Source: an uncultured Clostridia bacterium (GTDB lineage Bacteria; Bacillota; Clostridia; Oscillospirales; Ruminococcaceae). From it: a stretch of DNA of 59,742 bases. The stretch lies in contig CANPYR010000008.1 of assembly GCA_947588805.1 (NCBI GenBank), positions 1-59,742 of the forward strand, written 5' to 3'. The notes beneath the pieces are model-generated. The model worked only from the letters and a program-made list of their open reading frames with translations. It had not been told where the DNA came from and made no database searches. Below are positions 1 to 59,742 of this stretch, piece after piece. Position numbers and translations under genes: made by a program. The stretch's first letter is position 1; each line of letters opens with the position of its first letter.

Positions 1-23
1 TCTTTTGTTAATCTCATTCTTTT

Positions 24-52
24 ATTATACCATATTTATTTGAAGAATGCAA
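24..52 (-). promoter_or_regulatory. Sigma-A promoter reading off the left edge
   Basis: On the minus strand TTGCAT (47-52) and TATAAT (24-29) are separated by exactly 17 nt. It points leftwards, away from the GH115 gene, so a divergent gene probably starts just outside the window. Confidence 0.7.
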
Positions 53-101
53 TAGTTTTATGTGAACAGACTCTAGCAATATTAACGAAAGGAGCAAATT
101 T

Positions 102-2936
102 ATGATGATAAAGCTTGACAAAAATACAAGATTTTTACATGGCAACGATACGCCGAAGGCGGCGATTATTGCCGCGAAAAACGTTATGCATGACTTTGAG
201 CTTATTTTCGGCGGAGTTTTGGAGATGAAGCTGGGCGACACCGCAGAGACAGCAGTTATTTTCGGCACGGTTGAGGATAAGTTAATCCTTGATTTGAGCG
301 AGCGCAGGAAAATCGACCTTGCGCCGGTAAAAAATAAGTGGGAAGTTTATTCACTTACGACGGTTTCCCGCCCGCTTGACGGCGTTGAAGCTGCGATAAT
401 CATCGTCGGGAGCGACCGCAGAGGTGCTGTCTACGGGCTTTATCACCTTTCGGAGATTATGGGCGTTTCGCCTTTTGTGAATTGGTGCAATATTCCTCCC
501 GAAAAGCGGACGGAGGTTATTTTGGATAATACCGACTGCGTATCAAAGGAGCCGTCGGTGAAATACAGAGGATTTTTCATCAATGACGAGTGGCCGGCGT
601 TCGGCACCTGGGCGAACAATCACTTCGGCGGGATAAACGCGAAGTGCTACGAGCGTGTGTTCGAGCTGCTTCTAAGGCTAAAAGGTAACTACCTCTGGCC
701 GGCGATGTGGGCAAGCGACTTTTCTCTCGACGGTCCGGGGATTCTGAGCGCGCAGCTTGCAGACGATATGGGCGTTGTGATGTCGACATCGCACCACGAG
801 CCCTGCTGCCGAAGCGGGAACGAATACTGCAAAGTGCGCGGAAAGGACTCAAAATACGGCGACGCCTGGAACTTTCTTACGAATCCCGACGGGATAACAG
901 AATTTTGGCGCGACGGGCTTAAGCGCAACGCCGGGTTTGAAAACGTCATCACAATGGGGATGCGTGGAGAGAACGACACCGCGATCCTGGGCAAGGACGC
1001 GACCCTCAGGGACAACATCGACCTGCTGCGAAACGTGCTGAAAACGCAGAACAGGCTTATCCGCGAGACGGTCAACCCGGATCTTGAAAAAGTCCCGAGA
1101 CAGATGGTTTTATTTACCGAAGTTGAAGAATTTTTCTACGGCGGAAAAGGCGTAGAAGGGCTTATGGGCGACACTGAGCTTGACGGCGTTACGCTTATGC
1201 TTTCTGACAACAACCACGGCTCGACCCGCACTCTGCCCTCCGAAAAAATGCGCTCGCACAGGGGCGGCTACGGAATGTATTACCACATGGACATGCACGG
1301 CGGGCCGCATTCCTACCAGTGGATCGGCTCGACCTTCCTGCCGAAGGTCTGGGAGCAGATGACGATGGCGTACGAGTACGGCGTTCGGGAGATTTGGGTG
1401 ACGAATGTCGGAGATATCGGCACGCAGGAGCTTGGGCTGTCATACTTTTTGGATCTTGCCTATGACATCGAAAAGTGGGGCAATAGTCCCAAGGCGACGA
1501 ATGAATACACGAAAATGTGGATAAACCGCAGTTTTGCGAACGCTTTTGACGATGCCGACCGCGAAAAAATGTTTGAAGCGATAATCGGCTACACCTCGCT
1601 TTTGTCGCGAAGGAAGCATGAAAAGATTAACGAGTGGACGTATCATCCGGTCAATTTCGGCGAGGCTGACGAGACTTTTTCAATATGCGAAAAGCTCTTG
1701 GAAATATGTAATAAGCTTAAGGGAAAATGCCATGAGGATTATCTCGGAGCGTTCTGGGAGCTTGTTTATTACCCAGTCTGCGGAACGGCGAATCTCATAA
1801 AAATGTGGGTTCTTGCGGCTAAAAATCGGCTTTATGCATCCCAAAATCGCTTGACCGCCAACGCTACCGCGGATATGATTCGAGAATGTATCGCCAAAGA
1901 TTACGACCTGACCGATGAGTATCACAAAATCGACGGCGGGAGGTATTTCGGCTTCGGAGCTTCGGAGCACGTCGGCTTCACGACCTGGGACGACGCAAAC
2001 AATCAGTACCCGATTATGCGGTACATCCACCCTGCGAACACAAAGCGAATGATAATCTCGAAGACCGACGACGAGCGATATGTCACCGGACTTTCGACCT
2101 TTGATCGGCGGCTCGTCTGGAACGACGCGCTGCGCCCCGACGTGAGCAGTATTGACTTTGACGTCACCTGTGCGGGAGTTTCGCCGATGAAATTTGAGAT
2201 CTCGACGGAGTGCGACTGGATATCATTCTCAAAAACGAGCGGAGAAGTTGCGCTCTGCGAGAGGATAACGCTTTACATCGACCGAAATAAGCTCAGCGGC
2301 AGACAGCTCGGCAGCTTCATGGTTCGCGGAGCGGATTTCAACGCAAGAGCGAAGATTTTCGTTGAGGCCGAGAACCGTGAGGACATTCCCGAAAACGTTT
2401 TCATCGAGAGCGACGGGTATATCTGCATGAAGGCGGTGAATTATCAGGAAAAATATGACACAAATGACGGCGGTTTCAGGCGGCTTGAGCCCTGCACCCG
2501 CGAGGGCAGCGCGATAAAGGCGTTTCCGGTGACGACTGATTTTATGAAGCTCAATGAGAAGCCGTATGTCGTTTACCGCTTTGAAGCGGCGCAGGACGGG
2601 GGGTATAATATCCTTTTTTACAGCGAAGCTTCCACGCCGGTGGTCTACGAACGGGAGCAGTATATTTGTTTTGCCGTGAACGGCGAGGTGCAGACGGTGA
2701 ACACCGTTATTGAGCCGGAAAAGCAGTTCTTTTTAAGCGCTCAGTGGAGCCGCGAAGCGACGGATCATGTAAAGATCACCGACGGCATTGTCAAATGCCG
2801 AAGGGGGCTTAACGAGCTGAGATTCTATACCGCGAGCCCGGCGATTGTGCCGGAAAAAATAGCGTTGTACCCGAAGGGGACGAAGCTCAAGGAGAGCTAT
2901 ATGGGGCCGAGGGAGAGCTTTATAAAAAGAAGCTGA
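102..2936 (+). CDS. GH115 family glycoside hydrolase (xylan alpha-1,2-glucuronidase)
   Basis: Product of 944 aa, similar in length to GH115 enzymes, which remove (4-O-methyl)glucuronic acid from xylan and xylo-oligosaccharides. Family-like segments include GSDRRGAVYGLYHLSE (about residue 104), YRGFFINDEWP (about 155) and a tract rich in N, W and G around residues 165-210 (NHFGG, LKGNYLWPAMW). The C-terminal third (from about 680) looks like the beta-rich accessory domain of the family. There is no signal peptide, so it should act on imported oligosaccharides in the cytoplasm. The start is the first of two adjacent ATG codons, after GAAAGGAG at 87-94. The glucuronate it would release is the substrate of the UxaC encoded at 11.7 kb. 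The family call rests on remembered motifs, not alignment. Confidence 0.9.
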   Translation: MMIKLDKNTRFLHGNDTPKAAIIAAKNVMHDFELIFGGVLEMKLGDTAETAVIFGTVEDKLILDLSERRKIDLAPVKNKWEVYSLTTVSRPLDGVEAAIIIVGSDRRGAVYGLYHLSEIMGVSPFVNWCNIPPEKRTEVILDNTDCVSKEPSVKYRGFFINDEWPAFGTWANNHFGGINAKCYERVFELLLRLKGNYLWPAMWASDFSLDGPGILSAQLADDMGVVMSTSHHEPCCRSGNEYCKVRGKDSKYGDAWNFLTNPDGITEFWRDGLKRNAGFENVITMGMRGENDTAILGKDATLRDNIDLLRNVLKTQNRLIRETVNPDLEKVPRQMVLFTEVEEFFYGGKGVEGLMGDTELDGVTLMLSDNNHGSTRTLPSEKMRSHRGGYGMYYHMDMHGGPHSYQWIGSTFLPKVWEQMTMAYEYGVREIWVTNVGDIGTQELGLSYFLDLAYDIEKWGNSPKATNEYTKMWINRSFANAFDDADREKMFEAIIGYTSLLSRRKHEKINEWTYHPVNFGEADETFSICEKLLEICNKLKGKCHEDYLGAFWELVYYPVCGTANLIKMWVLAAKNRLYASQNRLTANATADMIRECIAKDYDLTDEYHKIDGGRYFGFGASEHVGFTTWDDANNQYPIMRYIHPANTKRMIISKTDDERYVTGLSTFDRRLVWNDALRPDVSSIDFDVTCAGVSPMKFEISTECDWISFSKTSGEVALCERITLYIDRNKLSGRQLGSFMVRGADFNARAKIFVEAENREDIPENVFIESDGYICMKAVNYQEKYDTNDGGFRRLEPCTREGSAIKAFPVTTDFMKLNEKPYVVYRFEAAQDGGYNILFYSEASTPVVYEREQYICFAVNGEVQTVNTVIEPEKQFFLSAQWSREATDHVKITDGIVKCRRGLNELRFYTASPAIVPEKIALYPKGTKLKESYMGPRESFIKRS

Positions 2937-3046
2937 CGGCGGGTTGCTGAGCTTAAAAGAAGCAGGACTTACGTACCTGCCCGAGGACATCGAAAGATCG
3001 CCCGAAAAAGCTCATCCCAATCCCCCAACTTCCCAAAATAAATCCG

Positions 3047-3085
3047 ACCGCCCGCGCGCCGATTAAACGGTGAGGCTTGGGCGGT
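3047..3085 (+). terminator. Possible terminator after GH115
   Basis: ACCGCCC (3047-3053) pairs with GGGCGGT (3079-3085), followed by a T/A-rich tract. The loop is long (25 nt) and the T-run is weak, so this is a tentative terminator between the converging GH115 and SpoIID-like genes. Confidence 0.4.
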
Positions 3086-3094
3086 TTAAATTAT

Positions 3095-4096
3095 TTAACC
3101 TATATCTTCATTCCCGCCTTCTATTTCGACTCCGGAAAAGAAATGCTTTAAAATATCCCTGTAACTTTCCCCGCGCGCCGCCATGACTGCCGCGCCGCGC
3201 TGACTAAGCCCGACAAGACTCCCGCAGCCCGACGAGGTGAACGTAAATCTGTCGGTCCCGGGGCTGTAGCGGTATGTAAATCTTGCGGACGGGAGATTTA
3301 AGATCAAAGCAAATTCTTCGCCGCTGAGTTTATAGCTCGAATCGAGAGCGACCTCGCTCACGTACCCGTTTTCCTTAGCCTGAGTTATCTCTATCCACCC
3401 CGAAGGCTCGCCAAGAAGAATATATTCGTCCTCGGTAGTGGTAAGGCGTGCGAAGACCTCTTCGGAGGTGTAAGTCACGGTGACGGGATAGTTATCCGGC
3501 TCTTCCGACGGCGTTTCTTTCAGATACGGAACGTCTATACCCAAAACCGTCAGAGCGCTTTCGGTAGATTTCCCCGCCGAGCGGCAGAACGCCACGGTGA
3601 TAGGTTCGCCTGCGTATGAAATAAATTCCCCCTCGACCTCTGCGGCGATTTTTTTGTAGATTTCAAGATCCACGCCCTCGCCGTCGAAAACGATCCTCGG
3701 ATATTTATTAACGTCGCTTGAAACGTCGCAGCCCGAAAGGGACGAATCGGACTGAGAGGACAAATCGAGCCGGCGTTTGAGGATGTAAGTGTACATGATT
3801 ACCGACTGCGCCTTAAGAAGCTCCTCCGGGCATTCCGGCGAAAGCTGACATGCGACGGCGCCGGCGACGTAATCCAAAACGGGGATCTCGGTAATTTTCC
3901 CGGTAACGGCGTCAAGGTATAAAACGCCCTCGTCGGAAAATGGCGAGGAGTCCGAAGGGCTTTTGGGGATATTGAGTTCGGAGGAAGCGGGGAGGGATTC
4001 CTCGCCGACGGAAGCGGTGCCGATAAGCCAAGGTACGGCGGGGAAGATAATAAGGCAGACGGTGAGGGAAAGAAGCCCCTTAAAGAAGTTTTTCAT
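3095..4096 (-). CDS. SpoIID/LytB domain protein (sporulation-type peptidoglycan lytic enzyme)
   Basis: Product of 333 aa. An N-terminal hydrophobic segment (about residues 5-25) looks like a signal anchor. The SpoIID/LytB core follows: the YLDAVTGKI strand, LDYVAGAVACQL (74-85) and PEELLKAQSVIMYTYILKRR (90-109), which matches the P-x-E-x-L-K-A-Q-x-x-x-x-x-T-Y block holding the family's catalytic glutamate. Near the end is SLVGLSQRGAAVMAARGES, equivalent to the G-x-S-Q-x-G-A block. SpoIID is the transglycosylase that helps remodel the septum during engulfment. This gene is not next to spoIIQ, murA or other sporulation genes here, so it could equally be a LytB-type paralogue. The start follows AAAGGACA at a normal distance. 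Confidence 0.85.
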   Translation of the reverse strand: MKNFFKGLLSLTVCLIIFPAVPWLIGTASVGEESLPASSELNIPKSPSDSSPFSDEGVLYLDAVTGKITEIPVLDYVAGAVACQLSPECPEELLKAQSVIMYTYILKRRLDLSSQSDSSLSGCDVSSDVNKYPRIVFDGEGVDLEIYKKIAAEVEGEFISYAGEPITVAFCRSAGKSTESALTVLGIDVPYLKETPSEEPDNYPVTVTYTSEEVFARLTTTEDEYILLGEPSGWIEITQAKENGYVSEVALDSSYKLSGEEFALILNLPSARFTYRYSPGTDRFTFTSSGCGSLVGLSQRGAAVMAARGESYRDILKHFFSGVEIEGGNEDIG

Positions 4097-4123
4097 ACGG
4101 CATGTCCTTTCTTTTTTTGATAC

Positions 4124-4129
4124 AGTATA
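4124..4129 (-). promoter_or_regulatory. Extended -10 element for the SpoIID-like gene
   Basis: On the minus strand TATACT (4124-4129) is preceded by TGG, making an extended -10. No good -35 is visible at 17 nt. An 8-bp inverted repeat GTCCTTTC/GAAAGGAC (4104-4111 and 4136-4143) flanks the element. Confidence 0.4.
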
Positions 4130-4287
4130 CCAGATGAAAGGACGTTAATTTGTCGAATATGGAAGGGTAGAGCAGTACGGCATTTTAGGCAGGGCGCAGT
4201 AAGGGAGAGACAAGCAGAAGCTTGCCGGGAGCAAAAGCAGCGACCCCATCTTATGCAGTTGCTCTTCTTCACATGTCATTTCAAAAA

Positions 4288-4359
4288 CCTTGCCGAAGGC
4301 GAAACCTTGAAATTCTGACATCTGACTTCTGACTTCTGTATTCTTGATGTGGCCGCATC
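4288..4359. repeat. Intergenic hairpin repeat, copy A (degraded)
   Basis: Contains the small hairpin GCC-GAA-GGC (4292-4300), then AAATTCTGACATCTGACTTC and a further TGACTTCTG, then a shortened form of the GATGTGGCC hairpin (4346-4359, only GATG/CATC left). It shares about 45 nt almost base for base with copies at 16.3 and 36.0 kb. It ends 5 nt before the galE -35 box. The rest of the gap (4145-4287) holds no convincing gene. Confidence 0.8.
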
Positions 4360-4364
4360 CCCCC

Positions 4365-4393
4365 TTGACTTTTCCCTGCAAAAATGTTATAAT
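4365..4393 (+). promoter_or_regulatory. galE promoter
   Basis: TTGACT (4365-4370) and TATAAT (4388-4393) with a 17-nt spacer, 50 nt upstream of the galE start. Confidence 0.85.
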
Positions 4394-4442
4394 CCATAAT
4401 AACCAAACCACTCCGTCCAAAACAAAGAAAGGTCGATGAAAA

Positions 4443-5480
4443 ATGTCAGTACTCGTTACCGGCGGCGCGGGATATATCGGTTCCCATACCGTCTTAAGAC
4501 TCCTTGAAAACGGCTATGAAGTCGTTGTGTTCGATAATCTCTCTAACTCGAGCGAGGAAGCTCTTAAAAGAGTTGAGAAAATCACAGGTAAAAAAGTTAA
4601 ATTCTATAAGGAAGATATGTGCGATCCTAAAGCTATGGACAGGATTTTTTCGGAGAATCCCGGCATAGATTCCGTAATTCACTTCGCAGGTCTTAAAGCC
4701 GTCGCGGTTTCGGTCTCGGAACCGATCGAATATTATAAAAACAATATCGGCGGCACCCTTACGCTTGTCGAAGCCATGCGCAAACACGGCGTTAAAAATA
4801 TCATCTTCTCCTCCTCCGCGACCGTCTACGGAGCCGCTAAAGAGATGCCGATCACCGAAAACTCCCCGAAGGGCGTTTGCACGAATCCCTACGGCTGGAC
4901 TAAGTGGATGATCGAACAGATTCTCACCGACGTTCATACCGCCGACCCAGACTGGAACGTCATTCTGCTTCGCTATTTCAACCCCGTCGGAGCTCATGAA
5001 AGCGGACTTATCGGCGAGGATCCCCAGGGCGTTCCGAATAACCTCACCCCATATATCGCGCAGGTGGCAGTCGGAAGAAGGCCTCATCTCAACGTGAACG
5101 GAAACGACTACGATACCCCCGACGGGACCGGAGTCAGGGATTATATCCACGTTATCGACCTTGCCGAGGGGCATATCAAAGCGCTTGAGAAGATGTATTC
5201 GCTCAAGGGCGAAGTCAAGATCTATAACCTCGGCACCGGCAAAGGCTCGTCGGTTTTCGATGTGCTGCACGCTTATGAAAGAGCCTGCGGCAGGGAGCTT
5301 CCCTACGTTATCGCGCCAAGAAGAAGCGGGGACGTGGATAAGTGCTGGGCCGATCCGTCGCTTGCGGAAAAGGAGCTCGGCTGGAAGGCGAAATTCGATC
5401 TTGACGATATGTGCAGGGACAGCTGGAAGTGGCAGTCCATGAACCCTTACGGCTATAATCCGAAGCCGGATAACGAGTAA
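4443..5480 (+). CDS. galE: UDP-glucose 4-epimerase
   Basis: Product of 345 aa, the normal GalE length. It interconverts UDP-glucose and UDP-galactose with bound NAD. The Rossmann glycine motif is GGAGYIGS (7-14). The short-chain dehydrogenase catalytic residues are seen as SSSATVYG (123-130) and Y150-G-W-T-K154. Other family landmarks are the RYFNPVGAHESG segment (about 186) and GTGVRDYIHVIDLAEGH (about 228). It is transcribed alone from its own promoter, which abuts an intergenic repeat. No gal operon partners are nearby, so a general role in supplying sugars for cell-surface polymers is as likely as galactose use. Confidence 0.97.
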   Translation: MSVLVTGGAGYIGSHTVLRLLENGYEVVVFDNLSNSSEEALKRVEKITGKKVKFYKEDMCDPKAMDRIFSENPGIDSVIHFAGLKAVAVSVSEPIEYYKNNIGGTLTLVEAMRKHGVKNIIFSSSATVYGAAKEMPITENSPKGVCTNPYGWTKWMIEQILTDVHTADPDWNVILLRYFNPVGAHESGLIGEDPQGVPNNLTPYIAQVAVGRRPHLNVNGNDYDTPDGTGVRDYIHVIDLAEGHIKALEKMYSLKGEVKIYNLGTGKGSSVFDVLHAYERACGRELPYVIAPRRSGDVDKCWADPSLAEKELGWKAKFDLDDMCRDSWKWQSMNPYGYNPKPDNE

Positions 5481-5712
5481 ATCGGAGTAACAATTTTCCC
5501 GTTCTCGGGATGAATTATCGCGCCGAAAATGCGGGATTATAGATAATCATCGTTTTGTCGGACATAAAATGTAATATTTATCCAAAATATTAACAGAAAG
5601 TTTACAAACGGCAAGCAACTATTTAAGCTTTAGGTATGTTTACACTATTTTGTCAAAAAAATTTAATAAAACATTGTATATTTTGGCTATAGTAATTTTG
5701 TATAAAGTTCTG

Positions 5713-5757
5713 TATAATATACTTATCCAAGCGTGAATCGCTTAATTTAAAGGAGGT
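5713..5757 (+). promoter_or_regulatory. -10 element and strong ribosome binding site for the small secreted protein
   Basis: TATAAT at 5713-5718 (with upstream TG) and a near-perfect AAGGAGGT at 5750-5757, seven bases before the ATG. A clear -35 at 17 nt is not visible. The 100 bases upstream are very AT-rich. AAGCG-TGAAT-CGCTT forms a small hairpin in the leader. Confidence 0.55.
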
Positions 5758-5763
5758 ACAATT

Positions 5764-6024
5764 ATGAAGAAATTACTTGCTATGCTTCTTGCCCTTGCTA
5801 TGGTTCTTTCGATGACTGCCGTCGTTGCTTTTGCAGAGCCCGGTTCTAACGAAGACGAGACCGAGCAGGTTGAGACGCCTGTCGTAGAGGTTGAAACAGA
5901 GCCCGAGCCCGCTCCCGAGCCGTCTCCCGCTCCTGTTGATCAGAACCCGACTACCGGCGTAGCTCTCGCAGTTGTTCCCGCAATGATCGCTGCTGCCGCC
6001 GCTGTCGTTGCTAAGAAGCACTGA
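5764..6024 (+). CDS. Small secreted protein with Pro/Glu-rich linker and C-terminal NPTTG-hydrophobic-KKH tail
   Basis: Product of 86 aa. Residues 1-24 are a clear signal peptide ending in an AFA cleavage site. The middle (25-60) is acidic and rich in Pro-Glu and Pro-Ala repeats, like a cell-wall-spanning linker. The end is NPTTG, about 18 hydrophobic residues and KKH. That is the layout of a sortase substrate (motif, membrane segment, positive tail), but the motif is not LPxTG. No folded domain remains, so the mature protein would be almost only linker. The strong Shine-Dalgarno sequence and the clear terminator suggest high expression. Function unknown; it may be a stub related to longer surface proteins. 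Confidence 0.8.
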   Translation: MKKLLAMLLALAMVLSMTAVVAFAEPGSNEDETEQVETPVVEVETEPEPAPEPSPAPVDQNPTTGVALAVVPAMIAAAAAVVAKKH

Positions 6025-6054
6025 TATCGAGACTGATATTTTATAGCGAAAATT

Positions 6055-6083
6055 CCCGATCACCTGAGTGGTCGGGTTTTTTT
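6055..6083 (+). terminator. Intrinsic terminator
   Basis: CCCGATCAC (6055-6063) pairs with GTGGTCGGG (6068-6076) around a CTGA loop, followed by seven T. It ends the small secreted-protein transcript. Confidence 0.9.
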
Positions 6084-6236
6084 GGCATTTCTGAAAATGG
6101 CTGTCGGAAGCCTGAATTTTGTTCTTAGTTTTTTTATATCCGGCGCTTCGATTTGGTCCGTTCGGCTAAATAATCAAGAAATCGGCAGGTTTAAATATTA
6201 AATCCTACAATATTATTAAAACGCGGTAAAATCCGG

Positions 6237-6265
6237 TTGACTTTGGGAGAAAAGGGTGATAGAAT
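6237..6265 (+). promoter_or_regulatory. fhs promoter
   Basis: TTGACT (6237-6242) and TAGAAT (6260-6265) with a 17-nt spacer, 40 nt before the fhs start. AGGAGGTC at 6291-6298 is the ribosome binding site. The 150 nt between the previous terminator and this promoter hold nothing recognisable. Confidence 0.8.
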
Positions 6266-6304
6266 GAAGATACAGAACACGAAATTTTTTAGGAGGTCAT
6301 ATTT

Positions 6305-7972
6305 ATGCATCTTTCCGACATTGAAATCGCGCAGAGGGCTGAGATGAAGCCGATAACCGAGATCGCAAAGAGCGCGGGGATAGATCCCGAGATACTCGAG
6401 CAGTACGGAAAATACAAGGCTAAGCTCGACACGAAGCTCATACCGGAGCGCAAAAACGGCAAGCTCGTTCTGGTGACTGCGATAACGCCGACTCCCGCGG
6501 GAGAGGGTAAGACCACCACGACCATAGGTCTTGCGGACGGATTAAGAAGAATAGGGAAAAATTCCGTAGTCGCGCTGAGAGAGCCGTCCTTAGGGCCTGT
6601 TTTCGGGATAAAGGGAGGAGCCGCCGGAGGAGGATACGCGCAGGTAGTTCCGATGGAGGATATAAACCTCCACTTTACCGGAGACTTTCACGCGATCGGG
6701 GCCGCTAACAATCTTTTAGCGGCGATGCTCGATAATCATATCTACCAGGGAAACGCGCTTAATATCGATCCGAGAAGGATAACCTGGAAGCGCTGCGTAG
6801 ATATGAACGACCGCCAGCTGAGATATGTGACAGACGGTCTCGGCGGCAAGGCGAACGGCACTCCGCGCGAGGACGGATATGATATAACCGTCGCGAGCGA
6901 GATAATGGCGATTTTTTGTCTGGCTTCGGATATAGACGATCTTAAGGCGAGACTTTCAAGGATAATCGTAGGATACACCTACGACGATAAGCCGGTCACG
7001 GCGGGAGATCTCAAGGCGGTAGGAGCTATGACCGCGCTCCTAAAGGACGCTATCAAGCCGAATCTCGTGCAGACTCTTGAAGGCACACCGGCGATAGTTC
7101 ACGGCGGTCCGTTTGCAAATATCGCCCACGGCTGCAACTCGGTAATAGCGACAAAGACCGCGCTAAAGCTTGGGGATTATGCGATAACCGAAGCGGGCTT
7201 CGGAGCGGATCTCGGAGCGGAGAAGTTTTTGGATATAAAGTGCAGAATGGCGGGACTTACTCCGGACGCGGTGGTAATTGTCGCCACGGTCCGCGCGCTA
7301 AAGATGCACGGAGGGGTTCCGAAGACGGAGCTCGGCGCGGAAAATCTCGAAGCGCTTGAAAAGGGTCTTCCGAATCTTTTAAGGCACGTTTCAAACATCA
7401 AAAACGTATACGGGCTTCCTGCGGTGGTCGCTGTGAACAAATTCCCGACCGATACCGAAGCCGAGACGGAGCTTGTAATCAAAAAGTGCGCCGAGTACGG
7501 AGTCAAGGCGATTCTTTCGGACGTCTGGGCGAAGGGAGGAGAAGGAGGAGTAGAGCTTGCAAACGAAGTCGTAAGGCTTTGCAGCGAAGAGACTCCCGAT
7601 TTCAGATTCTCTTACGAGCTCGATCTTCCCATAGAGAAGAAGATAGAAGCGGTAGTAAGGAAGGTATACGGCGGCGAAGGCATAACGATCCTCCCCGCGG
7701 CTCAGAAGGAGCTTGCAAAGCTCACTGCTCTCGGCTTTGACAAATGCCCGGTATGTATCGCGAAAACGCAGTACAGCTTCTCGGACGATCCCACGAAGCT
7801 TGGCGCGCCAGAGGGCTTCACGGTAACGGTAAAGACGGCTAAGGTTTCAGCCGGCGCGGGATTTGTGGTCGCGCTCACGGGAGATATCCTGACTATGCCG
7901 GGCTTACCGAAGGTACCGGCCGCGGAGAAGATAGACGTGGATTCAAACGGAGTTATTTCGGGGCTGTTCTGA
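6305..7972 (+). CDS. fhs: Formate--tetrahydrofolate ligase
   Basis: Product of 555 aa, the standard size. It makes 10-formyl-THF from formate, THF and ATP, the entry of formate into one-carbon metabolism and the first folate step of the methyl branch of the acetyl-CoA pathway. The nucleotide-binding loop [12 protein letters not shown] covers residues 62-73. Family blocks such as [22 protein letters not shown] (about 97-118, glycine-rich) and [19 protein letters not shown] (about 157) are intact. It is monocistronic, between two terminators. No folD, fchA or other Wood-Ljungdahl genes are in the window, so its role is most safely described as C1/purine metabolism. Confidence 0.97.
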
Positions 7973-7998
7973 TTTGACTGGATTAAATATTTAATGTT

Positions 7999-8034
7999 CC
8001 CACCCCGGGCGGGCTGCTCGGGGTGGGGTTTTAT
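7999..8034 (+). terminator. fhs terminator
   Basis: CCCACCCCG (7999-8007) pairs perfectly with CGGGGTGGG (8019-8027), followed by G and a T-run. Confidence 0.85.
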
Positions 8035-8248
8035 ACTACCCAGGCTTGGCGGCTGCTTCCGGGGGTAAGACAAGCAGCATGTCATTAAGAGCGAACACCG
8101 CGCTTTGCCTTTATCGCGCCGTGGTGCAGCGTAGATAGACAAAGTTAAATTATTCTGACTTCTTACCTTCTCAATCCTGTTTTCTAATAGCTGCGGAAAG
8201 TTTTCCCGCCCTCCCACGCAAATCCCGCCGCAGCTTCTTAAATCCCCC
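8035..8248. other. Intergenic stretch with inverted repeats
   Basis: No gene supported. It holds an inverted repeat GCTGCTT/AAGCAGC (about 8051-8077) and AGCTGCGG/CCGCAGCT (8189-8196 and 8228-8235). The inner part of the second contains GCAAATCCCGCCGC, close to GCAAATCTCGCCGC at 11.0 kb and GCGAATCTCGCCGC at 30.0 kb, so it may be a diverged member of that repeat. Confidence 0.5.
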
Positions 8249-8277
8249 TTGCATTTTCCCTCCGCATATGCTATAAT
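8249..8277 (+). promoter_or_regulatory. Promoter of the CE1-type esterase gene
   Basis: TTGCAT (8249-8254) and TATAAT (8272-8277) with a 17-nt spacer, preceded by a run of C. It also probably serves the GH39 gene downstream. Confidence 0.85.
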
Positions 8278-8319
8278 AAACATACGTACACGCGCAAGAT
8301 TTTACTTAGGAGGAATATT

Positions 8320-9147
8320 ATGAAAGACCTTGAAAAGATTATTACACTCGACGTTCCGGAAAAGTACACCGAAAGGCGGGAGGGGATCAGATATCCGGAA
8401 TTTAAAATGTACGAATACTACTCCCGCACGGCCGATCGGAAGACGAATATCAACATCCTCCTTCCGGTCGACTATTCCGAAGAGAAAAAGTACCCAGTGC
8501 TCTATATCTTACACGGATATTTCGACGACGAGACCTGGATGGCGCGCGATTGCGTAAAGATCCCGGAGATTCTTACAAATCTTGTAAACGACGGCCTTGC
8601 AAAGGAAATGATCGTCGTGCTGCCTTATATTTACTGCTCGAAGGAGCTCAAGGTCCTCACGGGTATGGATTTGAAGAACTCTCTTAACTATGATAACTTT
8701 ATAAACGACTTTGTTTTGGATGTTATCCCGTTTGTTGACGGCAATTTCTCGGTCGCCGAGGGCCGCTGGAACAGAGCGCTCACCGGTTTTTCGATGGGCG
8801 GCAGAGAGTCGCTTTTCATCGGCTTTAAACATCCGGAGCTTTTCGGTTATCTCGGAGCTGTGGATCCCGCGCCGGGTATCCTTCCTATTCCGGAATCTCC
8901 CGCTCATCCCGGACAGATGTCGCGTGAGGAGATGAAGTTCGGAGAATTTGTTCCGAAGGTGGTATTTGTGGGCGCGGCTGCTCCCGCACCTGCGGACGGG
9001 GATTCACCGGCAAATTATAACGCGGTGATGACTAAAAACGGAGTCGAGCATATCTGGCAGAGCATGGCGGGACTTCGTCACTGCGAGGAGATAGTTAAGC
9101 CGCATCTTTACAACTTCTTCCGTATGATATTCGGAGCCGAGGACTGA
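8320..9147 (+). CDS. CE1/esterase-D-type carbohydrate esterase
   Basis: Product of 275 aa with an alpha/beta-hydrolase fold. Landmarks are YPVLYILHGYFDD (58-70, oxyanion region), the nucleophile elbow GFSMGG with Ser158, and a likely catalytic His in GLRHCEEIVKPHLYNFF near the C-terminus. This pattern fits putative esterases of carbohydrate esterase family 1 (acetyl-xylan, feruloyl). There is no signal peptide, so it should act inside the cell. The GH39 beta-xylosidase gene starts 78 bp downstream, which supports a role in removing acetyl or feruloyl groups from xylo-oligosaccharides. Esterase D (S-formylglutathione hydrolase) is a relative, but the neighbours argue against that role. The start follows AGGAGGA at a normal distance. 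Confidence 0.85.
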   Translation: MKDLEKIITLDVPEKYTERREGIRYPEFKMYEYYSRTADRKTNINILLPVDYSEEKKYPVLYILHGYFDDETWMARDCVKIPEILTNLVNDGLAKEMIVVLPYIYCSKELKVLTGMDLKNSLNYDNFINDFVLDVIPFVDGNFSVAEGRWNRALTGFSMGGRESLFIGFKHPELFGYLGAVDPAPGILPIPESPAHPGQMSREEMKFGEFVPKVVFVGAAAPAPADGDSPANYNAVMTKNGVEHIWQSMAGLRHCEEIVKPHLYNFFRMIFGAED

Positions 9148-9225
9148 AAAGGGCAGGGGATAGACAGAATTTTTTGGAGAGTAGCGCCGAATGCGCCGAA
9201 AATAAATTTACTTGGGAGGTTAATC

Positions 9226-10752
9226 ATGAACATCGAAAAAACGTACAGAATAACAAAGGATTCAAGCGCGGAGTTTCATAACAACGTCGACTACTGCGTA
9301 GGAACCGGAAGAATGGGGCTTGCGCTTCAGAAGGAGTATCAGGACCAGCTCGAATTCGTTCAGAAATATATCGGGTTCAAGCATATCCGCGGCCACGGAC
9401 TTTTCCACGACGATATGGCTATTTATCAGGAGAACCGCGAGAAATTCTGGGATCCCGAAAGCCCGGTCCACCGCGAATATAATTTTACATATCTTGATCT
9501 TGTTATGGATTCCTACCGCCGTCTCGGGATAAAGCCGTTTTTGGAGCTCGGTTTCATGCCGAAAAAGCTTGCGAAATCCGAAAACAGGGTGTTCTACTGG
9601 CAGGGGCATACCTCGCCGCCGAAGGATTATGAGCTTTGGAAGGATCTTGTAAAAGCGACTCTTAATCATCTTATAGAGCGCTACGGAGAAGAAGCCGTGA
9701 CCTATCCCGTTGAGGTCTGGAACGAGCCTAATCTTCCGGGATTCTGGGAAAACGCCGATATGAAGGAATACTTTGTTCTGTTTGATCATACCTTCGCGGC
9801 GGTCAAGGAAGTAGATCCGCGCTTTAAGGTAGGCGGTCCCGCGATATGCGGAGTAAACGACCCGGTCTGGATAGACGGATTCTTAGCGCACTGCCGTGAA
9901 AAAGGGATAAAGCCCGATTTCATCACACGTCACCACTACACCACCGAGCAGCCCGACCGCAAGGGGCACTATGTATATCAGGAGCTTATGGATCCCGAGG
10001 ACGGCTTTAAAAATCTTAAGTCCACACGCGATATCATCGACGGCTATCCCGAATTCAAGGGCTTGCCGATACATATAACCGAGTTCTCCACATCCTACAG
10101 CCCCGATAATCCCATCCACGATACCAACAGAAACGCGGCGTTTTTATGCGGACAGCTCGCGCGGCTCGGGGATGTGAATGAAAGCTATTCGTACTGGACT
10201 TTCGGGGATATCTTCGAGGAAAACGGCGTGCCGTACGCGCCCTTCTACGGCGGTTTCGGACTTGTCGCGAACGGCTGTATACCGAAGCCGACATTCTGGA
10301 GCTTTGTGTTCTTTAAAAATCTCATGGACTGCGACTGCGTGCTCAAAACAGACGATTGCGTGATCGTTAAAACCGAAAAAGGATATCGCGGAGTGGTATG
10401 GAACGCTTCAAATACCCGTAAAGGCAATAAACTTGACGTGGATATCGCTCTTCCGCTCGACGGGGAGTTCTGCGTTCTTACGAAAACCGTGGACGAAAAG
10501 ACCTGCAACCCGCTCAAGATCTGGCACGATCTCGGCGAGCCAAGAAGCCTGAGCGCCGATCAGAAGGAGCTTTTAAGGGAGTCTGCGTATCCCCTCACCG
10601 AGACCGAGAGAATATCCGGAAACGGCGAAGCAGTCATAAAAATCGAGGTTGAGGAATTCGGCGTAAAGTACTTTGACATTACACCTGCTCCCATAAATTC
10701 CGACCGCGGATTTGACTACAACAGAGCGGAGCAGTTAGAAGACAGAGGTTAG
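9226..10752 (+). CDS. GH39 family beta-xylosidase
   Basis: Product of 508 aa, typical of GH39 (XynB). The TIM-barrel acid/base is Glu167 in VEVWNEPNLPGFW and the nucleophile is Glu286 in HITEFSTSY, spaced as in characterised family members. The RHHYTTE segment (235-241) is also typical. A beta-sandwich accessory domain fills the last 150 residues. There is no signal peptide. It would release xylose from the ends of imported xylo-oligosaccharides. The gene lies 78 bp after the esterase gene with GGGAGGTT as ribosome binding site and no terminator between, so the two likely form an operon. Confidence 0.93.
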   Translation: MNIEKTYRITKDSSAEFHNNVDYCVGTGRMGLALQKEYQDQLEFVQKYIGFKHIRGHGLFHDDMAIYQENREKFWDPESPVHREYNFTYLDLVMDSYRRLGIKPFLELGFMPKKLAKSENRVFYWQGHTSPPKDYELWKDLVKATLNHLIERYGEEAVTYPVEVWNEPNLPGFWENADMKEYFVLFDHTFAAVKEVDPRFKVGGPAICGVNDPVWIDGFLAHCREKGIKPDFITRHHYTTEQPDRKGHYVYQELMDPEDGFKNLKSTRDIIDGYPEFKGLPIHITEFSTSYSPDNPIHDTNRNAAFLCGQLARLGDVNESYSYWTFGDIFEENGVPYAPFYGGFGLVANGCIPKPTFWSFVFFKNLMDCDCVLKTDDCVIVKTEKGYRGVVWNASNTRKGNKLDVDIALPLDGEFCVLTKTVDEKTCNPLKIWHDLGEPRSLSADQKELLRESAYPLTETERISGNGEAVIKIEVEEFGVKYFDITPAPINSDRGFDYNRAEQLEDRG

Positions 10753-10945
10753 AGAGTCAGAATTCAGAGGGAGCGGGCGGTGAGTTTCTGCGGGGGAATA
10801 TCGTTTAGCGCGGGATGAGGTTTGGACTTCGCTTGCGCATTCCCGTACTTACCGCTGCATTCCGTACTGAGTCTGGAATCGAGGCTTTGCGTCATGATCT
10901 TATGGCTTTCCGACACAGAGATAACTCTCGCGATTTAGCGAGAAC

Positions 10946-11030
10946 GCGGCGGCGAGATTTGCTGCCTTTGACGTAACCGCTACCGACTGCGCCCACCCGC
11001 CCGCCCTCTCTCCGCAAATCTCGCCGCCGC
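10946..11030. repeat. 17-bp perfect inverted repeat upstream of the Spo0A-like gene
   Basis: GCGGCGGCGAGATTTGC (10946-10962) is matched exactly by its reverse complement at 11014-11030, with 51 nt between. A shorter version of the same arms (12 bp) is at 29851-29862/30006-30017. The gap 10753-11071 holds no gene; its first bases (10756-10766, AGTCAGAATTC) resemble a fragment of the hairpin repeat. No T-run follows, so it is not an ordinary terminator, although it could form a long stem in RNA. Confidence 0.75.
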
Positions 11031-11071
11031 TCCGAAGCAAATATAAATTTCAGCCGAAAAAGGTGATAAAA

Positions 11072-11542
11072 ATGAGCAGTTCCGCCACGTCCTCCCGAAA
11101 AAATAAACCCCGCCGCGACTTCACACGCTTGTCTCCCGCCGGCTCGAGAGCGTACGCAGTTAAAACCGAGTTCGGAAAATATGCGCTCACCTACTGCTTT
11201 GTCACCGACGCTTTGGTTCGTCTCGGGATAAAAATCGGCACCCGCGGCTTTGAATATCTTAAAAAAGCCGTGCTTCTTGCGATCGTAAACCCCGAGTACA
11301 GAAGAAACGGAATACTTAAGATATATGAAGAAATCAGGAACGGAAAAAGCGTGAAAACGGTGGGAAACTGTATCTGCGACGCGATCTCCGAAGCCGCTAT
11401 ATCGCCGTCAAAAGCCGTATTTTTTGAATATTTTGCCGACGACATCAGCTACGATACCGGCACAGTTTCAAATGCAAGATTCATCAAAAAGCTCGCAAAC
11501 GATATCGACCACGACGTTTCGGCGTATGTGATTAAGTTTTGA
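11072..11542 (+). CDS. Stand-alone Spo0A-type C-terminal DNA-binding domain protein
   Basis: Product of 156 aa. The ATG at 11072 is preferred over the in-frame GTG at 11063 because AAAAGGTG sits about 6 nt before the ATG and overlaps the GTG. After a basic, disordered-looking N-terminus (residues 1-30), the rest follows the Spo0A effector domain: VTDALVRLGIKIGTRGFEYLKKAVLLAIVNP would match the first helices (ITxxLHELGVPAHIKGYxYL-type pattern), then KIYEEI, ICDAISEAA in the position of the recognition helix region, and a final FEYF...ARFIKKLANDI helix. There is no receiver domain and no phosphorylatable Asp. The helix corresponding to TPSRVERAIRHAIE is diverged (VKTVGNCICDAISEA). It may bind or compete for 0A-like boxes. 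The assignment is by eye. Confidence 0.7.
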   Translation: MSSSATSSRKNKPRRDFTRLSPAGSRAYAVKTEFGKYALTYCFVTDALVRLGIKIGTRGFEYLKKAVLLAIVNPEYRRNGILKIYEEIRNGKSVKTVGNCICDAISEAAISPSKAVFFEYFADDISYDTGTVSNARFIKKLANDIDHDVSAYVIKF

Positions 11543-11560
11543 GGATTGTAACTATACCTA

Positions 11561-11591
11561 AAAAAGCGCTCGGCTTCCCCCGGCGCTTTTT
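11561..11591 (+). terminator. Intrinsic terminator
   Basis: AAAAAGCGC (11561-11569) pairs perfectly with GCGCTTTTT (11583-11591). It ends the Spo0A-like transcript and can work in both directions. Confidence 0.85.
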
Positions 11592-11620
11592 CATATAATC
11601 CCGTTTTCCAATCTCTGGTC

Positions 11621-11649
11621 TTGATTTTATTCTTCGGTTGATGTATAAT
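11621..11649 (+). promoter_or_regulatory. uxaC promoter
   Basis: TTGATT (11621-11626) and TATAAT (11644-11649) with a 17-nt spacer. The leader is about 60 nt and ends in AAGGAGGT before the start codon. Confidence 0.8.
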
Positions 11650-11719
11650 ATAAAAAATGAAAATGCTGCGCCGCAGGACGGCTGCGACCTCGGCGATAAG
11701 AATTTAAGGAGGTTATTTT

Positions 11720-13114
11720 ATGTCAATCATCAACGACGGATTTCTTTTGAAGACCGAGACTGCGAAGCGACTTTACGGCTATGCCGAGGGGCTCCCGATC
11801 ATCGACTATCACTGCCACATTTCCCCGAAGGAGATCGCGGAGGATATTCATTTTAAGGATATAACCGAGGTTTGGCTCGGCGGCGATCACTATAAATGGA
11901 GACTTATAAGAATGACCGGCGCTAAGGAGTCGGAGATAACTTCCGGGGATCCGAAAACGCGCTTTAAACGCTTTGCGGAAGCTCTTCCGCTCGCGGCCGG
12001 AAACCCGATGTATCACTGGACTCATCTTGAGCTGAAGCGGTATTTCGACTGTGATCTTGATATAAATCCCGATACCGCGGACGAGGTTTACAGGATCTGT
12101 AACGAAGCTCTTGAGCGTCCGGATATGTCTGCGAAGGGGCTGATTAAGCGCTCTAACGTTAAGATGATAGGCACTACCGACGATCCCGCCGACAGTCTTG
12201 AGTGGCATGAAAAAATTGCCGCCGATCCGGAATTTGATACTCTCGTGCTTCCGTCGTTCCGACCGGATAAGGCTGTGAATATAGATAAGCCCGGCTTTGC
12301 GGATTATATAAAGCTTCTTGGGAAGGTCTCGGGTGAAAAGACGGATTCTATTGAAGGGGTGAAGCGCGCGCTCACTAAGCGGCTTGAATATTTCAAAGAG
12401 CATGGCTGCAGAGCTTCGGATCACGGTCTCGACTATCCCGTATACCTCCCCGCGTCCGAAGCGGAGGTCGGAGCGATACTCAAATCCGCGCTTTGCGGGG
12501 AGAAGATCACGAAAGAAGAAGCCGAGAAATATAAGACGGCGATACTGCTTCACTGCGGAAGAGAGTACGCAAGGCTCGGGATAGTTATGCAGCTCCACTA
12601 CAACTGCCAGCGGCAGGTTAATACGAGATATTCAAAAGCGCTCGGACACGATACCGGTTTCGACTGCATGCGCACCTTTGACGGCGGCGAAGCGCTTACT
12701 GAATTCCTTGACGCTCTTGATGTGACAAATGAGCTTCCGAGGACGATACTCTATTCGCTCAACCCTGCCGACAACGAGCTTTTGGATACCGTCGCAGGCT
12801 CATTCCCGGGCGAGGAGGGGATAATGAAGGTCCAGCACGGCGCGGCGTGGTGGTTCAACGATACGAAATCCGGGATGGAAGCGCAGCTTAAAAGCTTTGC
12901 GAATCTTCTTCCGATAGGGGGATTCGTCGGAATGCTTACTGATTCAAGGAGTTTTCTTTCATACGTAAGGCACGAATATTTCAGAAGGATCTTCTGCAAC
13001 TTCCTCGGGGATCTTGTGGAGAACGGAGAATATCCCGCCGATGAAAAATATCTCAAAAAAATAGTCGAGAACGTATGTTATTATAACGCCGCGAAATTCT
13101 TCGGAGTAGAATAA
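11720..13114 (+). CDS. uxaC: Glucuronate isomerase
   Basis: Product of 464 aa, the normal UxaC length. It isomerises D-glucuronate to D-fructuronate (and galacturonate to tagaturonate), the first step of hexuronate catabolism. The amidohydrolase-like N-terminal block IIDYHCHISPKEIAEDI carries the metal-binding H-x-H. WLGGDHYKWRLIRMTG and the C-terminal VQHGAAWWFNDTKSGME and TDSRSFLSYVRHEYFRR segments are signature parts of the family. With the GH115 alpha-glucuronidase at 0.1 kb it forms a logical route from glucuronoxylan side chains to central metabolism. The later steps (UxuB, UxuA, KdgK, KdgA) are not in this window. The thioesterase gene follows after 1 nt. Confidence 0.97.
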   Translation: MSIINDGFLLKTETAKRLYGYAEGLPIIDYHCHISPKEIAEDIHFKDITEVWLGGDHYKWRLIRMTGAKESEITSGDPKTRFKRFAEALPLAAGNPMYHWTHLELKRYFDCDLDINPDTADEVYRICNEALERPDMSAKGLIKRSNVKMIGTTDDPADSLEWHEKIAADPEFDTLVLPSFRPDKAVNIDKPGFADYIKLLGKVSGEKTDSIEGVKRALTKRLEYFKEHGCRASDHGLDYPVYLPASEAEVGAILKSALCGEKITKEEAEKYKTAILLHCGREYARLGIVMQLHYNCQRQVNTRYSKALGHDTGFDCMRTFDGGEALTEFLDALDVTNELPRTILYSLNPADNELLDTVAGSFPGEEGIMKVQHGAAWWFNDTKSGMEAQLKSFANLLPIGGFVGMLTDSRSFLSYVRHEYFRRIFCNFLGDLVENGEYPADEKYLKKIVENVCYYNAAKFFGVE

Positions 13115-13115
13115 A

Positions 13116-13559
13116 ATGGAAAATTACCGCCACAAGATAATGTACTACGAGACAGACAGGATGGGAGTCACGCACCACTCGAACTATATAAGGTTCATGG
13201 AGGAAGCGCGCGTGGATTTTTTAGAGAAGATAGGATGGCCGTACCAAAAGCTTGAGGAGCTCGGCGCGGTCTCGCCGGTGACGGAAGCCGACTGCCGCTT
13301 CAGAACGCCCACGACTTTTGCGGACGTGATAGAGATAGAGGTAAAGATACTTGAATATAACGGCGCGAGATTCAGGATCGGGTATACGATGAAAAACGGC
13401 GAAGGTAAAACGGTCTGCGACGGCCATACCGAGCACTGTTTCATAAATTCCTCCGGCCGACCGACAAGGCTTTCAAAGCTCTCCCCGGAGTTCGACGAAG
13501 TGATGAGAAGTCTCGCTGAAGCAGGGGAGGGGAGAACAAGGTTGGGAGATATAAAATAA
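13116..13559 (+). CDS. Hotdog-fold acyl-CoA thioesterase (YbgC/FcbC type)
   Basis: Product of 147 aa with the hotdog thioesterase pattern YYETDRMGVTHHSNYIRFMEEAR at the N-terminus (residues 10-32; catalytic Asp14). It hydrolyses short- or medium-chain acyl-CoA esters; the substrate cannot be read from the sequence. Its ATG lies 1 nt after the uxaC stop, so it is translationally coupled to uxaC, although no metabolic link is obvious. The pairing may simply be co-transcription. Confidence 0.9.
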   Translation: MENYRHKIMYYETDRMGVTHHSNYIRFMEEARVDFLEKIGWPYQKLEELGAVSPVTEADCRFRTPTTFADVIEIEVKILEYNGARFRIGYTMKNGEGKTVCDGHTEHCFINSSGRPTRLSKLSPEFDEVMRSLAEAGEGRTRLGDIK

Positions 13560-13576
13560 TATAAAGGATATAAAAA

Positions 13577-13603
13577 TACCCCCGGCAACAGAAGTCGGGG
13601 GTA
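13577..13603 (-). terminator. Terminator for the purine permease gene (possibly bidirectional)
   Basis: TACCCCCG (13577-13584) and CGGGGGTA (13596-13603) pair perfectly. On the minus strand the stem is followed by TTTTTATA, fitting the permease; on the plus strand the T-run begins about eight bases further on. Confidence 0.8.
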
Positions 13604-13632
13604 AATTCTGTTTTCTTTTTCTTCACCCAAAA

Positions 13633-15054
13633 TCAGGCAACGACAAAGAACTTGACCAGGAAGATCGCGGAAATTACGATCGTAAGAACCGAGATATCCT
13701 TCGCCTTGCCGGTGAGGAGCTTGATGCAGGTGTAGGTGATGAGAGCAAGACCGATGGCGTGACCGATGGAGCCGGTGATCGGCATTCCGATAAGCATCAC
13801 GGCGGCGGGAGCAAGCTGGGAGAAATCGTCGAAGTCAAGATTCTTGAGTCCCGAAAGCATGAGTATTCCAACATATACGAGAGCTGCCGAAGTCGCTGCC
13901 GCAGGAATGATCGCGGCTATCGGGCTGAGGAACATGCAGACGATGAAGAGGATACCAGTGGTGAGAGCGGTGAGTCCGGTTCTGCCGCCCGCCTCGACTC
14001 CGGAAGCGGATTCGATGAAGGTGGTGACGGTAGAAGTGCCGGTGACGGCTCCTACTGTGGTTCCGATAGCGTCTGAAAGGAGAGCTTCCTTCATGTTCGG
14101 CATATTTCCCTTTTCATCAATCATCCCCGCGCGGGAAGCGGTTCCGACAAGAGTTCCGATGGTATCGAACATATCTATCATGCAGAAGGTGATGATAAGC
14201 GTGATGGCGGTGAACCATCCTACGTCTACAAAGAGCGTCTTGAAGTCAAACTTGAAGAGCGTAGTGGAGATCATGTCGCCGAAAGGCGGGAGCCAAGACG
14301 CGCCGGAAAGCGCCGCGAAGGGATTGGAGCCCATGATGAAGGAGCCGATCCAGTAGACTACGCTCGCAAAGAGCATGCCTAAAAGAACGTTCGCCTTGAT
14401 TCCGAAGTGCTTAAGCGCGATCATGCAGAATACGCCGAGGAAGATGGTGATAACAGTGAGCACCATAGTACCGTAGCCGGAACCCATGGAGTTTTTGGCG
14501 ACGGAGGGCGAGAGCGCGCCGAAGAAGTCCCTGAAGACATAGAACGGGCCGCCGGTCTCGCTGTAGATCCCGACGTTCGAGCCGAAGCCTATGTTAAGAA
14601 GCATAAGGCCGATGGCGGGAGCGATCGCGACTCTTACTCCTAAGGGGATAGCCTGGACTATCTTTTCTCTTATCGAGAGTACCGAGAGAACAAGGAAAAC
14701 AATACCTTCGACCAGGATAATGCAGAGCGCAGCCTGGAATGCGTTGTCATACTCGATACCGGTGGCGGCGACGATGTTGGAGCATACGACTGCAAAGAAG
14801 CTGTTAAGTCCCATTCCCGGAGCCATCGCAAACGGCTTGTTAGCTAAAAACGCCATGCAGATGGTGCCGATACCGGATGCTAAGCAGGTCGCAAGGAACA
14901 CGCCGTTCCAGAGCGGAGTACCCGCAGCGAAGTTCGTCAGCAGGTTCGGGTTCAGGGCGATGATGTACGCCATCGTCATGAAAGTGGTCAGACCTGCAAG
15001 GATCTCGGTGCGGACGCTGGTTTTGTTTTCCTTAAGCTTGAAAACTTTTTCCAT
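13633..15054 (-). CDS. NCS2 family permease, AzgA/PbuG type (guanine/hypoxanthine/adenine uptake)
   Basis: Product of 473 aa from the ATG at 15054, chosen because AAAGG lies 9 nt before it; the upstream in-frame ATG at 15063 overlaps that site. The protein is an integral membrane carrier with about 12-14 hydrophobic segments. AzgA-like signatures are LTTFMTMAYIIALNPNLL (about residues 21-38), MAPGMGLNSFFA (about 77) and TVTTFIESASGVEAGGRTGL (about 320), the last a substrate-site loop in this family. It most likely imports purine bases by proton symport. Many relatives are under purine riboswitches, but the short leader here shows none. Confidence 0.93.
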   Translation of the reverse strand: MEKVFKLKENKTSVRTEILAGLTTFMTMAYIIALNPNLLTNFAAGTPLWNGVFLATCLASGIGTICMAFLANKPFAMAPGMGLNSFFAVVCSNIVAATGIEYDNAFQAALCIILVEGIVFLVLSVLSIREKIVQAIPLGVRVAIAPAIGLMLLNIGFGSNVGIYSETGGPFYVFRDFFGALSPSVAKNSMGSGYGTMVLTVITIFLGVFCMIALKHFGIKANVLLGMLFASVVYWIGSFIMGSNPFAALSGASWLPPFGDMISTTLFKFDFKTLFVDVGWFTAITLIITFCMIDMFDTIGTLVGTASRAGMIDEKGNMPNMKEALLSDAIGTTVGAVTGTSTVTTFIESASGVEAGGRTGLTALTTGILFIVCMFLSPIAAIIPAAATSAALVYVGILMLSGLKNLDFDDFSQLAPAAVMLIGMPITGSIGHAIGLALITYTCIKLLTGKAKDISVLTIVISAIFLVKFFVVA

Positions 15055-15146
15055 TTTTGTCATCCTTTCTTTTTTGTCGGATATGACGGAAGAGTGATCG
15101 CAAAGAACGAATTTTCCATCCTGCACTGAAAAAACAGTACATTTTA

Positions 15147-15175
15147 ATAGTACTATTTTTTGTAAGGTTTGTCAA
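15147..15175 (-). promoter_or_regulatory. Promoter of the purine permease gene
   Basis: On the minus strand TTGACA (15170-15175) and TACTAT (15147-15152) with a 17-nt spacer. The predicted leader of about 80 nt has no purine-riboswitch core. Confidence 0.75.
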
Positions 15176-15322
15176 GAAAAAGCGGGAAAAAATCTGACGA
15201 ATTTTTCCCCGCGATTAAATGCAATTTACACAAACGGACAAAAAAGTCGGGTATTTTTGAAAGCTTCGGGGGGATGTGCGGAAATTTATCCCCCCAACGC
15301 CGACGGATTATTTACTTCGAGC

Positions 15323-15958
15323 TTAATTTAAAATCTTCTCAAGCGCGTCCGGAAGCTCTCTTAACGAACCTATAGCCGGCGTGCCTTCCGGGACGGTCCC
15401 GTAGCCGTATGCGGAATGAATAAATAAGACTCCGGCTTCTCTTGACGAGTCGTAATCCCCAAGGGTATCGCCGACATAAACCGCCTTCCCGATAATATTT
15501 CTTGATACCGCAAGGCTGATATTCCCGGCCTTCAGAAGCCCGGTATCGCCCCAGCAGATCTTATCCGAAAAATATTTCCCGAGACCTGTGGACTGATAGA
15601 ACGCTTCGATATAGCCCTTCTGGCAGTTAGAAACGCAGATGATTTTCCACCCGCTGTTTTTAAGCCTGATAAGGGTATCCTCAAGGCCGTCGTAGACCTT
15701 TCCGGAGTGGTCGGTAAGATAGAGATTTTCCTCTTCGATGCATTTTTCCATGATCTTCTCGGCGTTTTCGCGATCGATCGAATCGAAGTACATATGAGCG
15801 ATCTCGACCATAGTTTTCCCCATCGCGGCGCGGATATCGCCGACGGTAAAGCGAAGGTCAAGCCCCTGTTTTTCGAGGGAGAGATTATAAGCGGCGGCGA
15901 CTTCGAGAGAGCTGTCCCACATAGTTCCGTCGAGATCAAAAATAACAGCTTTGTTCAT
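15323..15958 (-). CDS. HAD superfamily hydrolase, phosphoglycolate-phosphatase-like
   Basis: Product of 211 aa from the ATG at 15958, preceded by AAAGGAC about 9 nt away; a longer frame exists but lacks such a site. HAD motifs are all visible: FDLDGTMWDS (Asp8 and Asp10) with a helical cap of the beta-phosphoglucomutase/phosphoglycolate-phosphatase subclass, CVSNC as motif II (about 109), a lysine (about 147), and VYVGDTLGDYDSSREAG as motif IV. It should be a cytoplasmic small-molecule phosphatase; the substrate cannot be told from sequence. It is transcribed alone. Confidence 0.88.
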   Translation of the reverse strand: MNKAVIFDLDGTMWDSSLEVAAAYNLSLEKQGLDLRFTVGDIRAAMGKTMVEIAHMYFDSIDRENAEKIMEKCIEEENLYLTDHSGKVYDGLEDTLIRLKNSGWKIICVSNCQKGYIEAFYQSTGLGKYFSDKICWGDTGLLKAGNISLAVSRNIIGKAVYVGDTLGDYDSSREAGVLFIHSAYGYGTVPEGTPAIGSLRELPDALEKILN

Positions 15959-16001
15959 TGAATCAAGTCCTTTTGAATGATTTTTGGATTGGGCTGATAT
16001 T

Positions 16002-16030
16002 ATTGTAATACATTTTGCGAAAAAAAGCAA
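16002..16030 (-). promoter_or_regulatory. Promoter of the HAD phosphatase gene
   Basis: On the minus strand TTGCTT (16025-16030) and TACAAT (16002-16007), 17-nt spacer. Confidence 0.75.
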
Positions 16031-16045
16031 GAGGGGCGGGGAGAT

Positions 16046-16072
16046 GACAGAGGTCAGAAGTCAGAGGTCAGA
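16046..16072 (-). repeat. Fragment of the hairpin repeat, reverse orientation
   Basis: A run of imperfect units of the type AGGTCAGA, which on the minus strand reads CTGACCTCTGACTTCTGACC, like the spacer of the intergenic repeat. The hairpins are missing. Confidence 0.6.
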
Positions 16073-16167
16073 TATTGGACTCTCAATAGATTGTTTTTTG
16101 CGAAGATTTTAAGCGCGCGGGGGCGGGAAAGGGGATTCGCGTTCCGCACGCACTGTTTCCATATTTA

Positions 16168-16222
16168 AAATTCCTCGCCGAAGGCGAAACCGTGAAATTC
16201 TGATATCTGACCTCTGACATCT
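16168..16222. repeat. Intergenic hairpin repeat, copy B (5' half)
   Basis: Contains hairpin TCGCC-GAA-GGCGA (16175-16187), then GTGAAATTCTGATATCTGAC and CTCTGACATC. It lacks the distal GATGTGG hairpin and runs directly into copy C. The stretch 16073-16167 shows nothing else recognisable. Confidence 0.8.
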
Positions 16223-16223
16223 T

Positions 16224-16351
16224 TCAGGGGAGTGTACAAATCGCCCTCATTATCCTCACTAATTAAATCTGTCACCAACGGTGACACCTTGAAATTCTGA
16301 CAATCTGACTTCTGACTTCTGTCCTCTTGATGTGGTCGTTTTGACCACATC
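16224..16351. repeat. Intergenic hairpin repeat, copy C (complete)
   Basis: Unit of about 128 bp: AGGGGAGTGT start, AT-rich stretch, hairpin GTCACC-AAC-GGTGAC (16271-16285), CTTGAAATTCTGAC, a TCTGACTTCTGACTTCTGT direct-repeat spacer, and hairpin GATGTGGTC-GTTTT-GACCACATC (16329-16351). Both stems differ from copy D by compensating base changes. It ends 17 nt before the GH3 -35 box. Confidence 0.85.
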
Positions 16352-16368
16352 TATCTTTCAGCCCCGCC

Positions 16369-16397
16369 TTGACAAATCCCGCGGTAAGTGGTAGGAT
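16369..16397 (+). promoter_or_regulatory. GH3 promoter
   Basis: TTGACA (16369-16374) and TAGGAT (16392-16397) with a 17-nt spacer, 30 nt before the GH3 start and 17 nt after the repeat hairpin. Confidence 0.75.
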
Positions 16398-16426
16398 ATT
16401 CTCAGAAAATCTGAAAGGGTGATTTT

Positions 16427-18562
16427 ATGACTGATTCTCAGCTTAAAAATTTATTACGGGACATGTCCCTGCAGGAAAAGATCGAACAGCTCGTTCAGCT
16501 TCACGGCGGGTTCTTCGGTGACGTGGGGATGATAACGGGTCCCGCTGCGGAGTTTAAAATGAGCCCGAACCAGCCCTACCGCACCGGGAGCCTTCTCGGA
16601 GAGACGGGCGCTTCGCACCTGAAAGAGCTTCAGGACAGGATCGTCGCAAGCCAGCCGCATAAGATCCCGGCGATATTCATGGCAGACGTTATCCACGGCT
16701 ATAAGACAGCGTTTCCGGTCCCGGTCGCTATAGGCTCTGGATTTGATCCCGAGCTTGCCGAGGAGATCGCTTCCGCAGCAGCCGAGGAGTGCGCTGCGGC
16801 TGGAGTTCACGCCACGTTTTCGCCTATGGTAGACGTTTCAAAAGACTGCAGGTGGGGAAGATGCATGGAATCGCCCGGCGAAGACCCTTATCTTAATTCT
16901 GTGATGGCCGCCGCGCAGGTCAGGGGTTTTCAGGGGGATGATATCTCGAAAAAGGGCAAGGTCGCGGCATGCGTAAAGCACTTTGCGGGATACGGCGCTC
17001 CGGTCGCAGGGCGCGACTATAACGTAACGGAAATTTCCGAGCATACATTCTTTGAGGAGTATCTTAAGCCGTACGAAGCCGCCGTAAATGCCGGAGTCAA
17101 GCTTGTTATGACCGCGTTCAACACCGTCGACAGAAAGCCGTGTACTACAAATAAAAGGCTTTTAAGAGATATCCTTCGGGACAAGATGGGATTCGACGGC
17201 GTTGTGATATCGGATTACAACGCGATAGGAGAGACCGTGAATCACGGCAGCAGCGCAGACAGCCGCGAAGCTGCGAAAAAGGCTCTTATTGCGGGCTGCG
17301 ATATAGATATGATGAGCGACTGCTATATCGGAAATCTTAAGAGCCTTGCAGAATCGGGAGAGCTGGACGAGGGGCTTATAGACGAAGCGGTATATAGGGT
17401 CCTTAAGCTTAAAAACGAGCTCGGGCTGTTTGAAAATCCCTATAAGGACGGCTCCGAGGAAGCCGAGCGCGAGATCGTTTTCAGCAAAAAGCACCGCGAG
17501 CTTTCAAGGCGCGCGGCGGCCGAAACCGCAGTTCTTCTGAAAAATAACGGCGTTCTGCCGCTTGATGAGAAAAAGAAAATTACGGTTGTGGGCGCTCTTG
17601 CGGACGACAGAGCGATAATAGGCTCCTGGGCGATTTTTGCCGACGACTCGAAAACTCTCACCCTGAAAGACGCTCTTGAAAAAGAATACCCCGGCGCGGA
17701 TATAAGCTTTTTTGCGGATGATAACGCAAGCGATGAGATTCTTGAAAAGGTAAAGAACAGCGACGCGGTGATAATCTGTCTCGGCGAAAATCAGGACAGG
17801 ACCGGAGAATCGATGAGCGTAGCGGACATTTCTCTTCCGAAGTCACAGCTTTCGCTCTTCAGCGCAGTAAAAAGCGTAAATAAAAATATTATTTCACTTA
17901 TCTTCGGCGGCAGACCGCTCGCGATTCCGGAGGTTGCAAATGACTCTGCGGCGGTGCTTGAGGTATGGCTCCCCGGGACTCTCGGGACTCTCGGAATTTC
18001 CGACATACTCTTCGGAAAAGTGAATCCCTCCGGCAGGCTTTCAATGTCGATACCTTACTGCTCCGGGCAGCTTCCGATCTCATACATACAGTTCAACACA
18101 GGCCGTCCGAAGCCCGAAACTGACTGCTTTATCCGCTATGTATCGAATTATATGGACGTTCCGAACCGTCCGCTATACAGCTTCGGGCAGGGGCTCGGCT
18201 ACAGCGAGATAGGCTATTCTCCGGTCAGGCTGAGCTCGGAGATTCTGACTCCCGGCGAAAAAATCACTGCTTCGGTAGATATTGAAAACAAAGGCAAAAT
18301 GTCCGCGAAGGAGACGGTGCAGATGTACATCCGCGACGTCAAGGGAAGCGTAGTAAGACCGCTCCGCGAGCTCAAGGGGTTCAGGAAGGTCCCGATAGAG
18401 CCGGGCGAAAAGAAAACCGTAAGCTTTGAAATCGACTGCGATATGCTGAGATTTTACGACGCGGATATGAATTTCACCGTCGAGCCGGGGGATTTCACGG
18501 TTTACGTCGGCAAGGACAGTCTGACCGAGAACGGAGCGGGGTTCAGAATTTTGGAGAATTGA
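16427..18562 (+). CDS. GH3 family beta-glycosidase (beta-glucosidase or beta-xylosidase)
   Basis: Product of 711 aa with the full three-part GH3 layout: a TIM barrel (about 1-330), an alpha/beta sandwich (about 350-560) and a C-terminal fibronectin-III-like domain (about 610-700). KHFAGYG (184-190) is a substrate-site loop and the nucleophile is Asp263 in GFDGVVISDYNAIGE. LGENQDRTGES (about 452) is in the position of the loop usually carrying the acid/base Glu. There is no signal peptide, so it acts on imported oligosaccharides. Whether it prefers glucosides or xylosides cannot be decided, but the nearby xylan enzymes make beta-xylosidase or mixed activity plausible. It is transcribed alone. 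Confidence 0.92.
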   Translation: MTDSQLKNLLRDMSLQEKIEQLVQLHGGFFGDVGMITGPAAEFKMSPNQPYRTGSLLGETGASHLKELQDRIVASQPHKIPAIFMADVIHGYKTAFPVPVAIGSGFDPELAEEIASAAAEECAAAGVHATFSPMVDVSKDCRWGRCMESPGEDPYLNSVMAAAQVRGFQGDDISKKGKVAACVKHFAGYGAPVAGRDYNVTEISEHTFFEEYLKPYEAAVNAGVKLVMTAFNTVDRKPCTTNKRLLRDILRDKMGFDGVVISDYNAIGETVNHGSSADSREAAKKALIAGCDIDMMSDCYIGNLKSLAESGELDEGLIDEAVYRVLKLKNELGLFENPYKDGSEEAEREIVFSKKHRELSRRAAAETAVLLKNNGVLPLDEKKKITVVGALADDRAIIGSWAIFADDSKTLTLKDALEKEYPGADISFFADDNASDEILEKVKNSDAVIICLGENQDRTGESMSVADISLPKSQLSLFSAVKSVNKNIISLIFGGRPLAIPEVANDSAAVLEVWLPGTLGTLGISDILFGKVNPSGRLSMSIPYCSGQLPISYIQFNTGRPKPETDCFIRYVSNYMDVPNRPLYSFGQGLGYSEIGYSPVRLSSEILTPGEKITASVDIENKGKMSAKETVQMYIRDVKGSVVRPLRELKGFRKVPIEPGEKKTVSFEIDCDMLRFYDADMNFTVEPGDFTVYVGKDSLTENGAGFRILEN

Positions 18563-18688
18563 AGTCGGATTTGCATTTACATTTGCATTTGGTAACCGTA
18601 AGGTAAGTCTCTGCGCTTCACCAACGGCGAGATAAAACCTCGGGGGGGCGGCTTTCGTCTCCCAACGGCTTTGGTACAGTCCTTCACT

Positions 18689-18775
18689 CTGCGGCTCCCA
18701 ACCGGCCGCAGCCCGGTGCGCTCCGCGCACGACTCGCTGTCCTTCGTCCGGCGAGTCCGGCCGTCCCTTCGGCCG
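18689..18775. repeat. Cluster of four consecutive perfect hairpins
   Basis: Stems are CTGCGGC/GCCGCAG (18689-18711), GTGCGC/GCGCAC (18716-18730), GACTCGC/GCGAGTC (18731-18757) and CGGCCG/CGGCCG (18758-18775). The last three abut with no spacing. They lie in a GC-rich, non-coding-looking stretch between GH3 and the ribU terminator. No gene is supported in 18563-18832. Confidence 0.75.
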
Positions 18776-18832
18776 TCCGCGTGCTGCGCCCTCACTCCCT
18801 GCAAATTCCCCTCTCGCCCCCGCATATATCAA

Positions 18833-18862
18833 AAAGCTCCACGAGTCGTCTCATGGAGCTTT
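18833..18862. terminator. Bidirectional terminator between GH3 and ribU-like genes
   Basis: AAAGCTCCA (18833-18841) and TGGAGCTTT (18854-18862) pair perfectly and are flanked by A and T tracts, so the stem can serve both converging transcripts. Confidence 0.8.
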
Positions 18863-18897
18863 ATTGTTTATTATTTATTATTTATAATTTACTACTC

Positions 18898-19587
18898 TCA
18901 CACGATCTTAAACACAAACAGACAAATTATCCCCGCCGCCAGCAAAATAACGCACAAAACGTTTATTATTATCGGCAGTATCCCTCCGTGGGGCTTTGAA
19001 TCCGACTTCGGCAGCACTCCCGCTTTCCTTAATCCCGTCATCATCGGCTTATAGAGAAGAAACGTGAGCGCGGCGTTCACCGCTGCCTTTATCAGATTAA
19101 ACGGCAAAAATCCCGGCAGCATCAGCCCTACTATCGCTTCACGCGAAACTCCCATGTAAAGCGGGCTTATGAGATAGTTCCAAAGAAGCATTATCACCGT
19201 CTCGGATATGACCGAACACCCAAGCCCTATAAGCGCTCCCTGAAGGCTTCGTCTGTATTTGTATATTATCCCCGCCGGCATAACAAAGGACATTGACGAA
19301 AGAAAATTCATCAGCGCTCCTATAAGCCCCGACGAGCCGAACGGTATCCTTATAACCGTAACTACAAGCGTGCTCAGAGCTGCCGGGATAGGTCCTAAAA
19401 CCAGCGCTTCTATCGTAAGTATCGCGTCCATCGGATCGTACTTCAAAAAGCTTACCGCGGGAATGAGCGGAAGATGGAAAATTAGCGAGCTTAAAAATGC
19501 GAGCGCCGAAAAAATTGCGGCGAGAGTAATCGTTACCGTCTTTTTTCTTACGGCTTCATTTTTTTGAATGTTTTGCGTATTTTGCAT
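18898..19587 (-). CDS. ribU: ECF transporter S-component, riboflavin type
   Basis: Product of 229 aa, a membrane protein with about six hydrophobic helices. The FLKYDPMDAILTIEALVLGPI segment (about 47-67) is characteristic of RibU-type S-components, which bind riboflavin and dock onto the shared EcfAAT module. The gene lies directly behind a FMN riboswitch and its terminator, which is strong independent support for flavin uptake. The EcfA/EcfT genes are not in this window, as is usual for group II ECF systems. The start follows AAGGAGAGA. Residues 1-15 (MQNTQNIQKNEAVRK) form a hydrophilic cytoplasmic tail. Confidence 0.93.
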   Translation of the reverse strand: MQNTQNIQKNEAVRKKTVTITLAAIFSALAFLSSLIFHLPLIPAVSFLKYDPMDAILTIEALVLGPIPAALSTLVVTVIRIPFGSSGLIGALMNFLSSMSFVMPAGIIYKYRRSLQGALIGLGCSVISETVIMLLWNYLISPLYMGVSREAIVGLMLPGFLPFNLIKAAVNAALTFLLYKPMMTGLRKAGVLPKSDSKPHGGILPIIINVLCVILLAAGIICLFVFKIV

Positions 19588-19601
19588 AAAGATCTCTCCT
19601 T

Positions 19602-19634
19602 AAAAAATAACGCCCGCGGAATTATCCACGGGCG
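19602..19634 (-). terminator. Expression-platform terminator of the FMN riboswitch
   Basis: On the minus strand a stem CGCCCGTGG/CCGCGGGCG (19611-19634) is followed by TTATTTTTTA. It lies between aptamer and ribU start, so FMN binding should favour termination. Confidence 0.85.
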
Positions 19635-19649
19635 GCTTAAACTTTTTTT

Positions 19650-19772
19650 CTTCTCACATCCGGACTTATAAGCTCTCGCTCAGTCACCGTCGGTTCCGGA
19701 ATTTCACCGGATCATGCCCTTAGGCTCGCAGACTTTTACTGCCGGTAGGGATTCTCACCCTGCCCCGAAGAT
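19650..19772 (-). ncRNA. FMN riboswitch (RFN element)
   Basis: On the minus strand the aptamer core is nearly consensus: CTTCGGGGCAGGGTGA, AATCCCTACCGGC, CTGCGAGCC, TGATCCGGTGAAATTCCGGA, ACCGACGGTGA and GTCCGGATGTGAGAAG in order. It senses FMN and here controls the riboflavin S-component gene through the terminator just downstream. Confidence 0.97.
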
Positions 19773-19805
19773 TCTTTATTAAATTGTATCCCGGCAACAA
19801 AGACC

Positions 19806-20243
19806 TCAGTCCTCGTCGTCCCCGTCCTCCGGCTCTTCTTCGATATCAAACTCCAAAAGCTCGCCGCAGTTGGGGCATTCGACAGAACCGTCCTCGAGCA
19901 TAGGCTCGGTCAGTTCAATCGTATCGCCGCAGTTAGGACATTCGACGGCGTATTCGCAGTCGTCGTCATCGTCGCCGTGGCAGTGACAGCAGCAGTCGTC
20001 GTCGCAGCAGCATTCGTCGTCATCTTCGCCGAAGATCTCGTTTTCGACGTCGCAGAGATCCTCGTCCATCTTCTCGCAGAAATCTACGATATCGTCAACG
20101 TCCGAATCAATAGCGTCAACCGTCTCGCAGATCTCGGCTATAACGTCCTTTAATGCTAAAAGAACCTTGCCTTCCTTGGTGGAGCCGTCGATATCGAGAC
20201 CCTCCATAAGTCCCTTTAAATATGAAGCTTTCTCGGTAAGCAT
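19806..20243 (-). CDS. CD1247 N-terminal domain-type protein with two zinc-ribbon knuckles
   Basis: Product of 145 aa. Residues 1-70 form a helical domain (LTEKASYLKGLMEGLDIDGSTKEG...) typical of the CD1247-type proteins of Clostridia. This is followed by a striking run of Cys and Asp (ECCCDDDCCCHCHGDDDDDC, 77-96) and two CPNCG knuckles (102-106 and 123-127) like a zinc ribbon. The tail is highly acidic. Function is not known for the family; the Cys/Asp tract suggests metal binding. It sits downstream of efp with about 50 nt between and may be co-transcribed with it. Confidence 0.85.
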   Translation of the reverse strand: MLTEKASYLKGLMEGLDIDGSTKEGKVLLALKDVIAEICETVDAIDSDVDDIVDFCEKMDEDLCDVENEIFGEDDDECCCDDDCCCHCHGDDDDDCEYAVECPNCGDTIELTEPMLEDGSVECPNCGELLEFDIEEEPEDGDDED

Positions 20244-20296
20244 AAAAATCTTCCTTTCCGTAAGAATTTTACCCCGCCCTTAAGAGCGGGCAGGAA

Positions 20297-20854
20297 TTAT
20301 GCCCTCTGCATATACTCGCCGGTTCTGGTATCGATCCTGACCTTGTCGCCCTCGTTGATAAAGAGCGGAACTCTTATCTCGGCTCCCGTCTCAAGAGTCG
20401 CGGGCTTAAGGGTGTTGGTAGCGGTATCTCCCTTAACGCCGGGCTCGGTATGAGTTATCTCCAGATCCACAAAGTACGGGGGCTCTACGCCGAATACCTT
20501 GCCCTTGTAGGAAAGTATGGTGCAGACCATGTTTTCCTTGACGAACTTGAAGTTGTCGCCTACGTCGTTAGGGCTGACGGGGATCTGCTCGTAGGTCTCC
20601 TGGTCCATGAAGTAGTAGAGCTCGCCGTCGGAGTAGGAGTATTCCATGTCCTTCCTCTCGATATATGCGGTAGGGAACTTCGCGGTTGGGTTATAGGATT
20701 TCTCAACAACGGCTCCGGTCAGAACGTTCTTGGTCTTGGTTCTTACGAATGCCGCTCCCTTGCCGGGCTTGACATGCTGGAACTCAATTACCTGCATTAC
20801 GTTTCCGTCTTCCTCAAATGTTACGCCGTTTCTGAAATCACCAGCTGTGATCAT
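20297..20854 (-). CDS. efp: Translation elongation factor P
   Basis: Product of 185 aa, the normal length. EF-P binds between the P and E sites and relieves ribosome stalling at consecutive prolines. Three beta-barrel domains fit the sequence. The tip loop is PGKGAAF with Lys32, the residue modified in some bacteria; no modification enzyme is visible nearby. The start codon has a GGAAACACTA leader and its own promoter at 20912-20940. An M24 peptidase gene is just upstream, an arrangement also seen in Bacillus (yqhT-efp). Confidence 0.97.
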
Positions 20855-20911
20855 TAGTGTTTCCTCACTTTCTTTTTTTGTCGTTTTTATTTGCGCACAG
20901 GTTTACACTCT

Positions 20912-20940
20912 ATTGTAACCTATTTTTCTGAGAAATGCAA
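20912..20940 (-). promoter_or_regulatory. efp promoter
   Basis: On the minus strand TTGCAT (20935-20940) and TACAAT (20912-20917), 17-nt spacer, 58 nt before efp. Confidence 0.8.
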
Positions 20941-20947
20941 GTGTTTT

Positions 20948-22012
20948 TTATAAAGAAATCAAGTTTTTTGGAGCTAAAGTCATATTTTCGCAGCCGGTTT
21001 CCTTTACAATGACAAAATCTTCAATTCTTACGCCGAATTCATCCGGTAAATATATCCCCGGCTCGACGGTAACTATCATATTTTCCTCAAGAGTGTGCGG
21101 CGAGGACTGAGACGCATTCGGAGTCTCGTGGATCTCCATTCCGACTCCGTGGCCCAAAGAATGCCCGAAGGCTTCGCCGTATCCCGCGGCGGAGATCACA
21201 TCTCTTGCCACCGAATCAAGCTCCTTGCCGGTAACTCCCGCTCTGACGGCTTCAAGGGCCTTGAGCTGCGCCTCCAAAACGATGTTATAAACCCTTTCCA
21301 TCTTCTCCGACGGCTTTCCTACGCATACCGTCCTCGTCATGTCGCTGTGGTACCCTTCATAGGTCGCGCCGAAGTCCATCAGGAAGAATTCGCCTTCTCT
21401 TACCTGCCTGTCGGTCGGAACTCCGTGGCATAAAGAGGTATTCGGTCCCGAGACTGCAATCGTTTCAAAGCTCAGTCCCTCGGCTCCGTGCATGAGCATA
21501 TAGTAGTCCATATGAAGCTGAACTTCTTTTTCGGTAACTCCCGGCCTTATGAAGCCGAGAACGTCTTCAAACGCCGCTTCGGCTATTCTCTGAGCCTTTA
21601 TTATCTTTTCGATCTCATCCTGAGTTTTTATGATTCTTATCCTGTCTATGGCCTTGCTTAAAGCGTCGGAGCAGTCTATCTCGGCGTTTATTTTGCTTTT
21701 TAACGCTTCAAGCTCCGCTACGGTCATAGTTCTGTTCTCGATAGCGAGGGTGCGGCAGCCGTGCTTTTCCAAAAGCCCGTTGATCTGATCGTAAAGCCTT
21801 TCCTGCATTATGACCTCGGCTTCCGTGACCGTCTTCCGGGCCTTTTCTATGTAGCGAAAGTCGATTATAAGATACGCCTTTTCTCTTGTCGCTAAAACCG
21901 TTCCCGCCGAGGATTTCATCCCGGTAAAGTAGCGGCGGTTCACGTCCGCGGTAATAAGCGCCGCGTCGACGCCGCTCGGAAGCAGCTCTGCAAGTCTTTC
22001 AAATTTAGTCAT
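20948..22012 (-). CDS. M24 family Xaa-Pro peptidase (PepP/YqhT type)
   Basis: Product of 354 aa, the short two-domain form. An N-terminal creatinase-like domain (1-125) precedes the pita-bread catalytic domain. All five metal ligands are visible: two Asp in FLMDFGATYEGYHSDMTRT, His in GHSLGHGVGMEIHE, Glu in VTVEPGIYLP and Glu in GVRIEDFV. It removes N-terminal residues before proline or cleaves Xaa-Pro dipeptides. Start follows GGGAGGT. It is the last gene of a tight yqeG-endonuclease IV-like-peptidase operon, and lies just before efp, another proline-related protein. Confidence 0.93.
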   Translation of the reverse strand: MTKFERLAELLPSGVDAALITADVNRRYFTGMKSSAGTVLATREKAYLIIDFRYIEKARKTVTEAEVIMQERLYDQINGLLEKHGCRTLAIENRTMTVAELEALKSKINAEIDCSDALSKAIDRIRIIKTQDEIEKIIKAQRIAEAAFEDVLGFIRPGVTEKEVQLHMDYYMLMHGAEGLSFETIAVSGPNTSLCHGVPTDRQVREGEFFLMDFGATYEGYHSDMTRTVCVGKPSEKMERVYNIVLEAQLKALEAVRAGVTGKELDSVARDVISAAGYGEAFGHSLGHGVGMEIHETPNASQSSPHTLEENMIVTVEPGIYLPDEFGVRIEDFVIVKETGCENMTLAPKNLISL

Positions 22013-22015
22013 GAT

Positions 22016-22876
22016 TTATACCTCCCGAAGAAAAGATAAATAACTTTTTTTCATTGTCAGCGCGTCGGTATCCTGAGTCCCGGCGCTTTCGCAGATAAAC
22101 ACTGGCGAAAGGTTTCTTTTCGCGATAAGCTCCATCAGCGGCTCAAAGTCCGGGCCGTAAGCTTCATCCTCGAATGTCAGGTGCCTTTTCTCACCGCCGT
22201 TCTGAGTGTATTCTATCTTGGAAAAATGCGCGTGGAAGCGCTTAAGTCTGTCGCTTCCGAGCTTATTTTCTATCGCGTCAAGTATTTTCTCAAACGCTTC
22301 TCTTGAATTGACCTGCCCCAAGGTCCTTGCGTTGAGATGTCCGAAATCAACCGTCGGCAAAAACGTCTCGTCGATGGAGCAAAGCTCAAGGACCTCTTCA
22401 AGATTCCCGAGCTGGTTGAATTTTCCCATCGTCTCGGGACAGAAGATTATATCCTCAAATCCCGCTTCAATCGCAGCTTTTCTCGCTCTTCCAAGAGTAT
22501 CTACGGCAAGTTTCATAGCTTCCTCTCTTGAAATTTTAGAACATGAGCCGGAGTGGATTACTATTCTCTGCGCTCCTATTCTTTTCGCGGCTTCCGCGGA
22601 CTGCAGTATGTAATCTATGGATTTATCCCTTTTCTCGGGCTCCGTTCCCGAGAGCGATATGAAGTACGGAGCGTGAAGAGAAAGATATATCCCGTTTTCC
22701 TCGGCGCTCTTTCTCAGGGCTTCGGCTGATTTTTCAGTTATCCTCACCCCTTGGCCGCACTGATATTCAAAGCAGTCAAGACCTAATTCCTTAAGATATC
22801 CCGGCATTTCCGATGAGGATTTGTGATTTTTTGAGAAATTTTCGGAGCTTCCCGCCGGACCGAATCTCGCGTTCAT
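22016..22876 (-). CDS. Endonuclease IV-like TIM-barrel protein (AP endonuclease family 2)
   Basis: Product of 286 aa. The TIM barrel shows metal-site His and Glu residues in order: YLSLHAPYFISLSG (about residues 64-77), IVIHSGSCSK (about 105), FCPETMGK (Glu, about 145), TVDFGHLNAR (Asp/His, about 176), RFHAHFSKIEY (about 212) and ICESAG (Glu, about 265). This is the Nfo pattern: a Zn-dependent 5' AP endonuclease in base-excision repair. It is slightly divergent from classic Nfo, so another sugar-phosphate or isomerase activity in the same superfamily is possible. Its start overlaps the yqeG stop (ATGA), indicating coupling. Confidence 0.82.
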   Translation of the reverse strand: MNARFGPAGSSENFSKNHKSSSEMPGYLKELGLDCFEYQCGQGVRITEKSAEALRKSAEENGIYLSLHAPYFISLSGTEPEKRDKSIDYILQSAEAAKRIGAQRIVIHSGSCSKISREEAMKLAVDTLGRARKAAIEAGFEDIIFCPETMGKFNQLGNLEEVLELCSIDETFLPTVDFGHLNARTLGQVNSREAFEKILDAIENKLGSDRLKRFHAHFSKIEYTQNGGEKRHLTFEDEAYGPDFEPLMELIAKRNLSPVFICESAGTQDTDALTMKKSYLSFLREV

Positions 22877-23370
22877 TTTGTATCTCCTTTCGGGCGCTTT
22901 GGCAAAAGCGGTCTTTCAAGTTTTCGCTTCACCCGAAACCAGAATCCCGTCTCGGGGACTATCGGGAACACGAAAATCGATCTTATCCCCGCCGCCTTGC
23001 ATCCCAAAACGTCGGTGAAGATCTGATCTCCCACCGCGGCCGTTCTTTTCTTATCCGTCCCGAGCCGTCTTCGGGCTTCGTTGTATCCCTTCGGAAGCGG
23101 CTTGCGGCCGTCGGGTACAAAATCAAGTCCGAGAAATTCCGCAAACGGCTTCACCCTCTCGGGGTGGTTGTTCGAGACTATTATCATCCGAAGTCCGGAC
23201 TTTTTCATCTTAAGAAACCACTTAAGCCGTTCTGGATCCGGAACCGGGTTGTTATGGGTGGTAAGGGTGTTGTCAAGATCAAGTATCAGCGCGTCTATTC
23301 CCTCTTTGACAAAGAAGTCCTCGGGGATGTCCGCGGCCGATTCAAATACATAGTCGGGCTTATGGAGCAT
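22873..23370 (-). CDS. yqeG: YqeG family HAD IIIA-type phosphatase
   Basis: Product of 165 aa. The ATG at 23370 is chosen because AAGGAG lies 7 nt upstream. HAD motifs are LILDLDNTLTTHNNPVPD (about 31-48), VSNNHPERV (motif II), a Lys in RRKPLPKGY and VGDQIFTDVLG (motif IV). The YqeG family is widespread in Bacillota; its substrate is unsettled to my knowledge. It heads the operon with the endonuclease IV-like and M24 peptidase genes, with a 4-nt overlap to the next gene. Confidence 0.93.
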   Translation of the reverse strand: MLHKPDYVFESAADIPEDFFVKEGIDALILDLDNTLTTHNNPVPDPERLKWFLKMKKSGLRMIIVSNNHPERVKPFAEFLGLDFVPDGRKPLPKGYNEARRRLGTDKKRTAAVGDQIFTDVLGCKAAGIRSIFVFPIVPETGFWFRVKRKLERPLLPKRPKGDTK

Positions 23371-23390
23371 TTTTCCACTCCTTACAAAAG

Positions 23391-23420
23391 GCAAGCGAGC
23401 ATAATTCTATACCCGCTTGC
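23391..23420 (-). terminator. Terminator after rpsU
   Basis: GCAAGCG (23391-23397) pairs with CGCTTGC (23414-23420). On the minus strand it follows rpsU and is followed by CTTTTG, so it likely gives partial termination before yqeG. Confidence 0.65.
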
Positions 23421-23432
23421 TTTTATATGCTT

Positions 23433-23606
23433 TTAATATTTGCGCTTACGAGCAGCTTCAGATTTCTTCTTACGCTTTACCGAAGGCTTTTCGTAATGCT
23501 CGCGCTTGCGAACCTCGGCGATTACGCCGTCTCTGGCGCATGATCTCTTAAAACGTTTGAGAGCCGTATCTAAGGATTCGTTTTTACCGACGCGAACTTC
23601 TGCCAT
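23433..23606 (-). CDS. rpsU: 30S ribosomal protein S21
   Basis: Product of 57 aa, read directly from the bases: it starts [20 protein letters not shown] and ends in a very basic tail with RKRKY. This matches bS21 from start to end. bS21 sits on the small subunit near the anti-Shine-Dalgarno region and takes part in initiation. GGGAGGG precedes the start codon. It has its own promoter at 23674-23702 and a hairpin after the stop. Confidence 0.97.
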
Positions 23607-23673
23607 TTACTGTCCCTCCCTTAGCCGCCTGTGGGCGAAGGTATTTTACATTTCACCACAATGTACTATCATA

Positions 23674-23702
23674 ATTATAACCTAAAAGTCTCAGTAAGTC
23701 AA
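23674..23702 (-). promoter_or_regulatory. rpsU promoter
   Basis: On the minus strand TTGACT (23697-23702) and TATAAT (23674-23679) with a 17-nt spacer. Confidence 0.85.
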
Positions 23703-23755
23703 TACCCTTTCATGAAAAAAATTGCATAATTTTATACTTTAAAATTTTGGCAGTT

Positions 23756-26158
23756 TTACTTTGCAACTATATTGACTATTCTTCCCTTTACATATATCGC
23801 TTTTAAAATCGTCTTTCCTTCAAGCTCCGCTTTTATCTTTTCAAGAGCCTTCGCCGCGGCTATGACCTCGTCCTGCTCGGCTTCGGATGAAACGGTGAGC
23901 TTATCCTTGATCTTTCCGTTTATCTGAACCGCTACTTCGACCTCGTCCTCTTTGCAGAGCGCTTCGTCATACTTCGGCCATGAGGATTCGTGGAGATATC
24001 CTCCGAAGCCCATATTTACATATATTTCCTCGGTAATATGCGGCGCGAAGGGATAGAGAAGCGTGATAAAGGTCTTAAGCTCCTCGCTTGAAACCGAGCC
24101 CATGGCGTAAAAGTCGTTTATAAGGCTCATAAGAGTCGCGATGGCGGTATTGTATTTTACGGTATCTATATCCTCCGAGACCTTCTTGACGGCGCGGTGG
24201 AGCTTAGAAATCAGCTCGGGGCGGTATCCTCCGGGAACGGTCATATCCTGAAGTCCCCAGACCCTCTCCAAAAATCTCTTGCAGCCGGTAACGCTTGAAT
24301 CGCTCCAAGGCGCGGCCTTTTCAAAGTCTCCCATGAAGAGGATATAAACCCTCAGAACGTCCGCTCCGTAGACCGAAATGACCTCCATGGGGTCCTTGCC
24401 GTTGCCCTTTGATTTAGACATCTTCTCGCCGTCGGTCCCGAGAACGAGTCCCTGGCAGGTCCTCTTCATATACGGCTCGGGAGTGTTTACTTCGCCTATG
24501 TCGTAAAGGAAGCGGTGCCAGAATCTTGAATAGATCATATGGCGGGTGACGTGTTCGTTTCCTCCGTTGTACCAATCCACGGGAAGCCAGTAGTTAAGGG
24601 CTTCTTTGGAAGCGAATTCCTTATCGTTCTTCGGATCAGCGTATCTGAGATAGTACCAGCTCGACCCCGCCCACTGCGGCATGGTATCGGTCTCGCGCTT
24701 AGCGTCGCCGCCGCATTTGGGGCATTTGCAGTTCACAAAGCTCTCGACCTTGGCAAGCGGGCTTTCGCCGTCGGTGCCGGGCTCGAAATTCTTTACCTCG
24801 GGAAGTCTGAGCGGCAGCTCTTCATAGGGCACGCCGACAAGTCCGCAGTGCGGGCAGTGGATTATAGGGATCGGCTCGCCCCAGTATCTCTGACGGTTGA
24901 ACGCCCAGTCCTTCATCTTATACTGAACGCCCTTCTCGCCTATACCCTTTTCCTCCAAAAATTCAAGCATCTTGGCGATGGAATCCTTCTTATTTGTCAA
25001 GCCGTTCAGGACTCCGGAATTCACCATCTCTCCGTCGCCGGTATAGGCTTCCTTAGAGACGTCCCCGCCCTTGATTACCTCTATAATATCTATGCCGAAC
25101 TTCTTAGCGAAGTCCCAGTCGCGCTGATCGTGAGCCGGTACCGCCATGATAGCGCCGGTGCCGTAGCCCATCATTACATAGTCGGAGATATAGATCGGGA
25201 TCTCCTTGCCGTTCACGGGATTTACTGCCGAAAGTCCCGAGAGCTTCACGCCGGTCTTTTCTTTGACGAGCTGAGTGCGCTCAAATTCGGTCTTCTTAGC
25301 GCAATCCTCGCGGTAGGCCACGACCTCGTCCATATTAGCTATAACATCCTTAGAGCGGTCGATCACAGGGTGCTCGGGAGCTATAACCATAAAGGTGACT
25401 CCGTAGAGCGTATCGGGGCGCGTGGTATATATCCTGAGCTTTTCATCCGAGCCCCTGAGCTCGAAATTGACAAACGCTCCCGTGGATTTTCCTATCCAGT
25501 TCTCCTGCTGAGCCTTGACGTAGGGAGGATAGTCTACCTCGTTAAGCCCCTCAAGAAGCTTGTCGCAGTACTCTGTGATTCTTAAATACCAGACCTCCTT
25601 GGATTTCTGGACGATATCCGAGTGACAGATATCGCACTTTCCTCCCTGAGAGTCCTCGTTCGAGAGGACGACCTTGCAGGACGGGCAGTAGTTCACAAGA
25701 GCGGTATCGCGGAAAGCGAGTCCGTTTTCAAACATCTTAAGGAAGATCCACTGAGTCCATTTATAATAATTCTCGTCCGAGGTATCCACAACTCTCGACC
25801 AGTCGAAGCTGTAGCCGACCTTTTTCATCTGTTCGGTGAAGTGAGCGATATTATGATCGGTAGAAACTCTCGGATGAACGCCGGTTTTTATGGCATAATT
25901 CTCCGCGGGAAGTCCGAAAGCGTCAAAGCCCATCGGGAAGAGCACGTTATAGCCCTCAAGTCTTTTCTTTCTTGAAAGAGCCTCGAGCCCGGAATAAGCC
26001 TTTATATGTCCGACATGCATTCCGGAGCCGGAGGGATAAGGAAACTCGACAAGAGCATAGAATTTCGGCTTGCCGGGATCGGTTTTCACCTCAAAGGTGC
26101 GGTTATCCTCCCAGAATTTCTGCCACTTCTGCTCCACGGCGTTAAAATCGTATTTCAT
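23756..26158 (-). CDS. leuS: Leucyl-tRNA synthetase
   Basis: Product of 800 aa, a class Ia synthetase. The HIGH motif is H48-V-G-H51 and the KMSKS loop appears as DGEKMSKSKGNGKDP (about 577). The CP1 editing domain lies between (about 220-410, with GTGAIMAVPAHDQRDWDFAKKF, including the conserved T-rich and Asp editing residues). Two CPxCG pairs (CPHCG and CPKCGG) are in the zinc-binding region. The anticodon-binding and C-terminal domains are complete. It has its own promoter with a leader of only about 40 nt, so there is no T-box. Confidence 0.98.
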   Translation of the reverse strand: MKYDFNAVEQKWQKFWEDNRTFEVKTDPGKPKFYALVEFPYPSGSGMHVGHIKAYSGLEALSRKKRLEGYNVLFPMGFDAFGLPAENYAIKTGVHPRVSTDHNIAHFTEQMKKVGYSFDWSRVVDTSDENYYKWTQWIFLKMFENGLAFRDTALVNYCPSCKVVLSNEDSQGGKCDICHSDIVQKSKEVWYLRITEYCDKLLEGLNEVDYPPYVKAQQENWIGKSTGAFVNFELRGSDEKLRIYTTRPDTLYGVTFMVIAPEHPVIDRSKDVIANMDEVVAYREDCAKKTEFERTQLVKEKTGVKLSGLSAVNPVNGKEIPIYISDYVMMGYGTGAIMAVPAHDQRDWDFAKKFGIDIIEVIKGGDVSKEAYTGDGEMVNSGVLNGLTNKKDSIAKMLEFLEEKGIGEKGVQYKMKDWAFNRQRYWGEPIPIIHCPHCGLVGVPYEELPLRLPEVKNFEPGTDGESPLAKVESFVNCKCPKCGGDAKRETDTMPQWAGSSWYYLRYADPKNDKEFASKEALNYWLPVDWYNGGNEHVTRHMIYSRFWHRFLYDIGEVNTPEPYMKRTCQGLVLGTDGEKMSKSKGNGKDPMEVISVYGADVLRVYILFMGDFEKAAPWSDSSVTGCKRFLERVWGLQDMTVPGGYRPELISKLHRAVKKVSEDIDTVKYNTAIATLMSLINDFYAMGSVSSEELKTFITLLYPFAPHITEEIYVNMGFGGYLHESSWPKYDEALCKEDEVEVAVQINGKIKDKLTVSSEAEQDEVIAAAKALEKIKAELEGKTILKAIYVKGRIVNIVAK

Positions 26159-26203
26159 TTTGAATCAGTCCTTTTAAAAGAGATTTAAATAAAGGTTACA
26201 GAT

Positions 26204-26232
26204 ATAATATCACAAATGCGGGAAAATGTCAA
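26204..26232 (-). promoter_or_regulatory. leuS promoter
   Basis: On the minus strand TTGACA (26227-26232) and TATTAT (26204-26209) with a 17-nt spacer. The region 26233-26474 upstream holds no recognisable gene or RNA. Confidence 0.85.
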
Positions 26233-26474
26233 GACGAAGGGGGAGGGGGAGTGCACGCAAATCAATTTTCGCCCGCCGTTCAATTTCAGAACAGATAAAC
26301 GCGCTTATTTTCTCAATTATTCCGTAGTTTTTCTCGGGTTTTGAGACGCATTTCATCGTGCTCGGAAAGCGCATTGTCATGGACAAGATCTTCAATGTTA
26401 TTTTATAAATTTGTCGAACATTTTTAAGTCTGCATATATTTTCAAGTATCGCTATCGTGATCGCATAATGTATA

Positions 26475-26508
26475 CCCCCGCCCCGACGTGTTCAGGTCGG
26501 AGCGGGGG
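26475..26508 (-). terminator. Strong hairpin after the alpha/beta hydrolase gene
   Basis: CCCCCGC plus CCGAC (26475-26487) pair with GTCGG plus GCGGGGG (26496-26508), one C/A mismatch between. The following T-run on the minus strand is weak, but the position fits termination. Confidence 0.65.
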
Positions 26509-26519
26509 GATATTTTACT

Positions 26520-27536
26520 TCACCACTCCCCGTAGCGGCTCCAGTGGGAGTCGGCGGGGGAGGATTCTATTTCGTCCCAGAATTCCCTGAGCGCTCTCTC
26601 GTAATTCTCCTTCTCCACATAATATGACATCCCGTGATCGGCTCCGGGGACTATCAGGAGCTTTTTCGGAGCCGCGCACGCCTTATAATTCTCATAAGTC
26701 ATCGTCACCGGCACGAACGTATCGTCGGTACCGTGTGCGAAAAACACAGGGATTCCGGTCTTTTTCAGAGCGTCTACGGTTGAGATATCGCTCCCGCCGA
26801 ACTCCGTTTTCTTCCTGCAGATCTCGTTCGCGACGGCTTCCATAAGACCGCTGTAGTGGATATGCATATTATTATTCATTACATGCCGCCAGATCTCGTC
26901 GGGGGATGTAAAGCCGCAGTCCGCAAGGATCCCCGAGACGTTTTCCGGCATATCGAGCTCCGAAGCCATCATTACCGTTGCCGCGCCCATAGATACCCCG
27001 CAGAGATAGATCGGGATATTTTTCCCGAAGCGTTCTGCGACATAATTCGCCCAGTCACGGCAGTCGTATCTTTCGGTGAGTCCGAATCCCATGCTTTCAC
27101 CGCCGCTTTCACCCTGACCGCGCTGTTCCGCGTATAAAACGGTGCAGCCGGAGTCGCGAAAGAAATCCGAAATGAGTCCGAAGTCGCGGTGCCAGGACGA
27201 CCGCCAGCCATGCATAGCGATAAGTATTCTTTTCGGCCGGTCCGCGCGGACTATATGACCGACGACGGTTATCCCGTCGTGAGCGGAAATCTTCACCGTT
27301 TCGGAATCTTCGGCCGCGAGTTTTTCAGAAGCTTTTTCCATCGCTTCAAGAAAGTCCCTTTCGATTTTCCCGCCGGCTATAATCCTTTCCACGCCCTTAG
27401 GAGCTTTCGGGACGTTACGGTCGAGCGCCACCCGCATCATATAATTTGCGGTCATATAAGACGAGACCGCCGAAACTGCCGCAGCGCCCGCCGTCAGACC
27501 TAAAAAGCGAAGCTGTTTTTTGTATTTTTCATCCAT
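26520..27536 (-). CDS. Membrane-anchored alpha/beta hydrolase
   Basis: Product of 338 aa. Residues 9-30 form an N-terminal membrane anchor or uncleaved signal. The hydrolase core starts near 80: IAMHGWRSSWHRDF (oxyanion loop), AEQRGQGESGG, nucleophile elbow CGVSMGAAT with Ser182, acid in FFAHGTDDTFVP and His in GADHGMSYYVE. It belongs with lipase-like/YqkD-type hydrolases of Bacillota; the substrate is unknown. It has its own promoter and is transcribed alone. GGAGGT precedes the start. Confidence 0.88.
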   Translation of the reverse strand: MDEKYKKQLRFLGLTAGAAAVSAVSSYMTANYMMRVALDRNVPKAPKGVERIIAGGKIERDFLEAMEKASEKLAAEDSETVKISAHDGITVVGHIVRADRPKRILIAMHGWRSSWHRDFGLISDFFRDSGCTVLYAEQRGQGESGGESMGFGLTERYDCRDWANYVAERFGKNIPIYLCGVSMGAATVMMASELDMPENVSGILADCGFTSPDEIWRHVMNNNMHIHYSGLMEAVANEICRKKTEFGGSDISTVDALKKTGIPVFFAHGTDDTFVPVTMTYENYKACAAPKKLLIVPGADHGMSYYVEKENYERALREFWDEIESSPADSHWSRYGEW

Positions 27537-27588
27537 ATTTTTTACCTCCGATGGAATAAATTTACGTCAGGGACGGTGGTGTGAGGAT

Positions 27589-27617
27589 ATTATAACATAT
27601 GTAGACGGAAAAATCAA
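27589..27617 (-). promoter_or_regulatory. Promoter of the alpha/beta hydrolase gene
   Basis: On the minus strand TTGATT (27612-27617) and TATAAT (27589-27594) with a 17-nt spacer. Confidence 0.8.
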
Positions 27618-27735
27618 TGATTATTGTATAAATGCGGGAGACCTGACCGATAGCCGAGCGGATTCATTCGTCATCGACTGCATAAAAAACATCGAATCCC
27701 GCCGCAATCATCCTCTTCTTCCCCGCCCAAAAGAG

Positions 27736-27764
27736 TTGATTTTTTTGTCGGAATATATTATAAT
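27736..27764 (+). promoter_or_regulatory. Promoter of the P-type ATPase homologue gene
   Basis: TTGATT (27736-27741) and TATAAT (27759-27764) with a 17-nt spacer. The gene has its own good promoter despite the loss of catalytic residues. Confidence 0.8.
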
Positions 27765-27810
27765 ATAAAAATACCCAATCACCTTCACCCCCAAAAAGGA
27801 CGTGCAAAAT

Positions 27811-29679
27811 ATGAAAAAGACTTTATATAATATCCTTATCTTACCGGTGATCCTTTCGGCAGGAGCCGCGGCAGTGTGGGAGAGCCGCTTCGGGATCGGC
27901 TGGCCGGGGATACTTCTCTGCGCCGCGCTCTTTCTTCTCTCTTTGATAATGATGAAAAGCGTATTCTTCGCCGCCGCTTGGCAGATACGATACCTGCGGC
28001 TCTCGGAGGAATTCTTCGCTTCCTTCGGCGCTGTATTCGCGCTTTTCGGCGCAGTATTTTCTTTTGCGTCCTCGGCTTCCGGCAAAAATCCCGGAAACGG
28101 ACTTGAGCTTCTTATCATCCCGGCAGCTCTGAATATCTATGCCGTGAAGCTCTTAACAACCAAAAAGCACGACGCTCTGACTCTTAAGAAGAACCCCGAA
28201 GCTTTCAACTGCGTTCTTCCAAAGACCGCAAGGGTTCTCGTCGGCGGCTTTGAAAAGGATCTCCCGACTTCCGAAATCTCACCCGGAGATATCTTATCGC
28301 TGTCCCCAAACGACAGGATCCCCTGCGACGGTGAAATTCTGGCGGGGCGTTCCGATATAGACGAATCCTGCCTGAGCGGGGCTCTTTTCCCGGTTTTGAA
28401 ATCAGAGGGGGATCGTGTAATGGCGGGAACCGTTAATCTCAGCGGCTTTCTGACCGTGAGGGCTTCGGAGGGAAAGAGCGAGCTTGAAAAGAACCGTGAA
28501 GCCTATGAAGCTTCCGAAAACGCAAGAGCTGTTGGAAAAACCGAACGCGTATCTTCCATCTTCGGGACGGCTGTTTTTCTCGTTCTCACTCTTATAACCG
28601 CGGTCCTGATCTTTACCTCGGCAGGCGTGAAGTACGTCTTTGCGGCGGGACTTGCGCTCATGTCGCTGCTGCCCTGCGGGCTTATGATCGTAAGAGTATC
28701 CCGGGACAGGGGATGCAAAAAAAGAATGAAAAAAAACGGCGTGGAGCTTTCAGACTCAGCGGCGCTGGAGCCCTTATCCGAAACCGCGACCGCTGTATTT
28801 TCACATACCGGAGCTGCGACGGTGGGTAGGCTCAGCGTTCTGAAGACCATGCCGGTGAACGGACAGACCGAACGCACGCTGATAAGGCTTGCGGCTGCGG
28901 TGCTGAAATGCTTTGATACCCCTCTCACAGAAGCCGTGGTAAGCCGCTGCGAGGGATTTGATATCGCCGTCCCGCCCGTAATAGCTCCCGAGAGAATGCC
29001 GGGGAGATTCATGGGAACGGTTGACGGAAAGAGCGTTACGGTATCCATGCTCCGCGAGGACGTTATATCGATGGGCGGGGATCCCGAAGACAAAGCGGAC
29101 ATAGCAGTATTTTCCTCCGACGAGCCGATAGGAGCGATAATCCTCGGCGACAAGCTCAAGCAATCCGCTCCCGCAGCCGTCACGGGATTCAAATTAAAAG
29201 GGATAAAGACCGTTCTTGCAGCGGACGACGCGGCCTTCGCAGCCGATAACGCCTATCTTTCGGGCGTACAGGAATACAAGACCGGTCTTGACGGGAGCGA
29301 GAAAGCGAAGTATGTAGAATCTCTTTCCAAAAAAGGCGGAAGCGTGATATTTGTAGCCGACGGCATTTCGGACATAGCAGCCGCCGCGCATGCGGACTGT
29401 TCGTTCGCTATGTCGTCGTCGCGCGAGGAAGTAAAGAGCGCAGCTTCGGCGGTGCTATTAAGAAACGATTTAAGGGATATAATTCCCGCGATAGAGACCG
29501 CGCAGGAAGGAATAAAAGCGGAGAAATCCGCAGCGACGATGGGGATCTGGGCAAGAGCCGCTGGGGGATTAGGGGCAGTTATTACAGGGGTTTTGGGGTA
29601 CAGCCTGACAGCCGCGGGGATAGCGGCGGGAGGGATACTGGTAAGCTGGTTAGTAAGCGGAGTAAGAGCGGGGAAGTGA
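27811..29679 (+). CDS. P1-type ATPase homologue lacking catalytic residues (pseudoenzyme)
   Basis: Product of 622 aa from the ATG at 27811 (AAGGA 10 nt upstream; the GTG at 27802 overlaps it). The overall layout is that of a P-type ATPase: four N-terminal membrane segments (about 5-115), an A-domain (130-225), a hairpin of two membrane segments (250-298), the P/N domains (325-555) and two C-terminal membrane segments (575-615). Yet the motifs are altered: TGES is SGAL (189-192), CPC is LPC (287-289), DKTGT is SHTGA (331-335, so the phosphorylated Asp is Ser331), the HP motif His is Thr370, TGD is AAD and GDGIND is ADGISD (516-521). The reading frame is intact. It cannot form the aspartyl-phosphate and should not pump; a sensor, scaffold or regulatory role is inference. 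Confidence 0.85.
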   Translation: MKKTLYNILILPVILSAGAAAVWESRFGIGWPGILLCAALFLLSLIMMKSVFFAAAWQIRYLRLSEEFFASFGAVFALFGAVFSFASSASGKNPGNGLELLIIPAALNIYAVKLLTTKKHDALTLKKNPEAFNCVLPKTARVLVGGFEKDLPTSEISPGDILSLSPNDRIPCDGEILAGRSDIDESCLSGALFPVLKSEGDRVMAGTVNLSGFLTVRASEGKSELEKNREAYEASENARAVGKTERVSSIFGTAVFLVLTLITAVLIFTSAGVKYVFAAGLALMSLLPCGLMIVRVSRDRGCKKRMKKNGVELSDSAALEPLSETATAVFSHTGAATVGRLSVLKTMPVNGQTERTLIRLAAAVLKCFDTPLTEAVVSRCEGFDIAVPPVIAPERMPGRFMGTVDGKSVTVSMLREDVISMGGDPEDKADIAVFSSDEPIGAIILGDKLKQSAPAAVTGFKLKGIKTVLAADDAAFAADNAYLSGVQEYKTGLDGSEKAKYVESLSKKGGSVIFVADGISDIAAAAHADCSFAMSSSREEVKSAASAVLLRNDLRDIIPAIETAQEGIKAEKSAATMGIWARAAGGLGAVITGVLGYSLTAAGIAAGGILVSWLVSGVRAGK

Positions 29680-29687
29680 TCAAGTGT

Positions 29688-29718
29688 GGGGAGACGCTCG
29701 CCGGGCGTCTCCCCTTTT
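29688..29718 (+). terminator. Strong intrinsic terminator
   Basis: GGGGAGACGC (29688-29697) pairs perfectly with GCGTCTCCCC (29705-29714), followed by TTTT. It ends the P-type ATPase homologue transcript. Confidence 0.92.
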
Positions 29719-29738
29719 GACAGCGAATGCTGTCAAAA
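29715..29738. repeat. Second perfect hairpin behind the terminator
   Basis: TTTTGACAGC-GAAT-GCTGTCAAAA, ten perfect base pairs, sharing its first four T with the terminator. The two stems could not use those T at the same time. Confidence 0.75.
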
Positions 29739-29848
29739 CCTGACCGGCCCCGGGGTGCGCTAAAAGTAAAATTCAGGGCAGAATACTATCGGTTCAGTCT
29801 ATGGAGCTTTATGACTGCAGAATATAAAGTCAGAAGCAGAAGCTCCCG

Positions 29849-30017
29849 GAGCGGCGGCGAGAGAGCGGGCCGGGCGGGAAAACATTGCCGGTTTTGTTCC
29901 CGTTCGACTGCCCTCAGCATGCAGTATCGCTTCGGTTGTCTCACGGACAAAACCCGGCAAGTTTGGTGGGGAGCAGTCGGTAGTGCTATCGAAGAAAGCA
30001 GCGAATCTCGCCGCCGC
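29849..30017. other. Long nested inverted repeat in a 600-bp gene-free region
   Basis: Outer arms GCGGCGGCGAGA (29851-29862) and TCTCGCCGCCGC (30006-30017); inner arms TTGCCGGTTTTGT (29885-29897) and ACAAAACCCGGCAA (29947-29960) with one bulge; further ACTGC/GCAGT pairing inside. The region 29739-30281 has no supported gene. It may be a structured RNA or the remnant of an element related to the repeat at 10.9 kb. Confidence 0.55.
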
Positions 30018-30106
30018 TTTATGCGCGCCCATTCTATATAGCCAAGCGAAATTCAGAAGCGGAAAGTAATAGCTGCGTCCATCCCCTTGCGCCGAATAAA
30101 ATACAA

Positions 30107-30180
30107 AAGCAGAAAGCATAGGTCAATTCCCCCGCCGCTCTCCAATGAATTCAGAGCCGCCTAACCTATGCTTTCTGCTT
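30107..30180. repeat. 17-bp perfect inverted repeat followed by T-run
   Basis: AAGCAGAAAGCATAGGT (30107-30123) and its exact reverse complement (30164-30180) around 40 nt, followed on the plus strand by CTTTTTT. It could act as an unusually long-looped terminator or be the ends of a lost insertion. Confidence 0.7.
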
Positions 30181-30281
30181 CTTTTTTCCCATCCTTGCCG
30201 CCGCTGATTTTCATCCTGCGCGGGAGGAAAGGCTTAGCGGAAGCTTCCTCCCGCCGCCTTTATCCATTTTATCCCCATACT

Positions 30282-31613
30282 CTACAGCTTCTGCACCACA
30301 AAAATATCATATACCGCCTTGACCGAAGTCTCGAAATCTTCACTCCGAACGCCTACTATTACGTTCAGCTCGCTCGAGCCTTGGTCTATCATCTTAACGT
30401 TCACCTTCGCGTGAGCAAGAGCTGCGAAAATCCTTGCTGCAGTTCCGCGCTGGCTCTTCATGCCCCGCCCGACTACCGCTAAAAGCGCAACGTCGCGGTC
30501 GATCTCTATCCTGTCAGGCTTGCAGGTCGTCTTTATGTCCTCGATTATTTCCTTCTCGACCGCTTCAAATTCGTCCTTGTGTACGATTATCGACATCGTA
30601 TCTATCCCCGAAGGCATGTGCTCAAAGCTCACCCCGTGATCCTCGAAGGCTTCAAGTACTCTCCTTCCGAAGCCGAGCTCGCTGTTCATCATGTCCTTCT
30701 CGATCGTCACCGTCACAAAGCCTTTTTTCCCGGCGATTCCGGTTATGACGTACGGCGTTGTATCCTCCGGCGCTTCCTCTACTATCAGCGTCCCTTCGTC
30801 CTCGGGACGGTTGGTGTTTCTGATGTTTATCGGTATCCCCGCCTGCCTTACAGGGAATATCGCGTCCTCGTGAAATACCTGCGCGCCCATGTATGCAAGC
30901 TCTCGCAGCTCGCGGTAGGTGATTATGTTCACGGGCTCGGGATCCGGAACTATCCTCGGATCGCAGACAAGATATCCCGAAATGTCGGTCCAGTTTTCAT
31001 ATAGATCAGCATTCATCGCCGCAGCTACTATCGCTCCGGTTATGTCGGAACCGCCGCGCGAAAACGTCTTTACCGTATCGTTCGGCATCGAACCGTAGAA
31101 TCCTGGAACAACGGCGTTCTTAAGCGGCGAAAGACGCTCGTGAACGGCATGGCAGGTCTCTTTCAGCTTGAGCTTTCCGTCCTCGCCGAAGAATATCACC
31201 TCGGCCGCGTCTACAAATTCAAAGCCGAGATATTTCGCTAAGACTATTCCGTTAAGGTATTCTCCTCTTGAAGCCGCATAGTCCCTTCCGGCACGCGCCA
31301 AAAAGCTCATACGTATGGTCGAAAACTCCCTTACAAGAAGATCCTCGATAGGAAGCCCTAACTCGCGGACTATTCCCATGTATCTTGCCACGATGGCTTC
31401 AAACATCTCGGTAAAATCTGCTCCCCTTGCCGCCGCGTCGTAGCACGCGTAAAGCATATCCGTGACTTTAGTATCCTTAGAATAGCGCTTTCCCGGCGCG
31501 GAGGGGACGACGTAGCGCCGCGATTCGTCCGATTTAATTATTTTTGCGACTTTTACAAACTGATTAGCGTCGGCAAGAGAGCTCCCGCCGAATTTAACTA
31601 CTTTTGTTGACAC
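30282..31613 (-). CDS. lysC: Aspartate kinase
   Basis: Product of 443 aa, monofunctional. It phosphorylates L-aspartate, the first step to lysine, threonine, methionine and diaminopimelate. The kinase N-terminus is VVKFGGSSLAD (5-15); FSRGGSDITGAIVAAAM (about 184) and YENWTDISGY (about 206) are the aspartate and nucleotide site blocks. Two ACT domains follow (about 300-440), so feedback control by an end product is expected; which amino acid cannot be read. The promoter is 95 nt upstream and the short leader carries no lysine riboswitch. The insertion-rich N-terminus (VVPSAPGKRYSKDTKVTD) is typical of the clostridial type. Confidence 0.95.
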   Translation of the reverse strand: MSTKVVKFGGSSLADANQFVKVAKIIKSDESRRYVVPSAPGKRYSKDTKVTDMLYACYDAAARGADFTEMFEAIVARYMGIVRELGLPIEDLLVREFSTIRMSFLARAGRDYAASRGEYLNGIVLAKYLGFEFVDAAEVIFFGEDGKLKLKETCHAVHERLSPLKNAVVPGFYGSMPNDTVKTFSRGGSDITGAIVAAAMNADLYENWTDISGYLVCDPRIVPDPEPVNIITYRELRELAYMGAQVFHEDAIFPVRQAGIPINIRNTNRPEDEGTLIVEEAPEDTTPYVITGIAGKKGFVTVTIEKDMMNSELGFGRRVLEAFEDHGVSFEHMPSGIDTMSIIVHKDEFEAVEKEIIEDIKTTCKPDRIEIDRDVALLAVVGRGMKSQRGTAARIFAALAHAKVNVKMIDQGSSELNVIVGVRSEDFETSVKAVYDIFVVQKL

Positions 31614-31707
31614 TTAGATCTCTCTCCTTAGGAATCGCAGTGAAGGGCGCGGGGGTGTGTGGGAGGATTAAGGTTAGCGCCGGGCGATCCGTATTATAAC
31701 TTTATAT

Positions 31708-31736
31708 ATTATATTATCAACAGCGGGATTAGTCAA
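31708..31736 (-). promoter_or_regulatory. Aspartate kinase promoter
   Basis: On the minus strand TTGACT (31731-31736) and TATAAT (31708-31713), 17-nt spacer. Confidence 0.85.
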
Positions 31737-31874
31737 CCCCAAAATCACACGAAATATATACGCAGCGCGACCTGTGTTTTTGTGAAAAACGATTGTATTT
31801 TGTGGAGATACAGGGGGAGGGGAGCAAAAAGGCGGGGCGGGAAGCGGCAAGAAAAAATTTCCATCCCCTAAAAA

Positions 31875-34646
31875 CTATACCGCCACACGCGCGGAGCTTC
31901 CTCCCGACCTTTCCTTCTTCACCACTATCTGCCGCTCTATTCTGCTTCTTAGGTCTCCCACGTGCGAGATTATCCCTATCAGCCTGTTGCCGCCGAGCTC
32001 GGTCAGCGCGCGCATCGCCTGCGAGAGAGTTTCTTCATCCAAAGAACCGAACCCCTCGTCCACAAACATAGCGTCTATTCTTATCCCGCCCGACGAAGCC
32101 TGGATCTCCTCCGAAAGTCCGAGAGCAAGGCTGAGCGAAGCTATAAAGCTTTCGCCGCCCGAAAGAGTCCGCACGCTTCTTACGGTTCCGTTGTAGTGGT
32201 CTATAACGTCAAGCCCGAGACCGCTCTGGCTCTTTAAATTTCCTGCCGTTTCCTGCCGTTTCAGGTCGTATTTTCCTCCCGACATCCTCATAAGATGCAG
32301 GTTTGCGCGGGAGACGATCCTGTCAAAAAACGCAGTCTGGACGTAGGTTTCAAGCCTTATCTTTTCACGCCCGGATATCGAGCCGTTCGCGGTATCGGAT
32401 AACGGGGATACGGTGCTGAGCCGAACGTCTATAGCCGACAGCTTTTCCGCGCTTTTTTTAACGCCGCTGAGAGCGGATCTGTTTTTTGAAGCCGAAACGC
32501 CGAGCCGGGTATTCTTTTCCTTGATCTCCGAAATCGACCGTAAGAGCCCGTCTTTTTGGGCCGAAAGCGCCGCGGGATCCCCATCCGGCGAATCTTTGAG
32601 ATGTTTTTCAAGACTCTCGGCGGCGGCGCTCAGAGCGTTCATCTTTTCCCTCAGCTCCGAAAGCCGCGCGGAGCAGTCCTCGTGCGCCTTTCTCAGCGCT
32701 TTTTTCTGATTCTCACAATCTTTTATGTACTCCTCCGCGGAGGATCTTTTATCAAACCTCAGCGTACTTGTAATTTTTTCAAGACGTTCAGATTCGCTCG
32801 CAAGCCGGTCGCCGAGGGATTTTACCGCGCTTGTAAGCTCGCTCCGCTTTTCTTTAAGCTTTGAAAGCTTTTCGCGCTCTTCGGGCAGGAGCTTTTCGGT
32901 CTCGGATCTTTCCGAGATTTTTTTCATCTCTTTGTCGGCTTCTTTTTTTGCGTTTTCAAGCTCTGATTTTTTTGCCTTATAAAGCTCCCGCAGCCTTGCT
33001 AATAGCTCCGCGGCGGGGACTGCGCCGTCGATTCCAAGGCTTTCCGCGGCATTTTTAAGGGACTGCTTTTTTTCTTCGCAGCTTCCCCTGAGCGCGCCGA
33101 CAGACGAGCTGAGCTCCGAAAGCTTTTTCTGGGCTTCGTCCCGCGTTTTCTCGGCAACAGTGACCTCGGCTTCGGTCGGGGCCTTTTCGGGCTTTATCGC
33201 TTTTTTGGGATGCTCCAAAGACCCGCAGACCGGGCAGGGGAGTCCGTCGGAAAGATTTTCGGCCATTATCCCTGCCTGAGAATCGTTAAAATCCGAGCGC
33301 AAGCGCTTCGCTCTGTCCGAAAGCTCTTCCCAGGCTTTTTTTGATTTAAGATATTTTTCCGTCTCTGAATCGAGCTCCCGAAGCTTAGAATCGAGCTCCG
33401 AAGCAGCCTTTCCCGCAGCGGAAATTTCTTTTATCTCCCGCTCCGATTTTGCGCAGAGAGCCTTTATCCTCTCAAGCTCCGCTCCGGCGGCTTCAAGAGA
33501 TTTGAACTTTTTCTCAAGCTGTAAAATTTTTTCCTCCTGCGGCGGGATTATTCCGTCCAAATCCGAAAGCTCCGACATATACGCCTTTATTCGCATATCT
33601 ATTTCCGAAACTGCCGCCCGGGACTTCTCGGACTCGTCGTATCTTGAAAGCTCGGCGGTCACAGATTTTATATTCCCGTCAAGAGCTTTTTCCTTTTCGG
33701 GATATCCTGCCGTAATCTCGGAAAGCTCCGCTTCCGCTTTTTCTATCTTCGGCGAAAGAGCCTTTTGCTCCGACCTGTATTTTAGGATCTCGGCTTCGGC
33801 TTTCTTTACGGCTTCAATTGCGGAGATCTTTTTTGTAAGAGCGTCCGACTTTTCGCTGAGAATTTTTTCCTCTTTCTTAAGCTCCTCAGCTTCGGCTTCC
33901 TCTTTTTCAATAAGTCCCGCGAGCGCTTCCACGGCTTCTACAAACGGGATCTCGCCGACGAGCGCAGCTTTAAAAATCTTTTCTTCATCGCTTCCCGGAT
34001 CTGCATAAGCGCTTTTAAGAAACATCTTCGTCTCTTCAAGCGCAAGCCTTCTCTGCTCCTCGACGGCCTTCGTCTCTTCATATAAAGCGTCCTGGAGGCG
34101 GGAATAGAAATCGGTTTTGAAGATATCCCGGAATATTTTCTGCCGCTCAGAGGTCTCGCACAAAAGAAGCTTTAAAAAATCGCCCTGCGCTATCATCGCT
34201 ATCTGTGAGAACTGTTTTCTGTCTACGCCCGTGATCTCCTTTATTTCGGAATCTACTTCCGCGCGTTTTGAAATTATCCTGCCGTCCGGAAGAGTCAGCT
34301 CGGCTTCGGCCTTCTGAAGGGTAACGCCCTCTCCGCGGGATTTTTTTCTTTCATACTCCGGCGCGCGGTAGACGGAATAAATTTTCTCCGCGCTCTCAAA
34401 ATCGAGCTTTACATATGTAGGAGTATCGTTATCGGCATACTTGGAGCGAAGCATAGAGGAGTCGCGGGACGTTCCGCTCGGGCAGCCGTAGAGCGCGAAT
34501 GTGATTGCGTCAAAAACGGTGGTTTTTCCGGAACCGGTATCGCCGCAGATAAGATAAAGCCCGCTTTTTCCGAGCTTTTCAAGCTCTAAGACCGTTTTTC
34601 CGGCATACGGTCCGAAGGCTGAAATTTCAAGTCTTAACGGTCTCAA
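31875..34646 (-). CDS. sbcC: SbcC-type exonuclease ATPase subunit
   Basis: Product of 923 aa. The SMC/Rad50-like head begins at residue 1 with Walker A GDTGSGKTT (35-43). Two long charged coiled coils (about 190-440 and 500-740) flank the zinc-hook CPVCGS (about 471). The C-terminal head holds the signature TLSGGESF and Walker B AMFVDEGFGSLDE. With SbcD it forms the nuclease that opens hairpins and palindromes in DNA and trims ends. The gene overlaps sbcD by 4 nt. The intergenic DNA of this window is full of palindromes, the natural substrate of this complex. Confidence 0.96.
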   Translation of the reverse strand: MRPLRLEISAFGPYAGKTVLELEKLGKSGLYLICGDTGSGKTTVFDAITFALYGCPSGTSRDSSMLRSKYADNDTPTYVKLDFESAEKIYSVYRAPEYERKKSRGEGVTLQKAEAELTLPDGRIISKRAEVDSEIKEITGVDRKQFSQIAMIAQGDFLKLLLCETSERQKIFRDIFKTDFYSRLQDALYEETKAVEEQRRLALEETKMFLKSAYADPGSDEEKIFKAALVGEIPFVEAVEALAGLIEKEEAEAEELKKEEKILSEKSDALTKKISAIEAVKKAEAEILKYRSEQKALSPKIEKAEAELSEITAGYPEKEKALDGNIKSVTAELSRYDESEKSRAAVSEIDMRIKAYMSELSDLDGIIPPQEEKILQLEKKFKSLEAAGAELERIKALCAKSEREIKEISAAGKAASELDSKLRELDSETEKYLKSKKAWEELSDRAKRLRSDFNDSQAGIMAENLSDGLPCPVCGSLEHPKKAIKPEKAPTEAEVTVAEKTRDEAQKKLSELSSSVGALRGSCEEKKQSLKNAAESLGIDGAVPAAELLARLRELYKAKKSELENAKKEADKEMKKISERSETEKLLPEEREKLSKLKEKRSELTSAVKSLGDRLASESERLEKITSTLRFDKRSSAEEYIKDCENQKKALRKAHEDCSARLSELREKMNALSAAAESLEKHLKDSPDGDPAALSAQKDGLLRSISEIKEKNTRLGVSASKNRSALSGVKKSAEKLSAIDVRLSTVSPLSDTANGSISGREKIRLETYVQTAFFDRIVSRANLHLMRMSGGKYDLKRQETAGNLKSQSGLGLDVIDHYNGTVRSVRTLSGGESFIASLSLALGLSEEIQASSGGIRIDAMFVDEGFGSLDEETLSQAMRALTELGGNRLIGIISHVGDLRSRIERQIVVKKERSGGSSARVAV

Positions 34647-35785
34647 AGCTCTTCATCCTCCTCCGAAAGTCTTGTTATGATATCTTCTAAAATTTTCTTC
34701 TGCTCATCCGTCATGTCGCGGCCGTTCTGGAGCCTGTAAAATTCTCCGAACATTTCCCCCGGAGATTTATCCGAACAGGTCCCGGTCAAAGCGCTTAAGC
34801 GATCCGCTCTGGTGCGGGAGTTGTCGTACTCAAGCTTCATAATATTTTTATATACCGTCCGAAGCCGTCCGAGCGCGTCCGGGATATCCTCCTCGTCGGT
34901 GAGAACGATATGTAAATAATCGTCGGTAGGAGTGTTTTCATAATTTTTCCTAAGCGTCAGATCGTAATACGTCCCGCGGAGCCTTCGCATTTCATGAAGC
35001 GGCTTCAAGGCAAGAGTAGAAACGAAAATATTTCCCTTTTCTTTAAGATCGACGACGGTGACGGATTTTTCGTCGTTCATCTCAGAAAAAGAATATTTAA
35101 GCGGCGAGCCGCAGTATCTGATCGCGGTCGAGCCGACGTTTTGCGGGCTGTGAAGATGCCCAAGAGCGGTATAGTCAAACGCGCCGAAGATATCCATGCC
35201 GACGCAGTCCGTCCCTCCGACGGAAAGCTCTTCGGATTCGCTTCTTTTAGCTCCCGCGACGAACTGATGAGTGATAAGGACATTTCTCTGCGAAAAATCG
35301 GCCGGTATCCGGGAAACAGCTTTTCTGACCGCTTCGTCGTAGCTTAAGATATCCCCGTCGGAAAGCGCCGCGCGGACCTGAGACGGCCTTACGAACGGCA
35401 AAAGCCAGAAATTAACGTCTCCGAATTCATCCTCAAGAGTAACGGGAGAAATTTCTCCGTCATAGACAGGCGAGATATATACGCCGGCGAGCCTGAAAAG
35501 CCTTTCGCCGAAGGAAACGCGTTCCGGGGAATCGTGGTTTCCGTAGATAATAAAAACCGGGATATCAAGTTCGCAGAGCCGGCTCAGAAAGCCGTCAAAG
35601 AGAGCGACCGCTTCGGAAGACGGAACAGGCTTGTCATAGATATCCCCGGCGATAACGACGGCCTGCGGACGCTCTGAGCGGGCATAAGAAACGATCTGAG
35701 AAAGAACGTTTTCCTGCTCGTCATAAAAAGGAAAGTCGTTGACTCGTTTGCCGATATGAAGATCAGATAGATGGAATATTTTCAT
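34643..35785 (-). CDS. sbcD: SbcD-type exonuclease nuclease subunit
   Basis: Product of 380 aa, a calcineurin-like phosphoesterase. The metal-binding motifs are FHLSDLHIGK (3-12), VIAGDIYDK (44-52), IYGNHDSPE (about 80), LITHQFVAG (about 170) and ALGHLHSPQ (about 208). It is the Mre11-like partner of the SbcC ATPase. The gene is first in the operon and shares 4 nt with sbcC (stop/start overlap), indicating coupled translation. A 14-bp palindrome lies between its -35 and -10 boxes, suggesting repressor control. Confidence 0.96.
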   Translation of the reverse strand: MKIFHLSDLHIGKRVNDFPFYDEQENVLSQIVSYARSERPQAVVIAGDIYDKPVPSSEAVALFDGFLSRLCELDIPVFIIYGNHDSPERVSFGERLFRLAGVYISPVYDGEISPVTLEDEFGDVNFWLLPFVRPSQVRAALSDGDILSYDEAVRKAVSRIPADFSQRNVLITHQFVAGAKRSESEELSVGGTDCVGMDIFGAFDYTALGHLHSPQNVGSTAIRYCGSPLKYSFSEMNDEKSVTVVDLKEKGNIFVSTLALKPLHEMRRLRGTYYDLTLRKNYENTPTDDYLHIVLTDEEDIPDALGRLRTVYKNIMKLEYDNSRTRADRLSALTGTCSDKSPGEMFGEFYRLQNGRDMTDEQKKILEDIITRLSEEDEEL

Positions 35786-35812
35786 TGGTCCCTCCGAAAG
35801 ATTGTTGATTTA

Positions 35813-35841
35813 AGTATAGCGCAAAATTTTGCGGAAGTCAA
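35813..35841 (-). promoter_or_regulatory. sbcDC promoter with palindromic operator candidate
   Basis: On the minus strand TTGACT (35836-35841) and TATACT (35813-35818), 17-nt spacer. The spacer contains the perfect 14-bp palindrome CGCAAAATTTTGCG (35820-35833), an ideal place for a repressor. It does not match the Bacillota LexA box. Confidence 0.75.
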
Positions 35842-35883
35842 TATGAAGGCGGGGGGAGCCATGCATTTCTGACGTCTGATTTC

Positions 35884-36009
35884 TTAGGGAGTGTCTAAAT
35901 CGCCCGCATTATTCATTATTTTAAAAATCGTCGCCATAGGCGACCCCTTGAAGTTCTGACATCTGACTTCTGACTTCTGTATTCTTGATGTGGCCGCCTT
36001 GGCCACATC
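35884..36009. repeat. Intergenic hairpin repeat, copy D (complete)
   Basis: About 126 bp, colinear with copy C: AGGGAGTGT start, hairpin GTCGCC-ATA-GGCGAC (35930-35944), TTGAAGTTCTGACATCTGAC and further CTTCTGACTTCTGT units, then hairpin GATGTGGCC-GCCTT-GGCCACATC (35987-36009). It ends 17 nt before the -35 box of the next gene, the same distance as copy C. Confidence 0.87.
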
Positions 36010-36026
36010 TGATTTCTTAACGCCCC

Positions 36027-36055
36027 TTGCATTTTTCCGACCAAAGAGTTATAAT
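36027..36055 (+). promoter_or_regulatory. Promoter of the second HAD phosphatase gene
   Basis: TTGCAT (36027-36032) and TATAAT (36050-36055), 17-nt spacer. Transcription should start near 36062, which excludes translation starts further upstream. Confidence 0.85.
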
Positions 36056-36110
36056 ATTCCCGGCGCACCTCATTTCCATCGACATCCCCCAAGAAAAGGA
36101 GACCTCCCAC

Positions 36111-36764
36111 ATGAGCATTCCACACACCGCCCAAGCCTACATTTTCGACTTCGACGGCACGCTTGTAAAATCCCTCGACGTCTGGAAAAAAGCCGACGAT
36201 CTGTTTCTTGAACGCCGCGGGCTGAGCTATCCAGAAAACTTTTATCAGATGATCTCGCATATGAACCTGCCGCAGGCTTCGGAATATATCCGCGTCGAGC
36301 TTTCGCTTCCGGAATCCGCGCTCGAGATCGAGCGGGAATTCGTCGAGATAATGCATTATCAGTACGCAAACGAGATAGAGCTTCTGCCCGGGGCAGGGGA
36401 GTACCTCGTAATGCTTAAGGAGCAGGGCGCAAGGCTTGCGATCGCGACTTCCAATCAGGAGGAGCTTTTTGTTCCCTGTCTTGAAAATAACGGCGTTCTT
36501 TCGCTCTTCGACGCATACGCTACGACCGCCGAAGCGGGTTGCACAAAAGGCGAACCGGGGGTATATCTTCTTGCGGCGAAGAAGCTTTCGGCAAAGCCGG
36601 AGGATTGCGAGGTCTTTGAGGATATCCTTCCCGGGATCGCCGCCGCGAAGAGCGTAGGGATGAAGTGCACAGGGATTTTAGAGGAGCGTTCGCGCCCCGA
36701 CTGGGATAAAATAAAAGCGCTTTCGGACAGGGTAATCACCGACTACCGCGAGCTTTTGCGATGA
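36111..36764 (+). CDS. HAD superfamily phosphatase, beta-phosphoglucomutase-like
   Basis: Product of 217 aa from the ATG at 36111, which follows AAAAGGAG (36094-36101). A longer in-frame version would begin before the predicted transcript start. Motifs: FDFDGTLVKSLDVW (motif I, with the two Asp), helical cap (18-85), IATSNQEEL (motif II), TKGEPGVYLLAAKKL (Lys) and CEVFEDILPGIAAAKSVGM (motif IV; Glu-Asp in the usual place). It acts on a small phosphorylated molecule; phosphatase versus mutase cannot be decided. It is transcribed alone from a promoter abutting the hairpin repeat. Confidence 0.9.
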   Translation: MSIPHTAQAYIFDFDGTLVKSLDVWKKADDLFLERRGLSYPENFYQMISHMNLPQASEYIRVELSLPESALEIEREFVEIMHYQYANEIELLPGAGEYLVMLKEQGARLAIATSNQEELFVPCLENNGVLSLFDAYATTAEAGCTKGEPGVYLLAAKKLSAKPEDCEVFEDILPGIAAAKSVGMKCTGILEERSRPDWDKIKALSDRVITDYRELLR

Positions 36765-36772
36765 AAAAATAA

Positions 36773-36795
36773 GCCGGGACGGATTTTGCCCCGGC
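36773..36795 (+). terminator. Terminator of the second HAD gene
   Basis: GCCGGG (36773-36778) pairs with CCCGGC (36790-36795), followed by A and T tracts. Confidence 0.6.
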
Positions 36796-36822
36796 AAAAA
36801 TTTTGTTTTTTATGCAGTATTC

Positions 36823-36865
36823 CGACGGGCGTCATAAATCGTTCCCGATTTTATGGCGCCCGTCG
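36823..36865 (-). terminator. Hairpin at the end of the transporter operon
   Basis: CGACGGGC (36823-36830) pairs with GCCCGTCG (36858-36865), with ATAAATCG/CGATTTAT-type pairing inside. It lies between the converging HAD gene and the opp-DUF3899 operon. Confidence 0.7.
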
Positions 36866-36893
36866 TTATTTCGCAGCTTTTTTATTTAATTAT

Positions 36894-37280
36894 TCAATAC
36901 GTAAGCTCATATATCAGCAGCGCCGCCAGAGAAAGAACGAGATATGCCGCGCCCGCGATAAGCATTTCCGCGGCGGGCTTTCTTTCCTCGCGCTTTCTTT
37001 CGACGTATTCTATAGCGCTTTCTTTTTCGCGCTGTCTGAGCATAGGGAGCGCGGTATAGAACGCGGTGGATATCCCGTATCCCGCAAGGTCGAAAATTCC
37101 GCGGTTTCTTGCGAATTTTATCCCTCCGATCCCCAAAAGAAGGGTGGCGGCGATGAAAAGTCCGTCGCAGACGCTTCGTATCGCCCCGTATTCGCGGCTT
37201 ATGTTCAGACCTGTTACCAGCGCGGTTATCGCTGCGCCGGCGGCGAAGCAGGATATAAGAGAGCTTTTTCTCAGCTTCAT
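36894..37280 (-). CDS. DUF3899-like small membrane protein, last gene of the opp operon
   Basis: Product of 128 aa with four hydrophobic segments: about 8-26, 37-55, a weaker one around 63-80, and 107-126 at the C-terminus, with a basic loop (REKESAIEYVERKREERK, about 83-100) in between. The GIFDLAGYGIS...Y-x-E-Y-V-E-R-K pattern recalls the DUF3899 family; this is a by-eye assignment. Its start is 4 nt past the stop of the OppF-type gene, so it is co-transcribed with the transporter. Function unknown. Confidence 0.7.
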   Translation of the reverse strand: MKLRKSSLISCFAAGAAITALVTGLNISREYGAIRSVCDGLFIAATLLLGIGGIKFARNRGIFDLAGYGISTAFYTALPMLRQREKESAIEYVERKREERKPAAEMLIAGAAYLVLSLAALLIYELTY

Positions 37281-37284
37281 CGCT

Positions 37285-38505
37285 TTATTCCTGCGCCTCG
37301 AGTCCCGCCATTATCTTTTTGTATTCCGCGTCGTTGCACTGTACGAAATGACCCGGCCTTACTTCGCGGAAGGAAGGCTGATCTACGCTGTAGTCGTGCT
37401 CCGCAAGGGGATTGTAAACTATTCTCTTTCTGGCCTTTTCGTAGATCGGGTCGGGAAGCGGGATAGCTGAAAGAAGCGAACGGGTGTAGGGATGGAGCGG
37501 GTGAGCGAAGAGCTCGTCGGAATCCGCAAGCTCGACTAATTTTCCGTAGTACATGACTCCTATTCTGTCGGAGAAATATTTAACTACCGAAAGGTCGTGA
37601 GCGATAAAGAGGATCGTAAGACCGAAGCGCTCTCTTAAGTCGTTCAGGAGGTTTATGACCTGAGCCTGTACCGATACGTCGAGCGCTGAAACAGGCTCGT
37701 CGGCGATGATGAGCTCCGGGTTCATGATTATGGACCTTGCTACGCCGATTCTCTGTCTCTGGCCGCCCGAGAACTCATGCGGATAGCGCGAAGCGTGTTC
37801 CCTTACAAGTCCCACGAGTTCGAGCATCTCATAGACCTTTTCATCCAGAACCTTTTTATCCTTCTCGCCTTGGATAACAAGTCCCTCGGCGATTATTTCC
37901 TTTACGGTCATACGGGGATCCAAAGAAGCTATCGGGTCCTGGAAGATCATCTGGATCTGAGTGACGAGCTTGGTGTTCTTAGCCTTTCTGAGCTCGTTCT
38001 TGAACTCTGCTTCAAGCCTTGTCTTTTCCTCGCCCTCGGCTTTGGAGATAAGCTCGTTATACTTTTTAGTCACCTCTGCGACCTTCTTTGCGGAATATTC
38101 CTTGTCGCAGTTTTTCTGATCGTTATTTGCGGCCTTGATGTTTTCGCGCTGTTCGGCCACGAACTTATCAAGCTCCGCTTTAAGCTTCGCCTGATCCGCT
38201 CCGGGCTTCTTGATGTTTTCCGCATACTCTTTCTTAGCGTTTGCTATCGCGTCCTTATAGGACTTAACGCCCGCGCAGATCCTCACGCCCTTGAAGATAA
38301 CGTCGCCGGACGTGATGTTATAGAGCTTAATGATCGAGCGGCCGGTGGTGGTTTTTCCGCATCCCGACTCACCGACAAGTCCGAACACCTCGCCCTTCTT
38401 GATATCGAAGCTTACGTCGTCCACGGCCTTTGTGGTAAAGCTTCCTGCCTTGAAATACTGGCAGAGATGAGATACCCTAAGCAGGGTTTCCTGGTTTTCC
38501 ATCAT
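37285..38505 (-). CDS. Peptide ABC transporter ATPase, OppF type, with about 100-residue helical insertion
   Basis: Product of 406 aa versus roughly 310-330 for usual OppF. Walker A is GESGCGKTT (45-53). The normal sequence continues to [11 protein letters not shown] (66-76). A lysine/glutamate/alanine-rich, probably coiled-coil stretch then spans about 78-180, before the Q-loop resumes as [14 protein letters not shown] (186-199). Signature [10 protein letters not shown], Walker [14 protein letters not shown] and the H-loop AHDLSVV are intact, so it should hydrolyse ATP. The OppF C-terminal motif [17 protein letters not shown] is present. It overlaps the OppD-type gene by 4 nt. Confidence 0.92.
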
Positions 38506-40658
38506 TTGGCCCCCTCTCTCTTGGCGTTCATTCTGTTTATCCTGTCCACGACAGCCTTAGGCGGGTCGACCTTCGGCGCGTCGGGGTGCAGGAGCCATGT
38601 CGCGGCGAAGTGTGTATCGGTGATTTTGAACATAGGCGGCTGGCGCTCGAAGTCGATCTGCATGGCGTATTTGTTTCTCGGCGCGAACGCGTCTCCCTTC
38701 GGGGGATAGATCATGTTAGGAGGCGTTCCGGGGATAGCTTCAAGCTTCTCGTTTGTATCGAGGTCAGGCATGGAGCTCAAAAGCGCCCAGGTATAGGGGT
38801 GAGCGGAGTGATAGAAGATATCCTCCGAGGTGCCGTATTCGACTATCTTTCCCGCGTACATAACCGCGACTCTGTCGGCCATGTTTGCGACAACGCCGAG
38901 GTCGTGGGTGATGAAGATAACCGAGAGCTGGCGCTCATCCTTAAGGCGGTTTATAAGTTCAAGTATCTGCGACTGGATAGTAACGTCCAATGCCGTAGTA
39001 GGCTCGTCGCATATAAGGATGTCGGGGTTAGCGGCGAGGGCAATCGCGATAACTATTCTCTGGCGCATACCGCCCGAAAATTCAAACGGATACTGTCTGT
39101 ATCTCTTATGCGGCTCGGCGATTCCGACCTCGTCCATAAGCTTTATCGCTCTGTGCTTAGCTATTCTTCTTGTGACCTTAGCGACGACGCCGGAAGCGTT
39201 GGTCATAAGGAAATTGATAATGTCTACCGTCTCGGAGTCGTAGTTTCTTGAATCTGCGGCAGCGAGGGCTTCGTCGTAGTGATCGATAAGGCGGCGAATA
39301 AGCCTTGAGATGTTCTCCTTGACGAGCTCAAGATCGGTCACATTCGGCTCTGCGAGCTCCCAGCCCGCCTGTTTGCCGCTCACGATTATGCGTTCATACT
39401 TTTTCTTGTCGCGGGCGTATTTTTTCAGCGCCTTTCTGTTTGCGACGATCCCGTTGAAGTAGCTGTCCACTTCGGATTTCAAAGACGGAGCGAAGGTAAA
39501 GCTAAGGCTGTCCTTGACGATGGCGAGCGGGTCTATCGCTTTTTTGACGACCGCCGCAAGGCTCTTCTGAGCTTCGTAGGACTCCTTTCTGTCGAGGTTT
39601 TCCTTTGCGTAAATCGGCAAAGCTGCGTTAAGGGCGCTTATCGCTTCCCTCATATTCTTATAGGTCTCGGAAGCGGAATATTTGAGCGCGCCCTCTGCGT
39701 CCGAGATGAACGCGAGCATGAATTCCTTATCGAGATATTCCTTCAGGTAGTCGTTCATCTTTTCGATCGGCATGTCCGGAAGCTCCTTGCCGCTGAAGGT
39801 AAGGTAGTAACCCATCCTGAAGAAATTCGGAACCGGCTTTTTGACCGCTTCGTCGGATATATCCCTAATCCTGTAAAGGATCTTAAGGGTAGACTCGAAT
39901 TCGGAGTTCTTTCTTCCGGCCTTGAAGGAGGGGAGGAGCTTTGAGGAGAGAGCTTTTATCTCGCCGCCGTATTTCTCCGGATCGATAACATAGGTGTTCA
40001 GAGAGCCGACAGCCTGCTTGGAAATGTCCCTGAGTCTGTCTAAAGCGTCTTTTCCGGCCGATTTCTTTTCAAGCTCGAACGCTATCTTTTCGATGTCGTC
40101 AAGATTTTCCTCTGCGGCTTCCTTAGCGGAATTGAACGCGGATTCAAGCTCTATGTGCTTGAATTCAAATTTATCGAATTTCTTGCAGCTCTCGGTAAGC
40201 CTTTCTGCGTCCGACGGGTTGTTTTTGATCATCGCCGCGTTCAGGCTCTTGAGGTAGGAATTAAAGGTCGAGCGGCTTTCACGCTGTCTTGCCTTTCCCT
40301 TTAAGAGCATGGCTTCGGTGAGCTGTTTTCCTATTCTTACGATAGGGTTCAAAGAGGACATGGGGTCCTGGAAGATCATAGCGATCTTGTCGCCTCTGAT
40401 CTTGTGGAAATCCTCCTCGGAGATCTTAAGAAGGTCCTTGCCGTCATAAATTATCTCTCCGGATTCGATTATTGAGTTCGCGGCTAAGATACCGAGAATA
40501 GCCTTTGACGTTACCGACTTACCCGAGCCGGATTCGCCGACTATGGCAAGAGTTTCGCCTTTTGCGAGGTCGAAGTTTATTCCTCTTACAGCCTGTACCT
40601 TGCCGTTTGAGGTCTTGAAGGATATCCGAAGGTCTTTAACGCTTAATTTGTTCTCCAT
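38502..40658 (-). CDS. Peptide ABC transporter ATPase, OppD type, with about 375-residue insertion
   Basis: Product of 718 aa versus roughly 330-350 for usual OppD. Walker A GESGSGKS (41-48) and Q-loop [12 protein letters not shown] (94-105) are normal. From about 122 to 498 there is a helical, charged extra domain where the helical subdomain normally has a short loop. The fold then resumes: [22 protein letters not shown], signature FSGGMRQR (527-534), Walker [13 protein letters not shown] (547-558), H-loop THDLGVV and the OppD C-terminal [16 protein letters not shown] with the region usually followed by a Cys cluster (none here). Catalytic residues are complete. The insert matches no domain I recognise. 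Stop overlaps the OppF-type start. Confidence 0.93.
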
Positions 40659-42199
40659 CAGGCGTCCTCTCCTCTCGTTGTCGGGTTAAATGCGTCTCTG
40701 AGACCGTTGCCGAAGAGGTTGAAGCAGATCATCAGAAGACCAAGGAAGATACTCGGATAGAGCATCGCGTGCGGGGCGGTGGTCACGACCGAGTTACCCT
40801 GTGAAAGCAGCGTGCCGATAGTGGTTCCGGCGAAGTCGCTGAGGTTTACGATGCCGAGGTAGGTCATTGAAGTCTCGGAGCTTATAACGCCCGGAATTAC
40901 AAGCGCGCAGCTGGTGATGATAGAACCGATGGCGTTGGGGAAGATGTGCTTGAACATAAGTCTGCGGTCCGAAGCGCCGAGAGTCTTTGCGGCCATGATG
41001 AATTCCTGGCCTTTAAAGCGGTAGAACTGTCGTCTTGTGAGCGCGGCCATACCTATCCATCCCGTCATAACGAACGCGAACAGGAAGGAGGGAACTACGC
41101 CGACCTTCTGTGCGAGGTGGAGCTGGAAGAGGGTAGTTACGACTACGAACGGAACGCCCGAGAGGATATCGGAGATACGGTCGAGCGCCATATCGACAAA
41201 GCCGCCGTAGTAGCCCTGGATAGCGCCGTAAACCGCGCCGATAGAGAGGTTGATAGCGGATACGAGGATAGCGAAGATAAGCGAGAATCTCGCGCCTATT
41301 CCTATCGCGCAGAAGATATCCTGACCGAGGGCGTTTGTTCCCATGAGATAGGTGGGAAGATCGCCGCCGTGGAGATAGCGGTAATAGTTATAGTAGCAGA
41401 CTCTGCACTGTACCGCGCCGGCCTTCTTGAAGGAGTAGATATAGCTTCCGTCGTCGCCGGGGATCCTTATAGAGTTATAGGGAGCGCCTTCATAGGAGGT
41501 CCTGGTGGAGTAGGCGGGGATAAGGTTTCCGTTGGAATCCGTTACCGGAGCGCCCTTAGAGTCTACCTGATACCAGACGTTCGGGGTATCGGTCTGATCG
41601 TTTATGTCTTTTGATTCGACGTAAGGATAGACTACCTGAATACCGGTCTCGTTCTGGTACTTCTGGATCTTTTCAAATTCGCTGTAGGAGAAGGTGCGAT
41701 ATACCATTCCCTTAGCGTAGTATGCGTTTACCTCGATGTCGTATGTAGTCCTCTTGATGGTCTGACCGCGGGAGAGCTGTTCGGTCTCGTGGGTGCCGGT
41801 GACTCTTAAGAGCGGGTTCATGCCGGTCTCCTGATAGATAGCGTCCCAGGCGAGCATCGAGTTGTCGTTTTGGGAGTCATAGGTCTTAGCGCCGTCGAAG
41901 ATCCCGATATTAAGATCCGAGATCGCCTTGATATACGGCGGGAAGTTGATGTAGATCGGGTCCTTGTCTCTTATCCCGTAAGGGGAGAGGAGGGGAGCCA
42001 CGATCGCGTAAAGGATCAGAAACGCGAGAATCCAGGTCGCGAAGACTGAGGATTTGTTTTTCGAGAATCTTAACATCGCGTCGGCAAAGAAGCTTCTTGC
42101 CTTTGTTTTAAGCTCCGTATCGTGGAGCCTGTCCTTATCCTGCACGAAGGCGAATTTCTCGGCAGGGATGTGTTCGTAATTCATTTCGTTGTTGCTCAT
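40658..42199 (-). CDS. Peptide ABC transporter permease, OppC type, with enlarged extracytoplasmic domain
   Basis: Product of 513 aa versus roughly 290-350 normally. After a 50-residue cytoplasmic tail and the first membrane helix (about 53-73), an extracytoplasmic stretch runs from about 74 to 283, about 170 residues longer than usual. It is rich in Tyr, Asp and Asn and has two Cys (265 and 268). The usual OppC core then begins with YLMGTNALGQDIFCAIGIGARFSL. The EAA loop, which contacts the ATPase, is AAKTLGASDRRLMFKHIFPNAIGS. It overlaps the next upstream permease gene by 4 nt. The extra domain faces the lipoprotein and may help dock it; that is inference. Confidence 0.92.
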   Translation of the reverse strand: MSNNEMNYEHIPAEKFAFVQDKDRLHDTELKTKARSFFADAMLRFSKNKSSVFATWILAFLILYAIVAPLLSPYGIRDKDPIYINFPPYIKAISDLNIGIFDGAKTYDSQNDNSMLAWDAIYQETGMNPLLRVTGTHETEQLSRGQTIKRTTYDIEVNAYYAKGMVYRTFSYSEFEKIQKYQNETGIQVVYPYVESKDINDQTDTPNVWYQVDSKGAPVTDSNGNLIPAYSTRTSYEGAPYNSIRIPGDDGSYIYSFKKAGAVQCRVCYYNYYRYLHGGDLPTYLMGTNALGQDIFCAIGIGARFSLIFAILVSAINLSIGAVYGAIQGYYGGFVDMALDRISDILSGVPFVVVTTLFQLHLAQKVGVVPSFLFAFVMTGWIGMAALTRRQFYRFKGQEFIMAAKTLGASDRRLMFKHIFPNAIGSIITSCALVIPGVISSETSMTYLGIVNLSDFAGTTIGTLLSQGNSVVTTAPHAMLYPSIFLGLLMICFNLFGNGLRDAFNPTTRGEDA

Positions 42200-43149
42200 T
42201 TCTTCGACCCCATTCTTATACGCGGGTCAATAAAGCCGTAGCTTATATCGACCACAAGGCTTGCCAAAAGACCGATAGCGGTGTAGAAGCAGGTTGACAT
42301 TATGAACACGTTATAGTCTCGGGCGTTGATTGCGTTGAGCGTAAGTCCGCCTACGCCGGGTATTGCGAAGATTCTTTCGATGATGAGCGAGCCGCCGAGG
42401 ATACCGATGAATTCTCCGAAGATACCGGGAACGATAACTACGAAGCAGTTTCTAAGGGCGTGACGGACGGTAGCCTGAGCCTTGGTAAGGCCCTTGGTCC
42501 TTGCAAGGAGCATGAACTCGGAGGTGAGGACCTCGGTGAGCTCGGCTCTTGTCGTGCGGCAGAAGCCGGCGATAACTCCGAAGCTCAGCGCCAGAACCGC
42601 GGGTACGACGCTCACGAACATCGGCCAGCTGAACCAGTCGGTGCCGCCTTTCATAACGAACGGGAAGAGTCTCAGCTTAAAGCAGAGGACGTACTGGATC
42701 AAAAAGGCATACACGAATGAAGGAACAGAGATGACGACCATAGTAAGAGTAGAGATGAGATAGTCGATCCAGGTATTTTTCTTGAGAGCGGCGAAGATGC
42801 CGAGCGCGATACCGACAGGGATCGTCCAAAGTATCGAGTAGAGGTTGACAATCATTGACGCGGGAAGCTTTTCCATGAATACGCTCCACACGGATCTGCC
42901 TATGTAAAGCTGTTCTGAGATGCCCCAGTCGAATCTGGTGAAGATATTCTTTAAGAAGATACCGAACTGCACCATATACGGTTTGTTATATCCGAGCGAT
43001 TCGCGTCTTAGCTGGATAATTTCGGTATGCGGGTCGTTAGGCGGGAGCGCCGGAAGCGGCAGCATTCGGATTAAGATGAAGCACATGCAGGTGATTATCA
43101 AAAATACCAGGATCATGTACAAAAGCCTTTGGATCGTGTATTTGACCAT
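42196..43149 (-). CDS. Peptide ABC transporter permease, OppB type
   Basis: Product of 317 aa, the ordinary size for OppB, with six membrane helices. The N-terminal VKYTIQRLLYMILVFLIITC helix is typical. The EAA loop is LARTKGLTKAQATVRHALRNCF, followed by GGSLIIERIFAIPGVGGLTLNAINARDYN. It forms the translocation channel with the OppC-type protein. It is the only component of this operon without a large insertion. It is separated from the lipoprotein gene by a strong hairpin and overlaps the OppC-type gene by 4 nt. Confidence 0.94.
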   Translation of the reverse strand: MVKYTIQRLLYMILVFLIITCMCFILIRMLPLPALPPNDPHTEIIQLRRESLGYNKPYMVQFGIFLKNIFTRFDWGISEQLYIGRSVWSVFMEKLPASMIVNLYSILWTIPVGIALGIFAALKKNTWIDYLISTLTMVVISVPSFVYAFLIQYVLCFKLRLFPFVMKGGTDWFSWPMFVSVVPAVLALSFGVIAGFCRTTRAELTEVLTSEFMLLARTKGLTKAQATVRHALRNCFVVIVPGIFGEFIGILGGSLIIERIFAIPGVGGLTLNAINARDYNVFIMSTCFYTAIGLLASLVVDISYGFIDPRIRMGSKK

Positions 43150-43231
43150 TTGATGATTTACCCTCCTCTGTTAGTTTTCATACGTCTCGCAGCAAAAATC
43201 TCTGCGGGATGTATGAAAGCTTAAAAGTAAG

Positions 43232-43265
43232 GGCAGGGGGTATCGTTTATCAGATACCCCCTGCC
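43232..43265 (-). terminator. 13-bp perfect hairpin between lipoprotein and permease genes
   Basis: GGCAGGGGGTATC (43232-43244) pairs perfectly with GATACCCCCTGCC (43253-43265). The T-run after it on the minus strand is interrupted (CTTACTTTT), so it probably ends or stabilises most lipoprotein mRNAs while letting some transcription pass to the permease genes, as is common for binding-protein genes. Confidence 0.8.
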
Positions 43266-43308
43266 ACTTTTAACCTAAGCTAAGTCAGCTATTATCTGGG
43301 GAAGCTGA

Positions 43309-45972
43309 TTAGTACTGGAGCTGACCGTGAGCCGCGATCTGCTCGTCGACGTAAGTCTTCCACTCGGAGTCGGAGTAGTTGAATCTGGCATAAGTGCTGC
43401 CGCCGAAGCCCAGAACAGGGATGTACTCGTCAACTACATAGAAGACCTGCTGAGAAAGGAGACTCTTGGAACCGTCGTTAAGGAACGGCAGGTAGGAGTA
43501 GCACTGTAAGAGCTTACCCTCAACGCCCGCGAGGATCTGAACTCTGGTATCCTGATCGGCTTCGTTTACGCCGTAGACGTATTCCTGACCGTCGATGGTA
43601 ACGATGTTGCCGTTGACAGCCTCAGCCCAGTCGTATACGCTCATCGTAACGTCTTCCCCGTCGATGTTAAGGGTGAGCATATCCTTGGTGGTATCGTACC
43701 ACTTGGCAGCGTAGGAGTAGCTGTCCCAAGTGTAAGCGGTGAGGAGTCCGAACGGATCCATAGAGGAGCCGGTCCAACCGCAGAGAGCGAAGTCGGCGGT
43801 GCCGTTCTTAAGAGCGTTAGCCCATTCGGTATCGCCTAAAGGAGCGGACTCGACAAACTTGATCTTGCCTTCAAACGGAGTGCCGTCGGTAGAATCGCCG
43901 ATGTGCTCGTTGAAGAACTGGCAGGTCTTAGCGGTTCTGTCGGTGTTGTTGGAGCAAGCGTAAGTAAGAGTGATGGTCTGGTCGCAGATACCGTCTCCGT
44001 CGGCGTCGGTGATATAACCGGCGGCGATAGCGTCGTTGTAAGCGGCGGTGTAGAGCTCGGAAGCGGTCTCGGGATCGTAACCGGTGATGGAAGCTTCAGC
44101 GTCGTCAAGGCTGTCATACTCCGAAACGTCTACGGAGTAGAAGTCGCAAAGAGCCTGCTTCGCAGCTTCGGTATCGCGGTAGAAGCCGCAGGTATCGGGA
44201 TCGTAGATGATCTGGGATCCGAAGATACCGTAACCGGGAGTCTGGCTCGGCATGATCTCGTCGCAGAACGCCTGCTTATCGAAGGAGATCGCAAGAGCCT
44301 TTCTGAAGTTGAGAACGGTGATGGTCTCAAGGTCGTTCTTCGACTGATCGAAGTCGGCTACCGCTTCACGGGCCTGGAGTCCTTCCATGTTGCCGGTGAG
44401 GGTGATGAAGAAGATGGAAGCGCCGGGAGCGGCCTTTAAGTATTCGGAATGACCGTAAGCGTCGTAGTCCTCAGCGTCAAGGCCGTAGCTCATGAGCTCG
44501 CCGGCGAGGAACATCTGCTTTCTGGTGGAGTTCTCGGCAACGACCTGATAGTCGAGGTCGGTGTACTGGTTCATACGGTAGTAGAGTCCGTCGACAGGAT
44601 CCTGATAAACATGGATCTCGTCGGTCCAGCCGAACCAGCTGTCGTTTCTTGAATAGTGAACAAGCTTTTCGGTCTGGTACTCGGTCATGGAGTAAGGACC
44701 ATAGGAAGGAGAAGTATCGGCGCTGGTCATGTAGTTGGAGTACCAGTTGCCGGCTTCGTCCTGAGCGAGGGAAGCCTCGTATACGTCGGGCTCAACGAGC
44801 CAGTCCTGAATACCGCCGTAGTAGAGGTAGAATCCGGTAGTACCGGCCTTGAATACCTGAACGAGGGTGTATTCGTCGGCGGCGTAGAAGCCTACGGTAT
44901 CCTCAAAGGCTACTTCGGGATAGGTCATGCCGAGGAAGGCCATTTCCTCGAATTCCTGATAAGCGTAGTCGCCTCTGTCGGCAGCGTATGCTTCAACGCT
45001 GTCATAGCCCTGAAGAGCGGCGATAGCGTTCTGAACGTCGGTGAGGAGCTCAGGAGTGAGGTATACCCAACCCTTTTCGTTAGCCGCGGCCTTGAGAGGA
45101 TCAACGGCAGCTACGAGAGCGGGGAGAGAGTCGACATAAGCGTCATAGTAATCGTTAAGGCTGTTGGAGCCCCAGTTGCCGCCGCTGGTGAGGTCAAGAA
45201 CAACGTCCTTGCCGTCTACCTGGTAGGTGCCCTCAGGGGTGAGGGTGAAGTCGGCGGGATTTACATACTCGTCGTCTCCGAAGTTAGAGGAAACGAATTC
45301 GGAGAGGGCATAGGTGCCGCTCTTGCAGTATTCCTCAGCGCCTACGATACCGTTAGAGTTGGCGTAAACGTCTGTCGCGCGGTAGTTCTGGAGCTTAGGA
45401 TCGAGCATGTACTTCATGGACTGTACATAAGTATCGGCAGTGATGTGATAGCCGGTATCGAAGTAAAGATCTTCACGGAGCGGAATGGACCATGCGTAAC
45501 CGCTGGTAGCGGAAGCGGGGATCCAGTCGGGATGCTCGGCCTTGACCTGCTCGGTGATGTCGGTAGGCATATCGGCAGCCATGGAAGGCGAGATCACGTA
45601 GCGGGAGAAGGGCTCGATTTCGCCGCCCTCATAGGGGTGAACGGAATCGTTGAAGAAGAAGGAGTAAAGAGCGTCGGTAAGAGGAGAGAAGATATCGCTC
45701 GAACCGGAGTCCTCATAGTCGAGAGGGTTCCAGTTGGTGGAGATAGAAGCAAGAGCGCTGCTCCACGTATAGGTCTCCCCGTCCTCGATACCAGCAGGGA
45801 CGATAGGATTGTCAACGGACGTACCCGCGTCGCCGTCAGCGACAGCCGCAGGGCCGTTCGGCTGCACGTCGCCGCTTCCTCCTACGGGCGTCTGACCGTC
45901 GTCGCCGCAAGCGACAAGGCCGAAGCACATCGCAAGAGCAAGCACAAGTGCAAGAACTCTTTTTGTAGTCAT
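43309..45972 (-). CDS. Oligopeptide-binding lipoprotein (SBP family 5), unusually large
   Basis: Product of 887 aa from the ATG at 45972, which follows GGAGGA (45979-45984); an upstream in-frame start lacks a site. The signal peptide ends in the lipobox L-V-A-C with Cys22, so it is a membrane-anchored lipoprotein. Usual OppA proteins have roughly 530-600 residues, so about 300 are extra. SBP_5 features are recognisable, e.g. WSIPLREDLYFDTGYHITADTYVQSMKYMLDP and YACSNNTDRTAKTCQFFNEHIG. A DADGDGICD loop (about 650) looks like a calcium-binding turn. It is very acidic. It should capture peptides (or other ligands of the family) for the permease encoded downstream. Confidence 0.93.
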   Translation of the reverse strand: MTTKRVLALVLALAMCFGLVACGDDGQTPVGGSGDVQPNGPAAVADGDAGTSVDNPIVPAGIEDGETYTWSSALASISTNWNPLDYEDSGSSDIFSPLTDALYSFFFNDSVHPYEGGEIEPFSRYVISPSMAADMPTDITEQVKAEHPDWIPASATSGYAWSIPLREDLYFDTGYHITADTYVQSMKYMLDPKLQNYRATDVYANSNGIVGAEEYCKSGTYALSEFVSSNFGDDEYVNPADFTLTPEGTYQVDGKDVVLDLTSGGNWGSNSLNDYYDAYVDSLPALVAAVDPLKAAANEKGWVYLTPELLTDVQNAIAALQGYDSVEAYAADRGDYAYQEFEEMAFLGMTYPEVAFEDTVGFYAADEYTLVQVFKAGTTGFYLYYGGIQDWLVEPDVYEASLAQDEAGNWYSNYMTSADTSPSYGPYSMTEYQTEKLVHYSRNDSWFGWTDEIHVYQDPVDGLYYRMNQYTDLDYQVVAENSTRKQMFLAGELMSYGLDAEDYDAYGHSEYLKAAPGASIFFITLTGNMEGLQAREAVADFDQSKNDLETITVLNFRKALAISFDKQAFCDEIMPSQTPGYGIFGSQIIYDPDTCGFYRDTEAAKQALCDFYSVDVSEYDSLDDAEASITGYDPETASELYTAAYNDAIAAGYITDADGDGICDQTITLTYACSNNTDRTAKTCQFFNEHIGDSTDGTPFEGKIKFVESAPLGDTEWANALKNGTADFALCGWTGSSMDPFGLLTAYTWDSYSYAAKWYDTTKDMLTLNIDGEDVTMSVYDWAEAVNGNIVTIDGQEYVYGVNEADQDTRVQILAGVEGKLLQCYSYLPFLNDGSKSLLSQQVFYVVDEYIPVLGFGGSTYARFNYSDSEWKTYVDEQIAAHGQLQY

Positions 45973-45997
45973 GAATATTCCTCCAAATAGGTAATTT

Positions 45998-46050
45998 CGC
46001 ACAACTGTGCGTTCTCATCTTGATAAAACGGATTTATCCTTTTTATCAAG
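45998..46050 (-). promoter_or_regulatory. Two hairpins in the 5' leader of the lipoprotein gene
   Basis: CGCACA-AC-TGTGCG (45998-46011) and, at the very 5' end of the transcript, a long stem CTTGATAAAA + GGAT / ATCC + TTTTATCAAG (46019-46050) with a single mismatch pair. The longer one could be an mRNA-stabilising stem or a repressor site just after the start of transcription. Confidence 0.75.
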
Positions 46051-46058
46051 TATGATTG

Positions 46059-46087
46059 ATTTTAACACAGATAGAGCATTTTTTCAA
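46059..46087 (-). promoter_or_regulatory. Promoter of the expanded peptide transporter operon
   Basis: On the minus strand TTGAAA (46082-46087) and TAAAAT (46059-46064), 17-nt spacer. A TTGACA lies slightly upstream but at poor spacing. Confidence 0.7.
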
Positions 46088-46434
46088 GTAGTTGTCAATA
46101 ACTTGTTAAAAATTTCGGCGTTTTAACCATTATTCCTGCACATCCGCGCGCGTATCTTGTATATTTTTCAGCCTGTTTGTGTTTTCACTGCGAAAGCAGA
46201 TGTATCGCGCAGAAAAACATTTTTGCAGTCCGGAGCTTTATATATTTATAATGGTATATTTTAGACGGGAAAGTTATCAGATACCGCCTGCCGGTCGAAA
46301 ATCCGTATTAGGCAGGAATTTATGCGTTAAGCCTACCGACTTTACACGCCCGATAAAATCCCTGTTTTACGCGCATATCCGACGCATTTTCCGTAAAGCG
46401 ATATTACTTGACGCGCGTTTTTGCCGTTCGGTAC
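46088..46434. other. Gene-free divergent intergenic region
   Basis: About 350 bp between the divergent transporter and PHP promoters. One open frame of 87 codons exists on the plus strand but has no ribosome binding site and no familiar features. I see no RNA or repeat. Confidence 0.5.
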
Positions 46435-46463
46435 TTGACTAAGTGAGAAAAAGATGGTAAAAT
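46435..46463 (+). promoter_or_regulatory. Promoter of the PHP-GT2-YfhO operon
   Basis: TTGACT (46435-46440) and TAAAAT (46458-46463) with a 17-nt spacer, 33 nt before the PHP gene. Confidence 0.8.
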
Positions 46464-46495
46464 AAATATATCTATATTTAAATGGAGATCTTATT

Positions 46496-47278
46496 ATGAG
46501 CTACAGATATGAAACGCATATGCATACGTCGCAGGGTTCGGACTGCTCTTCTACGCCGGGGGCGAAGATGGTTGAAAGGCTTTTTGAGCTCGGATATTCC
46601 GGCTGCTTTATAACCGATCACTTCTTCGGAGGAAATACCGCCGTGAACAGGGAGCTTGCAAAGCTTCCGTGGGAGGTGAGGGTAAGGCTTTTCTGCCAGG
46701 GGTACGACGACGCAAAAAAGCGCGGGGACGAGCTCGGATTCGACGTATTCTTCGGGCTTGAGTTCGGGTGGATGGCGACGGAGTTTCTTACCTACGGGAT
46801 AGATATGCAGTTTCTTATCGATCATCCCGAGATAGAGAGAATGCCGCCCAATATCTTCGCGGATCTTGTTCACAGCTGCGGCGGGTTCGTTATCCACGCC
46901 CATCCGTTCCGCGAAGCCGACTATATAAGCACTATCCGGCTCTATCCTCATAAGGTGGACGGCGCTGAGATATATAACTGCAACAACATGGACGAATATA
47001 ACGTCAGAGCGAAATGGTACGCGGAGTCCTACGGGATCCCGGCGACGGGAGGTTCGGATTCCCATCACTTCTGGCGCCACCCCTGCGGCGGCGTAGAGAC
47101 CGAGAAAAAGCTTGAAAAGCCGTCCGATTATCTTGAATGCGTAAAAACCGGATCCCTTAAAATCTTGGAGCGGGATCATTCACATGACCTTCCGCAGCCA
47201 GAAAACCCTTGGGCGGCTACGGTCAGGCCGGATATAGCTAAGATTCCGGAGGATGTAAGAAAAAAGTACGGATTGTGA
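46496..47278 (+). CDS. PHP domain metal-dependent phosphoesterase
   Basis: Product of 260 aa. The PHP metal-site residues are in order: ETHMHTS (H-x-H, 6-12), FITDHFFGG (38-46), GLEFGW (82-87), IHAHPFREAD (132-141) and GGSDSHH (182-188). The family includes phosphatases and nucleases acting on phosphoesters; the substrate cannot be read. It is followed after 16 nt by the glycosyltransferase gene and likely shares its transcript, so a role linked to cell-surface glycosylation or regulation of it is possible. The start follows TGGAG at a normal distance. Confidence 0.9.
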   Translation: MSYRYETHMHTSQGSDCSSTPGAKMVERLFELGYSGCFITDHFFGGNTAVNRELAKLPWEVRVRLFCQGYDDAKKRGDELGFDVFFGLEFGWMATEFLTYGIDMQFLIDHPEIERMPPNIFADLVHSCGGFVIHAHPFREADYISTIRLYPHKVDGAEIYNCNNMDEYNVRAKWYAESYGIPATGGSDSHHFWRHPCGGVETEKKLEKPSDYLECVKTGSLKILERDHSHDLPQPENPWAATVRPDIAKIPEDVRKKYGL

Positions 47279-47294
47279 TTTACAAGGAGATAAA

Positions 47295-48179
47295 ATGATT
47301 TCAGTGGTTGTTCCTTCCTATAACGAGGAGGAAAATATTTCCGACTGCCGCAGGGAGCTTGAAAAAGCGCTTGCGGGAGAGGACTATGAGATAATATTTG
47401 TCGACGACGGCTCTAAGGATAAGACCTGGCGAAGGATCGCGGAGGAATCGGGGGAAAGAGTAAGGGGAGTAAGATTTTCCCGAAATTTCGGAAAGGAAGC
47501 CGCGATTCGCGCAGGTCTTGACGAAGCCAAGGGGGACGCGGCGATAGTTATCGACTGCGATTTGCAGCATCCCCCGGCGGTGATACCGAAGATGCTTGAA
47601 AAGTGGCGAAACGGAGCGCTCTGCGTTGAGGGAAAGAAGTCGTACCGCGGCAGAGAATCGAAGTCCCACGGCTTTTCGGCATGGGTGTTCAACCGTCTTA
47701 TGAGCGGCTCGATCGGGTTTGATATGTCTGGGGCTTCCGATTTCATACTTCTTGACCGAAAACCTCTTGAAGCGCTTTTAAGGTATAACGAATCCGGGAG
47801 CTTTTTCAGGGCGCTCGCGCAGTATGTGGGATTTGAGCACGAAAGCGTATATTACGAGGTCGCGGCGAGGGAAAAGGGAAAAGGAAAATTTACCTTCGGG
47901 GTCCTTGTGAGCTATGCGCTTAAAAACATCGCTTCTTTCTCTTCGCTGCCGCTTCTTACGGGGGTATTCTCGGGCGCGGCTGCGGTTATAGCTGCTTTGG
48001 CGCTTCTGATATTAAAGCTCTTCGGGATAAATCTCGGCTCCTTCAGCGGCGGCGTTATCGCGCTTATATTCATAGGCGGGCTCACGCTTATTTCCCTGGG
48101 AATAGTCGGATACTATCTCGGAAGGATATACGAAGAGGTAAAGAACAGGCCGAAATATATAGTTGAGGAAAGAATCTGA
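47295..48179 (+). CDS. Family 2 glycosyltransferase, GtrB/DPM1-like (polyprenyl-phosphate sugar synthase)
   Basis: Product of 294 aa. The GT-A domain starts with VVPSYNEEENISDC (4-17), has FVDDGSKDKTW (35-45) and the metal motif IDCDLQHPP (79-87), and ends with ASDFILLDRKPLEALL (about 147). Two membrane helices follow (about 222-245 and 257-283). This is the GtrB layout: transfer of a hexose from UDP- or GDP-sugar onto undecaprenyl phosphate at the inner face. The next gene encodes a YfhO protein, the usual type of partner that uses such lipid-linked sugars outside. Confidence 0.93.
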   Translation: MISVVVPSYNEEENISDCRRELEKALAGEDYEIIFVDDGSKDKTWRRIAEESGERVRGVRFSRNFGKEAAIRAGLDEAKGDAAIVIDCDLQHPPAVIPKMLEKWRNGALCVEGKKSYRGRESKSHGFSAWVFNRLMSGSIGFDMSGASDFILLDRKPLEALLRYNESGSFFRALAQYVGFEHESVYYEVAAREKGKGKFTFGVLVSYALKNIASFSSLPLLTGVFSGAAAVIAALALLILKLFGINLGSFSGGVIALIFIGGLTLISLGIVGYYLGRIYEEVKNRPKYIVEERI

Positions 48180-48197
48180 AGATAAGGTGGTATAAAA

Positions 48198-51086
48198 ATG
48201 AGCGATGAAGCTTTGAACCCGTTTTCCGAGGGCAGTCAAAATCCCGATATGTCGGAGACGGTGAATATTACGAATACTGCGGGAAGCGCCACCTCCGAAG
48301 CTGAGGGCGTTTTCGAGTCCGGTGAGGAATACTCGGAGCCTAAAAAGCCCTGGTATTCAAGATTTTTTGAGGATACCCGCGTTGGAAGATTTTTATACCG
48401 TCACCGTCTCGGTCTCGGTCTTTTCTTCCTGCCGGTATTTTTGATGTGGCTGACATACGCATGCTTCGGCGTTCATCCGTTCGGGGATATGTCTGTGCTG
48501 GTTCTCGATCTTAACGGGCAGTACGTAAGCTATTACGAAATGATGAGGGACGCCGTCTGGGGAGACGGGAGTCTTATCTACAGCTGGTCAAGAAATCTCT
48601 CGGGCGAAACTATGGGAATGTTCGGGTACTATCTTGCGAGCCCGTTCATGTGGATAGTGATTTTGCTGCCGAGAAACCTTCTTTTAGGCGGGCTTGAAAT
48701 AATGGAGCTTGCAAAGGTGGGCTGCTGCGGGCTGTCGATGGGGTATTACCTGAGAAAGCACGGCGCTAAGGAATCCTCGCAGATACTCTTCGGGACGACC
48801 TACGCTTTGATGACTTATATAGTAGTCGAGCTTATGAATCCGATGTGGATAGACGGGATGATATGGCTGCCGGTCATCCTCTACGGAATAGAGCGGCTCG
48901 TAGACGAGGGCAGGATGCTGCCGTTCGTTCTTCCTCTGACCGTTATGTTCATCTCACACTTCTATATCGGATACATGACGGGATTTTTCTGCGCGCTTTA
49001 CTTTATCTATTATATTTTTTCAAGACCCGGAAAAGCTATAGCTCCGCACTGGATACTCGCCTCTCTTCGCTTCGGAGTTTCGGCGATAGTATCGGTCCTG
49101 GGCTCGTCTATAATCCTCATCCCGGTCTATAATTCCCTGAGCCTTGGAAAGCTTGAATTTTCGACTCCGGACTTCACTCCGAAGAATCAGTTCGACATAG
49201 TGCAGTTTCTCTCGAAGATGTTCCAGAACACCTACGATACCGTTCGTCCGGAGGGGCTTCCGATGATAGCGTGCGGGACGGTGGTTCTGATACTTCTTCC
49301 GCTGTTTTTCCTGAATACGAAGATAAAGCCCAAGGAAAAGATATCCATAGCCGCGCTCATGCTCTCGGTATTTTTATCCATGTACGTATCCACCGTAGAT
49401 ATCGCCTGGCACGGCTTCCAGGTCCCCAACTGGCTGCCCTACAGATACTCCTATACCTTCAGCTTCCTGATGATAATCTGCGCGTTCAGGGCGTTTGAGA
49501 ATCTTGACGGGATAAGCTTCAAGGAAATAGGACTCACCGCCTTCGGCTGGATAGTATTTTTGGCGTATGTGAATCAGCAGGAGTATATGCATATATATCT
49601 TCTTGAAACGGTCTGGTACTCCGTCGGGGCAATCGCGGTGATGGCGGGAGCGGTATACTTTGTAAAGAAGAATCCCAAACTTGTCGCCGTGACGGTATGC
49701 ATAGCTCTTGTCTGCGTGGATATATTCATAAACAGCCTTTGGACGGTATATTCCATCGACTACGACGTAGTTTATTCGACATATTCCTCATATGTTCCGT
49801 ACACCGCGAACGGCAGAGAGATAGTAAGACAGCTTGAAGAGCGAAACGACGGGCTTTACAGAGTTGAAAAGACCTTCCACCGCACCGTGAACGACCCTAT
49901 CGGAATGGGGTACGCGGGAATTTCTCACTCGAGCTCGACCATGAACTCCCCGGTGCTTTCTATGTTAAAATCGCTCGGCTACGGAATGCAGGGGCATTTC
50001 ACCAAGTATATGGGATATACGCTTCTTACGGATATGCTCTTCGGGATAAAATATATTATGTATAAAGAATCGAAGCCCGCTGAGGATGTGATACCGACCG
50101 AGGACGATATCAAGAGAATAGCGTATGAAAACGAGATAAAGCGGCCTTATGAGCTGTACGAAAGGATCATGACTCCCGAGACCACAGGGATAGAGGATAT
50201 AGAGGTATACGAAAACCCGTACGCTCTTGCGGTCGGGTATATGGCTTCTGAGGATGTAATGGAAGCAGCGCTTGATTCCAAGGATCCGTTTAGGAATCAG
50301 GAGGAGCTTATCGGCGCGCTTTTAGGGGATAGGACGGAGAGGTTCTTCCACCAGATAATGCCGAGGTTTACCGATACCACGAACTGCACCACCGCCACTA
50401 CGGGAGATCATATAATGTATCAGACCGCGACGGAGGGGAAGGACAGCTATGTGGAATTTACGGTGGATATAGATACCGAAAAGCCGATCTACGCGTTCTT
50501 CCCGACTATCTATCAGCGCCAGTGCAATATGTGGCTTAAGGCCGACAGCTGGGACGTGCAGAACTACGCGTTTGTGGATTACTTCTTCAAGGGAGAGAAT
50601 TATTCGATACTTAATCTCGGCTCCTTCGACCCCGGAGAGACGATAAAGCTTAGAATGACTCTTGCAAACGGCGAAGCTATTTTCTCGGACGTTTTGTTCT
50701 ACAGCATAGATACCGATTCGCTCAGGGACGCATATATAAAGCTTTCGCAGGGGAACTGGAATATAACCGAGCATTCCGATACACATCTTAAGGGAACGGT
50801 TAAAGCGGGCGAGGATCAGCTTCTCTTTACTACGATCCCGTATGAGCCCGGCTGGACGATAAAAGTAGACGGCGTAGAGACGGAGCCGGTGACGGTCCTC
50901 AATTCGCTTATCGGAATAGAGCTGAGCCCAGGCGAGCACGAAATAGAGATGAAATTCTTCCCGGACTATCTGATTTTAGCGATTATAGTGGAGATAATAG
51001 GACTGAGCTTCATAGCGCTTATAGCGGTCTTTGAGATAAAAGACGGCGCGCTGATAAAGAAGCTGTTTGGAAGTAAGAGCAAGTAA
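48198..51086 (+). CDS. YfhO family multi-membrane protein (GT-C-like transferase)
   Basis: Product of 962 aa. A long hydrophilic, acidic N-terminus (1-50) precedes the first membrane helix (about 70-95). The YfhO N-terminal block follows: FGDMSVLVLDLNGQYVSYYE (about 98-117) and SFSGG-like SRNLSGETMGMFGYYLASP (about 133). About 12-13 membrane helices reach to about residue 520. A large extracytoplasmic part (about 530-920) and a last helix near 925-950 complete it. In Bacillus and Listeria such proteins move sugars from polyprenyl-phosphate onto teichoic acids. The GtrB-like gene directly upstream fits a two-gene glycosylation system. The acceptor is unknown. Confidence 0.9.
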   Translation: MSDEALNPFSEGSQNPDMSETVNITNTAGSATSEAEGVFESGEEYSEPKKPWYSRFFEDTRVGRFLYRHRLGLGLFFLPVFLMWLTYACFGVHPFGDMSVLVLDLNGQYVSYYEMMRDAVWGDGSLIYSWSRNLSGETMGMFGYYLASPFMWIVILLPRNLLLGGLEIMELAKVGCCGLSMGYYLRKHGAKESSQILFGTTYALMTYIVVELMNPMWIDGMIWLPVILYGIERLVDEGRMLPFVLPLTVMFISHFYIGYMTGFFCALYFIYYIFSRPGKAIAPHWILASLRFGVSAIVSVLGSSIILIPVYNSLSLGKLEFSTPDFTPKNQFDIVQFLSKMFQNTYDTVRPEGLPMIACGTVVLILLPLFFLNTKIKPKEKISIAALMLSVFLSMYVSTVDIAWHGFQVPNWLPYRYSYTFSFLMIICAFRAFENLDGISFKEIGLTAFGWIVFLAYVNQQEYMHIYLLETVWYSVGAIAVMAGAVYFVKKNPKLVAVTVCIALVCVDIFINSLWTVYSIDYDVVYSTYSSYVPYTANGREIVRQLEERNDGLYRVEKTFHRTVNDPIGMGYAGISHSSSTMNSPVLSMLKSLGYGMQGHFTKYMGYTLLTDMLFGIKYIMYKESKPAEDVIPTEDDIKRIAYENEIKRPYELYERIMTPETTGIEDIEVYENPYALAVGYMASEDVMEAALDSKDPFRNQEELIGALLGDRTERFFHQIMPRFTDTTNCTTATTGDHIMYQTATEGKDSYVEFTVDIDTEKPIYAFFPTIYQRQCNMWLKADSWDVQNYAFVDYFFKGENYSILNLGSFDPGETIKLRMTLANGEAIFSDVLFYSIDTDSLRDAYIKLSQGNWNITEHSDTHLKGTVKAGEDQLLFTTIPYEPGWTIKVDGVETEPVTVLNSLIGIELSPGEHEIEMKFFPDYLILAIIVEIIGLSFIALIAVFEIKDGALIKKLFGSKSK

Positions 51087-51106
51087 AATACAAAAATACA
51101 AAAACA

Positions 51107-51140
51107 AAAACCGGAATGCGATCAGCCGCGTTCCGGTTTT
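51107..51140. terminator. Bidirectional terminator
   Basis: AAAACCGGAA (51107-51116) pairs perfectly with TTCCGGTTTT (51131-51140). It separates the converging YfhO and HtrA transcripts. Confidence 0.9.
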
Positions 51141-51159
51141 ATATTATTTATTATGAATA

Positions 51160-52491
51160 TTACTCGTCTTCGTCCTCAACGGTCTCGGTCTCTTCCTCGT
51201 CGATAAAGCTTGAATTATCCTCCATCAGCTTGAATTTGATCTCAAATTCTTTTGTTTTGCCCGAAGGAAGCTCCCTTACGACTTTTGCCGTGATTTCGTC
51301 TCCCGGCTTCATTTTAAGAATTATCGCATAAACGTCGTCCGCTGAGCGTACCTTCTGTCCGTTCATCTCGGTGATATAGTCCCCGACCTCGAGCTCGGTG
51401 TTCGCGATATCGCAGTCCTCGCTTATCTCGGCTATCTGAAGCCCCGCAGGAGTTCCGTGTACCTCCGCGTACGCGTCAGAGATCTCGTAGAAGGATATTC
51501 CCACCCTCGGGCGGTCAAGAACCGCGCCGCTTGTTATAAGCGATTCGATAATGGGCTGTGCCGCCGACATTTCAATAGCGAAGCCTATGTTGTCGTATTC
51601 AAGCGCGTCAAGCTTGGAGGATGTGATCCCTATGACCTGTCCCCACATATTCACAAGCGCGCCCCCGGAGTTTCCTGGATTTATCGCCGCGTCTATCTGT
51701 ATGCAGGACATAGAGATATTGGTCTGCTCGACCCTTATCATCCTGTCGAGCCCGGAAGCTATACCTGTGGTAACGCTCCCCTCAAGACCCGCGGGCGAGC
51801 CTATCGCGACGACCTGTTCTCCGATCGCAACCTTGTCCGAATCCCCGAACTGAGCGGCGGGGAGATTCTTAGCGTTTATCTTCAGAACGGCGATATCGCT
51901 TTTCACGTCGTTTCCGATCACCGCAGCGGAATACTCCGTTCCGTCCTTAAGTCTTACCTTTATCGCCAAAGTCGCCATCTCGACCACGTGAGCGTTGGTG
52001 ATTATATATCCGTCCGGGGACATTATGATCCCGCTTCCCTGACCGAATGCGGCGACGGCGCTGTCGTCGTAGGCTTCTATAGTCACTATCGAAGGCGATA
52101 CCGCTTCGTAAACTCCTTCTACTGTATATCTTCCGTCCGGCTGATAAAATTTTCCGTCAAGCTCGGGATACTCCGCTATCGGAAGCGTAAAGCCGCTCTT
52201 ATCCGGCTCGGGCTTGAATATCCTGTTTATCCAGCCTTTGCCGAATACCATTCTTGCGGCTAATCCGAAGAGCAGGCAGAAGGTGATGAACATGAATATA
52301 AAGACCTTAAGAAAATAGTGATCCTTGCCGCTTCTTAATTTTCTCGGCGGCTTGGGAAGATAGTCCCACTGACTCGCCTCGTCCTGCGCAAGCTCTCTCA
52401 GCTCCTTTATCGCGTCTCGGGAATAAGGATCCCGGTCCGCAGGCGGGACATACTGCCCCTGCGGAGTGAAAAGCTCAATTTCCTTGTCCAA
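51160..52491 (-). CDS. HtrA/DegP-like S1C serine protease, membrane-anchored
   Basis: Product of 443 aa. A cytoplasmic N-terminus (1-56), one membrane helix (57-80), a trypsin-like domain (about 125-315) and one PDZ domain (about 320-415) end in an acidic tail. The catalytic triad is His168 (TNAHVVE), Asp199 (KSDIAVLKI) and Ser275 (NPGNSGGALV). It is a surface quality-control protease. The start codon is TTG at 52491, supported by AAAGGCGG 8 nt upstream. It lies 56 bp behind the acidic protein gene in the same direction and could be co-transcribed with the response regulator. Confidence 0.94.
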   Translation of the reverse strand: MDKEIELFTPQGQYVPPADRDPYSRDAIKELRELAQDEASQWDYLPKPPRKLRSGKDHYFLKVFIFMFITFCLLFGLAARMVFGKGWINRIFKPEPDKSGFTLPIAEYPELDGKFYQPDGRYTVEGVYEAVSPSIVTIEAYDDSAVAAFGQGSGIIMSPDGYIITNAHVVEMATLAIKVRLKDGTEYSAAVIGNDVKSDIAVLKINAKNLPAAQFGDSDKVAIGEQVVAIGSPAGLEGSVTTGIASGLDRMIRVEQTNISMSCIQIDAAINPGNSGGALVNMWGQVIGITSSKLDALEYDNIGFAIEMSAAQPIIESLITSGAVLDRPRVGISFYEISDAYAEVHGTPAGLQIAEISEDCDIANTELEVGDYITEMNGQKVRSADDVYAIILKMKPGDEITAKVVRELPSGKTKEFEIKFKLMEDNSSFIDEEETETVEDEDE

Positions 52492-52547
52492 TTGTATAAC
52501 CGCCTTTCTTATTGAAGGTGTGATGGGAGCTTAATTATAATCATATA

Positions 52548-53705
52548 CTAATCGCGCTTCTTTTTCTTTTTCCCGAATATCCCGGCGAGCGCCAGTATGC
52601 AAGCCGCCGCGGCTCCTGCCTTTACAAGCGCGGACGTGTTTAATTTTATCGTTATCTCCGGGCCTTCCGAGGTTTTCTTCGGAGCTATCGGAGTTATCTG
52701 CTTCGGTCTGAAGCTCTTGTTTTCGGTCATGGTTATCCTCGGGGCGGGGGGATCCTCTTCCCCGTCCTCAAATTCGGGCTTGGAGCTGTAAAGCTCGGGG
52801 TGCTTATATGCGGGGGTATCCTCTTCGGAATAGTATCTCTCGTCGTATTCGTACTCGAAACCCTCCGGAAGCTCTCCGTCCTCCATCCCGTCCACTACCT
52901 TTTCCATGCTGTCAAGCTTTTCACCGAGACTTCTGAGCTCTTCATGAAGGTGCGCTTCGATATCGTCTAAGCTGTCAAGCTTTCTCGCCTGTTTCTCCGT
53001 GATGATAGAGGAATGAATATTTTCCGGCTCGGGATTTTCCTGCGGGGCGGGAATATCGTCCTCCGAAATGTTTTCCGGCGCAGAAATTTCATCCTCCGCA
53101 ACGCTTTCAGTCACCGAGACTTCATCCTCCGAAACAACTTCCTGTTCCGGCGAAGCTTCCTCCATGGCGGGGACGTTTTCCGCGGGAATATCGGTAATAT
53201 CCTCAACCTGCTCCGCAGCTTTTTCCTCGTAACTCTTTGAAGCTATATCCCCGGCATTTTCTGTAGTCTCTTCGGATGATATCTTCTCGACCTGCGGCTC
53301 TTCGGAATATTCGGAATCTTCGGTGATTTCGGTAAATTCATCCTCCGCTTCTTCCGCTCCGGCTATATCTTCAAGCTTCGCGTTCAGAAACTCGCGGTAC
53401 TGCTCGACAGGGCTTGTAAGCTCCGCGTCGGATATTTCTTCCTCGTATTCCTCCGGCTCGTCGTCGTCAAGAGTTTCTATATCTATGTCCCCGAGATCGA
53501 GCTTCGGCTCCTCTATAAAGATATCTCCGTCCTTATTATCCTCCAAAGGCTCGATCTTTATATTCTCAAGCCTTTCGTCGTCCTCATTATTAAATCCCGG
53601 AACGCTTTCTTCTTCATCCTCGGCCGCTTTTTTCTGCTCCAATTTTTTGCGCTCGTCCTCCTGCTTTTTGGAAAGGGGGAAATCCTCGTCAAAGAAATCA
53701 AACAT
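52548..53705 (-). CDS. Acidic tail-anchored protein of unknown function
   Basis: Product of 385 aa from the ATG at 53705 (AAGGAG about 6 nt upstream). No known domain recognised. It begins MFDFFDEDFPLSKKQEDERK. About residues 25-240 are extremely rich in Glu, Asp, Ser and Pro with imperfect repeats of the type S-E-D-E-(V/I)-S-x-x-E. A short possible coiled coil (ARKLDSLDDIEAHLHEELRS, about 242-261) follows. The end is a single hydrophobic segment and a KKKKKRD tail, so it should be anchored in the membrane by its C-terminus with the acidic part in the cytoplasm. Its start overlaps the end of the response regulator gene by 8 nt, which suggests a functional link. Confidence 0.75.
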   Translation of the reverse strand: MFDFFDEDFPLSKKQEDERKKLEQKKAAEDEEESVPGFNNEDDERLENIKIEPLEDNKDGDIFIEEPKLDLGDIDIETLDDDEPEEYEEEISDAELTSPVEQYREFLNAKLEDIAGAEEAEDEFTEITEDSEYSEEPQVEKISSEETTENAGDIASKSYEEKAAEQVEDITDIPAENVPAMEEASPEQEVVSEDEVSVTESVAEDEISAPENISEDDIPAPQENPEPENIHSSIITEKQARKLDSLDDIEAHLHEELRSLGEKLDSMEKVVDGMEDGELPEGFEYEYDERYYSEEDTPAYKHPELYSSKPEFEDGEEDPPAPRITMTENKSFRPKQITPIAPKKTSEGPEITIKLNTSALVKAGAAAACILALAGIFGKKKKKRD

Positions 53706-54420
53706 TGTTCTTCTCCTTACCGGCGGCGCTTTCCGCCAATTCAAATTTATAACCTACGCTCCATACCGTGACGAGCGCCCACTGCTTCGATACGCCGTCA
53801 AGCTTATCCCTTAGGCGTTTAATATGAACGTCTATAGTGCGCGAGCCGCCGTAGTATTCAAATCCCCAGATCGAATCTAAAAGCTGATCGCGGTTGAAAA
53901 CGGTGTTGGGGTGGGAAGCTAAGTGGAATAAAAGCTCAAGCTCCTTCGGGGGAGTATCGAGCGGCTTGCCGCGGACCCTGAGCTCGTATTTCGACATATC
54001 TATATCAAGCCCGTCGTAGTGCACCTCCCGTATCTCTCCGTCCTGCCTTGAAAGTCCTATCCTGCGGCATACGGCCTTTATCCTTGCGATCACTTCCTTG
54101 CCGTCGAACGGCTTTATAATATAGTCGTCCGCGCCGAGCTCAAGCCCGAGAACTCTGTCGAAAACGTCGCTTTTTGAAGTGACGAAAATAAGCGGGACCT
54201 GCGAATGCTTTCTTATCTCCCGGCATACCTGCCACCCGTCTATCCTCGGAAGAACCGCGTCCAAAAGTACGATATCCGGCTTCAGAGTCCCGAATCTTGA
54301 AAGGCCGTCCTCGCCGTCCGTCGAAACTATCACGCCGTAACCCTCTTTTTCAAGACATATCCTTAGCATCTCGGCCGAAGACGGGTCGGAATCTATTACC
54401 AAAACCTTGTATGCCTGCAT
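53698..54420 (-). CDS. OmpR/PhoB family response regulator, orphan
   Basis: Product of 240 aa. The receiver domain (1-120) has acidic residues Asp10 and Asp12, phosphorylation site Asp54 (IVLLDAVLPRIDG), Thr/Ser in FVTSKSD and Lys in DDYIIKPFDG. The winged-helix DNA-binding domain (about 140-230) has LELLFHLASHPNTVFNRDQLLDSIWG and RTIDVHIKRLRDKL. No histidine kinase gene is adjacent; the next gene codes for the acidic tail-anchored protein. A linear link from membrane stress through this regulator to HtrA is possible but inferred. Confidence 0.95.
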   Translation of the reverse strand: MQAYKVLVIDSDPSSAEMLRICLEKEGYGVIVSTDGEDGLSRFGTLKPDIVLLDAVLPRIDGWQVCREIRKHSQVPLIFVTSKSDVFDRVLGLELGADDYIIKPFDGKEVIARIKAVCRRIGLSRQDGEIREVHYDGLDIDMSKYELRVRGKPLDTPPKELELLFHLASHPNTVFNRDQLLDSIWGFEYYGGSRTIDVHIKRLRDKLDGVSKQWALVTVWSVGYKFELAESAAGKEKNNV

Positions 54421-54462
54421 AAATATTCCCTTCCTCCATCCTGAATTTTATACTCTTTTTCT

Positions 54463-54491
54463 ATTATATAATAAATCCCTGCGGAATGCAA
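54463..54491 (-). promoter_or_regulatory. Promoter of the response regulator gene
   Basis: On the minus strand TTGCAT (54486-54491) and TATAAT (54463-54468), 17-nt spacer. GGAGGAAGGG is the ribosome binding site. Confidence 0.82.
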
Positions 54492-54666
54492 GACCCTTTT
54501 TATATTTTTTGTTGCAAAATTTTTAAGAAACTGTAAACAAGCTTACCGCTTTCAGTTTTTTACAACTTACGCGGTCAAAAGCTACAAATTTATATCGGTA
54601 TTCGGATTTGATTTTTGTATATTTCTACGAATATTTGCAAAATTTAAATTGAACGACTCTAAGCGC

Positions 54667-54694
54667 TTGATTTTTTAAAAAATCATGATAAAAT
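54667..54694 (+). promoter_or_regulatory. groESL promoter
   Basis: TTGATT (54667-54672) and TAAAAT (54689-54694), 16-nt spacer, directly before the CIRCE element. Confidence 0.8.
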
Positions 54695-54698
54695 ATAA

Positions 54699-54725
54699 TT
54701 AGCGCTCTGAGGTGAAGAGTGCTAA
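54699..54725 (+). promoter_or_regulatory. CIRCE operator (HrcA binding site)
   Basis: TTAGCGCTC, nine bases, GAGTGCTAA: the classic inverted repeat with one change (G for A in the left arm). It overlaps the transcription start of groESL, so HrcA repression and heat induction are expected. hrcA itself is not in this window. Confidence 0.95.
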
Positions 54726-54764
54726 CAGGAATTAAATCGTTAATAATTTTATAGGAGGATTCAT

Positions 54765-55052
54765 ATGACATTAAAACCGATTTTTGACCGCGTTATCGTA
54801 AAGATGACCGAGGCCGAAGAAACCACGAAGTCGGGGATCATACTTACCGGCTCCGCTAAAGAAAAGCCGCAGCTTGCCGAAGTAATAGCGGTAGGCGACG
54901 GCAGCTCTCACGACGGAAAGGAACCCGTAGCGATGAAGGTAAAGCCGGGCGACAAGGTACTGCTTTCAAAGTACAGCGGCACCGAGGTAAAGGTTGACGG
55001 CGAGGAGCTTATAATCGTAAACATGGGCGACATTTTAGCGATCGCAGAATAA
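54765..55052 (+). CDS. groES: Co-chaperonin GroES
   Basis: Product of 95 aa, standard length. It caps the GroEL barrel. LKPIFDRVIVKMTEAEETTKSGI (3-25) includes the mobile loop, and the C-terminal GEELIIVNMGDILAI is typical. It is the first gene of the operon behind the CIRCE element, with AGGAGG ribosome binding site. Confidence 0.97.
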   Translation: MTLKPIFDRVIVKMTEAEETTKSGIILTGSAKEKPQLAEVIAVGDGSSHDGKEPVAMKVKPGDKVLLSKYSGTEVKVDGEELIIVNMGDILAIAE

Positions 55053-55067
55053 CACGGAAGGAGATAA

Positions 55068-56705
<1,638 letters not shown>

Positions 56706-56722
56706 TAAAAAATTCAAATTCG

Positions 56723-56866
56723 GAGCCGATAAATCGGCTTGAATGTAACGAATAAGCCGGCGGAAAGGGGAAGGCCGCATAAACGGCAAAACAAAAATTC
56801 AGCGCGGCGGTCCCCCCCCAAGAGTGTGCAAAATAAAGCCATATCCGAGATTTCGGGTATGGCTTT
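56723..56866 (+). terminator. groESL downstream region with terminator
   Basis: AAAGCCATA (56835-56843) pairs with TATGGCTTT (56858-56866) with T-rich flank and is the probable terminator. An earlier small hairpin AGCCGAT/ATCGGCT is near 56723-56740. The rest of the gap to 57120 holds nothing recognisable. Confidence 0.75.
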
Positions 56867-57120
56867 TGCTTTGAAAATTGCAACCCTCAGTTTTACCGGG
56901 GACAAAAAGCTTTAGCTTAAAGCATCGAGCATAGCGAGACGCCAAAAACAGAAAAAAATAGAATGACAAATGGGCAAAAATACTGACACGTTTACGGGTG
57001 GCGGAGCAAACAATGCGATTGGAGGATAATTCAGTGGGACTTCAGTCACCCGCCGGTATCAAGCCCTAAATCCCGCTTGACGGGGGCGGCAGTAACTTAA
57101 TTTTTTGATTGAATATAAAT

Positions 57121-57747
57121 TCACCCTATATCGATATTCTCTCCGACCAGCCCGACATATGCGCCGTTCTTGGCTTCGCTGCTGTCCGCGTGGGCGATAA
57201 GCCACTTGTTTCTTGCGGTGAGAAGAGTATCCTCAAAATTCCTCGCTTCAAATACCGGCTTATCGGTGTTCGTTCCCTTCGGAAGAACTACCGCTACTCT
57301 GAAACCGTCGGCGGCGTTTACATGGCACGGCGCGTAGTGAAGAGTCGTCGCATATACCTCCACCGGAACTCCCGCCGGAGCTTTGAAAGCCATGACCTTA
57401 GAGGTATCGAGTTTTCTGTCAACGATATCCTCCATCTTCGCTAAAAGAAGCACAAAATCCACATCTCCGACGTTTACCTCGCTGTCGCGGTGATACTCAA
57501 GACAGTTGAGCTTGGTGTTGTGACCCCAGCACATCCCGAGCTGTATCGGCATACCGCCGTAAGCCTTGTTCTGGAATTCTCCGAAGTTGCAGGTCGCTTC
57601 GAGCGAGGGGATGCTCGGCTCGTAGGCGGTTCCCTCCTCGGGGAGGGCGATGGATTTCATCGCTTTGACAAGACAGGAGGTATCGTAGCCCTCTAAGACC
57701 TTGCCGTACGGAGCGAATTCCTTGTCGTAAACGGAATAAATTTTCAT
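57121..57747 (-). CDS. DUF4867 family protein (cupin-like)
   Basis: Product of 208 aa. The His/Glu content around GHNTKLNCLEYHRDSEVNVGD (about 83-103) and a later HYAPCH (about 147) fit a cupin metal site, and the whole sequence fits DUF4867 proteins found in gut Clostridia. Those are often near sugar-isomerase or uronate genes, but here the gene stands alone between groESL and a regulator. Enzymatic role unknown. It has its own promoter. Confidence 0.8.
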   Translation of the reverse strand: MKIYSVYDKEFAPYGKVLEGYDTSCLVKAMKSIALPEEGTAYEPSIPSLEATCNFGEFQNKAYGGMPIQLGMCWGHNTKLNCLEYHRDSEVNVGDVDFVLLLAKMEDIVDRKLDTSKVMAFKAPAGVPVEVYATTLHYAPCHVNAADGFRVAVVLPKGTNTDKPVFEARNFEDTLLTARNKWLIAHADSSEAKNGAYVGLVGENIDIG

Positions 57748-57782
57748 GATATCAATCCTTTCAGAAAAATTTTGTCAGGATC

Positions 57783-57812
57783 ATTATACCACATAACCCC
57801 CGTAAATGTCAA
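57783..57812 (-). promoter_or_regulatory. Promoter of the DUF4867 gene
   Basis: On the minus strand TTGACA (57807-57812) and TATAAT (57783-57788), 18-nt spacer. Confidence 0.82.
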
Positions 57813-57930
57813 GGCTGAGAGCGTGGGGAATTTCGTAAAATGCCCCCGGATTTTTCATGAGCGGCGAAGCGAATGCGTGAGGGGAGCGCTTGGGTTAAAG
57901 ATATTATTCGACATTTTAAAAATTCGGATA

Positions 57931-59076
57931 TCATTTTATCCCCGTCAATTCTCCGTTTTCCGAGTACGCAGACCTGATAATAAGTTCGCCGCCCTCGGCG
58001 GACGAATCAAAAATAAACGTACCTCCGTCGGGCTTTACGTCTATGAATTTTTTAACAAGCTTGCCGTTATAATAAAGGTTTCTTTCGCTGTTTTCGGAGC
58101 TGTATTTTAGTCCGAATTTATTAAACGGCTTAAAAATCTCTTCAAAGCTTTTGCCGTGAGCTTCGCCGCTTCCGAAGGCTTCCGTCACCGTCTCGTCGGT
58201 CGTTATTTCAGCCGAGGAATCCGGAGTAAATCCGTAAGACGTAACCGTTTCGTCCGCGTCGGAATATATTGCGATACCGTCTTCTTTTTCAATGGTATAA
58301 ACGCCGCCGTCGTCCTCCCAGGAGATCTCGTAAGACTTAGTATAAAGATCCCCGGCTTCGATACATTCAAGCTTTTTCTGAAGACTCTCCTTTATCTTAT
58401 CAACCGTATCCTGATCCCAGATTCTTTTTTCGGCGCCGCTTTCGGTTATAAATTCGCCTTCGCGCTTCTCGTCCGCAAGCGACTGATAGTATCTCAGCTC
58501 CTCCTCCATCCACTCCTTAAAGCTCTCGGCGTTCCAAAATTCAATCTCTTTTACGCTTTTACAGATACCCATGGTTTCGTTCGTTTCTTCGCCTGCGAAA
58601 TAGCTGAGAGACCTAAGCCCCGAGGACCGGTCTTTCTCCGAAATGACAGGGATTTTCTGCTGACTCCGCGACAGTATCACCGAGCATATCATCGCCCCGT
58701 TGGAAACAATTACCGCCGCCATCATCGCGGCCGCAACTGCAAAAAGAACTCTATGCCGTTTCTCACGCGGCTTTTCGCCGCACACGGCGCATTCCTTGAC
58801 CGATTCCGAAGCGGCCTGCGCGTCAGCCGCCTTTTCTGGATCATTTTCCTCAACGCTGTCTGCTTTTAGCTCCGAAGGACTTTCCGCGCTTCCTATCATT
58901 TCATCCGCAGAAACTCCGAAGAGAGCGCAGATAGCCGAAAGAATATTAACGTCCGGAGCGGTTTCGCCCGCTTCCCATCTTGCGACAGCCTGGCGCGAGA
59001 CGCCAAGACGTTCGGCAAGATTTTCCTGTGTAAGACCGTTTCTTTTTCTTAATTTGCTGAGATTTTCACTGAACAT
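57931..59076 (-). CDS. XRE-type regulator with membrane segment and C-terminal extracytoplasmic domain
   Basis: Product of 381 aa from the ATG at 59076 (AGAGGTG 7 nt upstream). Residues 1-62 are a helix-turn-helix of the XRE/Cro type (GLTQENLAERLGVSRQAVARWE). A C-A-V-C-G segment (about 98) and a basic stretch precede one membrane helix (about 112-138). Residues 140-381 would then be outside the membrane; no known domain recognised. Such one-component membrane regulators can pass an outside signal to DNA. The promoter spacer contains a palindrome that could be its own operator. Confidence 0.88.
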   Translation of the reverse strand: MFSENLSKLRKRNGLTQENLAERLGVSRQAVARWEAGETAPDVNILSAICALFGVSADEMIGSAESPSELKADSVEENDPEKAADAQAASESVKECAVCGEKPREKRHRVLFAVAAAMMAAVIVSNGAMICSVILSRSQQKIPVISEKDRSSGLRSLSYFAGEETNETMGICKSVKEIEFWNAESFKEWMEEELRYYQSLADEKREGEFITESGAEKRIWDQDTVDKIKESLQKKLECIEAGDLYTKSYEISWEDDGGVYTIEKEDGIAIYSDADETVTSYGFTPDSSAEITTDETVTEAFGSGEAHGKSFEEIFKPFNKFGLKYSSENSERNLYYNGKLVKKFIDVKPDGGTFIFDSSAEGGELIIRSAYSENGELTGIK

Positions 59077-59120
59077 ATTTAAACACCTCTTTTTAAGATT
59101 GATCCCTCGGGATATTTTCA

Positions 59121-59150
59121 ATTATACCCCCGCCCGGCGCGCCGAGTCAA
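59121..59150 (-). promoter_or_regulatory. Promoter of the membrane XRE regulator with palindrome
   Basis: On the minus strand TTGACT (59145-59150) and TATAAT (59121-59126), 18-nt spacer. The perfect palindrome CGGCGCGCCG (59135-59144) fills the spacer next to the -35; ATCCC-TC-GGGAT lies in the leader near 59103. Both are operator candidates. Confidence 0.75.
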
Positions 59151-59233
59151 TACCGCAAACATAACATCCCCGCCCGATTTTGTAACATGTTATATATTAT
59201 TTTTTCAAAGAGCCCCCGTTGCCGTCCCGGACA

Positions 59234-59249
59234 GTCAGAAGTCAGAATT
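59234..59249 (-). repeat. Fragment of the hairpin repeat, reverse orientation
   Basis: On the minus strand AATTCTGACTTCTGAC, the core of the spacer of the intergenic repeat; hairpins are absent. Confidence 0.6.
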
Positions 59250-59278
59250 ACCGAGCGTATCCCCGTCAGAGAAAAAAT

Positions 59279-59325
59279 AATCCGAACCCGTCCCACCCAA
59301 TCGGGCAAGCAAACAGGTTCGGATT
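59279..59325 (-). terminator. Inverted repeat after the recombinase remnant
   Basis: AATCCGAACC (59279-59288) and GGTTCGGATT (59316-59325) pair perfectly and on the minus strand are followed by ATTTTTTC, so this is the recombinase terminator. A further AATCCGAACCGG occurs at 59357 within the coding remnant. Confidence 0.7.
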
Positions 59326-59332
59326 ACAACTG

Positions 59333-59742
59333 CTAATCTGGTGCAGTTGAGCAATCCAAATCCGAACCGGTTTTCCTCCCTGCCAGAGCCGCTTGGAGGT
59401 CGGCAAAGACGATAACAGTGGTGCCTTCTCTGTAATTGAAAGTGATAACCATCTTGTCGTCGAAAAGGAAAATCGAGTTGATAGCTGTATCGCATTGAGC
59501 ATATTTTGAATCGCCGTCTCCGTTTCACGAAGCTGCTGCTCATACATCGGGAGGTTCGTATTTTCCCTATCCTGTAAGTCCATCAGCATGGAAACGATCG
59601 CTTCGATTACGTTATCGTCGTTTAGCATCTTCATAGTTTCATTGACGACCAAATCCTCAATCCAATCCTTTTTGACAGGTTTTTTATGGCATTCGGCGCG
59701 CTTCTTCTTGACCGAAACGCATTTATAATAATGATGTACGTT
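59333..59742 (-). pseudogene. Large serine recombinase, C-terminal part with internal deletion and frameshift
   Basis: The gene enters from beyond the right edge. The frame at 59488-59742 reads HYYKCVSVKKKRAECHKKPV, then DWIEDLVVNETMKMLNDD and LPMYEQQLRETETAIQNMLN, the zinc-ribbon and following helices of Tn4451/TnpX-like serine recombinases. After A-I-Q (ending 59485) the frame breaks. In another frame INSIFLFDDKMVITFNYREG...GSDLDCSTAPD to the stop at 59333-59335 is the canonical C-terminus of the same family. The stretch in between (perhaps 50-70 residues, judging from relatives) is missing and two bases shift the frame. It is therefore a decayed recombinase and marks the end of a former mobile element lying to the right. 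Confidence 0.85.

Follow-up and report, generated by a model that had tools for sequence, protein, structure and literature searches.

The stretch of DNA analysed here, referred to as the window, comprises 59,742 nucleotides and is contig C8 in the genome of an uncultured member of the Ruminococcaceae (Clostridia), an assembly of 2.0 Mb in 53 contigs that is 86% complete. Within it lies an open reading frame whose product would have the complete layout of a P1-type ATPase, with coordinates, frame and motifs as described in the first-pass annotation of this DNA. The gene and its immediate signals are as follows.

27811 to 29679, + strand: coding sequence for a putative P1B-type pseudo-ATPase of 622 amino acids, from ATG at 27811 to the stop codon TGA (29677 to 29679), which is included
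27795 to 27800, + strand: ribosome-binding-like AAAGGA, 10 nt 5' of the ATG, read from the sequence
27736 to 27764, + strand: sigma-70-type promoter-like site TTGATT-17-TATAAT, from a consensus scan
29688 to 29719, + strand: terminator-like perfect 10-bp stem with a 7-nt loop and TTTTG (stem-loop 29688 to 29714), read from the sequence

It had been claimed that the gene has its own promoter and terminator, and each part of this claim stands with some qualification. The promoter scan returned 2 matches over both strands of the window where 1.2 are expected, so that a single match is hardly above chance; however, by eye an equivalent TTGNNN-17-TATA(A/C)T pair is seen upstream of the start codon in all eight orthologues described below, and a similar pair is seen at 9 of 13 loci with the intact form. 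The terminator-like stem is present and perfect, although it is followed by four T only and is absent from the list given by the consensus scan. The promoter-like site suggests ordinary expression, not special control. A T-rich start of the spacer (TTGMWTTTT...TATAAT) is common to the promoter-like sites of the window at 4365, 8249, 27617 (- strand), 27736 and 36027, and may reflect how promoters are commonly built in this genus; because similar spacers occur at these other sites, the spacer was rejected as a special operator.

The neighbours of the gene in the window are leuS, an alpha/beta hydrolase gene and an aspartokinase gene. At the other seven orthologue loci proA is nearby in six, and an acidic-tailed membrane protein, DegV and an NCS2 permease occur in varying subsets; comparison of the neighbourhoods of all eight loci reveals no conserved partner gene. 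A membrane protein adjacent to the gene at several loci was considered as a partner and rejected, as it belongs to the core genes (31 of 31 genomes) and its adjacency is no evidence. We also looked in nine relatives for a place next to leuS from which the gene is missing and recognised none, the regions past leuS having almost nothing in common with the window. Elsewhere in the window are two ABC ATPases, oligopeptide-type by eye, in which Walker A and the signature are separated by 486 residues (38502 to 40658, - strand) and 200 residues (37285 to 38505, - strand), spacings longer than usual in ABC ATPases. A 584-aa open frame (55035 to 56789, - strand) lies antisense to a GroEL-like gene (by eye; 55074 to 56705, + strand) and is probably a chance antisense frame.

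The predicted protein is homologous to P-type ATPases far beyond chance. It matches the Pfam families E1-E2_ATPase with 92 bits (cut-off 28.1) and Hydrolase with 30.3 (cut-off 26.4), and passes the cut-off of the general NCBIfam model TIGR01494; with TIGR01525, the model for heavy-metal P-type ATPases, it scores 201 bits, under the 346-bit cut-off. Its top PDB match is the zinc-transporting ATPase 4umv (E 5.5e-41), and a profile of the eight orthologues matches the copper-exporting ATPase 3j08 over profile positions 13 to 598 of 634 (E 8e-90). From these profile and PDB matches, the A, P and N domains occur in the usual P1B order. P1B pumps have eight transmembrane helices; in a simple hydropathy scan of the window copy, hydrophobic segments fall at the positions predicted for such helices, four ahead of the A domain and two ahead of the P domain, with M5 and M6 not separated.

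Motif states were taken from a position-based alignment of the window copy, its seven orthologues, 16 co-orthologues and 13 CopA sequences; aligned positions were preferred, as simple regular expressions misjudge some rows. The states below come from this alignment, and that at 28801 also from the sequence itself.

28375 to 28386, + strand: A-domain loop SGAL (residues 189 to 192) replacing TGES
28669 to 28677, + strand: LPC in M4 (residues 287 to 289) replacing CPC
28801 to 28815, + strand: SHTGA (residues 331 to 335) replacing DKTGT, with the Ser codon TCA
28918 to 28923, + strand: Thr-Pro (residues 370 to 371) replacing the N-domain His-Pro (HP)
28957 to 29061, + strand: N-domain stretch (residues 383 to 417) with an altered GxG loop and a one-residue deletion common to all eight orthologues
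29218 to 29229, + strand: AADD (residues 470 to 473) replacing xTGD
29356 to 29373, + strand: ADGISD (residues 516 to 521) replacing GDGIND, both Asp retained
29554 to 29556, + strand: Arg582 at the position of the Asn of YN in M5

All the replacements listed by the first-pass annotation are present in the window copy, although its statement that all signature motifs are lost goes too far: the listed motifs are altered, but the Pro-Cys of CPC, K498 (which we take to be the Lys of HAD motif III) and the acidic D517 and D521 of the GDGxND loop remain. Depending on the placement of a gap, the TGD of the window copy aligns as ADD or AAD. The Ser codon TCA corresponds to GAC in six orthologues and to AAC in the seventh; being three base changes away from GAC, it is very unlikely to be a slip, in agreement with the earlier view that the Asp to Ser change is not a sequencing error. 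The features expected of a working pump, namely the Asp of DKTGT, the (T/S)GE loop, the nucleotide site formed by HP and GxG, and the CPC metal site, are not found intact in the window copy. Judged by its sequence the product would be a pseudoenzyme, in that homology to an enzyme is combined with the absence of catalytic residues. A protein lacking HP, the GxG loop and the nucleophilic Asp would, we infer, form no phosphoenzyme, and so would neither cycle between E1 and E2 nor pump.

The metal-site changes are, from the alignment, only partly special to the eight orthologues. YN in M5 is a metal-site motif of Cu-type P1B ATPases, according to the accessible portion of one source (PMC9433437). 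The residue 582 column is Arg in all eight, Asn in 13 of 13 CopA sequences and Asn in 12 of the 16 intact co-orthologues, so that four of the latter lack the M5 Asn; MxxSS (M6) is absent from the window copy and likewise from the intact co-orthologues.

To describe who carries the gene, we searched 31 genomes of the genus, assigning co-orthologues by tree, synteny cluster or motif; clear orthologues match with 279 bits or more. Eight genomes, that of the window included, have a degenerate orthologue, 16 have a largely intact co-orthologue of about 690 to 770 aa, and seven (G201, G213, G215, G216, G217, G221 and G222) have neither. Across the full alignment, the orthologues share 33 to 35% identity with the window copy. 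Going by score and frame length, no genome of the genus has both forms among the matches listed; the orthologue genomes also contain pumps of 630 to 660 aa, of which that of the window genome (L003) alone was placed on a tree. Classed by score, no further degenerate orthologue was found in 197 genomes of the family or, with the eight-sequence profile, in 295 genomes of the order. In the latter search three sampled family members score 845 to 954 bits and the next match, from an 872-aa frame, 333 bits; the matches below 845 bits come from 40 further genomes and have the frame length of ordinary pumps. The genomes with neither form include all three of the nearest relatives of the window species by LeuS, and on this distribution the gene is dispensable at least.

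HP and GxG are missing from all eight orthologues, each of which has also lost no fewer than three other catalytic features, in combinations that depend on the species. Common to all are the loss of the HP His, the changed GxG with its one-residue deletion, the replacement of Ser453 by Ala, and Arg582 where CopA has Asn. The phospho-Asp is gone in two, being Ser in the window copy and Asn in G218, and is present in the other six. The Lys of DKTG is missing in seven and kept only in G218; the Asp of TGD and the Asn of GDGxND are each missing in seven; Ala replaces the first Gly of GDG in five; and the first Cys of CPC is missing in three. The Glu of TGE is missing in the window copy (SGA) and in G218 (TGA), with TGE intact in four and RGE in two. 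Since six copies keep the Asp, four of them together with TGE, the case against an ATPase cycle is strongest in the window copy and G218, and is more a matter of inference elsewhere. Moreover, the second Gly of GxG is replaced, without the deletion, in 3 of the 16 intact co-orthologues, and a change of GxG alone is therefore no proof of lost ATP binding. The first-pass annotation had supposed a concerted loss of catalysis and had asked whether the same replacements recur in homologues; the same motifs are indeed altered among the eight, but the combinations differ and the loss is mosaic, not concerted.

Across 29 intact sequences (the 16 co-orthologues and 13 CopA), 89 columns reach a conservation of 95% or more. 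The window copy is unchanged at 51 of them, and all eight orthologues at 25. By our own list of catalytic positions, the window copy retains 10 of 18 catalytic and 41 of 71 other columns, and all eight retain 4 of 18 and 21 of 71 respectively, which indicates that catalytic positions are no better kept than the rest. The simplest history would be that nucleotide handling was lost early, on the stem of the clade, after which residues that had ceased to be important disappeared independently.

In a tree of 31 rows the eight form one clade (100/100) inside a larger clade with the intact co-orthologues (99/95), and CopA of the same genus is separate (98/100). A quick tree of 77 rows agrees, and by regular expression 69 of 69 other pump sequences in it keep the D.TG motif. 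The window row is a long branch in both trees and the longest of its clade. In a tree of LeuS, which does not include G200 and in which the LeuS of G197 is divergent, 14 of 15 species with the intact form fall in one clade (95), with the eight orthologue genomes and the seven genomes with neither form outside it. The LeuS of G197 (L155) and G200 are 45 to 46% identical to that of the window, as against 77 to 89% for the best match in the other 28 genomes; leuS may perhaps have been replaced in these two. Taken together, the gene tree and the LeuS tree point to an ancestor that was probably a working pump, which degenerated or was lost in one part of the genus.

The intact co-orthologues (L040-L043, L047, L049-L053, L056-L059, L061 and L081) retain the Asp, HP and TGD in 16 of 16 and TGE in 15. 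Departures from consensus are also seen in this group: GDSxND instead of GDGxND in all 16, DMTGT in two, and an altered CPC in three (SPC, SPY and CPS, the last two in G197 and G206). Directly before the intact pump gene in G224, G199 and G198 there is a frame of 76 to 81 aa with GMxCxxC, presumably a CopZ-type metallochaperone, and a similar frame occurs near one degenerate gene. As identified by eye, these are:

L076, 9834 to 10076: small GMxCxxC frame before an intact pump gene
L077, 11454 to 11696: small GMxCxxC frame before an intact pump gene
L079, 12277 to 12504: small GMxCxxC frame before an intact pump gene
L067 (G220), 7762 to 8034: small GMxCxxC frame, CopZ-like, about 1.3 kb from the degenerate gene

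The presence of such a frame next to three intact pumps suggests that the ancestral protein had a metal as its substrate. A pattern scan found no small GMxCxxC frame at the other 10 of 13 loci with the intact form, and no convincing CxxC chaperone-like frame occurs at the seven degenerate loci besides G220, the one poor candidate lying at the edge of the G219 stretch.

Codon models, run with our own code and unchecked against a published program, indicate that the degenerate gene is constrained. Among the closest orthologues (G219, G223 and G220; dS about 2) pairwise omega is 0.12 to 0.15, and the 28 orthologue pairs give likelihood ratios of 63 to 260 against omega = 1, with dS saturated in most. 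On an eight-taxon tree (581 gap-free columns, one assumed topology that differs in detail from the 31-row tree) omega is 0.16 overall; giving the window branch its own value (0.19) fits no better, and fixing it at 1 is rejected (2dlnL 29.9). The first-pass annotation had named dN/dS as a check on maintenance of the gene, and purifying selection is what we see. The gene nevertheless evolves fast. As a measure that does not depend on the saturated dS of this gene, dN of the window copy against its seven orthologues is 0.81 to 0.92, compared with 0.21 to 0.23 for CopA of the same genomes versus the window genome, a non-synonymous rate about four times that of CopA. Omega for CopA in the closest trio is 0.038 to 0.055, so that the constraint, though real, is roughly threefold weaker than that on a functioning pump. 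For intact co-orthologues in unsaturated pairs omega is 0.05 to 0.11.

When neutral evolution was simulated for 1000 copies, the frame survived in 65 at 0.05 changes per site, in 10 at 0.1 and in none at 0.25. For LeuS, dS of the window genome against the other seven is 1.46 to 2.87, and the frame is open in all eight orthologues; at such divergences a neutrally evolving frame would be closed. The gene is by these measures kept by selection rather than a pseudogene, with saturation of dS as the caveat. Intact close relatives together with relaxed selection had been offered as signs of simple pseudogenisation, and we find half of this: intact sister copies exist and the gene is less constrained than CopA, yet the window copy is not evolving neutrally.

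The distribution of constraint within the protein is informative. Mean identity among the eight is 61% in the A domain, 48 to 50% in N and P, and 28 to 31% in the membrane parts; for the window copy against the rest the values are 54%, 36 to 40% and 18 to 23%. Five diverse intact co-orthologues give 46%, 48 to 54% and 27 to 29% respectively, so that the A domain has gained relative weight in the eight, and low identity in the membrane parts is not special to them. There are also 42 columns fixed in at least seven of the eight to a residue found in less than 10% of the 29 intact sequences, and the window copy has 35 of these residues. They include P388, P389, I391, R395, S412 and E416 in the altered N-domain stretch 383 to 417, E199 in the A domain, and R582 in M5. 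Part of the 42 may be shared by ancestry only.

Because of these patterns of loss and retention, we propose that the gene probably encodes a non-pumping P1B pseudo-ATPase that arose from a working pump and is kept for a non-catalytic, likely protein-binding, role. In the most likely mechanism the membrane part would now serve as an anchor, and the cytosolic head (A, N and P) would present a fixed surface for binding a partner, perhaps another membrane protein, above all through the A domain, now the best conserved part. A binding platform would be the reading that asks least. More tentatively, and with somewhat less than an even chance of being right, a bacterial P-type ATPase fold may here have been turned into a dedicated non-transporting membrane protein whose cytosolic head (chiefly the A domain and the new PPxIxxER motif of the N domain) serves as a signalling or assembly platform, the steps of this conversion being visible among species of the genus.

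The main rival to a retained binding role, unlikely though to be taken seriously, is that the gene is slowly dying: pumping became useless, catalysis was lost first, and the window copy is a late survivor. The seven of 31 genomes with neither form, the three nearest relatives by LeuS among them, would be expected from this, as would the fast evolution and long branch of the window copy and its retention of just 51 of the 89 pump-invariant positions. Slow decay is harder to reconcile with a frame open in all eight at divergences that close a neutral one, with the rejection of omega = 1 on the window branch, with the promoter-like site upstream of every copy, and with 42 newly fixed columns.

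It is less probable still that the protein is a transporter without an ATP cycle, that is, a passive pathway for a metal or other ion, or a metal-binding membrane buffer. The retained Pro-Cys of CPC, the invariance of C172, C289 and C380 in all eight, and the small frame like a CxxC heavy-metal domain about 1.3 kb away in G220 are consistent with such a function, but the membrane parts are the least conserved (18 to 23% between the window copy and its orthologues), the M5 Asn is Arg in all eight, and the other seven loci have no such CxxC frame save the unconvincing one in G219. We consider it quite improbable that the protein still cycles as an ATPase by some unusual chemistry, along the lines argued for ERMA/TMEM94, notwithstanding the retention of K498, D517 and D521 and of the Asp in six of the eight orthologues. 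In the part of the ERMA report available (PMC13322241), Mg2+ uptake is described despite DKQGI, GSSANL and the lack of TGES; however, the same text has D427N abolishing uptake, so that ERMA needs its Asp where the window copy has Ser, and all eight orthologues have lost HP and carry a shortened GxG loop. An artefact of assembly, contamination or annotation is scarcely credible and largely refuted, for although seven of the orthologues come from assemblies of uncultured bacteria, the gene is present in eight separate genomes and its Ser codon is three base changes from an Asp codon.

A P-type ATPase is generally assumed to be a pump, and the window protein would be labelled a P-type ATPase by general models (the two Pfam families and TIGR01494). 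Within one genus there are the intact form, versions that have lost other motifs but not the Asp, one copy with most of the motifs lost, and absence of the gene. With such a series one can test how catalysis is lost in a transporter under continuing selection on its sequence, and to what other uses the fold may be put. Our literature search, in which most subscription papers lay outside coverage, brought up no bacterial P-type pseudo-ATPase, and with the search terms used no bacterial pseudoenzyme was found in the accessible sections of a review of open P-type ATPase questions (PMC10654040).

Compared with known systems, the window protein resembles the P1B ATPases CopA and ZntA in its full-length homology and in the order of its A, P and N parts. 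Unlike them it lacks the phospho-Asp, the DKTG Lys, the TGE Glu, the HP His, the GxG loop, the first Cys of CPC and the M5 Asn, and is too short for an N-terminal HMA domain. The intact co-orthologues are its nearest group (99/95) and share its TVGKL and RNDLRD stretches and, at 9 of 13 loci, a similar promoter-like site; they differ in retaining the Asp, HP and TGD, in an omega of 0.05 to 0.11, and in that three lie behind a CxxC chaperone-like gene. PcrP (PA2803), as described in the available portion of its report (PMC12632274), is likewise a HAD-family protein with no activity detected and with partner binding shown, although it is phosphonatase-like and not a P-type ATPase. The closest precedent is the eukaryotic TMEM94/ERMA, which keeps its own A, P and N domains with TGES and GDGxND altered, and for which one study detected no ATPase activity (PMC12134183) while the accessible part of another claims pump activity (PMC13322241). 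It differs from the window protein in having ten helices, in retaining its Asp, and in that its status as a pump is disputed.
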